A stretch of DNA of 64,000 bases, taken from Mesorhizobium sp. WSM4904. Lineage in GTDB: Bacteria; Pseudomonadota; Alphaproteobacteria; Rhizobiales; Rhizobiaceae. The position numbers and the translations under genes were made by a program. The notes beneath the pieces are model-generated. The model ran no database searches, was not told the DNA's origin, and was given only the letters and a program-made list of their open reading frames with translations. The DNA lies in the NCBI RefSeq assembly GCF_029674545.1, contig NZ_CP121354.1, forward strand, positions 2,489,001-2,553,000. The letters are read 5' to 3'. Position 1 is the stretch's first letter; each line of letters begins with the position of its first letter. Positions 1-64,000 of the stretch are shown here, piece after piece.

Positions 1-342
1 GGGCCGGAGCCGCATGCCGAGACCGATCCGCTGGATAGCGGCGCCGAAGGCGGCCGCGGCATCAGCGTCGGCGGCGTGGTCGCGCTGGAACGGCACGTTC
101 TCGAGGCCTCGCCCATGACAGGCATCGTGCTGCGCTATGGCCATCTCTATGGGCCAGGCACCGGAGCGGAGACCGCCGCCGATCCGGCCGTGCATGCCGA
201 TGCCGCGGCGTACGCGGCGCTGCTTGCCGTCGAGCGAGGTTCGCAGGGCGCTTACAACGTCGCGGAGCCGAACAGCCATGTCACGACCGGGAGGGCCGTC
301 AGCGAGTTCGGCTGGCGTCCTGACTTTCGCCTGGCTATGTGA
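1..342 (+). CDS. NAD-dependent epimerase/dehydratase (extended SDR), C-terminal part only
   Basis: The reading frame is open at the left edge, so only the last 113 residues are present. The segment LRYGHLYGPGTG followed by GAYNVAEP and a closing FGWRPDFRL is typical of the C-terminal half of extended short-chain dehydrogenases/epimerases, where the YGP motif shapes the substrate pocket. The Rossmann glycine motif and the YxxxK catalytic pair lie outside the window, so substrate and reaction cannot be named. An internal GTG at 76 is unlikely to be the real start because coding continues upstream of it. The next 139 bases up to the ClC gene hold no recognisable feature. Confidence 0.7.
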   Translation, partial: GPEPHAETDPLDSGAEGGRGISVGGVVALERHVLEASPMTGIVLRYGHLYGPGTGAETAADPAVHADAAAYAALLAVERGSQGAYNVAEPNSHVTTGRAVSEFGWRPDFRLAM

Positions 343-481
343 AACATGCGAAGAACTTGCCACCATGATTGAAGTCGCGTCGGCGCGAAATCTCGCCTTG
401 CTCGGCGTCGCTGCGATGGAGCCACAGGCCCTCGCGCCGATAAGCAGCCGCTGAAGCTTCACCAATCGGCGCAGCGCCAAA

Positions 482-2362
482 ATGGCGCCACAAGCTGTCG
501 GCATTGCGGTTGTCACGCATTGCCGCCGGGCGTATCAGGCACGGCAGCTTCCATCCCGCGCATACCGGCGAGCCGCTCCGTTGCCTGCCAGAAACGAACC
601 GCAAGTCTACGCCCGCCGGCTTCGGGCGGTGCTGATCAATTCGATCCCCGTGCTCGAGGCGCGCGGCATCGTCATCGTGCTTATGGGCGGTGCCGTCGGT
701 GTGATCGCGGGCGCGCTGGTCACCGGCATGAGCGCGCTGGTGCAAGGCATGCACTTCCTGCTCTTCGACGTGCAGCCGGGGGGCCGGCTTTCGGCGATGT
801 TTTCGCTGGCCAATCCGGTGCAGGCGATGTTTCCGGCGATCGGCGGCCTGCTGCTCGGCCTTTCGGTGATCTGGCTGAGAAGGCGAAAGTTCCGAACGCC
901 AGTCGACCCGATCGAGGCCAATGCGCTCTATGGCGGGCGCATGTCGCTCACCGACACTTTCATCATCGTCGCCCAGACCATGATCTCAAGCGGCTTCGGC
1001 GCCTCGGTCGGGCTCGAAGCCGGCTACACGCAGATCGGTTCGGGGATAGCGTCTCGACTTGCCCGCGCGTTCCGCCTGCGCCGCAACGACGTTCGCATCC
1101 TGGTCGGCTGCGGCGCCGCCGGCGCCATCGCGGCCGCCTTCGACGCACCGCTGACCGGCGCGTTCTACGGCTTCGAACTGGTCATCGGCATCTACTCCGT
1201 CGCCAATGTCGCGCCGGTCATGACGGCGGCGATCGCCGCCTCGCTGACGGCGGAGGTGTTCGGCGGCGTGCCGTTTCCGCTGGAACTTTCCGGCCTGCCG
1301 ACACTGACCGCCAGCCAGTATGTGCCGTTCCTGCTGCTCGGCCTGCTCGGCGGGGCAGCCTCGATCGCCATCATGCATCTGGTGAGCATCGTCGAACGCC
1401 TCTTCGCGCGGCTGGCGATCGATGCCTCGGTCCGGCCTTTCATCGGCGGCGTGATTGTGGGGCTGCTGGGGCTGGTCACGCCGCAGGTTCTGTCCAGCGG
1501 GCATGGCGCGCTGCATCGCGAGTTCGCGATGAACTACGCGCTTCCCGTGGTGGCGAGCGTCTTCGTGATGAAACTTGCTGCCTCCGCCATCTCGCTCGGC
1601 TCCGGTTTCCGCGGCGGCCTGTTCTTCGCTTCGCTGTTCCTGGGCGCGCTGCTCGGCAAGGTCTTTGCCGGGGTCATGGCGCTCGCCACGCCGTCAACGG
1701 GCCTCGATCCGGCGGTCGCCGCCGTCGTCGGCATGACCTCGCTCGCCGTCGGTGTCGTCGGCGGTCCGCTGACCATGACCTTCCTGGCGCTGGAATCCAC
1801 CGGCGATCTCACCCTGACAGGGGTAGTCCTGGCGGCTTCGATCATGTCGGCGATCCTGGTGCGCGAAACCTTCGGCTACTCCTTCTCGACCTGGCGCTTC
1901 CATCTGCGCGGCGAGACGATCCGCAGCGCCCATGACGTCGGCTGGATGCGCAGCCTCACCGTCGGCTCGATGATGCGCAAGGACGTCCGCACCATCGATG
2001 CCTCGACGACACTGGCCGAGTTCCGCAAGGAGGTTCCACTCGGCTCGGGGCAACGCGTCATCGCCGTCGGAGAGGGCCAGCATTATGTCGGCGTGCTGCT
2101 CGTTCCCGAACTGCACAGCGATCTTTCCGATGGCGAGACTCCGGTCCGGTCGCTGGCCCAGTTCAAGGATGCCGTGCTGGTGCCGTCGATGAATGTCCAG
2201 TCCGCCGCCGAGACTTTTCAGCGTGCCGGCGCGGAAGAGCTGGCGGTCGTGGAGGATTTCGACGACCGCACCGTTCTCGGCCTGCTTACCGAAAGCCATC
2301 TGATGCGGCGCTACGCCGAAGAGCTCGACAAGGCGCGGCGGGATCTCTCCGGCGAGGGGTAG
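482..2362 (+). CDS. ClC-family chloride channel/transporter with C-terminal CBS-like region
   Basis: A 626-residue membrane protein with the ClC fold: many hydrophobic helices between about residues 60 and 470 and a soluble C-terminal tail (about 490-615, starting TVGSMMRKDV) that looks like a CBS pair. The family would move chloride, or exchange chloride for protons, across the inner membrane. The helix-N motif GREGP is replaced by GLEAGY with the gating glutamate kept at residue 179, and the later GGIFAP motif reads SGFRGGLFFAS. The first 45 or so residues are not membrane-like and carry no SD-supported start, so the true start may be further in, for example the GTG near 629. The gene stands alone on the plus strand. 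Confidence 0.85.
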   Translation: MAPQAVGIAVVTHCRRAYQARQLPSRAYRRAAPLPARNEPQVYARRLRAVLINSIPVLEARGIVIVLMGGAVGVIAGALVTGMSALVQGMHFLLFDVQPGGRLSAMFSLANPVQAMFPAIGGLLLGLSVIWLRRRKFRTPVDPIEANALYGGRMSLTDTFIIVAQTMISSGFGASVGLEAGYTQIGSGIASRLARAFRLRRNDVRILVGCGAAGAIAAAFDAPLTGAFYGFELVIGIYSVANVAPVMTAAIAASLTAEVFGGVPFPLELSGLPTLTASQYVPFLLLGLLGGAASIAIMHLVSIVERLFARLAIDASVRPFIGGVIVGLLGLVTPQVLSSGHGALHREFAMNYALPVVASVFVMKLAASAISLGSGFRGGLFFASLFLGALLGKVFAGVMALATPSTGLDPAVAAVVGMTSLAVGVVGGPLTMTFLALESTGDLTLTGVVLAASIMSAILVRETFGYSFSTWRFHLRGETIRSAHDVGWMRSLTVGSMMRKDVRTIDASTTLAEFRKEVPLGSGQRVIAVGEGQHYVGVLLVPELHSDLSDGETPVRSLAQFKDAVLVPSMNVQSAAETFQRAGAEELAVVEDFDDRTVLGLLTESHLMRRYAEELDKARRDLSGEG

Positions 2363-2430
2363 TCAGACGACAGCACCGCCGACACGACGCTCACCTGAAT
2401 CTATTCTCACCGCTCCCTGGAAATCATTCC

Positions 2431-3816
2431 ATGCAAGTCAAGCGCAACGGCGACATCTCGTTCTGGTATGCTGATCTGGGCGCGGTTCCCGCGCCGCGTC
2501 CGCCCTTGCCCGGCGACATCGAAGCGGATGTCGCGATCGTCGGCGCCGGCTATACAGGGCTTTGGACCGCCTATTATCTGAAGAAGGCGAAACCCTCGCT
2601 CCGCATCGTGCTCCTCGAACGCGAGTTCGCCGGCTTCGGCGCCTCGGGCCGCAATGGCGGCTGGTTGTCGGGCGGCTTCGGCTGGTCGCGCGAAAAATAT
2701 CTCAACACCTCGACCAGGCAAGGCGTGACGGCCATGCAGAAGGCGATGGCGGGCTGTGTGGACGAAGTGATCCGCGTGGCCACGGAGGAGGGTATAGATG
2801 CCGACATCCGTCGCGTCGACAATCTGACGGTCGCCACCAATCCGGCGCAGCGCGAACGCGTGCGCGAGGAATGCGAGACGATCCGCTCCTGGGACGCCGA
2901 CCCCGATCGCATCGAACTGCTCGACGCCGCGGCGACACGCGCGCGCATCAACATCAAGAATGTCATGGGCGGCTTCGTTATCCACGGCCAGGCGCGCGTA
3001 CAGCCGGCCAAGCTGGTGCGCGGGCTTGCGGAAGCGGTCGAGCGGCTCGGCGCGCCGATCTACGAGAAGACCACCGTGACCTCCATCGCCAAGGGCTGCG
3101 TGACCACCGACCGTGGCACGGTGCGTGCCGAAACGATCATCCGCGCGACGGAAGGATTCACAGCGGGCATCCCTGGCGAAGAGCGGACCTGGCTGGCGCT
3201 CAACAGCGCGCAGATCGTCACCGAGCCCCTATCGCCGGAACTCTGGCGCGAGATCGGTTGGGAAGCGCACGAGCTGCTCGGCAATGCGGCGCATGCCTAT
3301 TGCTACGCCCAGCGTACGCGTGAGGGGCGCATCACCATGGGCGGACGCGGCGTGCCTTACCGCTATCGGTCGCGCACCGACGTCAACGGGCAGACGCAGC
3401 AGGCGACGATCGACCAGTTGCACACGATCCTGACCACGCTGTTGCCGCAGACGGCCGGATGCCGCATCGACCACGCCTGGTGCGGCGTGCTCGGCGTGCC
3501 GCGCGACTGGTGCACGACGGTCGGCCTCGACCCCAGGACGCGCATCGGCTGGGCCGGCGGCTATGTCGGTCTCGGCGTGTCGAGCTCCAATCTCTCAGGG
3601 CGCACGCTCGCCGACCTGATCCTCGGCCAAGACACCGAGCTGACGCGGCTGCCCTGGGTCAACCGCAAGGTGCGGCCCTGGGAGCCGGAGCCGTTCCGTT
3701 GGCTGGGTGTCCACTCGATGTACCAGCTCTATCGTATCGCCGACCAGCGCGAGGCGGCGGGACTCAGTCGCACTTCGAAACTGGCCGCTCTCGCGGATAG
3801 CGTCACAGGCCACTGA
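2431..3816 (+). CDS. FAD-dependent oxidoreductase of the DAO / gamma-glutamylputrescine oxidase type
   Basis: A 461-residue protein with a dinucleotide-binding fold at the N-terminus: DVAIVGAGYTG (glycines at 38-43) followed by an acidic strand end at VLLERE. SGRNGGWLSGG matches the FAD-contacting segment of the PuuB-like branch of D-amino-acid-oxidase-type enzymes, and WAGGYVGLGVSSSNLSGR near the C-terminus is the second FAD motif. Such enzymes oxidatively deaminate amines or amino acids; the substrate here is not visible. The start is preceded by a weak GGAA. A broken cupin gene begins two bases after the stop, so the two were probably one operon. Oxidoreductases of this type are often paired with small cupins. 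Confidence 0.85.
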   Translation: MQVKRNGDISFWYADLGAVPAPRPPLPGDIEADVAIVGAGYTGLWTAYYLKKAKPSLRIVLLEREFAGFGASGRNGGWLSGGFGWSREKYLNTSTRQGVTAMQKAMAGCVDEVIRVATEEGIDADIRRVDNLTVATNPAQRERVREECETIRSWDADPDRIELLDAAATRARINIKNVMGGFVIHGQARVQPAKLVRGLAEAVERLGAPIYEKTTVTSIAKGCVTTDRGTVRAETIIRATEGFTAGIPGEERTWLALNSAQIVTEPLSPELWREIGWEAHELLGNAAHAYCYAQRTREGRITMGGRGVPYRYRSRTDVNGQTQQATIDQLHTILTTLLPQTAGCRIDHAWCGVLGVPRDWCTTVGLDPRTRIGWAGGYVGLGVSSSNLSGRTLADLILGQDTELTRLPWVNRKVRPWEPEPFRWLGVHSMYQLYRIADQREAAGLSRTSKLAALADSVTGH

Positions 3817-3818
3817 TC

Positions 3819-4187
3819 ATGGAGCCCGATTTGATCGATCTTTCGACTTTCCACGACCTCGCGAAGGCCGACATCGGCGCCTTTTCACCGAAGCCGACCT
3901 CTGTCGAAGGGGACCAGGTGGAGGCCGCGCGATCTTTCTTCCAATCGCCGGACGGAACCGTCGACATCGGCATCTGGGAATGCACGCCCGGCCGCTTCAC
4001 AGCCGATCGTTCAGGCTCGTCGGAAATCTGCCACATCATCTCCGGCTGAGCCGAAGTGAGCCGCGCCGACGGCAAGATGCGCGAGCTCGGGCCGGGAGAT
4101 CTGCTCGTCCTGCCGCAGGGATGGAAAGGCGAATGGCTGATCCATGAGACGACGCGCAAGCTCTACATGATCCAAAGCGCCGGCTAA
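3819..4187 (+). pseudogene. cupin-domain protein (Cupin_3/DUF861 type) interrupted by in-frame TGA
   Basis: One continuous frame of 123 codons codes for a small cupin, but codon 77 (4047-4049) is TGA. Upstream the frame gives TVDIGIWECTPG and ICHIISG; downstream, without any frame change, it gives AEVSRADGK, LGPGDLLVLPQGWKGEW and RKLYMIQSAG, which are the second cupin motif and final strand of the family. A single substitution from CGA, GGA or TGG would explain the stop. As it stands, only a 76-residue fragment can be made, so the gene is probably inactive, unless the base is a sequencing error or the TGA is read through. It follows the FAD oxidoreductase by two bases. Confidence 0.8.
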
Positions 4188-4326
4188 CCCACATGCGCTT
4201 TGGGGTGAGTTCGGACGGACATACCAAGAACCTTTCTACGCTGACGATCCGATCAGGCCTTTCAGCGAGAAGGCCGCGCCTGTTCTGCAGAAGTAAGGTG
4301 CATAGAAAGCAATCGATGGGGAGCAT

Positions 4327-4791
4327 TCAAACCCTGGGCAGCAGCTTGCTCATGCTCACGCGCTCCTCGAGCTCATATCCGCACTTTCGGTAGAAGCCAA
4401 GGACCGTCGAATTGGAAGCGACAACTTGGAGGTTGATCTTTACACAGCCAAGGTCGGCGAGCCGCCGTTCGGCTTCATGGATTAGAGCTTCGCCGATTCC
4501 GTTTCGACGATGGGATTGCAGGACGGCGATCCGCGATATCCATCCTCGGTGGCCGTCATACCCGGCCATGATCGATCCGACGACCTGATCTGCCCCAATC
4601 GCCACCAAAAGCAGATTCGGCTGATACCTCACCTTCTCAGGGATTGAAATGTGGGCTGCGTTCCAAGGGGGATCGTTGGGGAATGCGTTCCGCCACAGCG
4701 CATCAACGCCGTCAAAGTAACGGTCGGCATATTCAACAATCGAGATCATACAGTCTATCCAGCCGGCGTTCGACGAATTGAACCGGAACAT
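4327..4791 (-). CDS. GNAT-family N-acetyltransferase
   Basis: A 154-residue protein with the GNAT acetyl-CoA fold. The core strand ISRIAVLQSHRRNGIGEAL contains the Q/RxxGxG/A pyrophosphate loop as RRNGIG, and NSTVLGFYRKCGYE is the usual C-terminal signature. The acceptor substrate is unknown. A second start at 4749 (MISIVEY) would remove 14 residues that do not look like GNAT sequence and may be the real one. The gene and its flanks are visibly less GC-rich than the neighbours and contain codons rare elsewhere in the window, which may indicate a recent arrival. It lies between the cupin pseudogene and the MFS gene, with no operon partner. Confidence 0.85.
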   Translation of the reverse strand: MFRFNSSNAGWIDCMISIVEYADRYFDGVDALWRNAFPNDPPWNAAHISIPEKVRYQPNLLLVAIGADQVVGSIMAGYDGHRGWISRIAVLQSHRRNGIGEALIHEAERRLADLGCVKINLQVVASNSTVLGFYRKCGYELEERVSMSKLLPRV

Positions 4792-4856
4792 TACCTAAAG
4801 TGGGTGCCATTGGAAGTTGTCCCTACGGACACCAGCCTGCGTCCAGGGCAGGTGGC

Positions 4857-6500
4857 CTAGTGCTCGATCGGCCCCTTGGGTGACACAAGGGCCGTGCCCG
4901 CCGTCGTCGGGCGTTCGATCATGCGGCGCACGCGCGGCGGGTTCTCGCCGCTGTGCAGCGCGCGGATGCGCTCGCCAACCACGGCGTCGGCATGGGTAGC
5001 GCGCCTGTTGTGGCGGATGTACTCGACCCAGGTCGGCGTGTGGTAGTGCTCGATCCAGATGCCGGGATTTTCGAGATCGCGGGCGAGCGTCCAGTTGCGG
5101 GCGCCGTCGCGGCGGCGGATGCGGCCGCGCTCGGCCATGGTGGCGAGGAATTCCGGAACGTCCTCTTCGCGGATGATGTATTCGATCATGATGGCGATCG
5201 GGCCGCTGCGCGGCTTCAAATCGAGCGCCAGCATCGGCTCCTTGAACCGGTTGAGCGGATCGAGATTGAGAGCGGTCTGCTGCGGCAGCGGCAGGATGAA
5301 GCCGATGGCGCCGCCCGCCAGCATCGCGACCGCCGCGACCATCAAGGCGGTCTCCGCGCCGTGGGCGTCGGCGACGACGCCCCAGATCCAGCTGCCCAGC
5401 GCGATGCCGCCGAACGTCGCCGTCTGGTAGATCGACAGCACGCGGCCGACCACCCAGCGCGGCGTCGACATCTGCACCGTGACGTTGAAATGCGAGAGCG
5501 CGATCACCCAGCAGGCGCCGCCGACGAGCAGGCCGGCCGACGCCTGCCAGGCATTGTGGCTGACGGCGGCATTGAAGGCACAAAGCGCGAAACCGGCGAA
5601 GGCGGCGCGCACCATCGTCTCGCTGGACAGCAATTGCCGCAGCCGCACGCTGATCAGCGCGCCGCCGACCGCGCCGATGCCGAAGGCGCCGAGCATGATG
5701 CCGTAGGTCAGCGCGTCGCCCTTGACGACGTCGCGCGCCACCAGCGGCAGGAGCGCCAGCACCGCGCCGGCGCTGAAGCCGAAGGCGAAACCCCGAACCA
5801 GCACCTTGGCGATATTGGGCGACATGGCGACATAGCGCAGGCCGGCGCCCATCGCTGCGCCGAGCGCCTCGCGCGGCAGGGTCGGCGCCGGCACCTCCGG
5901 CCTCCAGCGGAACAGTACGACGATCAGGCCGATATAGCTGACGGCGTTGGCGGCGAAGGCCGCCGCCGCGCCCGCGGCAGCGACGATGATGCCGCCGATC
6001 GCAGGGCCAACGCTGCGTGTGATGTTGAAGCCCATCGAGTTGAGCGCGATCGCCGCCGGCACCTTGGCGCGCGGCACCATGTCGCCGACCGAGGCCTGCC
6101 ATGACGGGCTGTTCAGCGCCGTTCCGCTGTCGATCAGGAATGTGAAGGCCAGCAGCGTCCACGGCGTCATCCACCCGAACCAGGTGAACACCGTGAGCAG
6201 CGCCGAGGCGACCAGCATGAAGGTCTGGGCCACCAGCATGACCTTGCGGCGGTTGAAGCTGTCGGCGATGGCGCCGGCAATGAGCGCGAACAGCATGATC
6301 GGCAAGGTGGTCGAGGCCTGGACCAGCGCCACCTGGTAGGAAGAAGTGGCGATGGTGGTCATCATCCAGGCGGCGCCCACGCCCTGGATCAGGCCGCCGA
6401 AATTCGACACCAGGCTTGCCGACCAGACGGCACGGAAGATGCCGTGCCGGAACGGCGCCAGCGCCGAAACGCGTTCGCTTTCCGGCTCGTCGTCGATCAT
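4857..6500 (-). CDS. MFS exporter of the MFS_3/EntS type with a C-terminal soluble extension
   Basis: A 547-residue inner-membrane protein starting at MIDDEPESE (ATG 6498-6500); the frame is open further upstream, but that part overlaps fliQ and has no membrane character. About 12 hydrophobic helices run from roughly residue 20 to 410, beginning FRAVWSASLVSNFGG, which is the start of the 'transmembrane secretion effector' MFS_3 group related to the enterobactin exporter EntS. Roughly the last 120 residues (from about PIAIMIEYII) are soluble and resemble a ferredoxin-like, antibiotic-monooxygenase-type fold with HYHTPTWVEY. The substrate is unknown. The gene follows fliQ on the same strand after 197 bases, in the place where flhA lies in related genera. 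Confidence 0.82.
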   Translation of the reverse strand: MIDDEPESERVSALAPFRHGIFRAVWSASLVSNFGGLIQGVGAAWMMTTIATSSYQVALVQASTTLPIMLFALIAGAIADSFNRRKVMLVAQTFMLVASALLTVFTWFGWMTPWTLLAFTFLIDSGTALNSPSWQASVGDMVPRAKVPAAIALNSMGFNITRSVGPAIGGIIVAAAGAAAAFAANAVSYIGLIVVLFRWRPEVPAPTLPREALGAAMGAGLRYVAMSPNIAKVLVRGFAFGFSAGAVLALLPLVARDVVKGDALTYGIMLGAFGIGAVGGALISVRLRQLLSSETMVRAAFAGFALCAFNAAVSHNAWQASAGLLVGGACWVIALSHFNVTVQMSTPRWVVGRVLSIYQTATFGGIALGSWIWGVVADAHGAETALMVAAVAMLAGGAIGFILPLPQQTALNLDPLNRFKEPMLALDLKPRSGPIAIMIEYIIREEDVPEFLATMAERGRIRRRDGARNWTLARDLENPGIWIEHYHTPTWVEYIRHNRRATHADAVVGERIRALHSGENPPRVRRMIERPTTAGTALVSPKGPIEH

Positions 6501-6697
6501 TACCGCTGTCCCGCCTTCATCTGCCGTGTTGCATTTCGCCGCGCGCCAGGACCGCGCCGACGACTCGCCAAAGGATCGCGGTCCAACAACAGTAAGGCAA
6601 AGGCGAAAATGCGTCGGTGAAGCTTTAAGCCAAGCATCTTGCCGGTCTGGACCAAACTTTTGCTGCTTCGCCCGGGCAGGCTGCCCGCAGCCGTTGG
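6501..6697. other. intergenic gap between fliQ and the MFS gene, no flhA remnant seen
   Basis: 197 bases lie between the fliQ stop and the proposed MFS start. I see no open frame resembling the start of flhA or fliR, and no clear terminator. The gap presumably contains the MFS promoter. Confidence 0.5.
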
Positions 6698-6964
6698 TCA
6701 GAATCCGTGCTCGATGCGCTCGAAGATGACGTTGGTGAAGGCCGAGATCTGGCTGCCGATGAACGGCCCGGTAAGCGCCACCACCAGCATGATGGCGACG
6801 ATCTTGGGCACGAAGGTGAGCGTGATTTCCTGGATCTGTGTCAGCGCCTGGATCAGCGCGATACCGATGCCGACCGCCATCGCCACCAGCACCACGGGGG
6901 CGGAGGCGGTGAGCACGGTCCACACCGCGTATTGGACGATATCGAGGGCGTCGGCCTCGTTCAT
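6698..6964 (-). CDS. fliQ: flagellar export apparatus protein FliQ
   Basis: An 88-residue protein with two hydrophobic hairpin helices (about 15-40 and 50-75) and the family segment ALIQALTQIQEITLTFVPK, typical of FliQ, a minor subunit of the export gate in the basal-body MS ring. It is the last gene of the flgE-flgK-flgL-flaF-flbT-flgD unit, separated from flgD by 127 bases that hold two palindromes. In Sinorhizobium and Agrobacterium flhA and fliR follow at this position; here an MFS exporter gene follows instead. Confidence 0.95.
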   Translation of the reverse strand: MNEADALDIVQYAVWTVLTASAPVVLVAMAVGIGIALIQALTQIQEITLTFVPKIVAIMLVVALTGPFIGSQISAFTNVIFERIEHGF

Positions 6965-6991
6965 GGGCAGACCCTTATAGAACCGGCCAAA

Positions 6992-7025
6992 GCAGATCGC
7001 GTGAAAAAGGATTCACGCGGTCTGC
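6992..7025. repeat. imperfect palindrome between flgD and fliQ
   Basis: The arms gcagatcgcgtgaa and ttcacgcggtctgc enclose a short A-rich loop. Sequences of this kind recur between genes in rhizobia. It could act as a transcript hairpin or be a small repeat element. Confidence 0.6.
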
Positions 7026-7044
7026 CTTGGGTTTCTTGATTTTG

Positions 7045-7091
7045 AGCATGTCTTTCGTCCCGAACCCGGATTCACTTTCGGGAGACATGCT
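7045..7091. repeat. rhizobial-type intergenic palindrome ending at the flgD stop codon
   Basis: The outer arms agcatgtct and agacatgct are perfect complements, with an inner cccgaa/ttcggg pair. The layout matches a palindromic repeat family common between genes in rhizobia and Brucella. It abuts the flgD stop codon (7092-7094) and separates flgD from fliQ. Confidence 0.65.
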
Positions 7092-7499
7092 TCAGGCGGC
7101 CGGCTTGATCGAGACACCTGCGCCAACGGGGACTTCAGTGCCGTCCTGCAGCACGGCGATCAGGCCGCTGCTGGCGAGCTTCACCGAAGCCACGGTTCCC
7201 GTGGTCTTGCCGTCGGCGGATGTGATCGAGCGGCCGATCAGCGCGTCGGCCTGCGACAGCGCCGAGGACTGCATGATCTGGTCGAGCTTGCTGTTGGTCT
7301 GAACTGATTGCTCGACCTGCGAAAAGGTCGCGAGCTGGGCGACGTATTGCGTGGAATCCATCGGCTTGGTCGGATCCTGGTTCTTCATCTCGGCGATCAG
7401 AAGCTTCAGGAACGACTGGTAGTCGACGGCGGTCTTCGATGTCTGCTGGCTGGCCTGGTTGGCGCCAACGGGGATCGTCGTTGTCATATCCACGGCCAT
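7092..7499 (-). CDS. flgD: flagellar hook cap / hook assembly protein FlgD
   Basis: A 135-residue protein, short for the family, as in other rhizobia. The N-terminal FlgD core is clear: YQSFLKLLIAEMKNQDPTKP followed by STQYVAQLATFSQVEQ. This part caps the growing hook and helps FlgE subunits polymerise. The Ig-like C-terminal domains of enteric FlgD are largely absent. The start MAVDMTTT at 7499 is chosen because GGGAG lies 7 bases upstream and the flbT stop is one base away; a longer upstream frame would overlap flbT. Translation is probably coupled to flbT. Confidence 0.93.
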   Translation of the reverse strand: MAVDMTTTIPVGANQASQQTSKTAVDYQSFLKLLIAEMKNQDPTKPMDSTQYVAQLATFSQVEQSVQTNSKLDQIMQSSALSQADALIGRSITSADGKTTGTVASVKLASSGLIAVLQDGTEVPVGAGVSIKPAA

Positions 7500-7500
7500 C

Positions 7501-7938
7501 TTATGCTCCCACAGCCAGCGCGCGCGGCGCTTCCGGAATGTCGTCATTGCCGCCAAGCGCCTGGCGCTCGAGCGGGTAGAGCGCGCGGATCGCCTTCAGC
7601 GCATCGTAGATGTGATCCTCGCCGACCATGCGGTCGATCTGCTTCAGCGCGTTGCAGATGTCCTGATTGTCGAAGCTTGCAATCAGCATCGGCAGCGAGC
7701 GGCGGAACATGTCGCGCGCCTCGGAGGCGCCCAACGGATTGATCAGCATGATCTGCACGATGAAGTAGAGCTGCCTTAGCGGCGTCGAGGCCTGCTCAGC
7801 CTGGATAACGTGGCTTTCCAGAAGGAACTGGACGTCGTTCATCAGCTCGATCGTGACCTTGCGGTCGACGCGGATGACGGCGCCGTTGATGTAGATCTTC
7901 TCGTTCGGCTTTAGCGAGATCTTCAGCGTGTTGGTCAT
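7501..7938 (-). CDS. flbT: flagellin synthesis repressor FlbT
   Basis: A 145-residue protein beginning MTNTLKISLKPNEKIYING, with IELMNDVQFLLE, the standard FlbT N-terminus. In Caulobacter FlbT acts after transcription, on the 5' leader of flagellin mRNA; in rhizobia and Brucella it works with FlaF to tune flagellin output. The start ATG overlaps the flaF stop as ATGA, so translation is coupled, and flgD starts one base after its stop. A candidate target hairpin lies in the leader of the second flagellin gene at 22767-22787. Confidence 0.95.
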   Translation of the reverse strand: MTNTLKISLKPNEKIYINGAVIRVDRKVTIELMNDVQFLLESHVIQAEQASTPLRQLYFIVQIMLINPLGASEARDMFRRSLPMLIASFDNQDICNALKQIDRMVGEDHIYDALKAIRALYPLERQALGGNDDIPEAPRALAVGA

Positions 7939-8282
7939 TGGATGCCATCTCTGATGATCTGGGAGACCTCGATCAATCCTTCGAAATTGTTGGCGCGGCC
8001 CTGCCGGATGTCCTCCGTTTCGCGCAACAGCCACAAGCCGATCGAGATCAGGTTGGCCCGCAGTTCCTTGGGCAGCGCATTGTCGCTGGAGCCGAGATCC
8101 TCGACGAAGGTGGTCCAGATGCGGTTGGTGAAGTGCAGCGCCTCGACCGCTTCCATAGACTCCGGCCCGACGGCGGCCGCCGCGGACAGCATGTCGATCG
8201 AACGGGTGAGCAGCTGCCGCTCCCGATCCTTGGCGTCGGCGACGGAGTCGGTCTGGATGTCGGCGTAGGAGAATTGATACAT
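7935..8282 (-). CDS. flaF: flagellar biosynthesis regulator FlaF
   Basis: A 115-residue protein starting MYQFSYADIQTDS, with RSIDMLSAA and NRIWTTFVEDL, the pattern of alphaproteobacterial FlaF. In Caulobacter FlaF promotes flagellin translation and secretion, in opposition to FlbT. It sits 31 bases after flgL and overlaps flbT by 4 bases, so the pair is likely made in fixed proportion. Confidence 0.94.
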   Translation of the reverse strand: MYQFSYADIQTDSVADAKDRERQLLTRSIDMLSAAAAVGPESMEAVEALHFTNRIWTTFVEDLGSSDNALPKELRANLISIGLWLLRETEDIRQGRANNFEGLIEVSQIIRDGIQ

Positions 8283-8313
8283 CGTCGAAGCTCTGCCGTT
8301 CCGGTTTATGTGT

Positions 8314-9363
8314 TCAGGTAAGGTAGTTCAGCAGGCTGAGCTGCTGCAGGCGCGCGGTCAAGGCGAAGGACGTTTCGATATGCTGGGTCAGATCGGCCAC
8401 TCGGGTGGCGGCCTCCGCGGGGTCGACGCCCTCGAGGTCGACGATATGCTTCTCGAAGAGATCGACCTGGGTCTTCATGCGGTCGCTCGCATCGGACACG
8501 CGCTTCTGGGCAAGGCCGACGTCGGAGCGGACCTGGACTAGGCCGCCGATGGCTTCGCCGACCAGCCCCTGCGCACGGGTGATGATCGTGTTCCGAGCGG
8601 CTTCGCTGATGTTGCCGGTAACGAGCGTGCTGACCATGGCGGCCGCCATGGCGAGCTTGCGGATGCCCTGTTCGTTGGCGCTGACGGAGGTCTGCGTGGT
8701 CTCGTTCAGCGAAATGCGGCTGGTGATCTGGTCGTCGGTGGCGCTCGACCAGTTGGCCTGCCAGCCGGAACCCAGGAACTGCGGCTCGACCTGAGTGGTG
8801 ATGAAGTCGTCCATCTGGGCCGCAGTGATGTTGGCGGCTGCCGGGTCGCTCTGGGTGAAGCCGAAATAACTGGTGAAGGCCGCGTCGAACGCTGCCTTGG
8901 CGGGCGAGCCGGCGGCGCTGAAATCGTCGATCGGCTTGACGTCGGTGTTCGTGCCGGCAAACAGATACTCGCCGTTGACGCTGGTGTTGAGAATGCCCGT
9001 CATCTGCTGCAGCGCCGAGGTGCCGGCAGTCCGCAGCACGCTGGTCGAGGAGTCGCCCGACACGCCCGTGGTCAGCGCGGACAGGAAGTTCTGCGCGACA
9101 TCGGAGAGCTGGCCGAGCGAGTCCTGGGTCGATGTCAGCCGGGCGCCGACCAGCGCGTTGGAATCGACGATACCGTTCAGCCGGTCGAGGTCGCGCTGGA
9201 AGGTGACGGCCTGGGTCGTGCGGCCGCCAAGCGCCAGACCGACATCCGCGACCTGGCCTGTCTGGGATTCCTTCGTCGCTTTGACGAGGTCGGCCTGCAT
9301 GCGCATCTGCTGATAGCGCAGGGCGTTGGAGATCGCGGCTGAGGAAACGGCCGTGGCTTTCAT
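8314..9363 (-). CDS. flgL: flagellar hook-filament junction protein FlgL
   Basis: A 349-residue protein with the flagellin-like coiled-coil termini of FlgL: SNALRYQQMRMQADLVKA at the N-terminus and VGLAQKRVSDASDRMKTQVDLFEKHI near the C-terminus. It forms the second junction zone between hook and filament in the extracellular axial structure. It lies 3 bases downstream of flgK. As is usual for axial proteins there is no signal peptide; export is through the flagellar type III apparatus. Confidence 0.94.
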   Translation of the reverse strand: MKATAVSSAAISNALRYQQMRMQADLVKATKESQTGQVADVGLALGGRTTQAVTFQRDLDRLNGIVDSNALVGARLTSTQDSLGQLSDVAQNFLSALTTGVSGDSSTSVLRTAGTSALQQMTGILNTSVNGEYLFAGTNTDVKPIDDFSAAGSPAKAAFDAAFTSYFGFTQSDPAAANITAAQMDDFITTQVEPQFLGSGWQANWSSATDDQITSRISLNETTQTSVSANEQGIRKLAMAAAMVSTLVTGNISEAARNTIITRAQGLVGEAIGGLVQVRSDVGLAQKRVSDASDRMKTQVDLFEKHIVDLEGVDPAEAATRVADLTQHIETSFALTARLQQLSLLNYLT

Positions 9364-9366
9364 GGA

Positions 9367-10818
9367 TTATCCCACCGCGCTCAAGAGGGAGTCCAGCATG
9401 TCGCTGACGGTCTTCATCATGCGCGCGGACGCCTGATAGGTATGCTCGAGGTCGAGAAGCAGCGACATTTCCTGATCGACATTGACGCCGGTATCGTTCG
9501 ACAGCGCTTCGGCGGTACGCGTGGCCAGCGCCTCCTTGGCGTCGGCATTGGTCGACGCCTGCTGGCGCACGCCTTCGAACCAGCCGATGGCGTTGGCGGC
9601 ATAGTCCGAGACGCTGGAGCTGACGGTGATGCCGGCCGACGTGTCGAAGGCCATCGGCTGATCGAGCCGGTTGCCGTAGGCAATCAAAAGGTCCGAGTAG
9701 GAAGCGCCGCCGGTGTTCGAAATATAGGCCGCGCCGTTGGCGCCGCCATCGCGCAGCAGCGACGGGTTGCCGCCGGCGCTCGGATCAAACGCGGCATTGA
9801 CGCTGATCGAGCCGGCCAGACCGTTGACCAGGGTGCCGGCGGCGGGAATGGCCGGGGCGCCGGACCAGGTGAACAGGCCCGTCGCGTTGGGCTGAGAGGG
9901 TGCCGTCTCGGCAAAGGCCGTGATCAGGCCACGCGCGATCTCGTCGAGCTGGGCCTGCATGGTCGCGGCGACGTCGTCGCGCAGCTTCAGCATGCCGGCA
10001 AGCTTGCCGTCGGCGGTGGCGCTGTCGCCGGTGCCTGCCGAAAGCGGCACATTGTCGATGTAGATCGTGTTGCCGGGCGTGCCGGCGGTGTAGCCGGCCG
10101 AAGGCGTGAAGGTCACCGACCGCGGCACCGTCTCGAACAGCGTCGTGCCGTCCTTGGTGGTGATGACCATGTCGTTGTCGCCGCGCGTGAAGGTCGAGAC
10201 GGGGACATATTCGGCGATCTTCTTCAGAAGCGCGTCGCGCTGATCGAGCGCGTCGGACACATCCGTGCCCGAGCGCGTGCCCGAGATGACGGCCTTGTTG
10301 GCGTCCTGGAATTGGCTGAGCAGCGAGTTGAGGTCGTCGACCGCGGTGGCGATCTGGCCATCGGTCTGGGTGCGGAAGTCCTGGATCGCCGTGGTGCCGC
10401 CATTGAGCGAATTCACCACCTGCTTGGCGGCATCGATGACGCTGGTGGCGAGGGTCTGGTTCGACGGCGTCGTGGCGTAGAGCTGCAGCTGCTGCTGCAG
10501 GTTGGCGATCGCGGTCGACGGGGACGATGCGTTATCGACGCCGTTGACCGAGAGGTCGAGCTGATCCATGCCGCTGTAGAGCGCGCTCTGGCCGCTCCAT
10601 GCCGACAGCGCGGAAAGGTTCTGCCGGAACAGAAGGTCGTTCGCGGCGCGCTGTATCTCCACCGATCGCGCGCCGGGCGCCGTGCTGGTGACGACGGCGA
10701 CGCGACGGGCATAATCCGGGTTGGATGCGTCGGCTACGTTGCGCGACACGACGCTGGTTTGCTTGGATGTGGCCAGGAGCGCCGACTGGGCGATGCTTAA
10801 TGCGGTAGAAAGGGACAT
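9367..10818 (-). CDS. flgK: flagellar hook-associated protein FlgK
   Basis: A 483-residue axial protein. The N-terminus MSLSTALSIAQSALLATSKQ with NVADASNPDYARR is the conserved FlgK helix and rod-type loop; the C-terminus NDTGVNVDQEMSLLLDLEHT and YQASARMMKTVSDMLDSLL is the matching coil. FlgK is the first hook-filament junction protein. It sits 31 bases after flgE and 3 bases before flgL. There are no cysteines, consistent with exported flagellar parts. Confidence 0.95.
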   Translation of the reverse strand: MSLSTALSIAQSALLATSKQTSVVSRNVADASNPDYARRVAVVTSTAPGARSVEIQRAANDLLFRQNLSALSAWSGQSALYSGMDQLDLSVNGVDNASSPSTAIANLQQQLQLYATTPSNQTLATSVIDAAKQVVNSLNGGTTAIQDFRTQTDGQIATAVDDLNSLLSQFQDANKAVISGTRSGTDVSDALDQRDALLKKIAEYVPVSTFTRGDNDMVITTKDGTTLFETVPRSVTFTPSAGYTAGTPGNTIYIDNVPLSAGTGDSATADGKLAGMLKLRDDVAATMQAQLDEIARGLITAFAETAPSQPNATGLFTWSGAPAIPAAGTLVNGLAGSISVNAAFDPSAGGNPSLLRDGGANGAAYISNTGGASYSDLLIAYGNRLDQPMAFDTSAGITVSSSVSDYAANAIGWFEGVRQQASTNADAKEALATRTAEALSNDTGVNVDQEMSLLLDLEHTYQASARMMKTVSDMLDSLLSAVG

Positions 10819-10849
10819 GCGGGTCTTTCACGGGCTGGCGCCCGATGGG

Positions 10850-12106
10850 TTATCTCTTCAGGTTGACGAGGACGTCCATGAGGTCGGAACCGGTCTGGAA
10901 GACTTTCGAATTGGCGGTGTAGCTGCGCTGCGCCGCGATCATGTTGGTCAGTTCCTCGGCGATGTCGACGTTGGAATTTTCGAGCGCGCCGGAAACGACC
11001 GAACCGAGTTTTCCTTCATTGGCAAAGCCGATGCGAACGGCGCCGGAGTCGGCGCTCTGCACATAGACGTTGCCCGGCATCGCAGTGAGGTTGTCGGGGC
11101 TCTGAACGTCGGCCAGCGGTATCTTGTAGAGCGGCTTGGTAGTGCCGTCCTGGTACTGCGCGTAGATGACGCCGTCCTGGCTGATCTGGATTTTCTCGAT
11201 CGTGCTCGGCGGATTGCCGTTGACCTTGGCGTCGGAGACCGTGAAACCGGTGCCGAGCTGGGTCAGCTTGGAGAGATCGAGGTTGAGGGTCGAGCCGTTC
11301 GGCACGGCAAAGGAGATGCCCGTGGTCGCGCCGGTCAGCTTGCCTGTGGTGGTGTCGAAGGTGAGATTGGCCGTACCCAGCGCGCCGCCCGTATAAGGGA
11401 AGGATGTGCCGGGGGTCGCCTTCGACTGGTCGAAGACCGAGACCTGCCAGGTGCCCGAACCGGTGTTGGTGAAATAGACGTCGAGCAGCACCTTGTTGCC
11501 GAGATTGTCATAGGCGACCAGCGAAGACTTCGAGGTGTATTCGGCGGTCGCGCTGTTGGTGGAGGGCAGGCTGCCCGCTGCGACCGGCGTCGCGCCCGCC
11601 GGCAGGTTGCCGGTGAAATTGCCTTCCGTGCTCGGCGTCGCCGTCATCTCCTGATCGGAGATCTGCACCGGCACCAGGCCCTCGAAGCCGTTCGCGGTCG
11701 CGGCCGGATCGCCGTTGGCGTAGCTGTAAGCCATCAGCTGGTAGCCGGCGGCATTGACCAGCCGACCCTGGGCGTCCGGAACGAAGGCGCCGGCGCGGGT
11801 GAGGTAAGGGGTGCCGCTCGGGTCCTGCACGACGAAGAAGCCGTCGCCGTTGACGGCGAGGTCCGATACCGAGGTGGTGTATTGCAAGACGCCCTGCGAG
11901 CTGACGGCGGAACGGATGGTCGTCGTGACGCCGCCCGAATTGTAGGCGCCGCCCGTGCTCGGCATGATGAGCGTCGAGAACTCGGCGGAGGAACGCTTGT
12001 AGCCGGTGGTGTCGGAGTTCGCGATGTTGTCGGCCACCGTGGACAAGCGGTTGGCCTGCGCGTTCATACCGGAGACGCCGGTCCGCATCATTCCATAGAG
12101 GCTCAT
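10850..12106 (-). CDS. flgE: flagellar hook protein FlgE
   Basis: A 418-residue hook subunit. The N-terminal rod signature MSLYGMMRTGVSGMNAQANR followed by NIANSDTTGYKRSS and the C-terminal ENSNVDIAEELTNMIAAQRS with SYTANSKVFQTGSDLM define the FlgE/F/G family; the long variable centre identifies it as hook rather than rod. It is the first gene of the flgE-flgK-flgL-flaF-flbT-flgD-fliQ unit. The shared CRCAAG-N10-TA element lies 34 bases upstream of the start. Rem, encoded just upstream, is the expected activator. Confidence 0.95.
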   Translation of the reverse strand: MSLYGMMRTGVSGMNAQANRLSTVADNIANSDTTGYKRSSAEFSTLIMPSTGGAYNSGGVTTTIRSAVSSQGVLQYTTSVSDLAVNGDGFFVVQDPSGTPYLTRAGAFVPDAQGRLVNAAGYQLMAYSYANGDPAATANGFEGLVPVQISDQEMTATPSTEGNFTGNLPAGATPVAAGSLPSTNSATAEYTSKSSLVAYDNLGNKVLLDVYFTNTGSGTWQVSVFDQSKATPGTSFPYTGGALGTANLTFDTTTGKLTGATTGISFAVPNGSTLNLDLSKLTQLGTGFTVSDAKVNGNPPSTIEKIQISQDGVIYAQYQDGTTKPLYKIPLADVQSPDNLTAMPGNVYVQSADSGAVRIGFANEGKLGSVVSGALENSNVDIAEELTNMIAAQRSYTANSKVFQTGSDLMDVLVNLKR

Positions 12107-12140
12107 CGATACATCTCCTCGGTGCCCTTCTGAGAGGCCA

Positions 12141-12170
12141 CAAAACTAAGCCCCGTGTCTTGCGCGAGGC
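12141..12170 (-). promoter_or_regulatory. shared flagellar promoter-like element upstream of flgE
   Basis: Read on the minus strand this 30-base stretch contains CGCAAG, ten bases, then TA, with GGGG before the CTTAG. Aligned without gaps, the same positions are conserved upstream of flgB, fliF, the DUF1217 gene and motA. It ends 34 bases before the flgE ATG. Confidence 0.6.
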
Positions 12171-12197
12171 TGGCGCGGGACGTCGCGGCGGCGGCCA

Positions 12198-12866
12198 TCA
12201 GAACACCAGCCGGTAGCCGAGGAACCTCTTGGAATCGATCGGGTCATGGCCAAGCTTCTCGCGCAGTTTCTTGCGCAGCTTCGAGATGTGGCTCTCCACC
12301 ACGTTCTCCTCGACCTCCTCGTCGAAGATGCCGTAGATGGCGTTGAACACCTGCGTCTTGGTCACGCGCCGGCCGCGGTTGCTGGCCAGATATTCCAGGA
12401 TGCGCCGCTCGCGACGCGGCAGCGGTAGCGGCTCGCCGTCGATCTCCGGATCGCGTCCGTCCATGAAGATGCGCATCGAGCCGACTTCGGTGTAGGCGGT
12501 CTCTTCGTGCGCGCGGCGGCGGATGGCGGTGATGCGGGCGAGAATCTCGCGGATGTGCACCGGCTTGCGGACGACGTCGTCGACGCCGCTCTCGAAAAGC
12601 CGCAGCGTGTGTTCCAGCGAATGCTGCTCGCTGAGCGCGATCACCGGCGCGCCGGTGCGGTCGCGGATCTGACGCGGCGAGATGGCGCCCTCGCGGCAAT
12701 CGCCGATGAGGAAGGCCCTGACGGATCTGAGATCGGTGTCGGCGGCGGAACTCACCCACTCGCCGAACTCGCCCGGCGCGAAGCCCGCTGTCGCAACGCC
12801 CTCGCGATCGAAAAGTGAGCTATAGCCCTCAGTTACGAGCTCGCGCTCATCAACGATCACGATCAT
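12198..12866 (-). CDS. rem: OmpR-type flagellar activator Rem (FtcR in Brucella)
   Basis: A 222-residue response regulator without a linked kinase gene. The receiver half (about 1-110) starts MIVIVDERE, has an aspartate at 56 (FLIGD) where the phosphoacceptor would be, and lysine 101 in VRKPV. The OmpR winged helix (about 125-220) includes [28 protein letters not shown] and [12 protein letters not shown]. Position between the fliK/transglycosylase genes and flgE matches rem of Sinorhizobium and ftcR of Brucella, which activate flagellar structural genes in exponential phase under VisN/VisR. The 210 bases upstream presumably hold its promoter; the CRCAAG-N10-TA element is not present there, as expected if Rem acts through that element. 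Confidence 0.9.
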
Positions 12867-13076
12867 CGGACCACCCCTCCGAATCAGCTCATCTGCCCCG
12901 TGCGGAAAGCGGTACCCGGCTCGGCGAATCCTGAAAAACCGTCATTTCTTGTAGCTATTTTCTTGGGAGTTTTTTTGGGAGCCGTAATAAAGGCGGTTGC
13001 AAAGGCGCATCGGCGAAGGCAACGCGCAGCCGATATCGGGCATGGGAAACACGCCGGAAAGGGGCGGACGGCTGCG
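12867..13076. promoter_or_regulatory. rem upstream region
   Basis: 210 bases between the transglycosylase stop and rem, both on the minus strand. The middle is T-rich (ttttcttgggagttttttt near 12957-12977), unlike the surrounding GC-rich sequence, and is a likely site for promoter and activator binding. I cannot identify a VisN/VisR site. Confidence 0.4.
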
Positions 13077-13673
13077 CTACTTCTGATTGCAGAAGGCGCT
13101 GGCGTCAGGCGTCCATTTGCCGAAGCCGGTGGCGACCATGTTGGCAATGACGCGGCAGACATAGATCTTTTGCGCCGGGTCGTTGTCGGGGCCGGCATGA
13201 TAACGGGCGACGGCCATCGACCAGGTCATATGGCGGGCATGCAGGCTTGCCAGGAAGCGCGCCGCGTAGTCGACATTCTGGTGCGGGTCGAGCATGTCCT
13301 CGACGCTGCGGAAATGATCGCCGTGATAGCGATGATTGATCTGCATGCAGCCGAGGTCGATCAGCGTCTTGCCCTCGCGGTAGGCATTCTCGAATGTCGC
13401 CAGCGCCTCGTCACGGCTACGCGGGAAAACAGCTTTTCCTTCTATATTCAATGCGTTGGGTTGGAGGGTGCCCTTCTTCCCCGTTTCGGTAAGGCCGACC
13501 GCATAGAGGATTCCCGCCGGCACGCCGTAACGGTCGGCGGCGCGCAGGATCTCCGGCTCGCAAGGATTGGAGACGGCGCCAGCCGCGCCGGCGGCGGCCA
13601 GGCTAGATATAGATATCGTCGCCAGCGCCTTCGCGAAGAGGCGAAGCAGCGCGGCTGAATTCCTGTGCGTCAT
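13077..13673 (-). CDS. periplasmic lytic transglycosylase (SLT type) of the flagellar cluster
   Basis: A 198-residue protein with a Sec signal peptide (about 1-33, ending AAAGAAGA) and an SLT-type fold: GLTETG with catalytic glutamate 63, then LGCMQINHRYHG, the substrate-cleft motif. Enzymes of this class cut peptidoglycan so the rod can pass the cell wall; rhizobial flagellar clusters have no FlgJ muramidase, and a transglycosylase at this place (orf38 of Sinorhizobium, SltF in Rhodobacter) is the likely substitute. The start at 13673 is supported by GGAAGGA upstream and by the signal peptide, although it lies inside the end of fliK, overlapping it by 71 bases in another frame. Confidence 0.85.
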   Translation of the reverse strand: MTHRNSAALLRLFAKALATISISSLAAAGAAGAVSNPCEPEILRAADRYGVPAGILYAVGLTETGKKGTLQPNALNIEGKAVFPRSRDEALATFENAYREGKTLIDLGCMQINHRYHGDHFRSVEDMLDPHQNVDYAARFLASLHARHMTWSMAVARYHAGPDNDPAQKIYVCRVIANMVATGFGKWTPDASAFCNQK

Positions 13674-14979
13674 TGCCGTCGTTCCTTCCCGGTTGCTGGT
13701 CTCCGCCGGCGCTGTTGCCGCCCGAATTCCCCGGTTGGAACGAAGGCTGGTCGCGGCCTGTCGACATCGGCAGAGGGGCGTTTGCATCGGCGCGGCTGGC
13801 CGAATGAACTGCTATCGAGGGTTGCAGGATGGTGACATGGTCGACGTCGAAACCAAGACCGCGGAGCGACTTGACGATGGCGTCGCTGTCGGCGGTCAGA
13901 CGGCGGTACGCCTCATGGGTTTCCGGTTTCATCTCAATCGAAAGTTGCTCGCCGGAAAGCCGCAGGCTCGCAGTCACCATGCCGAGCTCCGAAGGGTGGA
14001 GCTCGATCTTGAGGACATGTGTCGGAACGGCAACAGAAGTGGCCGTTTGAGCGGCGATCGAGGCGCTCGAGAAGGCTTGCTGGACGCCGTTGTCCGAAGC
14101 GATCGCCTCAACCAGCGCCGATGCCGTCTGGCTGACGGGATTTTGCGGCGGCGCCGGGAAACTCTGCTGGCTGACGACATCCATGCGCCCGGCGGCGGAG
14201 GACGGCTTGGCCTGATTGATCGACGCTGTGGACTGCGCCGTCTGCGCTGTCCTCTGGGCGACCGTCGGTCGCCAGCCTTGCGGCGTCGCGGCGTCGGTTT
14301 CGGTTCCGGGTGCTCCGGGCCGGGTATCGTCCCTGGGAACCAACGCGGCCGCCCCGGCGCCGGCCGGCTTTTGTCCGAAGCCCGGTCCGGGTTTGTCCAC
14401 CATCGTTGCCCGACCGGATTGCGGCAACGGTTCGGAGGTGTCTGAAGCGTCGGCCAATGTGGGTCTGCCCTGACGGATCGCCAGCTGCGAAGCGGCGGAC
14501 TGGCCGATGGAGGGCTGGGCCTCTGCCTCGGCGGCGGATCCGCCGCGATCGGCATTTGTCGACGTTGCGAAATGGCGCATGTCGCCCAGCGCCATCAGCA
14601 AGGGCAAGCCATTCTCGGGCTGAGCGGCATCGGACGACTGCGCCGCGGCACTGGCATCGTCCGCTGTGTTCTTGTGGCTGGTGTCCGCGTTGTTCTTGGC
14701 GGCTTTGCCGGTCACCGGCTTTGTCGCGACTGTCTTGCTCTGCCCGCCCTGATCGGGCTGTGCCTGGGGCGAGCCGGCGATAGTGCGACGCGCCGGATGC
14801 GTGTCGGAGGACGCAGGCTCTGCCGACGGCTTGCCGCGCTGGGCCGACTTTTCGGCGCCATGCACCATCTCGCCGAAGTTCGAGCCTTTTTCCTTGCCGT
14901 CGACAGCCTGCCGATGCGGCTTGGCGTGGGCGGGGCCGAATCCCGGCGAGGCCTGACTGGTCATCTGGGCGCTGGTCAT
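13603..14979 (-). CDS. fliK: flagellar hook-length control protein FliK (formerly MotD)
   Basis: A 458-residue protein that is low-complexity and rich in Ala, Gln, Ser and Pro over about 350 residues, followed by a FliK C-terminal domain: LKIELHPSELGMVTASLRL, LSIEMKPETHEAYRRL and VKSLRGLGFDVDHVTI. Rhizobial MotD was reassigned as FliK, the ruler/switch that stops hook growth by acting on FlhB. It follows motC with an ATGA overlap and runs 71 bases into the transglycosylase gene. The extreme C-terminus is again low-complexity. Confidence 0.9.
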   Translation of the reverse strand: MTSAQMTSQASPGFGPAHAKPHRQAVDGKEKGSNFGEMVHGAEKSAQRGKPSAEPASSDTHPARRTIAGSPQAQPDQGGQSKTVATKPVTGKAAKNNADTSHKNTADDASAAAQSSDAAQPENGLPLLMALGDMRHFATSTNADRGGSAAEAEAQPSIGQSAASQLAIRQGRPTLADASDTSEPLPQSGRATMVDKPGPGFGQKPAGAGAAALVPRDDTRPGAPGTETDAATPQGWRPTVAQRTAQTAQSTASINQAKPSSAAGRMDVVSQQSFPAPPQNPVSQTASALVEAIASDNGVQQAFSSASIAAQTATSVAVPTHVLKIELHPSELGMVTASLRLSGEQLSIEMKPETHEAYRRLTADSDAIVKSLRGLGFDVDHVTILQPSIAVHSASRADANAPLPMSTGRDQPSFQPGNSGGNSAGGDQQPGRNDGNDAQEFSRAASPLREGAGDDIYI

Positions 14980-16415
14980 TTGGGAGCGGCTCCGAGCAAT
15001 TGGTCAATCTGGTCGAGTTGGCGGCGCGCGTTGAGCATCGCGGCGTCGGTGGGATCGTGCGGATCAAGGCCTGCCGCGGCGGTCGGCGCGGACGCGGGCA
15101 GCACAGGGGGCGTTTCGGGGTGCGTTGGGGCTGAAGCCGCCGCCTGGGCTGTGGCCTCAGCCGTCGGCGGTGGAGCTGGCGGGGCGGGAGCAGCAGCCGG
15201 CGAGTCCGCCGGCTTGGCAGCGGCCGCGACAGCCGGCTGCTCGGACGCAGCACCCTCCACCGGCGGCAAGGCTTCGGCGTCGGCCTGGCTCACAGGCTCG
15301 GCTTCAGCGGCGGGTTTCGCCGTATCGATCTTCGCTGGTTCCGCGGCCTTGGTCTCATCCTTGCTGGCCGCCGGCACGGGGGCAACAACCTCGCCGGCGA
15401 CGGCTTGCGCCGCATCGAGCAAGGCGCGGTCGCTCTCCGAGAGCTTGCCGCGATCGATCTTGTCGAGCCTGGTCCGCACGTCGTCGATCGTCGCCGACGT
15501 CACCGTGGAGAGGCTCGAATAGAGCACGGCGCGCGGGTCGTCCTGGTTGCCTTTGCCGCTGCGGCCTTGCTCAGCCCGGGCCGAGGCGAAGGCGGAGAGG
15601 TCACTCAGCCCGTCGATCGCGGCGCGGCGGGCGATGCGCAGATAGATCACCTTCTCGCGCTCGGGGTCCATCATCGAGGTTATGTCGGCTAGCTTGTCCT
15701 GGCTGATCGACATATGCAGTTGAATGATGCCGGAGACGAAGGAATCGGCGAACTGGCTGGCATAGGGGGAATAGAGATAGCCCGCGACATACTGCGTCGA
15801 GGCGAGCGCGAAGCGCGCGGCGTCGCCCTGCGCCACGGCGAGGCCGACCGAGCGGCGAAGCGCCGCTTCCTCGACCAGGGTGCCGGGGCTGAGCAGGCGG
15901 GCCTCGTCCAGCAAGGTCAGCGCTGCAGCTGGTTCATCGGTAGCAAGCAGCGAACCTTTGACCAGCGCCAGGAAAGCGCCGAGGTCTGGGGGCACGCTCA
16001 TCGGATCGATGGGCTTCAGGATTTCGATCGCGGCGGCCGGCCGGCCGTTCAGGTAGGCGACGATCCCCTTGGCTATTGCAAGGCTCTGCGGGTCGGTCGT
16101 CGCGCGCGAAGCCGCCGCCGCGACGGTTACGGGGTTGCCGCCGCTCATGCCGTAGACGAGCAGAGCGCGGAAATTCTTCGGATCCTTGAAATCCTCGGCA
16201 TCGGCGGCGCGAAGCCTGGCATCGGTCATTTCGAGGAGCTTGGCCTGCATCGGCATCGCCGCATGATCGCCGCCGGCGATGCGGTCCTGGATCAGCTGCA
16301 GCGAACGCACCAGCTGGTAAGGCTGCAAGCCGTCATCCTGGGCGAAAGCCGCCGCCGGCAATCCCGCGGCGAGCAGCAGTCCGACGGCCCGGCCGATGAC
16401 GGTCCCGCCTCTCAT
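14976..16415 (-). CDS. motC: rhizobial flagellar motor protein MotC
   Basis: A 479-residue periplasmic protein with a signal peptide (about 1-26, ending PAAAFA) and a mainly helical body: LVRSLQLIQDRIAGGDHAA, a long TPR-like region to about residue 330, then an Ala/Pro-rich tail with a helical end. In Sinorhizobium MotC binds the periplasmic part of MotB and is needed for rotation; MotE is its folding partner and is encoded at 24925-25527. It overlaps motB upstream and fliK downstream by 4 bases each, so the three are translated together. Confidence 0.92.
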   Translation of the reverse strand: MRGGTVIGRAVGLLLAAGLPAAAFAQDDGLQPYQLVRSLQLIQDRIAGGDHAAMPMQAKLLEMTDARLRAADAEDFKDPKNFRALLVYGMSGGNPVTVAAAASRATTDPQSLAIAKGIVAYLNGRPAAAIEILKPIDPMSVPPDLGAFLALVKGSLLATDEPAAALTLLDEARLLSPGTLVEEAALRRSVGLAVAQGDAARFALASTQYVAGYLYSPYASQFADSFVSGIIQLHMSISQDKLADITSMMDPEREKVIYLRIARRAAIDGLSDLSAFASARAEQGRSGKGNQDDPRAVLYSSLSTVTSATIDDVRTRLDKIDRGKLSESDRALLDAAQAVAGEVVAPVPAASKDETKAAEPAKIDTAKPAAEAEPVSQADAEALPPVEGAASEQPAVAAAAKPADSPAAAPAPPAPPPTAEATAQAAASAPTHPETPPVLPASAPTAAAGLDPHDPTDAAMLNARRQLDQIDQLLGAAPK

Positions 16416-17848
16416 CCGCCGGTCGCCATCAGGATTTCGATGCGACGGTTCGCGGCGGCCAGCGGATCGGACGGGATCTTGGGCTGGCGGTCGGCGAAGC
16501 CGGCGACCTCGGTGATGCGGCTTTCGTCGACGCCACCGCGCACCAGCATGTAATAGGCGGAGTGGGCGCGGGCGGTGGACAGCCGCCAGTTGTCGTAGGT
16601 GTCGCTGCGGAACGGCCGCGCGTCGGTATGGCCGCCGATGGTGATGGTGCCCTTCTTCTCGTTGACGATGCGGCCGATCTTCTCCATCGCCAGCACCAGC
16701 TCGCGGCGCGGCACGGCCGAGCCGATCTCGAACATGCCGAAATCGAGTTGATCGGTGATCGAAATGACGACGCCTTTGTCGGTGGCCTCGACGGAGACGC
16801 CCTGCGCCAGCTTTTCACCCGGCGCGAAGGCCTTGGCCAGCTCCTGCTTGATTTCGGCCGCGGCCTTGAGGGCGGCGCTGCTCGGGGCCTTCTCGCCTTC
16901 CTGCGTCGCCTCGGCCTTCGTCTCCGCCTCTGCCGCTTCGGCCTTCGCGGTCCCCGGCTTCGCGGCAGCCGTCTCGGCTTTTGCGGCTTCCGACCTTTCA
17001 GCTTCCGCCTTTTCAGGCTGGGCGTTCTCGGCCTTGTTCTCCTTGCCGTCGGCTTTCCCGACTTTCGTGTCGCCCGATCCGGTTGCCACCTTGGCACCGG
17101 GTTTTTCCGGCGTCGCCAGCGGCTCGAGCGGCGCATCCAACCGCGGCGGCGCAGGCGGAACGGCCTTGACCTTCGGCACTTCGGTTTCGGCGACATTTTC
17201 GCCGGGTTTGGCCGGATCGCCTTCGATCTTTCTGCGTTCGGCGCTGGCTTCGGCGCCAGGGGTCGCCACCTGCTGCGACCAGAAATCCGGCGCGAAGGGA
17301 TCGCGATAGGATTCGCCGCCGGAAGCACCGGTCGCCGGACCGGCGTTCTGGGCGCCGCCTTCCCCCTTGGCGCTGACATTCTGCATCACGCCGGTATCGG
17401 TGGCGATCTCGGACAGCACAGCGTAGGGATCGGCAAACAGATGCTCGTCGGAAAGGTCGGATTTCTGCGAGGCCTCCTTGGTCTGCCGCCGGTCGGAAGA
17501 GCCGGCGCCGCCCTTGCCGTTCTCGCCGGCCTTGCTGGCGCCGTCCTGCGGGTTGTCGGCGGTCAGCCCGACCTTGCTCGGGCCGTCGCCGAGATCTTCC
17601 AGGCCCTTGCGGCTGGAGTTGCGGTCGATCAGCTCGACCGGATTGAAGTAGCTGGCGACCGCGGCCTTGGTCTGCTCGTTGGCGGCGTTGATCAGCCACA
17701 TGACGAGGAAGAAGCACATCATCGCGGTCATGAAATCGGCGAAGGCGATCTTCCAGACGCCGCCATGATGGCCCTCGTCATGACCGTCGTGATTGCGCTT
17801 GACGATGATTATCTCGTGCCTGGCCTCGCCGTGGTCGATGGCGCTCAT
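16412..17848 (-). CDS. motB: flagellar stator protein MotB
   Basis: A 478-residue stator subunit, longer than enteric MotB because of an Ala/Glu/Lys-rich linker (about 90-320). The single membrane helix FMTAMMCFFLVMWLI carries the proton-binding aspartate at 38 (IAFAD). The C-terminal OmpA-like domain shows GHTDARPFRSDTYDNWRLS and NRRIEI for peptidoglycan anchoring. The start at 17848 overlaps the stop of the upstream fliH-like gene as ATGA; an earlier in-frame ATG would overlap further and adds no conserved sequence. Partner MotA is encoded on the plus strand at 33377. Confidence 0.95.
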   Translation of the reverse strand: MSAIDHGEARHEIIIVKRNHDGHDEGHHGGVWKIAFADFMTAMMCFFLVMWLINAANEQTKAAVASYFNPVELIDRNSSRKGLEDLGDGPSKVGLTADNPQDGASKAGENGKGGAGSSDRRQTKEASQKSDLSDEHLFADPYAVLSEIATDTGVMQNVSAKGEGGAQNAGPATGASGGESYRDPFAPDFWSQQVATPGAEASAERRKIEGDPAKPGENVAETEVPKVKAVPPAPPRLDAPLEPLATPEKPGAKVATGSGDTKVGKADGKENKAENAQPEKAEAERSEAAKAETAAAKPGTAKAEAAEAETKAEATQEGEKAPSSAALKAAAEIKQELAKAFAPGEKLAQGVSVEATDKGVVISITDQLDFGMFEIGSAVPRRELVLAMEKIGRIVNEKKGTITIGGHTDARPFRSDTYDNWRLSTARAHSAYYMLVRGGVDESRITEVAGFADRQPKIPSDPLAAANRRIEILMATGG

Positions 17849-18471
17849 GTCAGGACCTCCGACAGGCAAGCCGACCATTCGGCGATGCGCGTCTCGAACA
17901 CGGTGTCATCGATGGTCACGGTCAGGTCGAAGCCCGGGGCTTCGGCGAAATCGAGATTGGCCGCGCGGTCCCCAAGCGCTGCCTTCAGAGGCTCGAACAG
18001 CGACAGCGGCCCACTCACGCCAATCCGCACGGCCTCGCTGTCGGCGACCGCGGCGCTGATGGTGCGGGCAAGGGCGTCGAGCGAACGCTTTTGCAGGTCG
18101 TCGCTGACGATGCCACCCATGATGCGGGCGATGGTGGCGGCGGTGAGCTCGGCGACGCGCGCCTCCATGGCGTCGATGCGCGTCGCGACCGCCGCACCGA
18201 GATCGCCGCCGAAACTCTCCAGGAACGCCTTCGCCGCATCGTCGTTGGCTAGGCGCTCGGCCTCGAGCGCCGCCTCATGGGCGGCCGCGAGGCGAGCCTC
18301 GAGCGCTGCCTCCGCATCTGCCACCGCCTCGGCGATCAAGGCGCCAATATCGGCCTGCGGCGGAGATGCCTCCGGCTTGCGCTCGATGTCAGGCGCCGCC
18401 GGCGCCTGGCCGGCACGCGGGGCGCGCGAACCGAAATCGGGCAGGAGATCGAAAAGGGCTCCAGAAGCCAT
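17845..18471 (-). CDS. probable divergent FliH, regulator of the FliI export ATPase
   Basis: A 208-residue cytoplasmic protein that I do not recognise by close similarity. Residues about 40-90 are an Ala/Glu-rich helix likely to form a coiled coil (ADAEAALEARLAAAHEAALE); the second half is mixed alpha/beta and ends LTVTIDDTVFETRIAEWSA, which resembles the last strands of FliH/YscL proteins. It lies 3 bases after fliF and overlaps motB by 4 bases. The cluster has fliI but no other fliH candidate, and fliH normally follows fliF-fliG. FliH is therefore the best reading, but it rests on architecture and position rather than on clear motifs. Confidence 0.6.
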   Translation of the reverse strand: MASGALFDLLPDFGSRAPRAGQAPAAPDIERKPEASPPQADIGALIAEAVADAEAALEARLAAAHEAALEAERLANDDAAKAFLESFGGDLGAAVATRIDAMEARVAELTAATIARIMGGIVSDDLQKRSLDALARTISAAVADSEAVRIGVSGPLSLFEPLKAALGDRAANLDFAEAPGFDLTVTIDDTVFETRIAEWSACLSEVLT

Positions 18472-18474
18472 GGC

Positions 18475-20133
18475 TTAACCCGCGGCTTCCGGCGCGGCGG
18501 CCCATTTGCGCAGGATCTGGGCGGTACGCTCCTCGTTGAGGTCGACCATGCGTGCCAGCCGTTCCTGCGGCGCCGGCCTGATCTTCTGGCGCAGATCATC
18601 GAGCGGGGTGGCGCCGGGACGGGTGCCCGGCAGGGCGCCGACCGGCGCCTCGGAAGCGATCGCGGCGACCGGCGCGTCGGGCGTTGGCAACGAGCGCTGG
18701 ACATCGTCGAAGCTCGGGCCGGCGATTGCCGCGGGCTTGGCCGATGCCGTCAGCGCGGCCGCCATCGGCCGCAGCCCGAAGAAGGCGACCAGGAACACCA
18801 CGACGATGAAGGCGCCGGCGTTGATCAGCGTGCCGGTGTACGTGCCGATCGAGGCGAGCATGCCAGGCTGGTCGATCGGCTCGCCATCCAGACCGTCGAT
18901 GAACTCGACCGCCGAGACGTCGATGATGTCGCCGCGTTTCTCGTCGAAACCGGTGGCGGAGGCCACCATCTTCTGGATGTCTGCAACGCGCTTGGCGATC
19001 TGCTCAGGCGTGGTGTCCTTGCCGAGAATGGTCTTGAGCCGATCCTGGTTGACGACGACGGCGATCGACATCTTGGTGACGGAATAGCCGTTGGAGACGG
19101 TGGCGATCTTCTTGGAGTTGATCTCGTAGTTGGTGATCTCTTCCTTGCGGTCGTTCTGCGAGGAGGACTGCGGCCCCTCGGTGGTGGTCGTCTGCGTCTC
19201 GGGCAGGTTCTGCTCGACACTGGTCGGGGTCGAAGCCTGTTTCTGGTTGCTGGCCTCGTTGGTGCGCACCGACTGCACCGAACGCTCGACGCGGGATTCG
19301 GGATCGAAGATCGTCTCTTCGGTCTGGCGGGTGTCGGTGTTGACGTCGGCCTTGACGCTGGCGCGGAAATTGTCGGGGCCGAGATAGGGCGTCAGCGCCC
19401 GGCGGATGTTGTCGCCGATCTGCGCCTCGACCGTCTGCTCGACGCCGAGCGTGCGGGCGGCGCTGGTGTTGGAGGTGTCGTCGCCGGCGGCAAGCAGATT
19501 GCCGTTGGAATCGAGCACGGTGACCTTGTCGGCCGACAGGCCGGGAACGGCGGCTGCAACCAGGTGGCGGATCGACTGCGCGCTCTTCTCGGCATCGGCG
19601 CCGGCGTAGCGGATGACGACCGAAGCCGAGGGCTGCTGCTCGTCGCGGCGGAAATTGGCGCGCTCGGACATGACGATGTGGACGCGCGCCGCCTTGACGC
19701 CGGCGATCGACTGGATGGTGCGCGCGATCTCGCCTTCCAGCGCCCGCACACGGGTGATCTGCTGCATGAAGGACGTCAGGCCGAGCGAGCCGACATTGTC
19801 GAACAGCTCGTAGCCGGCGTTGGCGCTGGTCGGCAGGCCCTTTTCGGCGAGCAGCATGCGCGCCTGCGCGGTGGTGCCGGCCGGCACCAGCACCGAGGTT
19901 CCGTCCGCGCCGACATCGAAGCCGATGCCGGCTTCTCCCAGCACCAGGCCGATCTGGTTCACGTCGTTGCGGTCGAGCCCGACATAGAGCGTCTCGTAGG
20001 CCGGACGGTTGAGGTAGACCGAGGCGACGCCGATGACGGCCATGACCAGCGCGGCGATGCCGCCCATGAGAGCGAGACGCCTGACGCCGAATCCCCGCAG
20101 ATTCGCGATGAGGCCCTGGATCTGTTCCGGCAC
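18475..20133 (-). CDS. fliF: flagellar MS-ring protein FliF
   Basis: A 552-residue inner-membrane ring protein. Two membrane helices flank a large periplasmic part: LALMGGIAALVMAVIGVASV near residues 18-38 and GAFIVVVFLVAFFGL near 430-445. The ring-building motif segment ISSIAGVKAARVHIV-like sequence appears as SIAGVKAARVHIVMSERANF, and the cytoplasmic C-terminus ILRKWAAA is the FliG-binding tail. It heads the fliF-fliH-like-motB-motC-fliK-transglycosylase unit. The shared CRCAAG-N10-TA element lies 32 bases before its start. Confidence 0.96.
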   Translation of the reverse strand: MPEQIQGLIANLRGFGVRRLALMGGIAALVMAVIGVASVYLNRPAYETLYVGLDRNDVNQIGLVLGEAGIGFDVGADGTSVLVPAGTTAQARMLLAEKGLPTSANAGYELFDNVGSLGLTSFMQQITRVRALEGEIARTIQSIAGVKAARVHIVMSERANFRRDEQQPSASVVIRYAGADAEKSAQSIRHLVAAAVPGLSADKVTVLDSNGNLLAAGDDTSNTSAARTLGVEQTVEAQIGDNIRRALTPYLGPDNFRASVKADVNTDTRQTEETIFDPESRVERSVQSVRTNEASNQKQASTPTSVEQNLPETQTTTTEGPQSSSQNDRKEEITNYEINSKKIATVSNGYSVTKMSIAVVVNQDRLKTILGKDTTPEQIAKRVADIQKMVASATGFDEKRGDIIDVSAVEFIDGLDGEPIDQPGMLASIGTYTGTLINAGAFIVVVFLVAFFGLRPMAAALTASAKPAAIAGPSFDDVQRSLPTPDAPVAAIASEAPVGALPGTRPGATPLDDLRQKIRPAPQERLARMVDLNEERTAQILRKWAAAPEAAG

Positions 20134-20165
20134 GATTCAACCGCTCCCAGCATGACTGTCCGCCG

Positions 20166-20195
20166 GAAGACTAGACCGCGAAGCTTGTGCGAGGA
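20166..20195 (-). promoter_or_regulatory. shared flagellar promoter-like element upstream of fliF
   Basis: On the minus strand it reads CACAAG, ten bases, then TAGTCTT, matching the elements before flgE and flgB at most positions without gaps. It ends 32 bases before the fliF ATG. Confidence 0.6.
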
Positions 20196-20253
20196 TGATA
20201 GGGCGTGCCGCCGAGGAGCCTGCAAAGAACTGAAGCGGCGATTTCTTCCCGGC

Positions 20254-20292
20254 CGACGAAAAAGGCCGCGCTTCGGACGCGGCCTTTCGTCG
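20254..20292 (-). terminator. terminator hairpin after the first flagellin
   Basis: Arms cgacga plus aaaggccgcg pair with cgcggccttt plus tcgtcg across a 7-base loop. It begins 20 bases past the flagellin stop and separates that gene from fliF. There is no long T-tract. Confidence 0.75.
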
Positions 20293-20312
20293 GTCGATGG
20301 TGATCGGGCGGC

Positions 20313-21383
20313 TCAGCCGTTCTTGAATAGCTGCAGGATCGACTGCGAGGAGCTGTTGGCGATCGACAGGGACTGGATGCCGAGCTGCTGCTGGACCTGG
20401 AGCGCCTGGAGGCGGGTCGATTCCTTGTTCATGTCGGCATCGACGAGCTGGCCGACGCCGCGGTCGATGGAGTCCATCAGGCTCTGCGTGAAGGTCTTCT
20501 GCAGGTCGATCGAGCTCTTGGCGGCGCCGAGCACGGTGGCGGCGTCGGTGAGCTGACTCATGACGTTGTCGATCTTGGTGACCATCTGCGTGATGATGTC
20601 GTCGGTCACGCCCGTCGCCGTGATGTCGAGATTGTAGGCGGAGATGTTGTCGATCTTGACGGGCGTGCCGGTCACGGCGCCCTGGCCGGCGGTGTTGGCG
20701 GCGATGTCGGTGGCGCCGCCGGCGATCGCGGCCGCATAGGCGGCATCGTACGCGGACTGGTCCGCGGCCGTGGAGTAGATCGAGGTCTGGCGGTCGAGGA
20801 TGCCGAAATTCTTGACGTCGGTGGCGAGGCCGGAATCGAACAGCTTGGTGCTCTCGACATCGATGTCGATGGTTCCGAGCGAGATGGCGCCCGACGAGGA
20901 ACGGTTGAACGAGGAAACGATCTTGGCGTCGGGCTGGACGCCGTCATTGGCGGCGGCGACCTGCTTGGACGTCACCGAGAGGAAATTCGATCCGGAGAAG
21001 GTGGCGGCATCGGCAAAGGACTTCATCTGCGCCTGAAGCGCTGTGATTTCGCTCTGCGTCTTTGCCTTGTTGGCATCCGACTGGCCGACGGCCGACAAAA
21101 GCTTGGTCTTGATCTTGCCGATGGTGTCAAGCACGTTGTTCATGCCGGTGTAGGCGGTGTCGACCTTCGAAGCGCCGAGGCCGAGCGCATCCTGCACCGT
21201 CGACAGCGCCGAATTGTCGGACCGCATCGTGGTGGCGATCGACCAATAGGCGGCGTTGTCGGAGGCCTCGGAGACCCGGTAGCCGGTCGAGATCCGGGCC
21301 TGCGTCTGCTCGAGCGATTTGTTGGTGGCGTTGAGGCTTTGAAGTGCAGTCAACGCCGCAGCGTTCGTCATGATGCTCGCCAA
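20313..21383 (-). CDS. flagellin, distal copy, with probable TTG start
   Basis: A 356-residue filament protein with conserved flagellin ends: ALTALQSLNATNKSLEQTQ and RISTGYRVSEASDNAAYWS at the N-terminus, and NKESTRLQALQVQQQLG with SQSILQLF at the C-terminus. The first codon aligned with the start of the second flagellin is TTG (21381-21383), giving (M)ASIMTNAAAL. AAGGAG lies 8 bases before this TTG but 20 bases before the next ATG at 21371, so TTG is the likely start. A terminator follows. No CRCAAG-N10-TA element is present upstream; AT-rich GGTTAA boxes lie near 21490-21521 instead. FlaF and FlbT probably set its expression. Confidence 0.93.
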   Translation of the reverse strand: MASIMTNAAALTALQSLNATNKSLEQTQARISTGYRVSEASDNAAYWSIATTMRSDNSALSTVQDALGLGASKVDTAYTGMNNVLDTIGKIKTKLLSAVGQSDANKAKTQSEITALQAQMKSFADAATFSGSNFLSVTSKQVAAANDGVQPDAKIVSSFNRSSSGAISLGTIDIDVESTKLFDSGLATDVKNFGILDRQTSIYSTAADQSAYDAAYAAAIAGGATDIAANTAGQGAVTGTPVKIDNISAYNLDITATGVTDDIITQMVTKIDNVMSQLTDAATVLGAAKSSIDLQKTFTQSLMDSIDRGVGQLVDADMNKESTRLQALQVQQQLGIQSLSIANSSSQSILQLFKNG

Positions 21384-21743
21384 GAAACTCGCTCCTTCTC
21401 CAAAGCCGGCATGCCATACAGGCCGGATCGGCCCGCCCATCGGTCGCGATCGTGCCGGTCGGGCCGATTCGACAACCTGTCGTAGTCCAATGGTTAACCA
21501 TAGCTACCGCGATATGGTTAATGGCCTATTAAAAATCAGCCTCGAGAGGTTAAGGAGCGAGGGTTGCGCGAGCCTTGTGCGCGCCGTGTCCGAACGGATT
21601 CTGGCGACGCGCTTCAGGTTCCGTTTGATGCACGTCGTTGGGCCAAAACCGCTGCGCGCTTTTGGGCGACACGCATCGGCAAACGCAAATCGGGCCGCGC
21701 TTTTGGCGCGGCCCGATCGTGTTGCCTGGACGGTCGGGAGCGA
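21384..21743. promoter_or_regulatory. leader and promoter region of the distal flagellin plus terminator of the proximal one
   Basis: 360 bases without a gene. Near 21490-21501 lies a perfect 12-base palindrome atggttaaccat, and atggttaa recurs at 21514-21521; AT content is locally high, suggesting a promoter or activator site. The right end holds the terminator of the second flagellin. Confidence 0.5.
21689..21717 (-). terminator. terminator hairpin after the second flagellin
   Basis: Two perfect 12-base arms, atcgggccgcgc and gcgcggcccgat, enclose a 5-base loop, 26 bases past the stop of the flagellin at 21744-22730. Confidence 0.8.
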
Positions 21744-22730
21744 TCAGCCGCGGAAGAGCGACAGGATCGACTGCGACGAGCTGTTGGCGATCGACAGCGC
21801 CTGGACGCCGAGCTGCTGCTGAACCTGCAAGGCCTGGAGGCGGGTCGATTCCTTGTTCATGTCGGCATCGACGAGCTGGCCGACGCCGCGATCGATGGAG
21901 TCCATCAGGCTCGAGGTGAAGGTCTTCTGCAGGTCGATCGAGCTCTTGGCGGCGCCGAGCTTGGTGGCGGCGTTCGTCATGTCCTTGAGCGCGGCGTCGA
22001 CGACGTTCATCATCTGCTGGATCTGGGCGTCGCTGGCAGCCGTGCCGCCCGAGAAGATGGTCAGGCTGGCGACCGAATAGGTGTCGCCGGCCGCGGGAGC
22101 TGCACCCAGGGTCGGGTTCTGCGCCGTGGCCGTCGTGGCGCCGGTGGTGCCGAGGCGAGCCGCGTCGAGGATGCCCTTCGAGGTCGGGGCAGCGCCCGAG
22201 TCATAGAGCTTGATGCTTTCCACATTGACGTCGATCGTCGAGATCGAGACCGCGCCGGTGGCGCTGCGGTTGAAGGCCGAGACGATCTTGACGTCCGCCG
22301 CCGTGCCCGTAGCCGTCGATACCGACAGCATGTTGGTGCCGGAGAAGGTGGCGCCATCCGCATAGGCCTTCAGCTGGTCCTGAAGGGCCTTGATTTCGAC
22401 CTGGGTCTTTTCCTTGGAAGCATCCGTCTGGCCGTAGGAAGCGGTCAGCTTCTGCTGAATCTGGTTGATGGTCTTGATCGCGCTGTCCATGCCGGTGTAG
22501 GCGGTGTCGACCTTCGAGGCGCCGAGGCCGAGGGCGTCCGAAACGGTGGACATGGCCTGGTTGTCGGAGCGCATCGTGGTGGCGATCGACCAGTAGGCGG
22601 CGTTGTCCGAAGCCTGCGAGACGCGATAACCCGTCGAGATGCGGGCCTGGGTGGTGTCGAGGTTCTTCTGGGTGGCGTTCAAGCTCTGCAGCGCGGTCAG
22701 CGCCGAGGCATTGGTCATGATACTGGCCAT
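21744..22730 (-). CDS. flagellin, proximal copy
   Basis: A 328-residue filament protein, starting MASIMTNASALTALQSLNA with ARISTGYRVSQASDNAAYWS, ending in a coil nearly identical to that of the downstream flagellin (NKESTRLQALQVQQQLG). The two genes are a tandem duplication with diverged central, surface-exposed parts. AAGG lies 11 bases upstream of the ATG. An 8-base-pair dyad sits in the leader at 22767-22787, a possible site for FlbT or other control. It has its own terminator, so both flagellins are probably separate transcripts. Confidence 0.95.
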   Translation of the reverse strand: MASIMTNASALTALQSLNATQKNLDTTQARISTGYRVSQASDNAAYWSIATTMRSDNQAMSTVSDALGLGASKVDTAYTGMDSAIKTINQIQQKLTASYGQTDASKEKTQVEIKALQDQLKAYADGATFSGTNMLSVSTATGTAADVKIVSAFNRSATGAVSISTIDVNVESIKLYDSGAAPTSKGILDAARLGTTGATTATAQNPTLGAAPAAGDTYSVASLTIFSGGTAASDAQIQQMMNVVDAALKDMTNAATKLGAAKSSIDLQKTFTSSLMDSIDRGVGQLVDADMNKESTRLQALQVQQQLGVQALSIANSSSQSILSLFRG

Positions 22731-22766
22731 GATACTCGTACCTTGATTTTACATGGATTTTTTTGA

Positions 22767-22787
22767 CATACCGGCATGTCCGGTATG
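22767..22787. promoter_or_regulatory. dyad in the leader of the proximal flagellin
   Basis: cataccgg and ccggtatg are perfect complements around a 5-base loop, ending 37 bases before the flagellin ATG. It could be an mRNA hairpin acted on by FlbT or an operator. The rest of 22731-22982 includes an AT-rich stretch at 22886-22906 that may contain the promoter. Confidence 0.45.
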
Positions 22788-22982
22788 ACGGTGCGGCATC
22801 ATGCCAATGACCGTTGCGACCGGTCACCCGCCATCTGCAGGCGACTATGGCGGCAAGTCCCTACCAAAGGACTAAACTGGACGGTTAATCGAAAATAATA
22901 TTTGGAAATTCGCGCCGTTGTTCATCAGCCAAAGTCCTCAGGACTTGGGTGAGCTCTCTCGCTGGCCGTTCGGGCGGTATGG

Positions 22983-23714
22983 TCAGGTAAAGGACCGCAC
23001 CAGGCTGCCGACCAGAAGATTCCAGCCGTCGATCAGCACGAAAAACAGGATCTTGAACGGCAGGGAGACCACCGTCGGCGGCAGCATCATCATGCCCATG
23101 GCCATAGTGACGGTGGCGACGATGAGGTCGATGACGAGGAACGGCAGCACGATCAGGAAGCCGATCTCAAAGCCGCGCCGGATCTCCGAGATCATGAAGG
23201 CCGGCACCAGGATGCGCAGGTCGACGGTATCGCGCGAGACGGTCTGGCCGCGCTCGCGGGCGAGATCGGCAAAGAGGTCGAAATCCTTGTCGCGCACATT
23301 GTGCAGCATGAAGCTGCGGAACGGATCCGAGATCTTCTCGAAGGCTTCGGCCTGGGTGATCTGATTGTCCATCAGCGGCTTGACGCCGGTGTTCCAGGCC
23401 TGGTCGAACGTCGGCGCCATGACATAGAAGGTCATGAACAGCGACAGCGAGATCAGGATCAGGTTGGCGGGCGTCGACTGCAGGCCGATGCCGGCGCGCA
23501 GGATCGAGAAGGCGATGACGAAGCGGGTGAAGCTCGTCACCATGATCAGCAGGCCCGGCGCCACCGAGAGCACGGTGAGCAGGCCGAACATCTGGATAAG
23601 GTAGCCGACCGTCGTGCCGTCCGCCTTGCCGATGCCGCCGAGATCGAGCTGCTGGGCCGCGGCGACGGAGGTGGTGACGACGATGAGTGCCGTGGCGGTG
23701 AGGAGCTTTCTCAT
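22983..23714 (-). CDS. fliP: flagellar export gate protein FliP
   Basis: A 243-residue protein with a cleavable signal peptide (MRKLLTATALIVVTTSVAAA), the FliP signature FTRFVIAFSILRAGIGLQS and FLVIDLIVATVTMAMGM, and about four membrane helices. FliP with FliQ and FliR builds the export gate core. It overlaps fliL by 4 bases and ends the flgB-to-fliP unit. The mature part keeps the conserved MLHNVRDKD segment. Confidence 0.95.
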   Translation of the reverse strand: MRKLLTATALIVVTTSVAAAQQLDLGGIGKADGTTVGYLIQMFGLLTVLSVAPGLLIMVTSFTRFVIAFSILRAGIGLQSTPANLILISLSLFMTFYVMAPTFDQAWNTGVKPLMDNQITQAEAFEKISDPFRSFMLHNVRDKDFDLFADLARERGQTVSRDTVDLRILVPAFMISEIRRGFEIGFLIVLPFLVIDLIVATVTMAMGMMMLPPTVVSLPFKILFFVLIDGWNLLVGSLVRSFT

Positions 23715-24205
23715 TCGAGCAGCATCGTCCTGATGAGAACCTGTTTGACGTGGCCGCCGCTACGCAGCGCCGCGCGCTCGTCGAGATCGGCCTTGAGATG
23801 CTGGTAGCCGCTGGCGCCTTCGATCTGATGCAGCTTCAGCGTGCGCACGAACGCCACCAGATCCTGGTGAATCTGGTCGGTCATCTCCGGCGGCTGCGGC
23901 GCGTCATAGAGCACCGATGCCTCCAGCCTTATCCAGACCTCGCTCGGCGACGCGATGTTGGTGGTGATCGGGGCCAACTGGACCACCGCGGGCCCGGCTG
24001 CCGGTTTACCGCCTTCGGCGGGTTTTTCCGCGGTGCCCGCATTCTCCGGCGCGGCAGGCACAGGCGTCGGCGCCTCTCCCTGCTTGAGATAGCCGCCCGC
24101 AACCCAGCCCATGCCGATGGCCGCGCCCGTCATGACCAGAAGCGCGGCGAGCTGGATTATCAGCGAAGGTCCCTTCTTGGGCTGTGCCTGCTCGACATTT
24201 GCCAC
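23711..24205 (-). CDS. fliL: flagellar basal-body protein FliL
   Basis: A 164-residue protein with one membrane helix (about 15-40, LAALLVMTGAAIGMGWVAGG), a Pro/Ala/Glu linker and a stomatin-like periplasmic domain ending HVKQVLIRTMLLE. FliL surrounds and supports stator units. It lies 18 bases after flgH and overlaps fliP by ATGA. Confidence 0.9.
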   Translation of the reverse strand: MANVEQAQPKKGPSLIIQLAALLVMTGAAIGMGWVAGGYLKQGEAPTPVPAAPENAGTAEKPAEGGKPAAGPAVVQLAPITTNIASPSEVWIRLEASVLYDAPQPPEMTDQIHQDLVAFVRTLKLHQIEGASGYQHLKADLDERAALRSGGHVKQVLIRTMLLE

Positions 24206-24223
24206 GGACAGCGATCTCCTGGC

Positions 24224-24928
24224 CTAGAAAGGAAGAACCTGGTCGAGGATCTGCTGACCGTAGGCCGGCTGCTGGACCTCCATCACACGGCCGCGCCCGC
24301 CATAGGAGATGCGTGCCTCGGCGATGCGTTCGTAGGGGATCGTGTTCTCCGCGCCGATGTCGGAAGGACGCACCATGCCGGCGATGGTGAGCACCCGAAG
24401 CTCGTAATTGACGCGCACTTCCTGCGAGCCCCTGATCATCAGGTTGCCGTTGGGCAGCACCTCGGTGACGACCGCGGCGACATTGAGCTCGAGGTTTTCC
24501 GAGCGCTTGATCTCGCCGTCGGCGTTGGTCTCGGTGCTCGAGCTCAAGCCGGCATCGCCCTTGCCGCTGGTGCTCTTGCCGTCCCAGCCGAGCGTGACGT
24601 CGTAGCCGAGCTTGCGCGCCGCGGTGCGGCTGCGGTCGTTCTGGTTCTTGAAATTGGCCTTGTCGTTGAGCTTGATGTTGACGGTCAGGATGTCGCCTTC
24701 GCGCAGCGCGCGCGGATCGGTGAAGAGCCTGCTCTGGCGGTCGTCCCACAGCGAGAATTTCTTCACCGGCGCGGCCGGCGGCTCCGGATAGCTGTAGGGC
24801 GCGCCTCCGCCATTGCCGATGCCGGAGCCGACCGGCGACAGCGCAGGCTCCCGGCCGACCTCCTTGAGATCGGTGCCGCAGCCGGACAGTGCCGCCGCCG
24901 CGACAAGGATGAGCAATTTCAACTTCAT
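24224..24928 (-). CDS. flgH: flagellar L-ring lipoprotein FlgH
   Basis: A 234-residue outer-membrane ring protein. The lipoprotein signal MKLKLLILVAAAALSGC places the acylated cysteine at 17. Family segments SLWDDRQSRLFTDPRALREGD, LTVNIKLNDKANFKNQ and NLMIRGSQEVRVNYE are clear. With FlgI it forms the LP-ring bushing. It overlaps motE by 4 bases on its 5' side. Confidence 0.96.
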   Translation of the reverse strand: MKLKLLILVAAAALSGCGTDLKEVGREPALSPVGSGIGNGGGAPYSYPEPPAAPVKKFSLWDDRQSRLFTDPRALREGDILTVNIKLNDKANFKNQNDRSRTAARKLGYDVTLGWDGKSTSGKGDAGLSSSTETNADGEIKRSENLELNVAAVVTEVLPNGNLMIRGSQEVRVNYELRVLTIAGMVRPSDIGAENTIPYERIAEARISYGGRGRVMEVQQPAYGQQILDQVLPF

Positions 24929-25527
24929 GACGGATCAACCCTTCGCGCCGCGCTGGCCATGATGCCGGTGAGCGTCGCCGCCGCCTTCTGGTCCATTTCG
25001 TTGAGGATGACGCCGGCCTTGCGCGAATCGAGCTTCATCAGGATGGCCGCCGCGAGCTCGGCATTGACCATCGCCAGGCGCTCCGCCGCGGCGTCGGGTT
25101 TCATGCCGGAGTAGATCTTGACGACGCTGTCCTCGGCGCGCGCCAGGAAAACCTCGCGGCGCTTCAGCCATTCCTCGTATTCGGCGCGCTTCGCCTCCAG
25201 CGCCTTCATGCGCTCGTCGATACCGGCCTGCAGCTGCTTCAGCTCCTCGGCCTGCAAGGCATAGCGGCGGTCGCGCGCGGCGTCGGCGATGTTGGAGCAG
25301 AAGCGCTGGATCTCGCTTTCGTCCGGCGCCTTCTCGCGCGTGAGCTGGGCCGGCTGAGCCGGCGCCTGTCCGCCGGGCAGCACCTGGCGCACTTCTTCCG
25401 CGCGGGCGGTACCGCCCGCCAGCGTAAGGATTGCGGCAGCGGCGAGGAAGCCCATTCCAGGATGAAGTCTCCGGCCAGGATGAAGTCTCGGGCGACGATG
25501 CAGTCTTGAGAAGATCAGCTCGATCAT
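24925..25527 (-). CDS. motE: MotE, chaperone for MotC
   Basis: A 200-residue exported protein with a helical, charged middle (QAEELKQLQAGIDERMKAL, YEEWLKRREVFLARAED) and the MotE/FliG-M-like end VNAELAAAILMKLDSRKAG with ILNEMDQKAAA. In Sinorhizobium, MotE is a periplasmic dimer that keeps MotC folded. The N-terminus is unusual: an arginine-rich stretch RRPRLHPGRRLHPG encoded by an 18-base tandem repeat comes before the hydrophobic signal GFLAAAAILTLAGG. Translation could instead start at the ATG at 25455, after the repeat. It sits 8 bases after flgI and overlaps flgH. Confidence 0.88.
   Translation of the reverse strand: MIELIFSRLHRRPRLHPGRRLHPGMGFLAAAAILTLAGGTARAEEVRQVLPGGQAPAQPAQLTREKAPDESEIQRFCSNIADAARDRRYALQAEELKQLQAGIDERMKALEAKRAEYEEWLKRREVFLARAEDSVVKIYSGMKPDAAAERLAMVNAELAAAILMKLDSRKAGVILNEMDQKAAATLTGIMASAARRVDPS
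25457..25510. repeat. three tandem 18-base units in the motE 5' end
   Basis: Units at 25457-25474 and 25475-25492 share ccaggatgaagtctc; the third at 25493-25510 matches at 12 of 18 positions. Unit length is a multiple of three, so copy-number change would add or remove RLHPGR-type blocks without a frameshift. Confidence 0.8.
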
Positions 25528-25535
25528 CGGCGCGC

Positions 25536-26777
25536 CTATTGGAGAACCAGGTCGGCCTGCAGGGCGCCGGCCGACTTGATGCCTTGCAGGATGGCGATGA
25601 TGCCGTCGGGCTTCACGCCCAGATGGTTGAGGCCGGAAACGAGCGTTTCGAGATCGGGGCCGTCGAGGACGGCAACGCGCGCGTCGGGGCGTGTAGCCTC
25701 GATGGCGGTGAAGGGTTCGATCGCGGTTCGGCCCTTGGAGAAGGGTTCCGGCTGGACCACTTTCGGTGCCTCGGTGATGCGCACCGTGAGCGTGCCGTGG
25801 CTGATCGCCACGCGCGATATCTTGACGTTGTTGCCGATGACGATGGTGCCGGTGCGCTCGTCGATGACGACGCGGGCAGGGGCATCCGACTCGACGACCA
25901 GGTTCTCGATCTCGGCATAAAAGCGTGCGGCGGAGACGTTCTTCGGCCGCCTGATCTGCACGGTGCGGGCGTCGCGCTCGGCGGCGACGCGCATACCGAA
26001 GCGCTGCGATGTGTAGTCGTTGATGGCGTCGGCGATGCGGATGGCGGTCGAGAAATCCGGATTGCGCAATTGCAGCGTGAGCACGCCCTGGTCGTCGAAC
26101 TCGGCGGGCACCGCGCGCTCGACGATGGCGCCGTTCGGCACGCGACCCGCTGTGGGCACGCCTTGCGTCAACTGCTCGGCCTGACCCTTGGCGACGAAGC
26201 CGCCCACGATGACCGAGCCTTGTCCTACGGCATAGATTTCGCCGTCGGCGGCCTTCAGCGGCGTCATCACCAGCGTGCCGCCGGCGAGCGAGGTGGCGTC
26301 ACCCATCGAGGAGACGTCGATGTCGATGCGGGCACCCGACTGGACGAAGGGCGGCATGTTGGCGGTGACGATGACGGCGGCGACGTTCTTGGCGCGCGCG
26401 CTGCCGCCTTCGGTGGCGATGCCGAGATTTTCCAACATGGCGCGGATCGACTGTTCGGTGAACGGCGAGTTGCGCAGGCTGTCGCCGGTTCCGGCCAGGC
26501 CGATGACCAGGCCGTAGCCGACGAGCTGGTTGTCGCGCGCGCTCTGCAACTGGGCTATGTCCTTGATGCGGGCCGCGACCTGGCCGGGCGGCAATGTGCT
26601 CGGCCCCGTCGAGACGCGGAACATGCGCGTGGTGGTGGCCGGATCGTATTCAGGATCGTCGTAGACGCCGCCATTTTTCTGCGCAAGCTCGCGCTTGGCC
26701 TTGGGCGTCAGCCCGTCGGCCAGGGCAGGCTGAAGGCCGATGGCCGCGCTCATCAAAAGGGCGAAAGCGCGCATCAC
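25536..26777 (-). CDS. flgI: flagellar P-ring protein FlgI
   Basis: A 413-residue periplasmic ring protein with a signal peptide (about 1-20, ending QPALADG), then RIKDIAQLQSARDNQLVGYG and LVIGLAGTGDSLRNSPFTEQ, the FlgI core, and GLNHLGVKPDGIIAILQGIK at the C-terminus. It forms the ring in the peptidoglycan layer, assembled with help from FlgA. Its ATG overlaps the flgA stop by 4 bases and motE follows after 8 bases. Confidence 0.96.
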   Translation of the reverse strand: MMRAFALLMSAAIGLQPALADGLTPKAKRELAQKNGGVYDDPEYDPATTTRMFRVSTGPSTLPPGQVAARIKDIAQLQSARDNQLVGYGLVIGLAGTGDSLRNSPFTEQSIRAMLENLGIATEGGSARAKNVAAVIVTANMPPFVQSGARIDIDVSSMGDATSLAGGTLVMTPLKAADGEIYAVGQGSVIVGGFVAKGQAEQLTQGVPTAGRVPNGAIVERAVPAEFDDQGVLTLQLRNPDFSTAIRIADAINDYTSQRFGMRVAAERDARTVQIRRPKNVSAARFYAEIENLVVESDAPARVVIDERTGTIVIGNNVKISRVAISHGTLTVRITEAPKVVQPEPFSKGRTAIEPFTAIEATRPDARVAVLDGPDLETLVSGLNHLGVKPDGIIAILQGIKSAGALQADLVLQ

Positions 26778-27304
26778 GATGCGCCGACCTTGATGGTGCC
26801 GTCGGCCATGACGATGCCGGAAATGATCTTGCCGCTGTCGATGTTGCGGACCTTGATGAGATCGCCGGCGGCGCCTGGCTGCAGGGTGACGCAGGCGGCC
26901 GAAATGGTCAGCGCGCCGGCGGTGAAATAGACCTGCACGGAGGCGCCCTGTTCGACCAGCCAGGCATCGCGAATGGCGGCTACCGGGATGTAGCGGCCGG
27001 GCAGCAGCGTGCGCTTGGCGACCTTGCCCTCCAGTTCCCCCGAGTGCGTCGCCATGCCGTCCGGCTTGTGCTTGCCCGGGACCAGCGTCACCTGCTTCAG
27101 TGCCGCAAGCTCGATGGTCTCGCCGGGGTAGATGACGCGGTTGGGGATCAGTACGGCCTCGCCGACCGCCTGACCGGCGGCGATCTGATTGGCCGACTGC
27201 GTCTGACTGGCCGATTCCTGCGCAAGCGCCGGCGTGCCGCCGGCCACCAGCGCGATGGCCAGCACGGCGCGGCGGAATGCGGGCCAGAGGATCGGCGTCG
27301 CCAT
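26774..27304 (-). CDS. flgA: P-ring assembly chaperone FlgA
   Basis: A 176-residue periplasmic protein with a signal peptide ending PALAQ and a SAF-type beta-clip domain: LIPNRVIYPGETIEL, AKRTLLPGRYIPVAAI and VQVYFTAGALTISAACVTLQ, the standard FlgA pattern. It escorts FlgI into the P ring. It lies 5 bases after flgG and overlaps flgI by 4 bases. Confidence 0.93.
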   Translation of the reverse strand: MATPILWPAFRRAVLAIALVAGGTPALAQESASQTQSANQIAAGQAVGEAVLIPNRVIYPGETIELAALKQVTLVPGKHKPDGMATHSGELEGKVAKRTLLPGRYIPVAAIRDAWLVEQGASVQVYFTAGALTISAACVTLQPGAAGDLIKVRNIDSGKIISGIVMADGTIKVGAS

Positions 27305-27309
27305 CGTCG

Positions 27310-28098
27310 TTACCTGATGTTCTTGGAGACCACCGAGGCCATGTCGTCGGCGGCCTGGATGACCTTGGAGTTCATTTCATAGGCGCGCTGCGCCGAAATC
27401 AGCTCGGTGATTTCCTTGACCGGATCGACGTTGGAGGACTCCAGATAACCTTGCTCGATCGTGGCGAAGCCGGGATCGCCGGGAACGCCGACATTGGCCG
27501 GACCGGAAGCGGCGGTCTCCTGGAACAGGTTGTCGCCGAGCGGCGCCAGGCCCGCCTCATTGGCGAAGTTCGCGATCTGGAGCTGGCCGAGAAGCTGGAG
27601 GTTGGTCTGGCCGTCGATTCGGGCAAAGACCTGTCCGGTCTTGTTGACGATCACCTCGACCGCGTCGGTCGGCACGGTGATCGCCGGGATGACGCTGGCG
27701 CCGTCGACGGTGACGAGCTGCCCGGTGGCGTTGGTGTTGAAGGCGCCGGCGCGGGAATAGAGCGTGCCGCCGTCGGCGCCCTCGATCTGGAACCAGCCCC
27801 TGCCGGTCAGCGCCAGATCGAAGCTATTGCCGGTGCTGGTCAGCTCGCCCTGCGTGTGGACGTTGCGCACGGCGGTCGTCTTGACGCCAAGGCCGATCGA
27901 GACGCCCTCGGGCACCAGCGAGGTGTTGGAGCGATTGGGCACGCCCTGCGTGCGGTCGACCTGGTAGAGCAGGTCCGAGAATTCGGCCCGCGCCCGCTTG
28001 TAGCCGGTGGTGTTGATGTTGGCGATGTTGTTGGCGATGACTTCCAGATTGGTCTGCTGGGCGTTCATGCCGGTCGCGGCGATGGCAAGGGCTTTCAT
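27310..28098 (-). CDS. flgG: distal rod protein FlgG
   Basis: A 262-residue rod protein. [20 protein letters not shown] and [18 protein letters not shown] at the N-terminus and [20 protein letters not shown] with [18 protein letters not shown] at the C-terminus are diagnostic for FlgG, and length is exactly that of the family. It forms the distal rod. It lies between fliE (9 bases upstream) and flgA. Confidence 0.97.
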
Positions 28099-28107
28099 GT
28101 CGCGGTC

Positions 28108-28437
28108 CTAGATACTCATGCGGCTGATTTCGAGATAGGCCGAGACGACCTTGTCGCGGATGGCGATGGTCGTCTGCAGGGCCTGCTGAGCGCTCAGCAC
28201 CGCATCGACCACCTGGCGGGTGTCGGCATCGCCCTTGAGCGCCTGGATCGACATCTGCTCGGCATTCTGCAGCGTGTTGACGGTCTTCGTCGCGGCGTGG
28301 CTGAGGATTTCGGCGAAGCTGCTGCCGACGCTCTCGCTCGCCTGTGTCCCGACACCGCCCTGAAGCAGGCCGGGCGAAGCGGCCTCCGCGCCGTCGATTG
28401 TCGGTTTGAACTGGAGTGCCCCGATACCGCCGATCAT
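28108..28437 (-). CDS. fliE: flagellar hook-basal body protein FliE
   Basis: A 109-residue protein with the helical FliE C-terminus: SFAEILSHAATKTVNTLQNA, MSIQALKGDADTRQVVDAVL and IRDKVVSAYLEISRMSI. It joins the MS ring to the rod. Its ATG shares one base with the flgC stop (TAATG), so the two are coupled. Confidence 0.94.
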   Translation of the reverse strand: MIGGIGALQFKPTIDGAEAASPGLLQGGVGTQASESVGSSFAEILSHAATKTVNTLQNAEQMSIQALKGDADTRQVVDAVLSAQQALQTTIAIRDKVVSAYLEISRMSI

Positions 28438-28853
28438 TACTGGTTCCTCATCAGGTCGATGGTCATGGAAATCAGATCGCGAGCCTGCTTGATGACCTGC
28501 AGGTTGGCCTCATAGGAGCGGTTCGCCTCGCTCATGTCCGCCATTTCGACCAGCACGTTGACGTTGGGCATCTTCACGTAGCCCTTTTCGTCGGCGGCTT
28601 CGTTGCCAGGCTGGAACTCGATCGGGAAGTCCGACGGGTCGCGCGCGATCGAGCTCACCTCGACCAGCGAACCGCCGCTGGCGCGGTCGAGCTCGGACTG
28701 GAAGGTGATCGTCTTGCGCCGATAGGGATCGGCGCCCGGCGTGTTGCCCGTCGACTGCGCGTTGGCGAGGTTTTCCGACACCACGCGCAGGCGCTCCGAC
28801 TGGGCGCCAAGGCCGGATGCCGCGACTTTGAGGGCTGCGGTCAGCGCATCCAT
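28437..28853 (-). CDS. flgC: proximal rod protein FlgC
   Basis: A 138-residue rod protein, starting [20 protein letters not shown] with [20 protein letters not shown], and ending [20 protein letters not shown], the FlgC pattern and length. The start at 28853 lies 2 bases after the flgB stop; a longer upstream frame overlaps flgB and is not conserved in character. It forms part of the proximal rod. Confidence 0.96.
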
Positions 28854-28855
28854 GG

Positions 28856-29236
28856 TCAGCTCTTCACCACCATCGTCATCATCGAATGGAAGGCTTTGAC
28901 GATCGCCGTGTTGAGCTCGAAGGAGCGGCGCACTTCGCCGGCCTTCATCAACTCGTCCTCGACCACCACCGTGTTCTTCGACGGCATGATCGAGCCGGTG
29001 GGTTCCTCCGGCTTGACGTTGAAGCCCGCATTGGTCGTCGCGGCGCCGAGATGACCGGCCTGGGTAGCGGCCAGCGTCACCGCAGTGCGGTCGAGAACCT
29101 TTTCGAACGGCTCGACATCGTTTGCCGTGTAGCCCGGCGTGTTGGCATTGGCGATGTTGGATGCGATCGCCGACTGGCGCACGGCCAGCCATTGCGACTG
29201 CCGGGCGGCGAGGTCAAAGAGGTTGACGGGTTCCAT
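28856..29236 (-). CDS. flgB: proximal rod protein FlgB
   Basis: A 126-residue rod protein with [40 protein letters not shown] and a C-terminal coil [19 protein letters not shown]. The ATG at 29236 is the first of the conserved protein; an upstream extension of the frame runs into the 219-residue gene. It heads the flgB-flgC-fliE-flgG-flgA-flgI-motE-flgH-fliL-fliP run, with the shared CRCAAG-N10-TA element ending 23 bases upstream. Confidence 0.96.
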
Positions 29237-29259
29237 GGGACTCTCCGGGCGAGTACGCA

Positions 29260-29289
29260 CAAGACTAGGCCGCCAGTCTTGCGCGGACC
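29260..29289 (-). promoter_or_regulatory. shared flagellar promoter-like element upstream of flgB
   Basis: On the minus strand it reads CGCGCAAG, ten bases, then TAGTCTTG. It is the closest match to the flgE and fliF elements and ends 23 bases before the flgB ATG. Confidence 0.6.
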
Positions 29290-29325
29290 TTGCGCGGAAC
29301 GAGCCGGCGGCCCGTCGCGGCGCAA

Positions 29326-29985
29326 TCACCTGGAAAGCTGGATCACCTTGTCGGCGTCGGTGACGATCACCCATTTGCCGCCGCGCTGCTCGATCGAGGC
29401 GACGCGACTGGAATCGGGCAGGACAGAGCCGCGCTGGACGATCCAGAGGCCGGTATCGTCCTCGATCATGGCGCGGCCGTTGGCGACATGCACCATCTTG
29501 AATTCCGCCGCCGCGGCCGGGAACGGCTGGTCGCCAGGCACCGGGGCGGGTTCGTCCTGCTGCACCGTTCCGGTGGCAAGCAGGTCGATATCGGCGTTGG
29601 GAACGTCCTTGGCCGTCAGCGGTGCGCTGGGTTCGGCCGCGACGCCGCCGCCCTCGCGACCGGAATTGCTGCCGCTGCCGCCAAACCTGATGGCCTGCAC
29701 GCCGAACTGCTCCTGGTTGAAGAAGATGTACCAGGGAAACAGCGCGCAGATCAGGCCAAGCGTGATGCCGAGCGCGGCGACGACGAAGTCGCTGCGCCGG
29801 TCCGCCTTCCTGTCGGCCATGCGTGGGAACTGGGCCGGCGGCGGCTTCGGCCATTCCACCTTCGGGAACAGGCCGTTGATGAGCGAATCGCGGCTGGCTT
29901 CGGCCTCCTCGGCGGCCTTGGCCTCGGCGATCATCTCGCGCAGCAGGCGCTCCGTCTGCTGCAGCTCAGTCTCCTTGATCGCCAT
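29326..29985 (-). CDS. conserved flagellar-cluster membrane protein of unknown function
   Basis: A 219-residue protein I do not recognise by name. It begins with a charged helix likely to coil (TELQQTERLLREMIAEAKA), has one membrane helix near 68-90 (VVAALGITLGLICALFPWYI), a Gly/Ser/Pro linker, and a small beta-rich C-terminal domain with GLWIVQRGSVLPDSSRVASI that would lie in the periplasm. Its start lies 20 bases inside fliI and the flgB promoter element follows its stop. Position and topology suggest a basal-body or export accessory protein; the N-terminal coil next to fliI also invites comparison with FliJ, but the membrane helix argues against that. Confidence 0.85.
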   Translation of the reverse strand: MAIKETELQQTERLLREMIAEAKAAEEAEASRDSLINGLFPKVEWPKPPPAQFPRMADRKADRRSDFVVAALGITLGLICALFPWYIFFNQEQFGVQAIRFGGSGSNSGREGGGVAAEPSAPLTAKDVPNADIDLLATGTVQQDEPAPVPGDQPFPAAAAEFKMVHVANGRAMIEDDTGLWIVQRGSVLPDSSRVASIEQRGGKWVIVTDADKVIQLSR

Positions 29986-31372
29986 TTGGCTTCCCCTTGA
30001 GATGGCGGGCGAGGTCGGCGAACGGATCGGCCGAAGCGCGATCCCTCGGCGATTGGGTGAGCGCTTCGTAGATCAGCGGCACCTGGCGCACGGCGATGTC
30101 GAGCTCGGCGTCGGCGCCGCCCTGATAGGCGCCGAGCAGGCGGATGTCGCGTGTGTCCTCGAAGCGCGCGATCATCGACTTCAGCCTGGTCACCAGCAGG
30201 CGCTGCTCCGCGCTCCAGGCCTTGTCGGCGAGACGCGAGATCGACGACAGCGGATTGACCGGCGGGTAGCGCCCCTGCTCGGCGATCGCGCGATCAAGCA
30301 CGACATGGCCGTCGAGGATGCCGCGCACCGAATCGGCCACTGGATCGTTGTGGTCGTCGCCGTCGACGAGAACCGAGATGATGGCGGTGATAGAACCTTT
30401 GCCCTCAGCGCCCGGGCCCGCGCGTTCGAGCAGCTTCGGCAAATCGGTGAAGACCGAGGCCGGGTAGCCGCGCGCTACCGGCGGCTCGCCGGTTCCGGTC
30501 GCCACCTCGCGCAGCGCATGGGCAAAGCGGGTGATGGAATCCAGCACCAGCAGCACGCGATGGCCCTGGTCGCGGAAATGCTCGGCCACACACATGGCGG
30601 TATCGGGCGCGCGCCGGCGCATCATGGCGCTTTCGTCGCTGGTGGCGACGACGGCAACGGTCTTGGCCATGCTGTCGGCGCCGATTGTGTCCTCGAGGAA
30701 TTCGCGCACCTCGCGGCCGCGCTCGCCGATCAGCGCGACGACGACGGTGTCGAAAGCCTCGGCGCCGGCGAGCATGGCAAGCAGCGTCGACTTGCCGACG
30801 CCGGAGCCGGCGAAGATGCCGAGCCGCTGACCGAAGCAGAGCGGGGTGAAGATATCGATCACCCGCACGCCAGTGAGGAAGCCCGTGCCGACGCGCTGGC
30901 GGGCCATGGCGCCGGGCGTCTGTGTGTCGGTGCCATCGGCGGCATTGGGCCTGATCAGCGGCGGACCGCCGTCGATGACGCGGGTCAGCGCGTCGATGGC
31001 GCGCCCGCGCCAGGAAAGATGCGGCGTGACGGAAAGCGGGCCGCGCCGGAACACGGCATCGCCGATGCCGGCATCGGCATTGCGCTCGAACGGCGCCACG
31101 ACGACCTCGTCGCGGCCTATTCTGACGATCTCGCCGCGGCGCGTGCCGGCCTTGCCGCGCTGCTCGACGATGTCGCCGAGCCTTGCGATGTCGGAGAGGC
31201 CGCGCACCTTGTAATGGGTGGGCGAAATCTCGACCACGCGGCCGCCGCGGCTGAGCAATGTCTGCGGATTGTCGAACCGCCGCCAGACGCGTTCGAGCGC
31301 CGCCAGCCGATCGGTCTGACCGGCCTCGGCAAACCTCTCTGGCGCGCGGAGCAGGGACGAGCCGGTCGCCAT
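29966..31372 (-). CDS. fliI: flagellum-specific export ATPase FliI
   Basis: A 468-residue F1-beta-like ATPase. Walker A is GIFAGSGVGKSTLL and Walker B is VLLVLDSITRFAHALRE; GRYPPVNPLSSISRL and LGAYQGGADAELD are FliI/YscN signatures. It powers unfolding and delivery of substrates to the export gate. It lies 4 bases after flgF, and its end overlaps the unknown 219-residue gene by 20 bases. Confidence 0.97.
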   Translation of the reverse strand: MATGSSLLRAPERFAEAGQTDRLAALERVWRRFDNPQTLLSRGGRVVEISPTHYKVRGLSDIARLGDIVEQRGKAGTRRGEIVRIGRDEVVVAPFERNADAGIGDAVFRRGPLSVTPHLSWRGRAIDALTRVIDGGPPLIRPNAADGTDTQTPGAMARQRVGTGFLTGVRVIDIFTPLCFGQRLGIFAGSGVGKSTLLAMLAGAEAFDTVVVALIGERGREVREFLEDTIGADSMAKTVAVVATSDESAMMRRRAPDTAMCVAEHFRDQGHRVLLVLDSITRFAHALREVATGTGEPPVARGYPASVFTDLPKLLERAGPGAEGKGSITAIISVLVDGDDHNDPVADSVRGILDGHVVLDRAIAEQGRYPPVNPLSSISRLADKAWSAEQRLLVTRLKSMIARFEDTRDIRLLGAYQGGADAELDIAVRQVPLIYEALTQSPRDRASADPFADLARHLKGKPNGDQGD

Positions 31373-31376
31373 CTCG

Positions 31377-32099
31377 CTACTTCGAGCCGAGCGTCTTGAT
31401 CGCGTCGTCGGTGGAGGAAGCGCTCTGCCGGATCAGCGCAGCGGTGTTCTCGAAGGCGCGCTGCACCTGGATCAGCCGTGTCATCTCCAGCACCGGATTG
31501 ACGTTGGATTCTTCCAGGAAGCCTTGCGCGACGCCGACATCGGAACGATCCGTGACCGGTTCGGGGGCACGCGCGGGCACGATGCCAGAATTGCCGTAAC
31601 GGACAAAATTGTCGCCGGGATCGAACTGATAGACACCGATGGCGCCGACAAGCTGGTCGTTCTGCCTGAGCGAGCCGTCGGCGCCGGCCTTTGGCGGGCC
31701 GTTGCGCGGATCGAGCTGGATCGGCGCGCCGCCGCCGTCCAGCACGGGATAGCCTTCGATCGACATCAGCTCGCCGTTCTCGTTCATGGAGAAGCGGCCG
31801 TCGCGGGTCATCACCGTTCCGGCCGGCGTCTCGATGGCGAACCATGCGTCGCCCTGGATAGCGAAGTCGAAAGGATTGCCGGTTTCGGTCAGCGAGCCGT
31901 GCGCGGTGGAAAGATAGGTCTTGCCCGAAGAGGCGAAGGAGACCGACTTCGGCCCGGTGCCGGAGACGACGTCCTCGAACTTTACGCCGGTGGCGCGAAA
32001 GCCGATGGTCGAGGCATTGGCGACATTGTCGGCGATGGTGTCGAGACGGCGCTCGAGCGCGATCTGCGAGGAGAGGGCAACGTAAAGACTGTCCTGCAT
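31377..32099 (-). CDS. flgF: proximal rod protein FlgF
   Basis: A 240-residue rod protein with LYVALSSQIALERRLDTIAD, NVANASTIGFRATGVKFEDV at the N-terminus and FLEESNVNPVLEMTRLIQVQ with RAFENTAALIRQSASSTDDA at the C-terminus, the FlgF branch of the rod family. It starts 7 bases after the DUF1217 gene and precedes fliI by 4 bases. Confidence 0.95.
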   Translation of the reverse strand: MQDSLYVALSSQIALERRLDTIADNVANASTIGFRATGVKFEDVVSGTGPKSVSFASSGKTYLSTAHGSLTETGNPFDFAIQGDAWFAIETPAGTVMTRDGRFSMNENGELMSIEGYPVLDGGGAPIQLDPRNGPPKAGADGSLRQNDQLVGAIGVYQFDPGDNFVRYGNSGIVPARAPEPVTDRSDVGVAQGFLEESNVNPVLEMTRLIQVQRAFENTAALIRQSASSTDDAIKTLGSK

Positions 32100-32106
32100 G
32101 GTGTTC

Positions 32107-33228
32107 TCAGAACTTCAGCTTCTGCATGGCCATCATCAGGTCGGTGGAGATGCCCACCGTGAGCGGCTGCGCGAAGAGCACGCTGACCGATGTCACGGCC
32201 GTCGAGGTCGGGTTGTTGATCTCATACATGCTGGTGAAGCGGGTCAGGAACTTGCCGAGCTTCTCGGGATCGGTGAAATCCGAGATGTCGAGCTTCTGCT
32301 CGAACAGCTGCGCCTGCTTGTCGATGTCGGCCGTGGCAAAGGAATCGGGCAGGCCGAGCGCGGTGCGCACCACGCTGGCTAAAGCGGTGTCGGCGAGCAC
32401 GTCGTACCAGCTGGTGATGTCCGGGGCCTTGCGCTCGAAATAAAGCGCCAGCCGGACGCCCTCGTTGGTCTTGCCGGCGTCTTCCTCCAGCGTCTGGCGC
32501 ATGTATTTGTCGACCGTCGGCTGCTGGGCCGGAACGTAGGTGGTGGCGTTCTCGCCGTACTGCTCGAAGTTGAAGGCCGAGGCCAGCGCCGCATAGGCCG
32601 GGTTAGTCTGTTTGTTGGCGACGCTGTCGGGGTCGCGCACGCCGCCTTGCAGGACTTGCTTGATGAGATCCTTGTCTTCGGTCGCCGAATCGAGGCCGAA
32701 GGCCGCCAGCGCGTAGGTGTAGAGCCGGCTGTTGCCCATCAGATCGTCGACGGACTTCACCTTGGTGATGTTGGCCAGGTAGTAGGTCGTCTCGCCCTTC
32801 ACATAGTCCGAATTCGGTTCGAGGCCGGCGATCTGCGCCTGGATGGCGTAGTTCTTCGTTACCAGCTGCTGCGCCTTGTTGTAGACGGTCGCATCGGCGC
32901 CATTGGCGGCGAAGTTGAAGGCGGCGACGAACTCGGCGTAGCGCTTGTCGGTGAGCTTGTTGGCGAAGCTGTTGGGATCGGAAACGCCTTCCTTCAGCGC
33001 CTTGACCATGAAGGCCTTGGCATAGTCCATGTCCTCCAGCCCGTAGGCCTTCATGGCGTATTTGAACAAGCGGTCGTTGTTGACGAAATCGTCGATCGAT
33101 TTCACCTTGGTGATGTTGGCCAGATAATATTTGGTATCGCGATCGACCGTCGGCTGTTGCTCGATACGGTCGATCGACTTGTTGATCTCTTTCACGATCA
33201 ACTGGTAGCTGGTGTAGGTATTGAGCAA
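32107..33228 (-). CDS. DUF1217 flagellar-cluster protein with internal repeats
   Basis: A 373-residue protein of the DUF1217 type found in rhizobial flagellar clusters; no function is established to my knowledge. It contains two closely similar blocks of about 80 residues: both start with YYLANITKVKS, include RLFKYAMKAYGLED / RLYTYALAAFGLDS, and continue SDPNSFANKL / RDPDSVANKQ. A third, worn block (ASVVRTALGLPDSF, FTDPEKLGKFLTRF) follows near 275-330. There is no signal peptide or membrane helix. It is the first gene before flgF-fliI, divergent from motA, with the shared promoter-like element 29 bases upstream, so it is probably expressed with the basal body and may be an exported axial protein or a chaperone. 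Confidence 0.9.
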   Translation of the reverse strand: MLNTYTSYQLIVKEINKSIDRIEQQPTVDRDTKYYLANITKVKSIDDFVNNDRLFKYAMKAYGLEDMDYAKAFMVKALKEGVSDPNSFANKLTDKRYAEFVAAFNFAANGADATVYNKAQQLVTKNYAIQAQIAGLEPNSDYVKGETTYYLANITKVKSVDDLMGNSRLYTYALAAFGLDSATEDKDLIKQVLQGGVRDPDSVANKQTNPAYAALASAFNFEQYGENATTYVPAQQPTVDKYMRQTLEEDAGKTNEGVRLALYFERKAPDITSWYDVLADTALASVVRTALGLPDSFATADIDKQAQLFEQKLDISDFTDPEKLGKFLTRFTSMYEINNPTSTAVTSVSVLFAQPLTVGISTDLMMAMQKLKF

Positions 33229-33257
33229 AGGACACGCCTCCGGCCGAAGCTATCCCG

Positions 33258-33287
33258 GCACGATAAGCTGACTTCCTTGCGCGAAAC
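33258..33287 (-). promoter_or_regulatory. shared flagellar promoter-like element upstream of the DUF1217-flgF-fliI unit
   Basis: On the minus strand it reads TCGCGCAAG, ten bases, then TATCG. It is the weakest of the five at flanking positions but keeps CGCAAG, the G two bases before the -10-like block and TA. It ends 29 bases before the start. Confidence 0.5.
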
Positions 33288-33315
33288 TGAATCGCGTCCA
33301 TGGGCTTCGATTCAA

Positions 33316-33345
33316 GCCTCACACAAGGCACGAGGACTATCCCTG
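33316..33345 (+). promoter_or_regulatory. shared flagellar promoter-like element upstream of motA
   Basis: Reads CCTCACACAAG, ten bases, then TATCC on the plus strand. It is gap-free with the flgE element (about 19 of 29 positions) and ends 31 bases before the motA start. Confidence 0.55.
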
Positions 33346-33376
33346 ATCCACGACGTGACATGCGGAAGGACCTGTC

Positions 33377-34252
33377 GTGGGTATTCTGATCGGACTTGTA
33401 GTGACGCTCGGCTGCGTTCTCGGCGGCTTCATGGCCATGGGCGGCCATCTGCACGTGCTGCTGCAGCCATGGGAAGCCGTCGTCATCTGCGGCGCGGCGC
33501 TCGGCACCTTCCTCGTCGCCAATCCGATGAAGACGGTCAAGGACACGGGCAAGGGCATTCTCGAAGCCTTCAAGCAGGCCGTGCCGAAGGAACGCGATTA
33601 TCTCGAGACGCTGGGCGTCCTGCACAGCCTGATGCGCGAGTTGCGCTCGAAGTCGCGCAGCGAGGTCGAGGTGCATATCGACAATCCGGAAGAGTCCGCC
33701 ATCTTCCAGGCTTTCCCGACCGTGCTCAAGAACCACGAGCTGACGCATTTCATCTGCGACTATTGCCGCATCATCATCATCGGCAACGCGCGCTCGCACG
33801 AGATCGAGGCGCTGATGGACGAGGAGATCCAGACGATCCGCACCGACAAGCTGAAGGCCTATCACGCGATGGTCGCGGTCGGCGACGGCCTGCCGGCGCT
33901 CGGCATCGTCGCCGCAGTGCTCGGCGTGGTGAAGGCGATGGGCGCGCTCGATCAATCGCCGGAAATCCTCGGCGGCCTGATCGGCGCGGCGCTGGTCGGA
34001 ACCTTCCTCGGCATCTTCCTCTCCTATGCAGTGGTCGGTCCGGTCGCCACCAAGATCAAGACGGTGCGCGAGAAGAAGAATCGCCTCTACATCATCGTCA
34101 AGCAGACGCTGCTCGCCTATATGAACGGCGCCTTGCCGCAGGTCGCCATCGAGTTCGGCCGCAAGACCATCTCGTCCTATGAGCGCCCGACGATCGATGC
34201 CGTCGAGCAGAGTACGATGAACACGGGCAGCGCCGAGAAGAAGGCGGCCTGA
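33377..34252 (+). CDS. motA: flagellar stator protein MotA
   Basis: A 291-residue stator subunit with four membrane helices: starts as [20 protein letters not shown], then [12 protein letters not shown], and later [20 protein letters not shown] and [19 protein letters not shown]. The cytoplasmic loop carries charged residues ([16 protein letters not shown]) that contact FliG. It works with MotB (16412-17848), encoded far away on the other strand. It heads the motA-fliM-fliN-fliG-flhB unit. Confidence 0.96.
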
Positions 34253-34286
34253 GCATGCAGAATTTCAGCCAGGGCCGCCTGCCGTC

Positions 34287-35222
34287 ATGACCAGTCCGGG
34301 CAGTCCGTCGCAAACCCGGGCCTTGATCATCGAGCGTCTCGTCGGCGACAGCGGCGAGGCCGCGCAGGTGATCGGCGTCGGTCGCGGCATGGCCGAACGC
34401 TCGCTGCCGCTGCTGCAGAAAGCCCTTTCCGGCGACCTTGGTGCGCCGGTCACGGTCGACCTGCAAGCGGTGGAAGTGGGTCGGGTGCCCGATGCGCGCA
34501 TACGCGCCGGCGAAACCTTCGCCATGACCATCGTCTCCTCGCCGACCTCGGCCGACGCCATGACGCTGGTCATGGACGCGCCGGCGATCGCCGTCATGGT
34601 CAGCGCCCTGTTCGGCGGCGACCCGGACCAGCCGGTGGCGCCGATCGAGCGCGACCTGTCGCAGATCGAGACCGACGTCGCGACCAGCGTCTTCCAGGAG
34701 GTCGCGGTGGCGCTGAACGGATCGGACAGGCGCTCTCTAAACTTGCGCCTGCCGGTCCCCCGGGCGATGTCCGGCAACGAGGCAAGACGGCGTGTGCTGC
34801 GCGATGGCGCGGCGGTTCGCATCGTCTACGGCATCTCGACGCCGACCGACACCGGCACCGTGACGGTCATGATCCCGCAGCGCCTCCTTCTGGCGGCGCG
34901 CGGCGCCACCGCCAATACCGACGAGGACGGAACGACGGAGTTCGACTGGCGGGCGCGCTTCTCGGAAGAGGTTATGCGTTCGGCCGTGCGGCTCGAAGCC
35001 ACCATGCCGCTCGCCCGGCTGACGCTCGGCGAACTCGCCGCCTTCCAGCCCGGCCAGGTGATCGAGTTCGAGGAGAACGCGCAGATCCAGGCCAAGCTCA
35101 GCGCGCGCGACAAGACGCTGTTTGTCTGCGAGTTCGGCAAGCTCGGGCAGAACTACACGGTCCGCATCCGGCATCCCCACGATGCCGGGCAGGATTTCAT
35201 CGACGGGCTCATGCCGGGCTGA
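34287..35222 (+). CDS. fliM: flagellar switch protein FliM
   Basis: A 311-residue C-ring protein. The CheC-like middle (LVMDAPAIAVMVSALFGG, LSQIETDVATSVFQEVA) and the C-terminal SpoA domain (LARLTLGELAAFQPGQVIEF, VCEFGKLGQNYTVRI) are present. The N-terminal CheY-binding motif of the LSQxEIDALL type is not visible; the protein instead opens MTSPGSPSQTRALIIERLVG. It starts 34 bases after motA. Confidence 0.9.
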   Translation: MTSPGSPSQTRALIIERLVGDSGEAAQVIGVGRGMAERSLPLLQKALSGDLGAPVTVDLQAVEVGRVPDARIRAGETFAMTIVSSPTSADAMTLVMDAPAIAVMVSALFGGDPDQPVAPIERDLSQIETDVATSVFQEVAVALNGSDRRSLNLRLPVPRAMSGNEARRRVLRDGAAVRIVYGISTPTDTGTVTVMIPQRLLLAARGATANTDEDGTTEFDWRARFSEEVMRSAVRLEATMPLARLTLGELAAFQPGQVIEFEENAQIQAKLSARDKTLFVCEFGKLGQNYTVRIRHPHDAGQDFIDGLMPG

Positions 35223-35252
35223 GGCCGGGCTTGGGATTATTGGAGACGAGGC

Positions 35253-35639
35253 ATGGCAAAGACCAAGGTGGAAGCCGAACCAGAAGCCGACCAGCCGGAC
35301 GAGCAGCTCGACCGTGCCATCGAGGAATTGCGCGGCGTGCTCCGGGAAGAGGAGAAGCGTCCGGACGCCGCTCTCCAGGCCGGCGCCAATTCCTCGATCA
35401 TCATGACGATCCCGGTCGATGTACAGATCATTCTCGGCAGCACCGAAATGCCGGTGTCGGAGCTGATGGCGCTGCAGAAAGGCTCGACAGTGGCGCTCAA
35501 CCGTCGCATCGGCGAGCCGGTCGACGTGGTGGTCAATGGCCGCAGAATCGCGCGCGGCGAGATTACCGTGCTGGAAAACGACCCGTCGCGCTTCGGCATC
35601 AGACTTACCGAGATCATAGCCGCGACGCAGAGCGCTTGA
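35253..35639 (+). CDS. fliN: flagellar switch protein FliN
   Basis: A 128-residue protein: an acidic N-terminal tail, then a SpoA domain with [40 protein letters not shown] and FGIRLTEII. FliN forms the lower edge of the C ring with FliM. It lies 30 bases after fliM. Confidence 0.95.
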
Positions 35640-35682
35640 GGATGGACAGCGAGAGCATTCACCGGCAACGGAGCCAGGCACA

Positions 35683-36699
35683 ATGACGTCGTTGACGCTG
35701 ACGCGCCCGCAAAAGGCCGCCGCCATACTGGTGGCGATGGGCAAGCCTTCGGCCAGCCGGCTGCTCAAATTCTTCAAGCAGGAGGAGCTGAAGGCGCTGA
35801 TCGAGGGCGCCCGGCTGCTGCGCACCATTCCGCAGAGCGACCTGGAGCGCATCGTCGCCGAGTTCGAGGCCGAGTTCACCGAGGGCGCCGGCCTGCTCGA
35901 CTCCGCTGACAGGATGGACACGATCCTCAACGAGTCGCTCTCCCCCGAGGAAATGAGCGCCATCATGGGCGACAAGAAATTCGAGCCGACGCCGGAAGGG
36001 CCGCCGCCGATCTGGCCGGATCTCGAAAAGCTCGAGCCCGCGCGCCTCGGCACCTTCCTCACCGGCGAGCATCCGCAGACGTCCGCCATGGTGCTGTCGA
36101 AGCTCGCGCCGCAGACCGCGGCCAATGTGCTGCTGACGATGGAAAAGCCGATACGCAGCCAGATCATCAAGCGCATGGTGACGATGGCCAACATTCCCGA
36201 CGCGGCAACAAGGATCGTCGAAAACCAGCTGCGCGTCAGCGTGCTTTCGCAAAAGGCGAGCAGGGACACGTCGGTCGGCCAGGAGCGCGTCGCCAGCGTG
36301 CTCAACGAAATGGCCAAGCCCGAGCTCGACGAACTCATGCAGGATCTGGAGGAGGCCGGAACGCCCGACCTTGCCGGCGTCAAGTCGCGGCTGTTCGCCT
36401 TCGACGATCTGCCGCTGCTCACCCAGAAGGCGCGCGTGCTTCTGTTCGACGGGCTGTCGACCGAGCTGGTCACGCTCGCGCTGCGCGGCGCGTCGGCGGA
36501 GCTTACCGAATCCGTGCTGTCGGCAATCGGCGCGCGCTCGCGCCGCATGATCGAATCCGAGCTCGGACAGGGATCGGAAGGCATCGCGCTCACCGACATC
36601 ATGAGCGCGCGCAAGACGATCGCAGTGGCGACGATCCGGCTGTCGCGGCAGGGAGCGTTCGAGCTTCCCGCCACGCAGACCGCCGCCGAAGCCGCCTGA
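35683..36699 (+). CDS. fliG: flagellar switch protein FliG
   Basis: A 338-residue C-ring protein linking FliF, FliM and the stator. It has LTRPQKAAAILVAMGKPSAS at the N-terminus, the EHPQTSAMVLSKL segment (as GEHPQTSAMVLSKLAPQTAA) and the C-terminal torque helix with LRGASAELTESVLSAIGARS and RRMIESEL. It lies 43 bases after fliN. Confidence 0.96.
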   Translation: MTSLTLTRPQKAAAILVAMGKPSASRLLKFFKQEELKALIEGARLLRTIPQSDLERIVAEFEAEFTEGAGLLDSADRMDTILNESLSPEEMSAIMGDKKFEPTPEGPPPIWPDLEKLEPARLGTFLTGEHPQTSAMVLSKLAPQTAANVLLTMEKPIRSQIIKRMVTMANIPDAATRIVENQLRVSVLSQKASRDTSVGQERVASVLNEMAKPELDELMQDLEEAGTPDLAGVKSRLFAFDDLPLLTQKARVLLFDGLSTELVTLALRGASAELTESVLSAIGARSRRMIESELGQGSEGIALTDIMSARKTIAVATIRLSRQGAFELPATQTAAEAA

Positions 36700-36723
36700 C
36701 GATAGCAATCCGGTCAGAGCACC

Positions 36724-37806
36724 ATGGCTGAAGCGGTCGACAAGGATTCCAAAACCGAGGAAGCCACAGAAAAGAAGATCCGCGACACGATCGAGCAGGG
36801 CAAGCTGCCCCACTCGCGCGAAACGGCGATCTTTGCTTCCTTCCTTGCCATACTGGTGTTCACCGTCTTCTACGCCAAGGACGCCATCGTAAACCTCGGC
36901 ATGTTCCTCGCGATGTTCCTGGAAAAGCCGGAGGCGTGGCCGATGGACACCGAGACCGATGTCATCACGCTCTACCGGCAGGTCCTGGTCGAGATCGGCC
37001 GTGCCGTCGTCAGCCTGCTGGTGCTCCTGGTGGTCGCCGGCGTCGGCGCTTCGGTGTTCCAGAACATACCGCAATTCGTCGGCGAGCGGATCAGGCCGCA
37101 ACTGTCGCGCATTTCGATCGCCAAGGGCTGGAGCCGCCTGTTCGGCGCGCAGGGCTTCGTCGAATTCGCCAAGTCGCTCGCCAAGCTCGCCTTCGCCATC
37201 GCAGTGCTCACCTTCACGCTGTCGGAGGATCACCGCAGGCTGCTCGCCGGCATGATCACCAACCCGGTGTCGTTCGGCATGGTCATCCGCAGCATCTTCG
37301 TCGACATACTGGTGGCGATCGTCTTCGTCATGGGACTGATCGCGGTCGCCGACATCGTCTGGTCGCGCTTCCATTGGCGGCGCGATCTGCGCATGACCAA
37401 GCAGGAAGTGAAGGACGAGCTGAAGCAGTCGGAGGGCGATCCGATCGTGAAGTCGCGCCTGCGCTCGCTGGCGCGCGACCGGGCACGGCGGCGCATGATG
37501 ACGGCGGTGCCGCGCGCGACGCTCGTCATCGCCAATCCGACGCACTATTCCATCGCGCTGAAATATGTACGCGAGGAGGATTCCGCCCCGGTCGTGCTCG
37601 CCAAGGGTCAGGATCTGGTGGCGCTGAAGATCCGCGAGATCGCCAGGGAGCACAACATCCCGATCTTCGAAGACGTTGCGCTTGCCCGCTCCATGTACAA
37701 GCAAGTTTCGGTTGATAGCGTGATCCCATCACAATTCTACCAGGCCGTCGCCGAGCTGGTGCGGATCGTCTACTCGAAGAAGGCCGAGCGAAAAGCAACC
37801 CAATGA
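36724..37806 (+). CDS. flhB: flagellar export switch protein FlhB
   Basis: A 360-residue export-gate protein with four membrane helices and a cytoplasmic domain. The autocleavage motif NPTH is at 271-274 (VIANPTHYSIAL); cleavage there switches export from rod/hook to filament substrates in response to FliK. The N-terminus (KTEEATEKKIRDTIEQGKLP) is typical. It starts 24 bases after fliG. Confidence 0.96.
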   Translation: MAEAVDKDSKTEEATEKKIRDTIEQGKLPHSRETAIFASFLAILVFTVFYAKDAIVNLGMFLAMFLEKPEAWPMDTETDVITLYRQVLVEIGRAVVSLLVLLVVAGVGASVFQNIPQFVGERIRPQLSRISIAKGWSRLFGAQGFVEFAKSLAKLAFAIAVLTFTLSEDHRRLLAGMITNPVSFGMVIRSIFVDILVAIVFVMGLIAVADIVWSRFHWRRDLRMTKQEVKDELKQSEGDPIVKSRLRSLARDRARRRMMTAVPRATLVIANPTHYSIALKYVREEDSAPVVLAKGQDLVALKIREIAREHNIPIFEDVALARSMYKQVSVDSVIPSQFYQAVAELVRIVYSKKAERKATQ

Positions 37807-37826
37807 ACGGACGCTGCCAGTAATCC

Positions 37827-38264
37827 ATGAACCGGCAACCACACGCCAATTCACGCGAGCAGATCGTCGCCAGCGCCATCCAGGACGTGGTCGGCGAGTT
37901 GCGTCTGATCGAGGTCGCCGACTACATCGCCTTCATCCGGCTGGAGCATTTCGCCTGCCTGTCGGACCTGGTGGACTCGGCTGCGGAACTCTACTTCCAG
38001 GCGGGCACGCTGCGGCTTGGCCATGGCGGCGAAGCGCATGTCGACTGGAGCGGCAGCCCGCGCATCGTGCTGGATCTAGAGCTCCGGCCGCGCGGCGTCA
38101 CCGTCTATTTCCAGCTGACGCTGACCGAGCACGGGGCGTCCGTGGTCGTCAACTACGTGTCCTTCGAGAAGCCGGGCGAGACGCCGGAGCACAACACCGC
38201 CCTGCTCGAGGACGCGATCGACCAGGCGCGCATCCGCCGGACCGAACCGCTCGCTCATCTTTGA
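37827..38264 (+). CDS. conserved hypothetical protein downstream of flhB
   Basis: A 145-residue soluble protein I do not recognise. It has a helical first third (QIVASAIQDVVGELRLIEVA) and a beta-rich remainder (IVLDLELRPRGVTVYFQLTL, GASVVVNYVSF), with no signal peptide, membrane helix or metal-binding motif. It starts 20 bases after flhB and is the last gene of the motA operon, converging on visR with a 38-base gap. Its place suggests a role in flagellar assembly or its regulation. Confidence 0.75.
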   Translation: MNRQPHANSREQIVASAIQDVVGELRLIEVADYIAFIRLEHFACLSDLVDSAAELYFQAGTLRLGHGGEAHVDWSGSPRIVLDLELRPRGVTVYFQLTLTEHGASVVVNYVSFEKPGETPEHNTALLEDAIDQARIRRTEPLAHL

Positions 38265-38302
38265 GAATAGATCGAAGAGCGCGGACGCTTGGCCCTGGCG
38301 GG

Positions 38303-39073
38303 CTACTCGATCAGACCGAGACGCAGCGCCTTGGCGACCGCCTGGTTGCGGTTGACCGCATTGAGCTTCTGCGTCGACTGGGTGAGATACTGGTTGGCCG
38401 TGTGCACCGACAGTTTCAGGAGTTTCGCGATCTCTTCGCTGGTGTTGCCGTTGGCGGTCAGCTTCAGGCATTCGAGCTCGCGCTTGGAGATCGCGCGGGT
38501 CCTGCCGGTTTCGCCTGGGCGGATGCGCGCGACCGCCGCGAACAGCGCAAAGCAGCGCGCGTGGATTTCACAAAGCGTGTCGTCTGATAGCGCGATATCC
38601 GGACCCAGGAAGACCACCAGCCCGCATTGGCCGCGATCGGCATGCACCGGAAAGGCGATGCCGTTGGTGCCGGGCGCGAGCGGCGCGGCCGGCTCGCACC
38701 ACGTCAGGCTCTCCAGCGTCTGGCGCGAGCCGGCGATGTCGTCATCGGTCCACCAGCGCGGCGTCGTCGAGATGCGGCTGTGGCGCACCATCTCCTCGCC
38801 ACTGGCGCCCGAGATGAATTTGGTCGCGACGGAGGTCGACGGGTAGTCGGAATCGAAGCAGGCGACCAGGCGCGCGCGCTCCAGCGACGGACTGACGAAG
38901 AACAGCCCGAAGCCGGAAGCGTTGATGTCGACGGCAATCCAGCGGCAGCGGCGCACCGCGTCCGGGATGGTCACCGCGTGATGCGTCTCCGAACCGAGCG
39001 AGAAGGCGCCGAACGGATTGCGCTGTTCGTTGAAAAGGGCGGCCGCGGCCTCCTTGATTTGCGCGTGCTTCAA
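38303..39073 (-). CDS. visR: LuxR-type motility master regulator VisR
   Basis: A 256-residue regulator with a GAF-like autoinducer-binding-type N-terminal half and a LuxR helix-turn-helix at the C-terminus: ISKRELECLKLTANGNTSEE with LSVHTANQYLTQSTQKL. VisR pairs with VisN to activate rem and so all flagellar genes. The start is a TTG at 39071-39073 that overlaps the visN stop (TTGA), with AGGAG 9 bases upstream; no ATG is suitably placed and the longer frame is visN shadow. The two regulators are thus translationally coupled, as expected for a heterodimer. Confidence 0.9.
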   Translation of the reverse strand: MKHAQIKEAAAALFNEQRNPFGAFSLGSETHHAVTIPDAVRRCRWIAVDINASGFGLFFVSPSLERARLVACFDSDYPSTSVATKFISGASGEEMVRHSRISTTPRWWTDDDIAGSRQTLESLTWCEPAAPLAPGTNGIAFPVHADRGQCGLVVFLGPDIALSDDTLCEIHARCFALFAAVARIRPGETGRTRAISKRELECLKLTANGNTSEEIAKLLKLSVHTANQYLTQSTQKLNAVNRNQAVAKALRLGLIE

Positions 39074-39780
39074 ATGATGCCGCTCCTGATCGCCGTCGCA
39101 ATCGCCATCGCGCGGTTGCTGGCCGCGAACTTCTGGATGGCATGCGTGATGTAGCTGTTGACGGTGTTCGACGAGACGCCAAGGATCAGGGCCACCTCGT
39201 CGGTGGTCTTGCCTTCCGACACCCAGAACAGGCATTCGCGCTCACGATCCGAGAGCGGATCCTGCATCGATGCGGCAGCGATCAATTGCGGGATGCCGGA
39301 CAGCGCGTAGCAGCATTTGAGCTGCGCCTTCATCAGGGCGGTCAAGTCGATCTTGCCGGGCTCGGCGGCGGAAAACAGCACGAACAGGCGCTGGCGGCCG
39401 ACATTCAACCTCAGCGAATAGATTTCGGCATGACCGAGCACATCGAGCAGCTTGGCTTCCTCGCCGGTCAGCAGCGCGCCGGCATCGGGCGCGTGGGCGG
39501 CGACCAAGGGCCTGGGGCGCACGCCCGGTGGCGCCGTCAGCGGTCCCAGCGCAAGGTTGGCGATCAGCCTCTTGCCGATCAGCTCGATGGCGTCGAAGAT
39601 CCAGTTCGACGACACGATGCGCGCGTCGTTGCGGTCCTGGTCGTGCACGATGGCGACCAGCATGTAGCTGTCGGCGCCGATGTCGGCGGCAAGCTGCATG
39701 AAGAAGCTGGTGAGATCGCCGCGGGACGCCAGGCGCGAGCCTGATGCGTCGGATTGAAGAAGCGCGGCGGGATTGCTCAT
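39070..39780 (-). CDS. visN: LuxR-type motility master regulator VisN
   Basis: A 236-residue partner of VisR: ligand-binding-type N-terminal half and a LuxR helix-turn-helix LSDRERECLFWVSEGKTTDE with VSSNTVNSYITHAIQKF. Start at MSNPAALLQS (39780). VisN and VisR form the top tier of the rhizobial flagellar cascade. The gene ends inside the visR start codon. Confidence 0.9.
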   Translation of the reverse strand: MSNPAALLQSDASGSRLASRGDLTSFFMQLAADIGADSYMLVAIVHDQDRNDARIVSSNWIFDAIELIGKRLIANLALGPLTAPPGVRPRPLVAAHAPDAGALLTGEEAKLLDVLGHAEIYSLRLNVGRQRLFVLFSAAEPGKIDLTALMKAQLKCCYALSGIPQLIAAASMQDPLSDRERECLFWVSEGKTTDEVALILGVSSNTVNSYITHAIQKFAASNRAMAIATAIRSGII

Positions 39781-40204
39781 CTTGATATTCTGGCCGGAAT
39801 CGATCCCTGTGCCCGGTGCTGGCAAAAGCCAACGGCCGGACCCGAAACGCGTCACGTTCACGAAGACACACTCGATGGCGCGCACAGCACCCAATCGAGC
39901 CGAATCCTTTCAGGGAACGCGCAGCCATCCGCGTCAGGTACCGGCCGGATGCCGGAACTTGAGACTTTGGGTGATCGCCGCGCCCCCCGTGGACCGGCTG
40001 ATTCGGGTCTAATCTACCCGCAGATGAATCCGACATCAAACGCGATTTGACAAAATCGAATCTGGTGGACTCGTGTTGCGACTCAGTGGCCGCTCTTCGC
40101 GTTACTTTGCGAGTTGAATTGAGCCGATGATTTCCCGGCAAGGTCGCAAAAAATACGCCCCCGGTTGCCTCCCGGGGGCGTATGTCCGTTCGGCTGGATG
40201 CGGC
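39781..40204. promoter_or_regulatory. visN upstream region and 3' region of the acetylpolyamine amidohydrolase gene
   Basis: 424 bases without a credible gene. The left part must hold the visN promoter (both neighbours are on the minus strand); no CRCAAG-N10-TA element is present. The right part holds a strong terminator. Confidence 0.5.
40148..40183 (-). terminator. strong terminator after the acetylpolyamine amidohydrolase gene
   Basis: Twelve-base perfect arms atacgcccccgg and ccgggggcgtat with a 7-base loop, followed on the minus strand by six T. It lies 22 bases past the gene's stop. Confidence 0.9.
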
Positions 40205-41236
40205 TCAGCGATCCTCGAAGCCGGTCAGCACGCCGATGGCATTGATGCCGATCTCTTCCACCGCGTAGCCGCCTTCCATGACGAACAGCGTCGGCAGGCC
40301 GAGCTCGGCGATGCGGCGGCCGATCTTGGGGTAATCGACGCTCTTCAGCTTGAACTGGCTGATCGGGTCCTTCTCGAAGGTGTCGACGCCGAGCGACACC
40401 ACTACGACGTCCGGGGCATAGGCGGCAAGCCTGGCGCAGGCGTCTTCGAGTGAGGCGCTCCAGCCGTCCCAGTCGGTGCCGAAGGGCATCGGATAGTTGA
40501 CGTTGAAACCTTCGCCCTCGCCCTCGCCGCGCTCGTCGGCATGGCCGAGGAAGAAGGGGTATTCGACCATCGGGTCGCCATGCAGGTTGAGCACCTGGAC
40601 GTCGCCGCGCCGATAGAAGATCTCCTGCGTGCCGTTGCCGTGATGGTAGTCGACATCGAGGATGGAGACACGGCTTGCGCCCTGATCGCGGAACCATTGC
40701 GCGACGACGGCGGCGTTGTTGATGAAGCAGTAGCCGCCCATGAAGGCGGCGCCGGCGTGGTGGCCGGGCGGACGGCAGAGCGCGAAGGCCGTCCGCTCGC
40801 CGCCCTTCACCAGTGCCGCCGCCGTCAGCGCGACGTCGTAGGACGACTTGATCGCCGCCCAGGTGCCTTCGACGAAGGTGGCGCCGGCATCGAAGGAATA
40901 GTAGCCGAGCAGGGCGTCGATGCGCTTCGGCGGCACGTCGCCGCGCAAGCCGCGCGTCGGCCAGGTGAAGCCCATGGCCGAGCCCGTGAAACCGGCGGCG
41001 ATCCATTCCGGCCAGACCGTCGGCAGGAAATCGATGTATCGCGCGTCATGGACCCGCTTGGCTGCGGCGAGGTCGTGCTCGACCGGCCCGATGATCGGCC
41101 CAAGCTTCTCGCTTTCCACCCGCGCCTTGATGAATTCGGCCCGCGACGGCTTCTCGAAACCCGGCACGATGGCCGAGGTGACCAGTTCCATCTGTCCCGA
41201 ATGACCGGCGTGGAGAGGCGAAAAGACAGTCTTCAT
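40205..41236 (-). CDS. acetylpolyamine amidohydrolase (histone-deacetylase fold)
   Basis: A 343-residue zinc hydrolase. All catalytic residues of the bacterial acetylpolyamine deacetylases are in place: histidines 159 and 160 in RPPGHH, zinc ligands Asp196 and His198 in DVDYHHGNG, Asp285 in LGVDTFEKD, and Tyr324 in EGGY. These fit the APAH of Mycoplana ramosa with a shift of one residue. The enzyme removes acetyl groups from N-acetylputrescine, -spermidine or similar amines in the cytoplasm. The PotABCD-type transporter encoded 3 kb away fits a supply of such amines. It has a strong terminator and lies 43 bases downstream of a tetR-type gene. Confidence 0.9.
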   Translation of the reverse strand: MKTVFSPLHAGHSGQMELVTSAIVPGFEKPSRAEFIKARVESEKLGPIIGPVEHDLAAAKRVHDARYIDFLPTVWPEWIAAGFTGSAMGFTWPTRGLRGDVPPKRIDALLGYYSFDAGATFVEGTWAAIKSSYDVALTAAALVKGGERTAFALCRPPGHHAGAAFMGGYCFINNAAVVAQWFRDQGASRVSILDVDYHHGNGTQEIFYRRGDVQVLNLHGDPMVEYPFFLGHADERGEGEGEGFNVNYPMPFGTDWDGWSASLEDACARLAAYAPDVVVVSLGVDTFEKDPISQFKLKSVDYPKIGRRIAELGLPTLFVMEGGYAVEEIGINAIGVLTGFEDR

Positions 41237-41279
41237 AGAATTCCCCTGGAAGTGCGAAAAATCAGTTGGAAATGCGAAA

Positions 41280-41933
41280 TCAGTCGAGGTTGAGATAGGG
41301 GTTCACGAGAGCCAGCCACATGGCTTCCACATCGTCCTCGATGAGGTCGAATGTCTTGCGGTCTCTCTTCAGTCCGACAAGCCTGCAGGCGTGCCCGACC
41401 TCCATCATCACAAGGCCCAACCGTTTGGCGGTCTTTTCTTCAAGGGCCGGGTTCACATGCTGCAACCAGGCTGCGTAGAGCGCGATGATCTCTTTGTCAT
41501 ATTCGTCCTGGATCGGCCTGAGGTCGGCGTTGCCGGATATGGCCTCGATCACCGGCATCAGCGTGACGTTGTCCAGATACAGCCTCGACGTGTCGATGAA
41601 GAGCTTGCGCACTTCGCGCCGAAACTCGTCACGGTTAGTTGGCCGGGGGACGTTGATGCGCTTCCGGATGACCTCAGGAAAAGATGACAGCCAGCGCCGG
41701 GCCAGATCCAGAAGAATGGCTTCCTTGTTGGGAAAGTACTGATAGACCGAACCGACCGACAGCCCCGCGCGCTGCGCGATGGCAAGCGTCGTCGGTGTCC
41801 TGGTTCCCTGTTCCCGCGTCAGGATCAGCGCCGCGTCGAGAATCCTGTCGACCACCTTGCTCGACCGTTTTTGCCGCGGCTGCTTGCGCGGTTCGAGCGC
41901 TATCCTGGTCTTGCGGTCGAGACTGCGCTTCAC
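41280..41933 (-). CDS. TetR-family transcriptional regulator
   Basis: A 217-residue repressor with the TetR helix-turn-helix near residues 25-65: RILDAALILTREQGTRTPTT, IAQRAGLSVGSVYQYFPNKE. The ligand domain is unspecific. I chose the GTG at 41931-41933 because AGGGGA stands 7 bases before it; longer versions with ATG at 41996 or 42038 add low-conservation sequence. It is divergent from the amidohydrolase-transporter genes and precedes the acetylpolyamine amidohydrolase, so it probably controls both in response to a polyamine or amide. Confidence 0.85.
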   Translation of the reverse strand: MKRSLDRKTRIALEPRKQPRQKRSSKVVDRILDAALILTREQGTRTPTTLAIAQRAGLSVGSVYQYFPNKEAILLDLARRWLSSFPEVIRKRINVPRPTNRDEFRREVRKLFIDTSRLYLDNVTLMPVIEAISGNADLRPIQDEYDKEIIALYAAWLQHVNPALEEKTAKRLGLVMMEVGHACRLVGLKRDRKTFDLIEDDVEAMWLALVNPYLNLD

Positions 41934-42179
41934 TTTTCGGTCCCCTGGTTCCCCGCCAGGCCTCAACACAGACGTGGGGTGCTGTCCACTATACATTCCA
42001 AATTCCGGCAGTTGACAAACGCGAATAAACAGTCGCATTCTTTATCCACGCTGTCTTCAACGATAACAAGGGGAATTTCGAAGGCGCGCACCGGCATCAG
42101 CTTTTGTCCCATGGCGCCGCTCCGATGGAGCGGCAGGTCGCTGGACTTGGCGCTGTCGGCAGCAAAATGTGGAGTCGCG
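41934..42179. promoter_or_regulatory. divergent control region between the TetR gene and the amidohydrolase gene
   Basis: 246 bases between divergent starts. It contains locally AT-rich sequence near 42026-42080 suited to promoters. An operator for the TetR protein is expected but no clear dyad stands out. GGAG at 42170-42173 is the SD of the amidohydrolase. Confidence 0.45.
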
Positions 42180-43853
42180 ATGTCGGTTGCGGGTGGTGGT
42201 GCGGATCTCATGGTCGTCAACGGCCATGTGCTGACCATGGACGAGGACAATCCCGTCGCCGAGGCCGTTGCCGTCAAGGACGGCACCATCGTCGCCATCG
42301 GTAGCCGGGCCGCTGTCGAACAGCTCAAGGGACCGGCAACAAAGGTCATCGACGCCAAGGACGGCTCCGTCCTGCCTGGTTTCATCGAAGCCCACATGCA
42401 TCTGTTTTCAGGTGCGGCCGAGCTTGCCCATTTGCAGCTCGCCGGCGTCCACGGCTTCGAAGCGCTGCAAAGCGCGATCCGCGATCACGCGCAGACGCGT
42501 CCCGATGCCAAGATGCTGGTCGGGCAGGGTGTCGACTACACCGTTCTCGGCAGCGAGCGGGTGACGCGTCACCATCTCGATGCGATTGTGCCGGACCGGC
42601 CTTTTGCCATGGCCGCTCCCGACCACCACACGATGTGGGCCAACACCATGGCCTTGGAGATGGCGGGGATTTTGCAGGGGCGGCGGCTCGGCCCGGGCAA
42701 CGAAATCGTCATGGGGGATGACGGCCTGGCCACCGGCGAATTGCGCGAGGGCGAAGCGTTCGGCCCGGTGCTCGACCTTGCCGGCGAAAGCCGTGTACGG
42801 CTGGGGCTGGCGACCGGCGGTGAGCCGGATCCGACGCCGTCAGCGGAAGAACGTGCCGCCGATCGCGATATCATGCGGCGCGGACTTGCCTGGTGCGCGC
42901 GCCACGGCATCACCTCCATCCAGAACATGGATGGCAACCTCTACCAGCTCGAACTGCTGGCCGAGATCAAGGCCGAGGAGGGCCTGGCTTGCCGCGTGCA
43001 GGTCCCGTTCCACTACAAGAATTTCATGACGCTCGACATGCTCGACAAGGCGTCAGTCATGGCCGAGCGCTACGATGGCGAATGGCTGTCGTCGGGCATC
43101 GTCAAGGTGTTCTATGACGGCGTGCTCGATTCCTGGACGGCTGTCATGATCGAGCCCTATGCCGACCGTCCGGACTGGGTAGGGGAGCCGCTTTTCACGC
43201 CGCAGCAGTTCATCGACCTTGCGGTCGCCATCGACAAGCGCGGCCTGCAAATCGCGGTGCATTCGATCGGCGACGGCGCCGTGCGCGCGGTGCTCGATGG
43301 TTATGAGGCGGCCGAGAAGGCCAACGGCAGGCGCGACAGCCGGCATCGGGTCGAGCACATCGAGGTGATCACCGCTGCCGACGTGCCGCGCTTCCAGAAG
43401 CTCGGCGTCATCGCCTCGATGCAGCCGCCGCATCCGCCGGGCGCCATGGGCTTTCCTTTGGAGCCGACGGTGTCGCGCATTGGCGCCCCCCGCTGGCCGC
43501 TAAGCTATGCCTGGCGGACGCTGAAGAACGCCGGCGCGCGCATCGTCTTCGCCTCGGACTGGCCGGTATCGCCGATCGATCCGATCCTGGGCATTCAGGC
43601 GGCAGTGCTGCGCAAGCCCTGGGCGGAGACCGATCCTGACCAGAGCTTCTCGCTGTATGAGTCGATTGCCGCCTACACCGTCGAGGGCGCCTATGCCGAG
43701 TTCATGGAACATCGCAAGGGCAGGCTGAAGACCGGACATCTCGCCGATATCGTGGTTTTGTCGGCTGACATCGAGGCGACGGCGCCGGAGGCGCTGCACA
43801 CGGTGCGGCCAGTGACCACGATCTGCGGCGGAAAGGTCACTTACCAAACCTAA
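42180..43853 (+). CDS. YtcJ-like metal-dependent amidohydrolase
   Basis: A 557-residue protein of the Amidohydro_3 group. [20 protein letters not shown] carries the HxH metal site; [32 protein letters not shown] and [12 protein letters not shown] are further active-site segments of the YtcJ/N-substituted formamide deformylase branch. The reaction is hydrolysis of an amide or N-formyl-type bond; the substrate is unknown. Start is ATG 42180 with GGAG 5 bases upstream; the frame runs further 5' but without conserved sequence. It is followed by the polyamine-type transporter genes on the same strand. Confidence 0.88.
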
Positions 43854-43998
43854 GCATGGCCAAACCCGAGGTTGTGGCATGGGAATTGCGTCAAAAAGTC
43901 GAGTAGCAGCTCCGCAGTTGCCAAGCCGGCAGGCTTATGGTGACAATCAAACAGGAACAAACCTGCCGCCAAGAGCAGGCTCTCTCAATGGGGTAATC

Positions 43999-45093
43999 GT
44001 GCCGGAACAACCGGATAAGAAAGCGATCGAAGTTCGCGGTGTACGCAAGGTATTTGGAACCGGTGAAAACCAGGTAGCCGCTCTCGACACGGTTTCGGTG
44101 TCGATCCGCGAGAACGAATTCTTCACGCTGCTCGGCCCGTCCGGATGTGGAAAGACGACGCTGCTGAGATTGATTGCCGGCTTCGATTTTCCAAGCGCCG
44201 GCGAAATCCTGCTGCACGGCCAGGACATCGCACCGCTGCCGCCCTTCAAGCGCCCGGTCAACACGGTCTTCCAGAGCTATGCGCTGTTCCCGCACATGAC
44301 GGTGGCGCAGAATATCGGCTTCGGGCTGGAGATGCTGGGCAAGCCGAAGGCCGAGATCGAGGCGCGCGTCGCCCAGATGCTGAAGCTGGTCAAGATGGAG
44401 GCGCTGAAGGCGCGCCGCACCAGCCAGATTTCCGGCGGCCAGCAGCAGCGCGTGGCGCTCGCCCGGGCGCTGGCGCCGCAGCCGAAGGTGCTTTTGCTCG
44501 ACGAGCCGCTGTCGGCGCTCGACTACAAGCTGCGCAAGGAAATGCAGATCGAATTGAAGCGCCTGCAGCACGAGACCGGCATCACCTTCATCTTCGTCAC
44601 GCACGACCAGGAAGAAGCGCTGACCATGTCCGACCGTATCGCGGTGATGTCGGCCGGCAAGATCCTGCAGGTCGGCACGCCCTGGGATATCTACGACAAG
44701 CCGGCGGAGTGCTTCGTCGCCGACTTCATCGGCGAGACCAACTTCCTCACCGCGGCCATAGACAGCATGGGCAATGGCAAGGCTCGCGCGACGCTGAAAT
44801 CCGGTGCGACGATCGACGCGACCGTGGCTGAGGGTTTCGCGCCGAAGGGCAATGCCACGGTCGTGGTCCGGCCGGAGCACGCGAAACTGACCAGCGGTAA
44901 GGGCGACCTGTCAGGGACGGTCGAGAATATCGTCTATTTCGGCACCGACACGCATATCCATGTCCAACTGGACAGTGGCGAAGCGTTTACCGTGCGCCAG
45001 CAGAACACGCGCAGCGCGGGCTGTGGATTCGAACGCGGCGACAAGGTCGGCATCGTGATCGGCAACGATGCCGCGCAAGTGCTGAGGGACTGA
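43999..45093 (+). CDS. polyamine/opine-type ABC transporter ATPase (PotA-like)
   Basis: A 364-residue ATPase: Walker [10 protein letters not shown], signature [15 protein letters not shown], Walker [12 protein letters not shown], switch HDQEEAL, and a C-terminal TOBE regulatory domain ([20 protein letters not shown]). The start is uncertain: GTG at 43999 gives the normal family length, while an ATG at 43879 would add 40 residues without similarity. It begins the PotABCD-type operon; its stop overlaps the permease start by one base. Confidence 0.93.
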
Positions 45094-46013
45094 TGGCAAC
45101 CGCGGAACAAGTCGCCAAAGAGGCGGAACGGCGTGACATCCGCACACGCTGGCTGCTTTCGGCGCCGGCGCTGATCATCATCTTCCTCGCGGCCACAGGG
45201 CCATTGCTGATCGTGCTGGTCTATTCGGTGCTGACGCCCGGCCCCTACGGGGACGTGAAATGGCAATTCTCGCCGGAAGCCTGGGTGTCGGTGGTCATGG
45301 AGCGTGACATCTTCGACGACACACTTTCGCTCGCTGCCGCCCATGTCACCATCTTCTGGCGCTCCATCAAGCTGGCAGTGGTGACAACGATCGCTACTTT
45401 GGCGCTCGGATTCCCCACCGCTTATTTCATGGCCACACGCAGCGAGAAAACGCGCGACATCTGGCTGTTCCTCATCACCATTCCGTTCTGGACCAACCTG
45501 CTCATTCGCACGTTCGCGGTGCTGCAGATCATCCGCAACGAGGGCATCATCAACACTATCCTCATCAAGCTGGGAGTCGTCTCGGCCCCGATCCAGATCC
45601 TGTTCACCGATACCGCGATCCTTATCGGCATGGCCTATGTCTACCTGCCGCTGATGGTGCTGCCGATCTATGCCAGCATGGAGAAGCTCGACTTCCGGCT
45701 GGTCGAGGCGGGCTACGACCTTTATGCCAATCGTTTCCAGGTGCTGAGGCGCATCATCTTCCCGCTGGTCAGGCCTGGTGTCATTGCCGGCTCGATCCTG
45801 GTCTTCATTCCGGCGATCGGCGCCTATGTGACGCCCAGCGTGCTCGGCGGCGGCAAGAACATGATGCTTTCGAATCTGATCGAGCTGCAGTTCGGGCAGG
45901 GCCGCAACTGGCCGCTCGGTTCGGCGCTATCGATCACCGTCATGATCATTGTCATGGTGGCGCTGCTGGCCTATGTGCGAAACGCCGGGCGGATGGAGGT
46001 GCGCCATGGCTAA
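45093..46013 (+). CDS. polyamine-type ABC transporter permease (PotB-like)
   Basis: A 306-residue permease with six membrane helices and the EAA loop EAGYDLYANRFQVLRRIIFP preceding PLVRPG. SEKTRDIWLFLITIPFWTNL and GAYVTPSVLGGGKNMM are typical of PotB/PotH. It forms the channel with the next gene product, which it overlaps by 8 bases. Confidence 0.94.
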   Translation: MATAEQVAKEAERRDIRTRWLLSAPALIIIFLAATGPLLIVLVYSVLTPGPYGDVKWQFSPEAWVSVVMERDIFDDTLSLAAAHVTIFWRSIKLAVVTTIATLALGFPTAYFMATRSEKTRDIWLFLITIPFWTNLLIRTFAVLQIIRNEGIINTILIKLGVVSAPIQILFTDTAILIGMAYVYLPLMVLPIYASMEKLDFRLVEAGYDLYANRFQVLRRIIFPLVRPGVIAGSILVFIPAIGAYVTPSVLGGGKNMMLSNLIELQFGQGRNWPLGSALSITVMIIVMVALLAYVRNAGRMEVRHG

Positions 46014-46803
46014 TTTCTCCATCAAGCACCAGCCCGGCTTCACGGCCGTCGCCACGACCTGTTTCGTCGTTCTCTACATGCCGATCGTCGTGCTGGTCGT
46101 CTACGCGTTCAACGCTGCGACATCGACCTCCGAGTGGGGCGGCTTCTCGCTGAAATGGTTCCAGTCGGCGTGGCAGAATACGCAGGTCATCGATGCGACC
46201 CTGCTATCCTTCCAGATCGGCTCTGTAGCCGCCGTGCTTGCAACCATCGCTGCCACGATGGCCGCGCTGGCGACCACACGGACGGTGCCGTATCGTGGAC
46301 TGACCTTCAAATATGCGGCGATCAACCAGCCGCTAATGGTGCCGGAGATCGTTACCGGTGTGGCGCTGCTGATCTTCTTCTCGCGTATCAAGATATCCAC
46401 CGGCTACTCCGGCCTCGGTTATCTCATCGCTGCGCATACGGCGTTCTGCATTCCCTTCGCCTATCTGCCCATCCGGGCGCGACTCGAAAATATGGACCTG
46501 ACGCTGGAGCGCGCCGCGGCCGATCTTTATGCGACGCCCTGGCAGGTCTTTCGGCGCATAACGCTGCCGCTGCTGTGGCCCGGAATCCTGGCAGGGCTGA
46601 TGCTGGCCTTTGTCATCTCGCTCGACGACGTCGTCATCACCGAGTTCGTCAAGTCCGGCGGCCAGGACACCCTGCCCACCTACATGCTCGGCCAGATACG
46701 CCGAGGCATAACGCCCGAGATCAACGCGATATCGACCGCTTTCCTGCTGCTTTCGGTCGCGATCGTCACGTTGTTTTTCTTCGTCAGCAGGAAACAAGAC
46801 TGA
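46006..46803 (+). CDS. polyamine-type ABC transporter permease (PotC-like)
   Basis: A 265-residue permease with six helices and the EAA loop ERAAADLYATPWQVFRRITL. AFNAATSTSEWGGFSLKWF and SLDDVVITEFVKSGGQDTLP are PotC/PotI signatures. The ATG at 46006 is taken from MANFSIKHQPG; it overlaps the preceding stop by 8 bases (ATGGCTAA). Confidence 0.94.
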   Translation: MANFSIKHQPGFTAVATTCFVVLYMPIVVLVVYAFNAATSTSEWGGFSLKWFQSAWQNTQVIDATLLSFQIGSVAAVLATIAATMAALATTRTVPYRGLTFKYAAINQPLMVPEIVTGVALLIFFSRIKISTGYSGLGYLIAAHTAFCIPFAYLPIRARLENMDLTLERAAADLYATPWQVFRRITLPLLWPGILAGLMLAFVISLDDVVITEFVKSGGQDTLPTYMLGQIRRGITPEINAISTAFLLLSVAIVTLFFFVSRKQD

Positions 46804-46824
46804 ACCGATAATGGGAGACAAAGC

Positions 46825-47859
46825 ATGAACTGGAAGACAACAGCGACCGCAATCGGGCTGACGTTGCTCGCCTCAACAAGCCTCGCTCGCGCTGACGGCG
46901 TTCTGAACATCTACAATTGGGGCAACTACACCAGCCCGGACGTGATCAAGAAGTTCGAGCAGAAATACAACGTCAAGGTGACCATCACCGACTACGATTC
47001 CAACGACACGGCGCTGGCCAAAGTCCGCCAGGGGGGCACCGGGTTCGATATAGCGGTGCCGTCGCAGACCTTTGTTCCGATCTGGATCAAGGAGGGCCTG
47101 CTGCTCGAGACCGATCCCGGCAAGATGGAAAACTTCAAGAACGTCGCGCCGGAATGGGCCAATCCCGAATTCGACCCCGGCCGCAAATATTCGGTGCCGT
47201 GGGCCTGGGGCACGGTCGGCGTCGTCGTCAACACCGATGTCTACAAGGGCCCGTCCGATACCTGGGGGATCGTGTTCAACACGCCCGACGAGCTGAAGGG
47301 CAAGGTCAACGTCGTTCCCGAAATGAATGACGTCATCTTCGCGGCGATCAAATATGTCGGCGGCCAGCAATGCACCGACGACAAGGCGGTGCTGAAGAAG
47401 GTGCGTGACCTCCTGGTGGCGGCCAAGCCGAACTGGATCGCCATGGAATACAATACCATCGAGAAGATGGGCGCCGGCGATTTCAAGGCGACCAGCGACT
47501 GGAACGGCTCGGCGCTGCGCCAGCGCCTGGCCCACCCGGCCATCCACTACTTCTATCCGAAGGAAGGCTTCGGCCTGTGGAGCGACAATGTGGTCGTTTT
47601 GAAGGAAGCCAAGAATGTCGAAAACGCCAAGCTGTTCCAGAACTTCATCATGGATCCGGAAAATGCGGCCGGGCTCTCGGCCTTCCATCGCTATGCCAAC
47701 GGCATCGCCGGTTCCGACAAATACATGCCGGCTGATATGAAGGATGCGCCGGAAGTGATCATTCCGGCCGACGTGAAGGCGAATGGCGAATTCCAGAAGA
47801 TGTGCCCTCCGGAAACGCAGGAACTCTACACCAAGATCTGGACCGAACTGCAGAAGTGA
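46825..47859 (+). CDS. periplasmic polyamine-type binding protein (PotD/PotF-like)
   Basis: A 344-residue solute-binding protein with a signal peptide (about 1-23, ending SLARA) followed by DGVLNIYNWGNYTSPDVIKK, the PotD opening. Later segments YSVPWAWGTVGVVVNTDV and GFGLWSDNVVVLKEAKNVE also fit. The ligand is probably a polyamine or related cation; related transporters also carry opines. A GGGAGA precedes the start. Confidence 0.93.
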   Translation: MNWKTTATAIGLTLLASTSLARADGVLNIYNWGNYTSPDVIKKFEQKYNVKVTITDYDSNDTALAKVRQGGTGFDIAVPSQTFVPIWIKEGLLLETDPGKMENFKNVAPEWANPEFDPGRKYSVPWAWGTVGVVVNTDVYKGPSDTWGIVFNTPDELKGKVNVVPEMNDVIFAAIKYVGGQQCTDDKAVLKKVRDLLVAAKPNWIAMEYNTIEKMGAGDFKATSDWNGSALRQRLAHPAIHYFYPKEGFGLWSDNVVVLKEAKNVENAKLFQNFIMDPENAAGLSAFHRYANGIAGSDKYMPADMKDAPEVIIPADVKANGEFQKMCPPETQELYTKIWTELQK

Positions 47860-47924
47860 ATGCGTCCCGACGGACCCGGCGGCGCATGCCGCCGGGTCGT
47901 GTCCATCTCGTCGGGAAGTTCATC

Positions 47925-49121
47925 ATGACCTCTTATCGCAACTCCGATCCGCGGCCGCCGATCATGCAGGGCTCGCCGCCGAAGCTGATCCCTCCGAAGC
48001 TCGATTGGGACAGAGGCCCTTGGAATCGCTGGGCCTTTCAGAACATCCGCGAGGTCCTGCCGACCGTCGAGGTCTGGCGCGGCCACGGCCACCGCCATCG
48101 CCTCGACCGTGCCGAGGTCGATCTCGACGATCTGCCGGTGATGGACAGCGCGGGCGCCGCGACGACGCTCGCCGGCCTGCTCGACGAGACCTACACGGAC
48201 GGCTTCCTGGTGCTCAAGGACGGCAGGATAGCCTATGAGCGTTACTTCAACGGCATGGACGAGCGCACGCTGCATCTGTCGCAGTCGATGGCGAAGTCGG
48301 TCACCGGATCGGTGTTCGGCATCCTGGTCGGACGCGGCCTGATCGACCCGGCCAAACTGGTGACCGATTATCTTCCGGAGCTCGGCGCGACCGCTTGGGC
48401 CGGCGCCACCGTGCAGCAAGTGCTCGACATGACGACGGGCGTTCGCTTTTCCGAGGAGTATACCGATCGCTATTCCGAAATCGGCCAGGTCGATGTCGCC
48501 AGCGGCTGGAAACCGGTGCCGCCGGGCAGCGATCCCGACTTCCAGTGGCCTTCGCATATGTTCGAACTGATCCTGCGGCTGAAGGACAAGGTCAGGCCGC
48601 ATGGCGAGGCTTTCGAATACCGCTCGATCGAGACCGACGTGCTGGCCTTCATCATGGAGCGAGTGACCGGCAAGCGCCTGGCGCAGCTGGTCTCGGAAGA
48701 GCTCTGGCAGAAGCTCGGCGCCGAGGAGAGCGCCTGCTTCACCGTAGACAGCGCCGGCTATGCGCTGGCCGAGGGCGGCTTCAACGCCACGCTGCGCGAC
48801 TACGGCCGCTTCGGCCAGCTGATCCTCGACAATGGCGGCGGGGTGATCCCGCCCGACTGGATCGAGGCGACGCGCACCGGCAGGCACGGACCGGATTTCA
48901 GCCCCAGCCTGCCGGACGGCAGCTATCGCAACCAGTTCTGGATTGAGGATCCGCGCTCGCGCGCGCTGATGTGCAAGGGCGTGTTCGGACAGATGATCCA
49001 TATCGGCTGGGAGCACAGGATGGTCGTGGTGAAGCTCTCGACCTATCCGGATTTCGTCAACGCCGCCTATTCGGTGGCGACGCTGAAGGCGGTGCACGCC
49101 ATCGCGGCGGCGCTCGCCTGA
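47925..49121 (+). CDS. beta-lactamase-fold serine hydrolase, NylB-like (first of tandem pair)
   Basis: A 398-residue serine hydrolase of the class C beta-lactamase fold. The catalytic SxxK is S121-M-A-K124 in LSQSMAKSVTGS. The neighbourhood of LPELGATAWAGATVQQVLDM and TTGVRFSEEYTDRYSEIGQV resembles 6-aminohexanoate-dimer hydrolase (NylB) and its esterase relatives. No signal peptide is visible, so it acts inside the cell. Its place after a polyamine-type importer suggests hydrolysis of an imported amide. It starts 65 bases after the binding-protein gene, with GGGAAG upstream. Confidence 0.88.
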   Translation: MTSYRNSDPRPPIMQGSPPKLIPPKLDWDRGPWNRWAFQNIREVLPTVEVWRGHGHRHRLDRAEVDLDDLPVMDSAGAATTLAGLLDETYTDGFLVLKDGRIAYERYFNGMDERTLHLSQSMAKSVTGSVFGILVGRGLIDPAKLVTDYLPELGATAWAGATVQQVLDMTTGVRFSEEYTDRYSEIGQVDVASGWKPVPPGSDPDFQWPSHMFELILRLKDKVRPHGEAFEYRSIETDVLAFIMERVTGKRLAQLVSEELWQKLGAEESACFTVDSAGYALAEGGFNATLRDYGRFGQLILDNGGGVIPPDWIEATRTGRHGPDFSPSLPDGSYRNQFWIEDPRSRALMCKGVFGQMIHIGWEHRMVVVKLSTYPDFVNAAYSVATLKAVHAIAAALA

Positions 49122-49150
49122 AAATCTGCGATAAAACACCGGAGACAATC

Positions 49151-50329
49151 GTGACCGGCAAGACTGCGTTCGAGACCAAATACGGCTTTGCCCGCAAGGA
49201 TGTGCGGCTCGACAACTGGCGGCTGAGGCCGTTCAGCCAATGGTCGTTCCAGAACGTCGGCGAGCTTGTCCCGTCGGTGCATGTTGCCGCGGCGCCCGGC
49301 GGAGAGGCGCAGGCGAAGCCTCTCGGTGCGCTGCTCGAAGAAAAGGTCTCGCTTGCCGGCGGGCCCGAAACCGTCGAGGCTTTCCTCAAACGCTCCGACA
49401 CCGACGGGCTGGCGATCATGAAAGGCGGCAAGCTGGTCGGCGACTGGTCGGCACCGCAGATGGCGTTCGGAGCGCGGCACATCATCTTCTCGATCAGCAA
49501 GTCGGTGACCGCCATTCTGGCCGGCATTCTGGAAGGCGAGGGGGTATTCGATCCTGAAGCGCCGGTAACGCGGTACATCCCCGGGGCCAAGGGGTCGGCC
49601 TATGGCGATGCCAGCGTGCGCAACGTGCTCGACATGACGGTCAGCCTGGATTTCGAGGAGGCCTATCTCGATCCGGAAAGCGCCTTTGCCCGCTATCGCC
49701 GCGCGACGCTGTGGAATCCCGGCGGTGGAGCTGAAAGTCTCGCGACCTTCCTGTTGACGCTACAGCGTCTGGCCGAGCCGCATGGCCAGACCTACCGCTA
49801 CCGCTCGCCCAATTCAGATATGCTCGGCATCCTGGTGGAGCGGGCATCCGGCAAGCGCGTCAGCGACCTGCTCGGCGAAAAACTATGGCTGCCGCTTGGT
49901 GCTGCTAGCGAAATGTCGGTGACGGTCGACATGGAAGGCACGGCGCGCACCGCCGGCGGCATGTCGATGACGCCGCGCGATCTTGCCCTGATCGGCGAGA
50001 TGATGCGGCAGGGCGGGGTGGCCAATGGCCGCCGCATCGTGCCGGAGGCCTGGGTACGCGATACGGTTGCCGCCGGCGGCAGCTATGAGGCGTGGCGGCG
50101 TGGCACGATGGCGTTCCTTTTCCCCGAAGGCCGCTATCGCAACAAGTGGTACCAGGCGGGCACGGCAAGCGGCGCCTTCTGCGGCATCGGCATCCACGGC
50201 CAATGGATCTACGTCAACCCCCGGGACGAGGTGGTGGTCGCCAAGATGTCGTCGCAGCCGGAGCCGGTGGACGACAAGCTCGACCTCGATATCGTTGCGT
50301 TTTTCGAGGCGCTGAGCGGCATGGTCTGA
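49151..50329 (+). CDS. beta-lactamase-fold serine hydrolase, NylB-like (second of tandem pair)
   Basis: A 392-residue paralogue of the preceding gene: the same opening (DNWRLRPFSQWSFQNVGELV versus GPWNRWAFQNIREVLPTVEV) and SxxK as S114-I-S-K117 in FSISKSVTAIL. The two have diverged substantially, suggesting separate substrates or a heteromeric pair. Start GTG at 49151 with GGAG 5-6 bases upstream; a longer frame overlaps the first hydrolase gene. It ends the operon. A large inverted repeat follows. Confidence 0.85.
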   Translation: MTGKTAFETKYGFARKDVRLDNWRLRPFSQWSFQNVGELVPSVHVAAAPGGEAQAKPLGALLEEKVSLAGGPETVEAFLKRSDTDGLAIMKGGKLVGDWSAPQMAFGARHIIFSISKSVTAILAGILEGEGVFDPEAPVTRYIPGAKGSAYGDASVRNVLDMTVSLDFEEAYLDPESAFARYRRATLWNPGGGAESLATFLLTLQRLAEPHGQTYRYRSPNSDMLGILVERASGKRVSDLLGEKLWLPLGAASEMSVTVDMEGTARTAGGMSMTPRDLALIGEMMRQGGVANGRRIVPEAWVRDTVAAGGSYEAWRRGTMAFLFPEGRYRNKWYQAGTASGAFCGIGIHGQWIYVNPRDEVVVAKMSSQPEPVDDKLDLDIVAFFEALSGMV

Positions 50330-50366
50330 GGGGCGTGATCGCTGATGTCGGCCGATTGTCGATGTC

Positions 50367-50550
50367 GGCGCTGCCCCTCATCCGCCTGCCGGCACCTTCT
50401 CCCCGTATAGTGACGGGGAGAAGGTGAGCTGGCCGCTACCTCTGTGCTTATTTTCCAACGCTGCCGATTGGCGAAGCCGGCGATGGGAGCGACCCTCTCC
50501 CCGTCACTATACGGGGAGAGGATGCCGGCAGGCAGGTGAGGGGCAGCGCC
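50367..50550. repeat. large inverted-repeat element with 58-base arms
   Basis: Arms at 50367-50424 and 50493-50550 are near-perfect reverse complements around a 68-base centre. Each arm also contains an inner dyad (ctccccgt...acggggag). The whole can fold into a long cruciform or RNA hairpin and may work as a terminator of the hydrolase operon. The architecture resembles mosaic intergenic repeats widespread in rhizobia. The rest of 50330-50712 shows nothing else. Confidence 0.85.
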
Positions 50551-50712
50551 AGCCTTCGGCAGTAATCGTTCCGCGCAGTAGTCGAGAGACCTGGTTTAGC
50601 GCAGTCACGGCAACGCGCTTTCCTGTGGACCTTTCCGCCGGCTGAGAACAGCGCGGTTGGCGGGCGGGGTGTCCCGGCCTATGGTCACCGCTCTTTTTCG
50701 ACAGGGACCGGC

Positions 50713-53031
50713 ATGGCATCGGATATCAAGCGCATCGCAGCAATCATCGCGGCCGAGATCGGCTCGCGGCCGGAGCAGGCGGCAGCGGCGATCGGGCTGC
50801 TCGACGAAGGCGCTACGGTGCCGTTCGTGGCGCGCTACCGCAAGGAGGTCACCGGCGGGCTCGACGATACGCAGTTGCGCGATCTTTCCGAGCGGCTTGC
50901 CTATCTGCGCGAGCTCGATGCGCGCCGCGAGACGATCCTCGGCTCGATCCGCGAGCAGGGCAAGCTGACCGAGGAGCTCGAGGCCAAGATCACGGCGGCG
51001 ACGACCAAAGCCGAACTGGAGGACATCTACCTGCCCTATAAACCCAAGCGCCGCACCAAGGCGGAGATCGCCAAGGAACGTGGGCTCGGGCCGCTCGCCG
51101 AGGCGATCCTTGCCGACCGTTCGGCGGTGCCGACAGAACTCGCGCTCGCCTACGTCACGGAAGAGGTGCCGGACGCCAAGGCGGCGCTCGAAGGGGCGCG
51201 CGACATCCTGTCGGAGCAGTTCGCCGAGAATGCCGACCTGGTCGGCAAGCTGCGAGGCTATATGAAGGAACGCGCCTTCCTGCGTGCCAAGGTCGTCGAC
51301 GGCAAGCAGGAAGCCGGCGCCAAATTCTCGGACTATTTCGACCATGTCGAGCGTTGGGCGGGCGTTCCCAGCCACCGCGCCTTGGCCATGCTGCGCGGCC
51401 GCAACGAAGAGGTGCTGTCGCTCGACATCGAGGTCGATGCCGACGACGCCTCGCCGGTGAAGCCGGTCGAGCGCATGATCGCCAACGCCTATGTGATCGG
51501 CGCCAGCCTGCCGGGCGACAAATGGCTGATGGAGGTGGCCGGCTGGACCTGGCGGATAAAGCTGTCGCTGCATCTGACGCTCGATTTGATGCGCGACCTG
51601 CGCGAACGGGCCGAGGAAGAGGCGATCCATGTCTTCGCCCGCAATCTGAAGGACCTGCTGCTCGCCGCTCCCGCCGGCTCGCGTCCAACCATGGGTCTCG
51701 ATCCGGGTATTCGCACCGGCGTCAAGGTGGCGGTGGTCGATGGCACCGGCAAGCTGGTGGCGACGACGACGGTCTATCCGTTTCCGCCGAGGAACGATGT
51801 GCGCGGCACCCAAGCCGAACTCGCCGCGCTCATCCGCCAGCACAAGGTGGAGCTGATCTCGATCGGCAACGGCACCGGCAGCCGCGAGACCGAGAAGCTG
51901 GTGGCCGACATGTTGTCGGACCTGCCCGCCGCTTCCGGACCGAAACCGCTCAAGGTGATCGTCAGCGAGGCGGGCGCCTCGGTCTATTCCGCTTCTGCCA
52001 CGGCGGCAGCCGAATTCCCCGGCCTCGACGTGTCGCTGCGCGGCGCAGTGTCGATCGCGAGACGCCTGCAGGATCCGCTGGCCGAGCTGGTCAAGATCGA
52101 ACCGAAGTCGATCGGCGTCGGCCAGTACCAGCACGATGTCGACCAGTACCGGCTCGGCCGCTCGCTGGAAGCGGTGGTTGAAGATGCGGTCAACGCCGTC
52201 GGCGTCGATCTCAACACCGCCTCGGCTCCGCTTTTGGCGCGCGTTTCGGGGTTGGGACCGTCGCTTGCCGAAGCGATCGTCGCGCATCGTGACGCCGGTG
52301 GTCCCTTCGCTACGCGCCGCGATCTGTTGAACGTGGCGCGCCTCGGACCACGCGCGTTCGAGCAATGCGCCGGCTTCCTGCGCATTGCAAACGGCACCGA
52401 GCCGCTCGATGCTTCCTCGGTTCACCCGGAAGCCTATGGCGTGGCGAAGAAGATCGTCGCCGCCTGCGGCCGCGATGTGCGCTCACTGATGGGCGACAGC
52501 GCCGCGCTGAAGGCGCTCGACCCGTGCGTCTTCGTCGACAAGCGCTTCGGCCTGCCGACGGTGCGCGACATCATTGCGGAATTGGAAAAGCCTGGACGCG
52601 ATCCACGCCCCGGCTTCAAGACGGCGACCTTTGCCGAAGGCGTCGACGACATCAAGGATTTGAAGCCCGGCATGCTGCTCGAAGGCACGGTCACCAATGT
52701 TGCGGCCTTCGGCGCCTTCGTCGACATCGGCGTGCATCAGGACGGGCTGGTGCATGTCTCGCAATTGGCCGACCGCTTCGTCAAGGACGCGCACGAGGTG
52801 GTGAAGGCGGGCGACGTCGTCAAGGTGCGGGTCGTCGATGTCGACATCAAGCGCAAGCGCATCGGGCTGTCGATGCGCAAGGATGGTGGCGAGGGCGCGT
52901 CACGCGGCGGTCAGCGCGATCAGGGCGGCAAGCCGGCGCCGCGCTCGTCGGCACCGCATCGGCAACAGGAACGAACGGCGCACCAGGGCGCCTTCGGTGC
53001 TGCTTTGGCGGAGGCGATGAAGCGCAAATAG
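50713..53031 (+). CDS. tex: Tex-family RNA-binding transcription accessory protein
   Basis: A 772-residue protein with the Tex order of domains: helical N-terminus ([20 protein letters not shown]), a YqgF/RNase-H-like fold ([15 protein letters not shown] motif seen as [20 protein letters not shown]), helix-hairpin-helix ([19 protein letters not shown]) and a C-terminal S1 domain ([20 protein letters not shown]). Tex binds nucleic acid and influences transcription. It stands alone; its stop abuts the stop of the convergent LysR gene with no base between. Confidence 0.96.
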
Positions 53032-53943
53032 CTACCACGCCAGAACAGCCGGTTCCTTCTCGACTTGACCCAGCAGCCAGTCGCGGAAACTGGCGACCGG
53101 CGGGTGGCCGCGCTTGTCGTGCGGCACGACGAGGTAGTAGGCGCTGCGGCTCTGCATCGGCAGGCCGGGCGCCGGCACGAGCTGTCCGCGCTGCAATTCG
53201 CCCGATATCAGGATCTCCGGCAGCAGCGCCACGCCGAGCCCGGCCATGCAGGCTTGAGCGACGGTGCCGAACTGCTCGAACTGCATGCCTGGCCCGGTCG
53301 GTGCGCTGAGGCTCTGCGCTTCGAACCATTCGCTCCAGGCGCCCGGGCGCGTCGCCATGTGCAGCAGCGGCAAGCGGCTGATATCGGCCGGCGTGGCGAT
53401 CTCGCGGCTGGCCAGGAATTCGGGCGAAACGACGGGCATCACCGTCTCGCGCATCAAAAGCGTGCAATCGGCGTCCGGCCAGTCGGGCATGCCATGGTGG
53501 ATCGCGGCGTCGAGGCGCTCGCGCGCGAAGTCGAAGCGGCCGATACGGGTGGCGAAGTTGATGGTGATGTCCGGGTGGCGGGCGACGAAATCCGGGATCA
53601 GCGGCATCAGCCAGCGCGTGCCGAAGGTTGGCAGGATGGCAAGGTTGAGGACGCCGCTATGCCGATTGCTCATCAATCCAAGTGCGGCATCGCGCAACAG
53701 GCCGAGCGCCGAACGAACCGCCTCGGCATAGATCTCGCCGGCCGTCGACAGCCTGACGTTGCGGCTGTCGCGCTCGAACAGCCGGCGGCCGAACTGTTCC
53801 TCGAGAAGACCGATCTGCCGGCTGACGGCACCTTGGGTCAGATCAAGCTCGCGGGCGGCGGCGGTGAAGGAGCCGAGGCGCGCCACCGCCTCGAAGGCGG
53901 CAAGCGCGGCGGTGTTCGGCAGCAGACGGCGCTGGACGTTCAT
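53032..53943 (-). CDS. LysR-family regulator, probably of glutaryl-CoA dehydrogenase
   Basis: A 303-residue regulator of the GcvA-like branch. The helix-turn-helix lies near 18-60: LGSFTAAARELDLTQGAVSR, QIGLLEEQFGRRLFERDSRN. It is divergent from the glutaryl-CoA dehydrogenase gene with a gap of 105 bases, the usual arrangement for LysR control of the neighbour, so it likely senses a glutarate or lysine catabolite. Confidence 0.9.
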   Translation of the reverse strand: MNVQRRLLPNTAALAAFEAVARLGSFTAAARELDLTQGAVSRQIGLLEEQFGRRLFERDSRNVRLSTAGEIYAEAVRSALGLLRDAALGLMSNRHSGVLNLAILPTFGTRWLMPLIPDFVARHPDITINFATRIGRFDFARERLDAAIHHGMPDWPDADCTLLMRETVMPVVSPEFLASREIATPADISRLPLLHMATRPGAWSEWFEAQSLSAPTGPGMQFEQFGTVAQACMAGLGVALLPEILISGELQRGQLVPAPGLPMQSRSAYYLVVPHDKRGHPPVASFRDWLLGQVEKEPAVLAW

Positions 53944-54048
53944 AATCTATTACTAACGCTCATTGATCCGTGATGCAATTTCGTTTGATTTTTTCCATGT
54001 GGAGGCGGATAAGCCGGGCACCTCAAAATATTGCCGGGAGAGCGGGCC

Positions 54049-55239
54049 ATGGCCGCCGAGAAGAACGCCTTCGTCTGGAACGATCCTTTCCTGATCGAGG
54101 ACCAGCTTTCGGAAGACGAACGCATGGTGCGCGACGGCGCGGCCGCGTTCGCGGCCGACAAGCTCGCGCCGCGGATCGAGGAAGCCTATGCCGACGAGAA
54201 GACCGATCCGTCGATCTTTCGCGAGATGGGCGAGGCTGGGCTGCTCGGCATCACCATTCCGGAGGAATATGGCGGGCTCGGCGCCAACTACGTGACCTAC
54301 GGGCTGGTCGCGCGCGAGGTCGAGCGCATCGATTCCGGCTACCGCTCGATGATGAGCGTGCAGTCGTCGCTGGTCATGTATCCGATCCATGCCTACGGCT
54401 CGGAAGAGCAGCGCAAGAAGTACCTGCCGAAGCTTGCCTCCGGCGAATGGATCGGCTGCTTCGGCCTGACCGAGCCGGATGCCGGCTCCGATCCGGGCGG
54501 CATGAAGACGCGCGCCGAGAAGACGGCGGATGGCTACAAGCTTTCGGGCTCCAAAATGTGGATTTCCAACGCGCCGATCGCCGACGTCTTCGTCGTCTGG
54601 GCAAAGTCGGCGGCACATGACAACCAGATCCGCGGCTTCGTGCTGGAAAAGGGCTTGAAGGGGCTTTCGGCGCCGAAGATCGGCGGCAAGCTCAGCCTCC
54701 GCGCGTCGATCACCGGCGAGGTGGTGATGGAAGGCGTCGAGGTCGGCGAGGAGGCGCTGCTGCCCAACGTCTCGGGCCTGAAGGGGCCGTTCGGCTGCCT
54801 CAACCGGGCGCGCTACGGCATTTCCTGGGGCGCGATGGGCGCGGCGGAGGATTGCTGGCACCGGGCGCGGCAATACGGCCTCGACAGAAAACAGTTCGGC
54901 AAGCCGCTCGCCGGCACGCAGCTCTTCCAGAAGAAGCTCGCCGACATGCAGACCGAGATCGCGCTCGGCCTGCAGGGGTCATTGCGCGTCGGCCGGCTGA
55001 TGGACGAAGGCAAGATGGCGCCGGAGATGATCTCCATCGTCAAGCGCAACAATTGCGGCAAGGCCCTCGACATCGCCCGCCAGGCACGCGACATGCATGG
55101 CGGCAACGGCATCCAGATCGGCTATCACGTCATGCGCCACGCGCAAAACCTGGAGACGGTCAACACCTATGAAGGCACGCATGACGTGCACGCGCTGATC
55201 CTGGGACGCGCGCAGACGGGCATCCAAGCGTTCTTCTAA
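54049..55239 (+). CDS. gcdH: glutaryl-CoA dehydrogenase
   Basis: A 396-residue flavoenzyme of the acyl-CoA dehydrogenase family. [56 protein letters not shown] and [20 protein letters not shown] are typical of GCDH; the catalytic glutamate is in [14 protein letters not shown]. It oxidises and decarboxylates glutaryl-CoA to crotonyl-CoA in lysine, tryptophan and glutarate breakdown. Start MAAEKN at 54049 has GGGAGAGCGGG just upstream; ATG 54031 is also in frame. Confidence 0.93.
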
Positions 55240-55344
55240 GCCGGCAACGCTGCTTAAATTAGGTGCAGCGCAACATCTCTGCTTGGAGAATGGCCAGGAC
55301 TTGTGTCAGATTCGGCGAATTGAAACGCCGAACTCCGGGGCACC

Positions 55345-58300
55345 ATGGCGATACTGGCAGCCGTCCACCACCTGACCCACTATAAATATGACCGGCCGGT
55401 GGTGCTCGGTCCCCAGGTGATCAGACTGCAGCCGGCGCCGCATTCGCGCACCAAGGTGCTCAGCCACTCGCTGAAGGTCGAGCCGAAGAACCACTTCGTC
55501 AACCTGCAGCAGGACCCGTACGGCAACTTCCTCGCCCGTTTTGTCTTTCCCGAGCCGGTAACGGAGCTGAAGATCGAGGTCGACCTCGTCGCCGACATGA
55601 CGGTCTACAATCCGTTCGACTTCTTCGTCGAGGAATCGGCCGAGAACTTTCCGTTCGAGTATCCGGAAGAAATCAGGCAAGACCTCGCCATCTATCGGGC
55701 GCCGGAGCCGGCCGGGCCGTTGCTGTCGAAATTCCTGGAAAGCATCGACCGCAGCCCGACAAACACCGTCAATTTCCTTGTCGGCCTCAATGCACGGCTG
55801 CAGCGCGAAATCGCCTACATCGTGCGCATGGAGACGGGCGTCTATTCGCCGGAAGAGACGCTTGCCGCGGGCAAAGGTTCGTGCCGGGATTCGAGCTGGC
55901 TTCTGGTGCAGATCCTCAGGAATCTCGGCATCGCCGCCCGCTTCGTCTCCGGCTACCTGATCCAGTTGAAGCCCGACCTCGTCTCGCTCGACGGGCCGCC
56001 GGGCACCTCGGTCGATTTCACCGACCTGCACGCGTGGTGCGAAGTGTACATTCCGGGCGCCGGCTGGATCGGCTTCGACCCGACCTCGGGCCTGCTTACC
56101 GGCGAGAGCCATGTGCCGTTGGCGGCGACGCCGCATTTCCGCAATGCCGCGCCGATCTCCGGCATGGCAAGCTTCGCCAATGTCGATTTCAGCTTCGATA
56201 TGCGGGTCGATCGCATCGCCGAGCATCCGCGCATCACCAAGCCGTTCTCGGACGAGAGCTGGGAAGCGCTCGATGCGTTGGGCAACAAGGTCGATGCGGT
56301 TCTGCAAGCGCAGGACGTGCGGCTCACCATGGGCGGTGAGCCGACCTTCGTGTCGATCGACGATTTCGAGTCCGCCGAATGGAACACGGCCGCCGTCGGT
56401 CCGACCAAGCGCGACAAGGCGGACCAGCTGATCCGCCGGCTGCGCGAACGCTTCGCGCCGGGCGGTTTTCTCCACTACGGCCAAGGCAAGTGGTATCCGG
56501 GCGAGAGTCTGCCGCGTTGGACCTTCTCGCTCTACTGGCGCGCCGACGGCGAGCCGGTGTGGCGCGATCCGTCGCTGATCGCGCGAGAGAACGGCAATAT
56601 CGAGGTCGGGCCGGAGCAGGCCGAAAGCCTGCTCAAAGCGATCGCCGGCGAGCTCGGCATCGAAAAGTCGATGGTCAGCGAGGCTTACGAAGATCCGGCC
56701 GAATGGCTGCTCAAGGAAGGCAAGCTGCCGGACAATGTCGATCCGTCGAATTCGAAGCTGGAGGATCCGGAAGAGCGCAGCCGCATGGCGCGCGTCTTCG
56801 AGCGCGGCTTAACCAAGCCGTCGGGCTACGTGCTGCCGGTCCAGCGCTGGAACAGTCAGGCCGCCGGGCAACGCTGGCGTTCGGAGAAATGGAAGACGCG
56901 CCGCGGCCGCCTGTTCCTGGTTCCGGGCGATTCTCCCGTCGGCTACCGCTTGCCGCTCGGGGCGCTGCCTTACGTGCCGCCGGCGCAATTTCCTTACATC
57001 GTGCCGGTCGATCCGTCGGTGCCGCGCGGCGCGTTGCCGGTGCGGGACGCCATTCTGCAGGAGGCTCCGGCAGGTGGGGCGGACGACATCGCCCGGCAGC
57101 AGCCGGAGGCCTCGTTCACGGCGGCTACCGCGCAGCAGGACCGCGTCGAGCAGCAGCTGACCGAAATCGGCGGCGCGGTGCGCACCGCGCTCACCGTCGA
57201 GCCGCGCGACGGGCGGCTCAGCGTGTTCATGCCGCCGGTCGAGGCGCTGGAAGACTATCTCGAATTGGTGGCGGCGGCCGAGAACGCGGCCAAGGCCATC
57301 GGCCTGCCGGTGCATATCGAGGGCTACGCACCGCCGCACGACCCGCGCCTCAACGTCATCCGCGTCGCGCCCGATCCCGGCGTCATCGAGGTCAACATCC
57401 ACCCGGCCGCCAACTGGCAGGAATGCGTCACCACGACGACCGCTATCTACGAGGAGGCCAGGCAGTCGCGGCTCGGCACCGACAAGTTCATGATCGATGG
57501 CCGCCATACCGGCACCGGCGGCGGCAATCATGTCGTGGTCGGCGGAGCGACGCCCAATGACAGCCCGTTCCTGCGCCGGCCGGACCTGTTGAAGAGCCTG
57601 GTGCTGCAGTGGCAACGGCATCCTTCGCTTTCCTACCTGTTCTCCGGACTGTTCATCGGCCCGACCAGCCAGGCACCGCGCATCGACGAGGCGCGGCACG
57701 ATTCGCTCTACGAGCTCGAGATCGCGCTGGCGCAGGTGCCACACCCGGACAAGGGTGAGGCGCCCTTGCCGTGGCTGGTCGACCGGCTGTTCCGCAACCT
57801 CTTGACCGACGTGACCGGCAACACGCATCGCTCGGAAATCTGCATCGACAAATTGTTCTCGCCGGACGGTCCGACCGGCCGGCTCGGCCTAGTCGAGTTC
57901 CGCGGTTTCGAGATGCCGCCCAATGCGCGCATGAGCCTGGCGCAGCAATTGCTTGTCCGCGCCATCATCGCGCGCGCGTGGAAGAACCCGCTCGACGGCC
58001 GTTTCGTGCGCTGGGGCACTTCGCTGCACGACCGCTTCATGCTGCCGCATTATGTCTGGGCGGATTTTCTGGACGTGCTCGAGGATCTGAAGCTCAACGG
58101 CTTCGACTTCCGCCCGGAATGGTTCGCCGCCCAACTCGAATTCCGCTTCCCGTTCTGCGGCGAAGTGCAGCATGCCGGCGTCAAGCTGGAGCTCAGGCAG
58201 GCGCTGGAGCCCTGGCACGTGATGGGCGAGCAGGGCGCCATCGGCGGCACGGTCCGCTTCGTCGATTCCTCGATCGAGCGGCTGCAGGTGAGGACCGAAG

Positions 58301-58695
58301 GCCTCAACCCGGAGCGCCACGCCATCGTCTGCAACGGCCGCATCGTGCCGATGAAGGTGACCGACAGCAGAGAGGTCGCGGTGGCGGGCGTGCGCTTCAA
58401 GGCCTGGCAGCCGGCATCCGGCCTGCATCCCGCCCTGCCGGTCAACACGCCGCTGGTCTTCGACCTCTACGACCGCTGGTCGGGACGCTCGGTCGGCGGC
58501 TGCGTCTATCACGTCGCGCATCCGGGCGGTCGCAATTACGACACCTTCCCCGTCAACGGCAACGAGGCCGAGGCGCGGCGGCTTGCCCGCTTCGAGCCGC
58601 GCGGCCATACGCCGGGCGGCTATGTGCTGCGCGACGAAGAAGGCTCTGAAGACTTCCCGATGACCCTTGACCTGAGGCGGCCGGCGAGATTCTGA
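55345..58695 (+). CDS. transglutaminase fused to DUF2126 putative amidoligase
   Basis: A 1116-residue cytoplasmic protein. The first 280 residues are a transglutaminase-like domain with the full triad: Cys180 ([10 protein letters not shown]), His229 (DLHAWCEVY) and Asp245 (GFDPTSG). From about 325 on comes the DUF2126 region, classed as a putative glutamine-synthetase-like amidoligase: [72 protein letters not shown] and [14 protein letters not shown] [20 protein letters not shown]. The predicted chemistry is ATP-dependent formation of an amide bond, coupled to a peptidase or transferase domain. It is 6 bases before the ATP-grasp gene, and the three genes form one operon. Confidence 0.88.
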
Positions 58696-58701
58696 TCGAC
58701 C

Positions 58702-61113
58702 ATGGCCAAGGGGAATCAGAAACGGGCGGGCGGAAGGCCGCGGGCGCAGAACCTGCTGGAGCACTATCGGGCGATCGACGGCGTCGTCGACGAGATGGTC
58801 GACGCGGCTGGCAATCCGCGCCCGGCCTGGCGGTCCTTCATCGAGGCGCTGGACGGTCTGGGGGCTGAAACGCTCGGACAGCGTTTTACCCGCGCCGACC
58901 AGTATCTGCGCGATGCCGGGGTCTACTACCGCGTCTACGACAAGGCAGGCGCCAACGAGCGCGAATGGCCGCTGGCGCATGTCCCGCTGCTGATCGATGA
59001 AAAGGAATGGGCCGAGATCAGCGCCGGCCTCGTCCAGCGCGCCGACCTATTCGAAGCGATCCTGGCCGATATCTACGGGCCGAGCCGGCTGATCGAGACC
59101 GGCATCCTGCCGGCCGGGCTGATCGCGGCGAGCCCCGAATACCTGCGCCCTGTCGTCGGCATCCGGCCGGCCAGCGGTCATTTCCTGCATATGGTCGCCT
59201 TCGAGCTCGGCCGCGGGCCGGATGGCCGCTGGTGGGTGCTGGGCGATCGCAACCAGGCGCCGTCAGGCGCGGGTTTCGCGCTGGAGAACCGTGTCGCGAC
59301 GACGCGCGCGCTGTCGGACATCTATGGCGAGCTGCATGTGCACAGGCTCGCCGGCTTCTTCCGCCGCTTCCGCGACGCGCTGAACGGCATGGCGAAGGAA
59401 TCCGGCGGTCGCGTCGCCATCCTGACGCCGGGACCGCTCAACGAAACATATTACGAGCACGCCTATATCGCGCGCTATCTCGGCATCATGCTGCTCGAAG
59501 GCGAGGACCTGACGGTGTCCGGCGGCCGGCTGGTGGTGCGTACCGTTTCGGGCCTGATGCCGGTCGGCGTGCTGTGGCGGCGGCTCGATGCGGCCTTCGC
59601 CGATCCGCTCGAGCTCAAGCCGGACTCGCAGATCGGCACGCCCGGGCTGGTCGAGGCGGTTCGGCGCGGTACCGTCTCGGCCGTCAACGCGCTGGGTTCA
59701 GGCCTGATGGAAACGCGGGCGCTGCTTTCCTTCCTGCCGCGAATTGCGCGGGAATTGCATGGCGAGGAGCTCAAGCTGCCGAGCATCGCCACCTGGTGGT
59801 GCGGGCAGCAGACCGAACGCGACCACGTGCTGGCCAATGTCGACCGCATGGTGATCGGTCCTGCGCTGTCGACGCGGCTCGCCTTCGAGGACGACGGCGC
59901 AACGCGGCTGGGCTCGGCGCTGTCGGCCGGGGAGCGGACGGAGCTGATCGCGCGGATCGAAGCCGACGGCGACGCCTTTGTCGGCCAGGAAGCGGTGACG
60001 CTTTCGACGACGCCGGTCTTCGTCGGCGGCCGGCTGGAGCCACGGCCCGCCAGCCTGCGCGTCTATCTGGCGCGGACGCCGGACGGCTGGACGGTGATGC
60101 CCGGCGGTTTTGCCCGCGTCGGCTTCTCGCTCGACCCGACGGCGATCGCCATGCAGCGCGGCGGCCAGGCGGCGGATGTCTGGGTGGTCAGCGACAGGCC
60201 GGTCGAGCGCGAGACGCTGCTGCCGCAGGAGACTGACGGCTTCACCCGCACCATGCCCGGCAGCCTGCCAAGCCGTGCGGCGGAGAACCTGACCTGGCTC
60301 GGCCGCTACATAGAGCGCTCCGAAGACACGGTGCGCGTGCTTCGCGCCTATCACGTGCGACTTGCCGAAACGTCCGACCCCGAGATGCCGCTGCTCGCCG
60401 ACATCCGGGACTATCTCGAACCGTTCGGCATCGAGGTCGAAACGGCGATCCCGCCAGGGTTGATCAGCACCTTGGACAGCGCCTTCTACAGCGCCGGCCA
60501 GATCCGCGACCGCTTCTCGCCGGACGGCTGGCTGGCGCTGAAGGACCTGTCGAAGACGATCCACAAATTTGCCGACAGGGTGGCGCCCGGCGACGACGCG
60601 ACGCGGGCGATGACGGTGATGCTGCGCAAGCTTGCCGGGTTCTCGGGACTGCTGCACGAGAACATGTACCGCTTCACCGGCTGGCGCTTCCTGGAGATCG
60701 GCCGGCGGCTGGAGCGCGGCATCCAGATCGCCCGCACGCTGGCGCGGCTGACCAGAAACGGTGCGCCGGAAGGCTCGCTCGACATGATGCTGGAGATCGG
60801 CGACAGCGTCATGACGCACCGCCGGCAATATCCGGTGCAGGCCGGGCGTCGAACAGTGATCGACCTTCTGGCGCTCGATCCGCTCAACCCGCGCTCCATC
60901 CTGTTCCAGCTCGAGCGGTTGAAGGCCGAAATCGGCATGCTGCCTTCGGTCGGCGGCGAGGGGCACATGTCGGCCGCAGCGAAAGAGATCCTGCAGCTCA
61001 ACACGGCGATCGCCGTGATGGAGCCCCAGGACATGACCGCGAAGGTGCTCGACGAACTCGCCAACCAGATCGGCGATCTCTACAGCAGTCTCGCCAAGGC
61101 CTATTTCGGGTAG
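58702..61113 (+). CDS. circularly permuted ATP-grasp fused to alpha-E domain
   Basis: An 803-residue fusion. The first 480 or so residues are a circularly permuted ATP-grasp enzyme (DUF404/DUF407 type): YYRVYDKAGANEREWPLAHV, DIYGPSRLIETGILPAGLIA, LAILTPGPLNETYYEHAYIA-like ILTPGPLNETYYEHAYIARY, and EGEDLTVSGGRLVVRTVSG. From about 530 the alpha-helical alpha-E domain (DUF403) follows: LPSRAAENLTWLGRYIERSE and ENMYRFTGWRFLEIGRRLER. In many bacteria the two parts are separate genes; here they are one. The predicted role is ATP-dependent ligation of an amino group to a carboxylate, with an unknown product. Confidence 0.88.
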   Translation: MAKGNQKRAGGRPRAQNLLEHYRAIDGVVDEMVDAAGNPRPAWRSFIEALDGLGAETLGQRFTRADQYLRDAGVYYRVYDKAGANEREWPLAHVPLLIDEKEWAEISAGLVQRADLFEAILADIYGPSRLIETGILPAGLIAASPEYLRPVVGIRPASGHFLHMVAFELGRGPDGRWWVLGDRNQAPSGAGFALENRVATTRALSDIYGELHVHRLAGFFRRFRDALNGMAKESGGRVAILTPGPLNETYYEHAYIARYLGIMLLEGEDLTVSGGRLVVRTVSGLMPVGVLWRRLDAAFADPLELKPDSQIGTPGLVEAVRRGTVSAVNALGSGLMETRALLSFLPRIARELHGEELKLPSIATWWCGQQTERDHVLANVDRMVIGPALSTRLAFEDDGATRLGSALSAGERTELIARIEADGDAFVGQEAVTLSTTPVFVGGRLEPRPASLRVYLARTPDGWTVMPGGFARVGFSLDPTAIAMQRGGQAADVWVVSDRPVERETLLPQETDGFTRTMPGSLPSRAAENLTWLGRYIERSEDTVRVLRAYHVRLAETSDPEMPLLADIRDYLEPFGIEVETAIPPGLISTLDSAFYSAGQIRDRFSPDGWLALKDLSKTIHKFADRVAPGDDATRAMTVMLRKLAGFSGLLHENMYRFTGWRFLEIGRRLERGIQIARTLARLTRNGAPEGSLDMMLEIGDSVMTHRRQYPVQAGRRTVIDLLALDPLNPRSILFQLERLKAEIGMLPSVGGEGHMSAAAKEILQLNTAIAVMEPQDMTAKVLDELANQIGDLYSSLAKAYFG

Positions 61114-61119
61114 GCGGCA

Positions 61120-61995
61120 ATGCTTTATGACATCAGACTCCATCTGCATTACGACTACGCGGCCGCAGCCGGTGGCGGCCGGCATCAGGTGCGCGTGCTG
61201 CCGCAGACGATCGCCGGCGTGCAGCGAGTGATCGCCGCCTCGTTGTCCTTTCAGCCCAATCCGGCCGAACGGGCGGATTTTTCCGATTTCTTCGGCAACA
61301 GCGTCACCGCGATTGCCTTTCGCGACGCGCATGAGGAGCTCGACGTCAGGATGAGCGCAAGGGTGTCGGTCTCGCGGCCGGAACCCGGCCTCGATGTCTC
61401 GCCCGACATCCATGGCTTGAGGGCGGAACTCGACGCGGTGCGTTCGCTGTCGCCCAACGCGCCGCATCATTTCCTTGCCGCCAGCGATCATGTCGGCATC
61501 GATACGGCGATCACCGCCTATGCGCGGGAGAGCCTTGCCGGTTCGGCGGTCGCCACGGCCGTCGATCTCTGCAATCGCATCCACCGTGATTTCACCTATG
61601 ACGGCAAGGCGACGACCGTGCAGACGCGGGCCAGCGACGCCTTCGCGCTGAAACGCGGGGTGTGCCAGGATTTTTCCCACATCATGATCGCCGGCCTGCG
61701 TGGGCTTGGCATCCCCGCCGGTTATGTCAGCGGCTTCCTGCGCACCATTCCGCCCAAGGGCAAGCCGAGGCTCGAAGGCGCCGACGCCATGCATGCCTGG
61801 GTGAAGGCCTGGTGCGGCCGCGATGCCGGCTGGCAGGAATTCGATCCGACCAACGGCATGCGGGCGAGCAACGACCATATCACCGTCGGTTACGGCCGCG
61901 ACTATTCCGATGTCGCGCCGATCGTCGGCGTCCTGAAAACCACCGGCGGCCAAGTCGGCGAGCAAGCGGTCGACGTCATCCCGGTCGCTGCCTGA
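61120..61995 (+). CDS. transglutaminase-like protein of the amidoligase cassette
   Basis: A 291-residue protein with a beta-rich N-terminal domain (LYDIRLHLHYDYAAAAGGG) and a transglutaminase core with Cys182 (RGVCQDFSH), His225 (AMHAWVKAW) and Asp242 (EFDPTNG). It may cut or transfer on the amide bonds made by the two upstream enzymes. It starts 6 bases after the ATP-grasp gene and ends the cassette. Confidence 0.9.
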   Translation: MLYDIRLHLHYDYAAAAGGGRHQVRVLPQTIAGVQRVIAASLSFQPNPAERADFSDFFGNSVTAIAFRDAHEELDVRMSARVSVSRPEPGLDVSPDIHGLRAELDAVRSLSPNAPHHFLAASDHVGIDTAITAYARESLAGSAVATAVDLCNRIHRDFTYDGKATTVQTRASDAFALKRGVCQDFSHIMIAGLRGLGIPAGYVSGFLRTIPPKGKPRLEGADAMHAWVKAWCGRDAGWQEFDPTNGMRASNDHITVGYGRDYSDVAPIVGVLKTTGGQVGEQAVDVIPVAA

Positions 61996-62093
61996 AGGCA
62001 TGCCGTCGGTCGCGCGGGCTGCTTCTCAAATCACGATCCGGCCGCTATCTTGCCGACCGGGTGTCGCCGGTCGGGCACTGGCGTGGAGTTCAA

Positions 62094-63032
62094 TTGTTGA
62101 CTGCGGTCAGTGTCATCATTCCAGCACATAACGCGTCGGCGACCGTCGCCGACACGCTGGCAACGTTGCGTCCGGAGGCCGAGGTCATCGGCGAAGTGAT
62201 ACTGGTCGACGATTCCTCGACGGACAACACGGCGGCGGTGGCCGCGGATGCAGCCTCGCGACTGGCCTTGCCGCTCCGCATCATCCAGTCGAGCTGTCGG
62301 GACGCGGGCGGCTCCCGCAACCTTGCGCTGGCCGCGGCACGCTTTCCCTGGATCTACATGATCGACGCGGACGATTTGCATCTCGATGGTGGATTGCGGG
62401 CGCTGCTGTCCAAGACCAGGACAAAGCCAGGTGCGGATATGGTGGTCGGCGCCTACCGCCGACGAACCGACGGTCAGAACCGGCAGTTCAAAATGCCGTG
62501 CGGCTATACGGCCGCGGGGCTCGCCAACGCATCCGCCTATCTGGCGGGCAGGGTGCGGTCGATCGCCGTCGGCAGCGCGCTGGTCTCGCGGCGCGCGGTC
62601 GGCGATACGCGCTTTCCGACCGGGCTTGCCTATGATGAGGACACTTTGTTCTGGGCGCGGGTGATGAGCAAGGCATCGCTCGAGGTCGTGACGCAGCCCA
62701 TCATGGTCTATTTCGTATCGTCGGGGCGCTCGGACGACCGCTTCACCATCAAGCCTGAGCGACGCTTCCTCGAATGGCGCCTGGCGCTGCGCGAACTCCT
62801 CGAATGCGGCATCCCCAAATCATCGCTGAAGGCGCGGGAGGGTCTTGTCGCGCTCAAGATCGCCCGTGTCCACTACGCACGGGGCGATCTCGAAACGGCG
62901 GCAAAATTCCTGGCGATTGCCAACGCCGCTCCCAAGGTCTCCGTCGATATCTGGCGCTGCATGCGCTATCGGCTGAAAATCGCGGCGTGGCGTCGTTTCT
63001 CCGACCATCAAATCCAGCTGCAAAGTGCGTGA
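62094..63032 (+). CDS. family 2 glycosyltransferase
   Basis: A 312-residue GT-A glycosyltransferase. The nucleotide-sugar site is TAVSVIIPAHNASATVADTL with EVILVDDSSTDNT, and the metal-binding MIDADDLHLDGG follows; AYDEDTLFWARVM provides the catalytic acid region. Starts TTG 62094 or TTG 62097 are the best: GGAG is at 62085-62088, and no ATG is available; a GTG at 62061 is another choice. Its stop overlaps the next start as TGATG. The sugar and acceptor are unknown, and it probably belongs to a polysaccharide locus continuing beyond the window. Confidence 0.82.
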   Translation: MLTAVSVIIPAHNASATVADTLATLRPEAEVIGEVILVDDSSTDNTAAVAADAASRLALPLRIIQSSCRDAGGSRNLALAAARFPWIYMIDADDLHLDGGLRALLSKTRTKPGADMVVGAYRRRTDGQNRQFKMPCGYTAAGLANASAYLAGRVRSIAVGSALVSRRAVGDTRFPTGLAYDEDTLFWARVMSKASLEVVTQPIMVYFVSSGRSDDRFTIKPERRFLEWRLALRELLECGIPKSSLKAREGLVALKIARVHYARGDLETAAKFLAIANAAPKVSVDIWRCMRYRLKIAAWRRFSDHQIQLQSA

Positions 63033-63904
63033 TGGCCGATGGGCCCGAGCTCGCAGTTGTGGTCATCGGTTTTCGGGCGCCAGCTGAGCTGGTGGCGGCG
63101 GTGAGGTCTCTGCTTGCCCAGAACATTCCGATCGAGGTCGTGGTCGTGAATTCCGGCGGGGGGAATGCCCAGGCGCTTCTGGCCGACGCCGGGCTCGCTG
63201 TGCCTGTCATCGAATTCGAGCAGAGGCTGTTCGCCGGCGCAGCGAGAAATAGCGGCATAGCGGCTACGAAGGCTCCTTTCGTCGCCTTTCTCGCGGATGA
63301 TTGCCTGGCCTGCCCGCGATGGGCCGAAGTCCGGCTGCGGCATCATCGGGAAGGCGCAGCGACTGTCGCGAGCGCCGTCGTCAACAGCCACCCGCGCAAC
63401 CTGGTCGCTTGCGCGGCGCATCTCGTTACCTACATGCGACGCCTGCCTGGCCTCCCCGACGAAAAGGCCCAGCGCTACGGCGTTTCCTTCGACCGTAGAC
63501 TGTTCGATCAATACGGATTGTTCGATGAGCGACTGGCGTCGGGAGAAGACACCGAATTCATGGCCAGGTTGCCTGAGGCGATGCGGCCGGTCTGGGAACC
63601 GCGTATCCTCACCATCCATCGCAACGAGACGCGCCTGCTCGACATGCTGGCCGACCAGTATCGGCGTGGACGCCGCTACGGCGCCTATCTCGGGTCCGTC
63701 GATGCCGAAAGACCGCAGCGCCCCTTTCGCAAGGTGTTCCGCGACCGACGCAACGTCGCCAAGCTGGCGAGAGCGGGGCTGTCCGGAACGGAGAGGACTT
63801 TCGCGATGATGTCGCTGCCGATCGTGTGGCTGGCGTTGTTCGCCAAATCGCTCGGAGCCGTCGCCGGCGCCAAATATGGCGACAAGGCGGGCCGACGCCA
63901 ATGA
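63032..63904 (+). CDS. family 2 glycosyltransferase
   Basis: A 290-residue protein with a GT-A-type N-terminal half: LAVVVIGFRAPAELVAAVRS, VVVVNSGGGNAQALL, RLFAGAARNSGIAATKAPFV and AFLADDCLACPRWAE (DD-type metal site), then GLFDERLASGEDTEFMARL. There is no signal peptide. Start ATG at 63032 overlaps the previous stop (TGATG) and its own stop overlaps the next ATG (ATGA), so three genes are coupled. Confidence 0.85.
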   Translation: MADGPELAVVVIGFRAPAELVAAVRSLLAQNIPIEVVVVNSGGGNAQALLADAGLAVPVIEFEQRLFAGAARNSGIAATKAPFVAFLADDCLACPRWAEVRLRHHREGAATVASAVVNSHPRNLVACAAHLVTYMRRLPGLPDEKAQRYGVSFDRRLFDQYGLFDERLASGEDTEFMARLPEAMRPVWEPRILTIHRNETRLLDMLADQYRRGRRYGAYLGSVDAERPQRPFRKVFRDRRNVAKLARAGLSGTERTFAMMSLPIVWLALFAKSLGAVAGAKYGDKAGRRQ

Positions 63905-64000
63905 TCACCGTCGAGATGAAGCAGCCGCGTCGGCGACGCGGCCGATGGCTTTGGTCGCGGCAAAGGATCATCGCCGTCTTCAGCTATCGGTACGACGCGC
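63901..64000 (+). CDS. start of a third gene in the glycosyltransferase operon, truncated by the window edge
   Basis: ATG 63901 overlaps the previous stop as ATGA. The 33 visible residues are a basic N-terminus (QPRRRRGRW) followed by RIIAVFSYRYDA, which looks like the opening beta strand of a polysaccharide-biosynthesis or glycosyltransferase-type domain. Only its position and these residues can be described. Confidence 0.6.
   Translation, partial: MITVEMKQPRRRRGRWLWSRQRIIAVFSYRYDA

Follow-up and report, generated by a model that had tools for sequence, protein, structure and literature searches.

A three-gene DUF2126 cassette of Mesorhizobium with a predicted pseudo-ligase and an apparent dependence on a standalone ATP-grasp

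In this study, we found that the ATP-grasp domain encoded by the second gene of a DUF2126 cassette of Mesorhizobium sp. WSM4904 lacks the metal- and ATP-binding residues of its standalone sister family. Judging by these residues, the circularly permuted (CP) ATP-grasp fused to Alpha-E is a conserved pseudo-ligase, predicted to be inactive. Moreover, as far as the sequences indicate, DUF2126 seems to occur only in genomes that also carry an intact standalone CP-ATP-grasp, and the cassette apparently depends on this enzyme. Since one ligase of the cassette is predicted to be dead and its working counterpart resides in another operon, the cassette appears to be an accessory addition and not a pathway complete in itself.

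Results

The window, that is, the whole stretch of 64,000 nucleotides that was analysed, lies at C1:2489001-2553000 in a genome of 6.65 Mb that consists of a single contig. The three cassette genes lie on the + strand. Gene 1 (55345..58695, +) codes for a transglutaminase-DUF2126 fusion of 1116 aa, gene 2 (58702..61113, +) for a pseudo-CP-ATP-grasp fused to Alpha-E of 803 aa, and gene 3 (61120..61995, +) for a transglutaminase-like protein of 291 aa. Pfam searches, with domain E-values from 0 to 5.7e-17 across the three proteins, recovered the domain make-up proposed in the initial annotation, and the ORF list bears out the gene order and the 6-base gaps between the genes. The best named relatives of gene 1, among the best 80 matches listed, belong to Mesorhizobium and share at most 95% identity with it. 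No Anbu gene was found among the window ORFs at 50-64 kb, and the anti-phage defence models of PADLOC-DB 2.0.0 gave no match to the cassette at E <= 0.01. An acyl-CoA dehydrogenase gene (54031-55239), located on the same strand, stops 105 bases 5' of the cassette, and its co-transcription with the cassette is possible.

In gene 2, the CP-ATP-grasp fold occupies residues 26-497 (58777..60192, +; CP_ATPgrasp_2, 458.6 bits) and the Alpha-E domain residues 522-802 (60265..61107, +; Pfam E-value 1.5e-55, 189.5 bits). The catalytic residues of the former are lost, as established by alignment with the standalone family and structure 3n6x. The site of the Glu-x-Asn motif (59242..59250, +) now reads G181-D182-R183; the Glu is present in 1 of 144 fused copies and the Asn in none of them, whereas both are found in 29/29 standalone copies. 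The first Lys is replaced by R339 (59716..59718, +) and persists in only 2/144 fused copies. The site of the second Lys and the GGYG loop (residues 386-400; 59857..59901, +), where the alignment is gapped, now holds G386; this Lys is kept in 16/144 fused copies and the complete loop in 0/144. Again, the 29 standalone copies retain all three features without exception. Hence, the earlier count of two bond-forming domains is not supported for the fused ATP-grasp. By alignment, the same residues are also missing from a protein of Acidobacteriota and from one of Nitrospirales. In the predicted structure of gene 2 (pLDDT 87.7, pTM 0.82), the ATP-grasp/glutathione-synthetase fold is retained, and Alpha-E was matched in all fused relatives of two scans (52/52 and 42/42). 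Standalone CP-ATP-grasps form one clade with a support of 1.0, and comparison of the 22 loci holding both forms indicates that the fused ATP-grasp diverges faster than the standalone one in 231 of 231 pairs.

Gene 1 comprises Bact_transglu_N (residues 6-83; 55360..55593, +; Pfam E-value 4.3e-26), Transglut_core (residues 132-246; 55738..56082, +) and DUF2126 (residues 278-1111; 56176..58677, +; Pfam, 1349 bits), while gene 3 matches Bact_transglu_N and Transglut_core in Pfam. The catalytic triads had been assigned correctly to the residue. C180/H229/D245 of gene 1, within Transglut_core, is kept in 160/161 homologues, the exception being a gap that is present too in the 81-row count; for C182/H225/D242 of gene 3, the figures are 146/146, 146/146 and 145/146 (one gap), respectively. 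In DUF2126, 23 of 32 chosen positions are invariant among 161 proteins. Thus, active-site loss in most homologues, which the initial annotation had named as grounds for rejecting its proposal, turns out to be true for the ATP-grasp and untrue for the transglutaminases and DUF2126.

Comparison of the predicted structure of gene 1 (pLDDT 76.0, pTM 0.72, with several conserved loops at pLDDT <50) revealed that DUF2126 matches glutamine synthetase (GS) and YbdK. The glutamine-synthetase fold spans residues ~300-937, inside DUF2126. No signal was detected at the sequence level, as hhalign comparison of DUF2126 with the GS and GCS2 profiles gave non-significant E-values of 0.25 and 0.62. This predicted fold supports the assignment of DUF2126 as an ATP-dependent amidoligase fold with predicted ligase activity, and provides new evidence for the bond-forming role first ascribed to this domain.

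DUF2126 is present in 96 of the 299 genomes sampled from the phylum of the window. As the initial annotation had suggested, we compared the neighbourhoods of DUF2126 homologues, using 160 fetched loci (80 from DUF2126-positive genomes plus the best 80 named loci listed), and all three cassette genes were found together in 144 of them under a loose adjacency rule. This recurrence and the Pfam E-values place the cassette beyond chance. The gene 1 fusion appears without the other two genes in 14/160 stretches, some of which reach a contig edge. Gene 3 is absent from one locus (L142) that is cut by a contig end, and in another (L118, genome G203) the transglutaminase and DUF2126 are two adjoining separate genes. 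The DUF2126 protein of L118 has 713 aa, lacks the transglutaminase half and shares 36% identity with that of the window; it is possibly an older or separate branch.

The cassette is also found on plasmids. Gene 1 was matched by 26 of 72,556 plasmid records (E <= 1e-50), including one from Acidobacteriota (Granulicella) and one from Bacteroidota (Spirosoma), the latter over the first 288 residues only. Plasmid NZ_CP116251 of Enterobacter roggenkampii (L216, record 9501-30827) carries a five-gene run that starts with an intact ATP-grasp and Alpha-E and continues with the DUF2126 fusion, the pseudo-ATP-grasp-Alpha-E and the transglutaminase; it includes the whole DUF2126 cassette and is flanked by transposase genes on both sides. 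A tblastn search (1e-3) found no match to Anbu on this plasmid. We read this five-gene unit as the minimal working set.

A canonical Anbu operon lies in the same genome about 1.66 Mb from the window cassette (locus L006, C1:4206000-4225000). In the coordinates of this locus, it has genes for a standalone CP-ATP-grasp at 6420-7889 and for Alpha-E at 8378-9319, then for a transglutaminase (up to 10128) and, last, for Anbu at 10282-11013. Among solved structures, its Anbu best matches a chain named Designed Anbu Protein (E 7e-96), and the match to the Anbu structure 5nyj has an E-value of 5.5e-84. The idea of a complete pathway in one transcript is not supported, as the intact CP-ATP-grasp that seems to accompany DUF2126 sits in this distant operon. 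Of note, a 106-aa 23S_rRNA_IVP protein (PF05635, E 9.2e-32) is encoded between ATP-grasp and Alpha-E (L006:7987-8307), and short repeats of types GCGAGTAG and CTATTCG flank its gene, as if it had been inserted.

A strong match to CP_ATPgrasp_2 was obtained in 172/299 genomes, namely in 96/96 with DUF2126 and in 76/203 without it (Fisher 8e-31, with genomes treated as independent of phylogeny), and 91 of the 96 DUF2126 genomes have at least two matches. Because this profile (PF14403) also matches fused copies, 94 of these were scored separately. The best fused copy reached 1.3e-143 among 52 scanned and 5.2e-159 among 42 scanned, and nine standalone copies ranged from 4.5e-157 to 5.8e-168, slightly overlapping with the fused range. 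After adjusting the E-value scale, the top match exceeds every fused copy scored in 94/96 DUF2126 genomes. In genome G036, a standalone ATP-grasp is visible within the fetched stretch; in G026, given the overlap of fused and standalone scores, a standalone copy is inferred and not separated by score. Altogether, standalone genes were located within the same fetched stretch in 32/160 loci.

Discussion

We propose, with roughly an even chance of being right, that the cassette is an accessory module that forms and cuts amide bonds and works with a separate core operon in four steps. First, the intact CP-ATP-grasp encoded in the core operon at C1:4.21 Mb, which resembles glutathione synthetase, would activate a carboxylate and join it to an amine. 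Next, as its predicted fold and residue conservation suggest, DUF2126 would form another amide or isopeptide bond at the expense of ATP, presumably on the product of the core CP-ATP-grasp or on its carrier. The two papain-like transglutaminase-fold enzymes, with Cys-His-Asp intact, would then hydrolyse or transfer the bond made by DUF2126; the fusion of one of them to the ligase has a parallel in the bifunctional glutathionylspermidine synthetase/amidase. Finally, the ATP-grasp-Alpha-E pseudo-enzyme, whose residue loss is evident, may bind, scaffold or regulate. Much more tentatively, the pseudo-ATP-grasp-Alpha-E might be a non-catalytic carrier or sensor passing the CP-ATP-grasp product to DUF2126 and its fused editor, in a mobile, Anbu-independent five-gene line concerned with an amide metabolite or protein mark under nitrogen limitation.

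Nitrogen limitation is the likely setting of the cassette, if the core operon of Pseudomonas putida, which is under NtrC control, is taken as a model. PMC8050072 describes induction of this operon (PP_2685-2688) when ammonium is absent or limiting, with log2 changes on nitrate of 4.44 for PP_2685 and 3.99 for PP_2688, and PMC7801951 lists these genes as ntrB/ntrC-regulated. The same regulation could fit a module that builds and cuts a cyanophycin-like poly-isopeptide or gamma-glutamyl store under nitrogen limitation. The pairing of a ligase with a hydrolase also agrees with such a store, as does the finding that, in marine metagenomes, DUF403/404/407 and Bact_transglu_N group with domains of urea metabolism (PMC3597751). 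We nevertheless find this explanation doubtful. No polymer is known, and nitrogen regulation has been seen for the core operon only. At the window, no sigma-54-like (nitrogen-type) promoter was found 5' of the cassette, and the upstream regions of DUF2126 genes are not enriched in sigma-54-like sites (32/159 versus 57/366 controls).

It is unlikely that the cassette tags substrates for Anbu to degrade or untag. Using as query the Anbu of this genome, which a very divergent Anbu could escape, matches were found in 121/299 genomes; the sole match in the genome of the window is that of L006. These matches are distributed above expectation, in 63/96 DUF2126 genomes and 58/203 others, and Anbu adjoins the cassette in 9/160 loci. 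However, 33 of the 96 DUF2126 genomes show no match to this query, the Enterobacter plasmid unit shows no Anbu match, and the association vanishes once only the 172 genomes with a strong CP-ATP-grasp match are considered, of which 63 have both DUF2126 and Anbu against a chance expectation of about 66 (96 x 119 / 172). We consider Anbu an optional hydrolase of the wider system and not an obligate partner. PMC6376114 reports release of phosphate from ATP by the ATP-grasp of Yersinia bercovieri, no peptidase activity of Anbu on the substrates tested, and no specific interaction of Anbu with its operon partners in pull-down. In two of the loci (L066 and L068), which contribute to the case for Anbu, the DUF2126 fusion is followed directly by Anbu, with no pseudo-ATP-grasp-Alpha-E in the stretch; the corresponding genomes have one CP_ATPgrasp_2 match each. 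Two other genomes (G094 and G233) have an Anbu match and no CP_ATPgrasp_2 match.

A self-sufficient cassette, tagging proteins or making peptides with both ligases active, is in our view very unlikely. The tight gene spacing, the lack of Anbu in the window, the intact triads of both transglutaminases and the preserved ATP-grasp fold would all suit such a cassette, but the ATP-grasp has lost its catalytic residues and, as far as scores separate, an intact paralogue accompanies every one of the 96 DUF2126 genomes. Least credible of all is a RiPP-type pathway modifying a ribosomal precursor. A ligase together with papain-like enzymes resembles maturation machinery, but in the 52 loci surveyed no flanking family was shared by more than 8, although a distant or very short precursor could escape such a survey.

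This survey covered loci with less than 72% identity in gene 1 and clustered all ORFs of at least 30 residues within 4.5 kb, very short peptides being able to escape BLAST. Its outcome agrees with the initial annotation, which saw no precursor gene alongside the cassette. The cluster found in 8/52 loci resembles a chemotaxis receptor in sequence, and a short-ORF cluster with a median of 126 aa occurs in 7/52. Another cluster, in 6/52 loci, resembles what we take to be the metallopeptidase of PF15887. This family occurs in 62/299 genomes, of which 49 also carry DUF2126 (Fisher 7e-18), and sometimes adjoins the cassette; the genome of the window gave no match to it.

Systems combining transglutaminase, GS-like ligase, circularly permuted ATP-grasp and Alpha-E were reportedly predicted to be amidoligase systems by Iyer et al. 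in 2009. The window cassette shares the domains of those systems and represents the same predicted system, and what may differ here is the pseudo-ligase across 144 copies and the counted, apparent dependence on a standalone enzyme. The domains of the Anbu operon are paralogous to those of the cassette, which lacks Anbu, adds DUF2126 and has a degenerate ATP-grasp fused to Alpha-E. Compared with glutamine synthetase and YbdK-type carboxylate-amine ligases, DUF2126 is much larger, is fused to a transglutaminase and gives no sequence-profile signal. Unlike Gss of E. coli (2io7 to 2iob) and YgiC/YjfC, the cassette has a predicted active ligase of the GS type instead of an ATP-grasp, an ATP-grasp fold that is presumably dead, and a transglutaminase-like hydrolase. 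According to PMC12568646, the fungal E-64 ligase Cp1B (9cjn) is an active enzyme of a fungal pathway, and it is paired with an amide bond synthetase as second ligase and not with DUF2126.

In sum, our analysis adds the pseudo-ligase, which is a candidate novelty, together with an independently observed GS fold, a standalone ATP-grasp on which the cassette apparently depends, and independence from Anbu. To our knowledge, a role has been predicted for DUF2126 and Alpha-E proteins for more than 15 years and none has been demonstrated. A ligase predicted to be dead, an apparently constant working sister and a dispensable Anbu would turn this vague pathway into concrete experiments.
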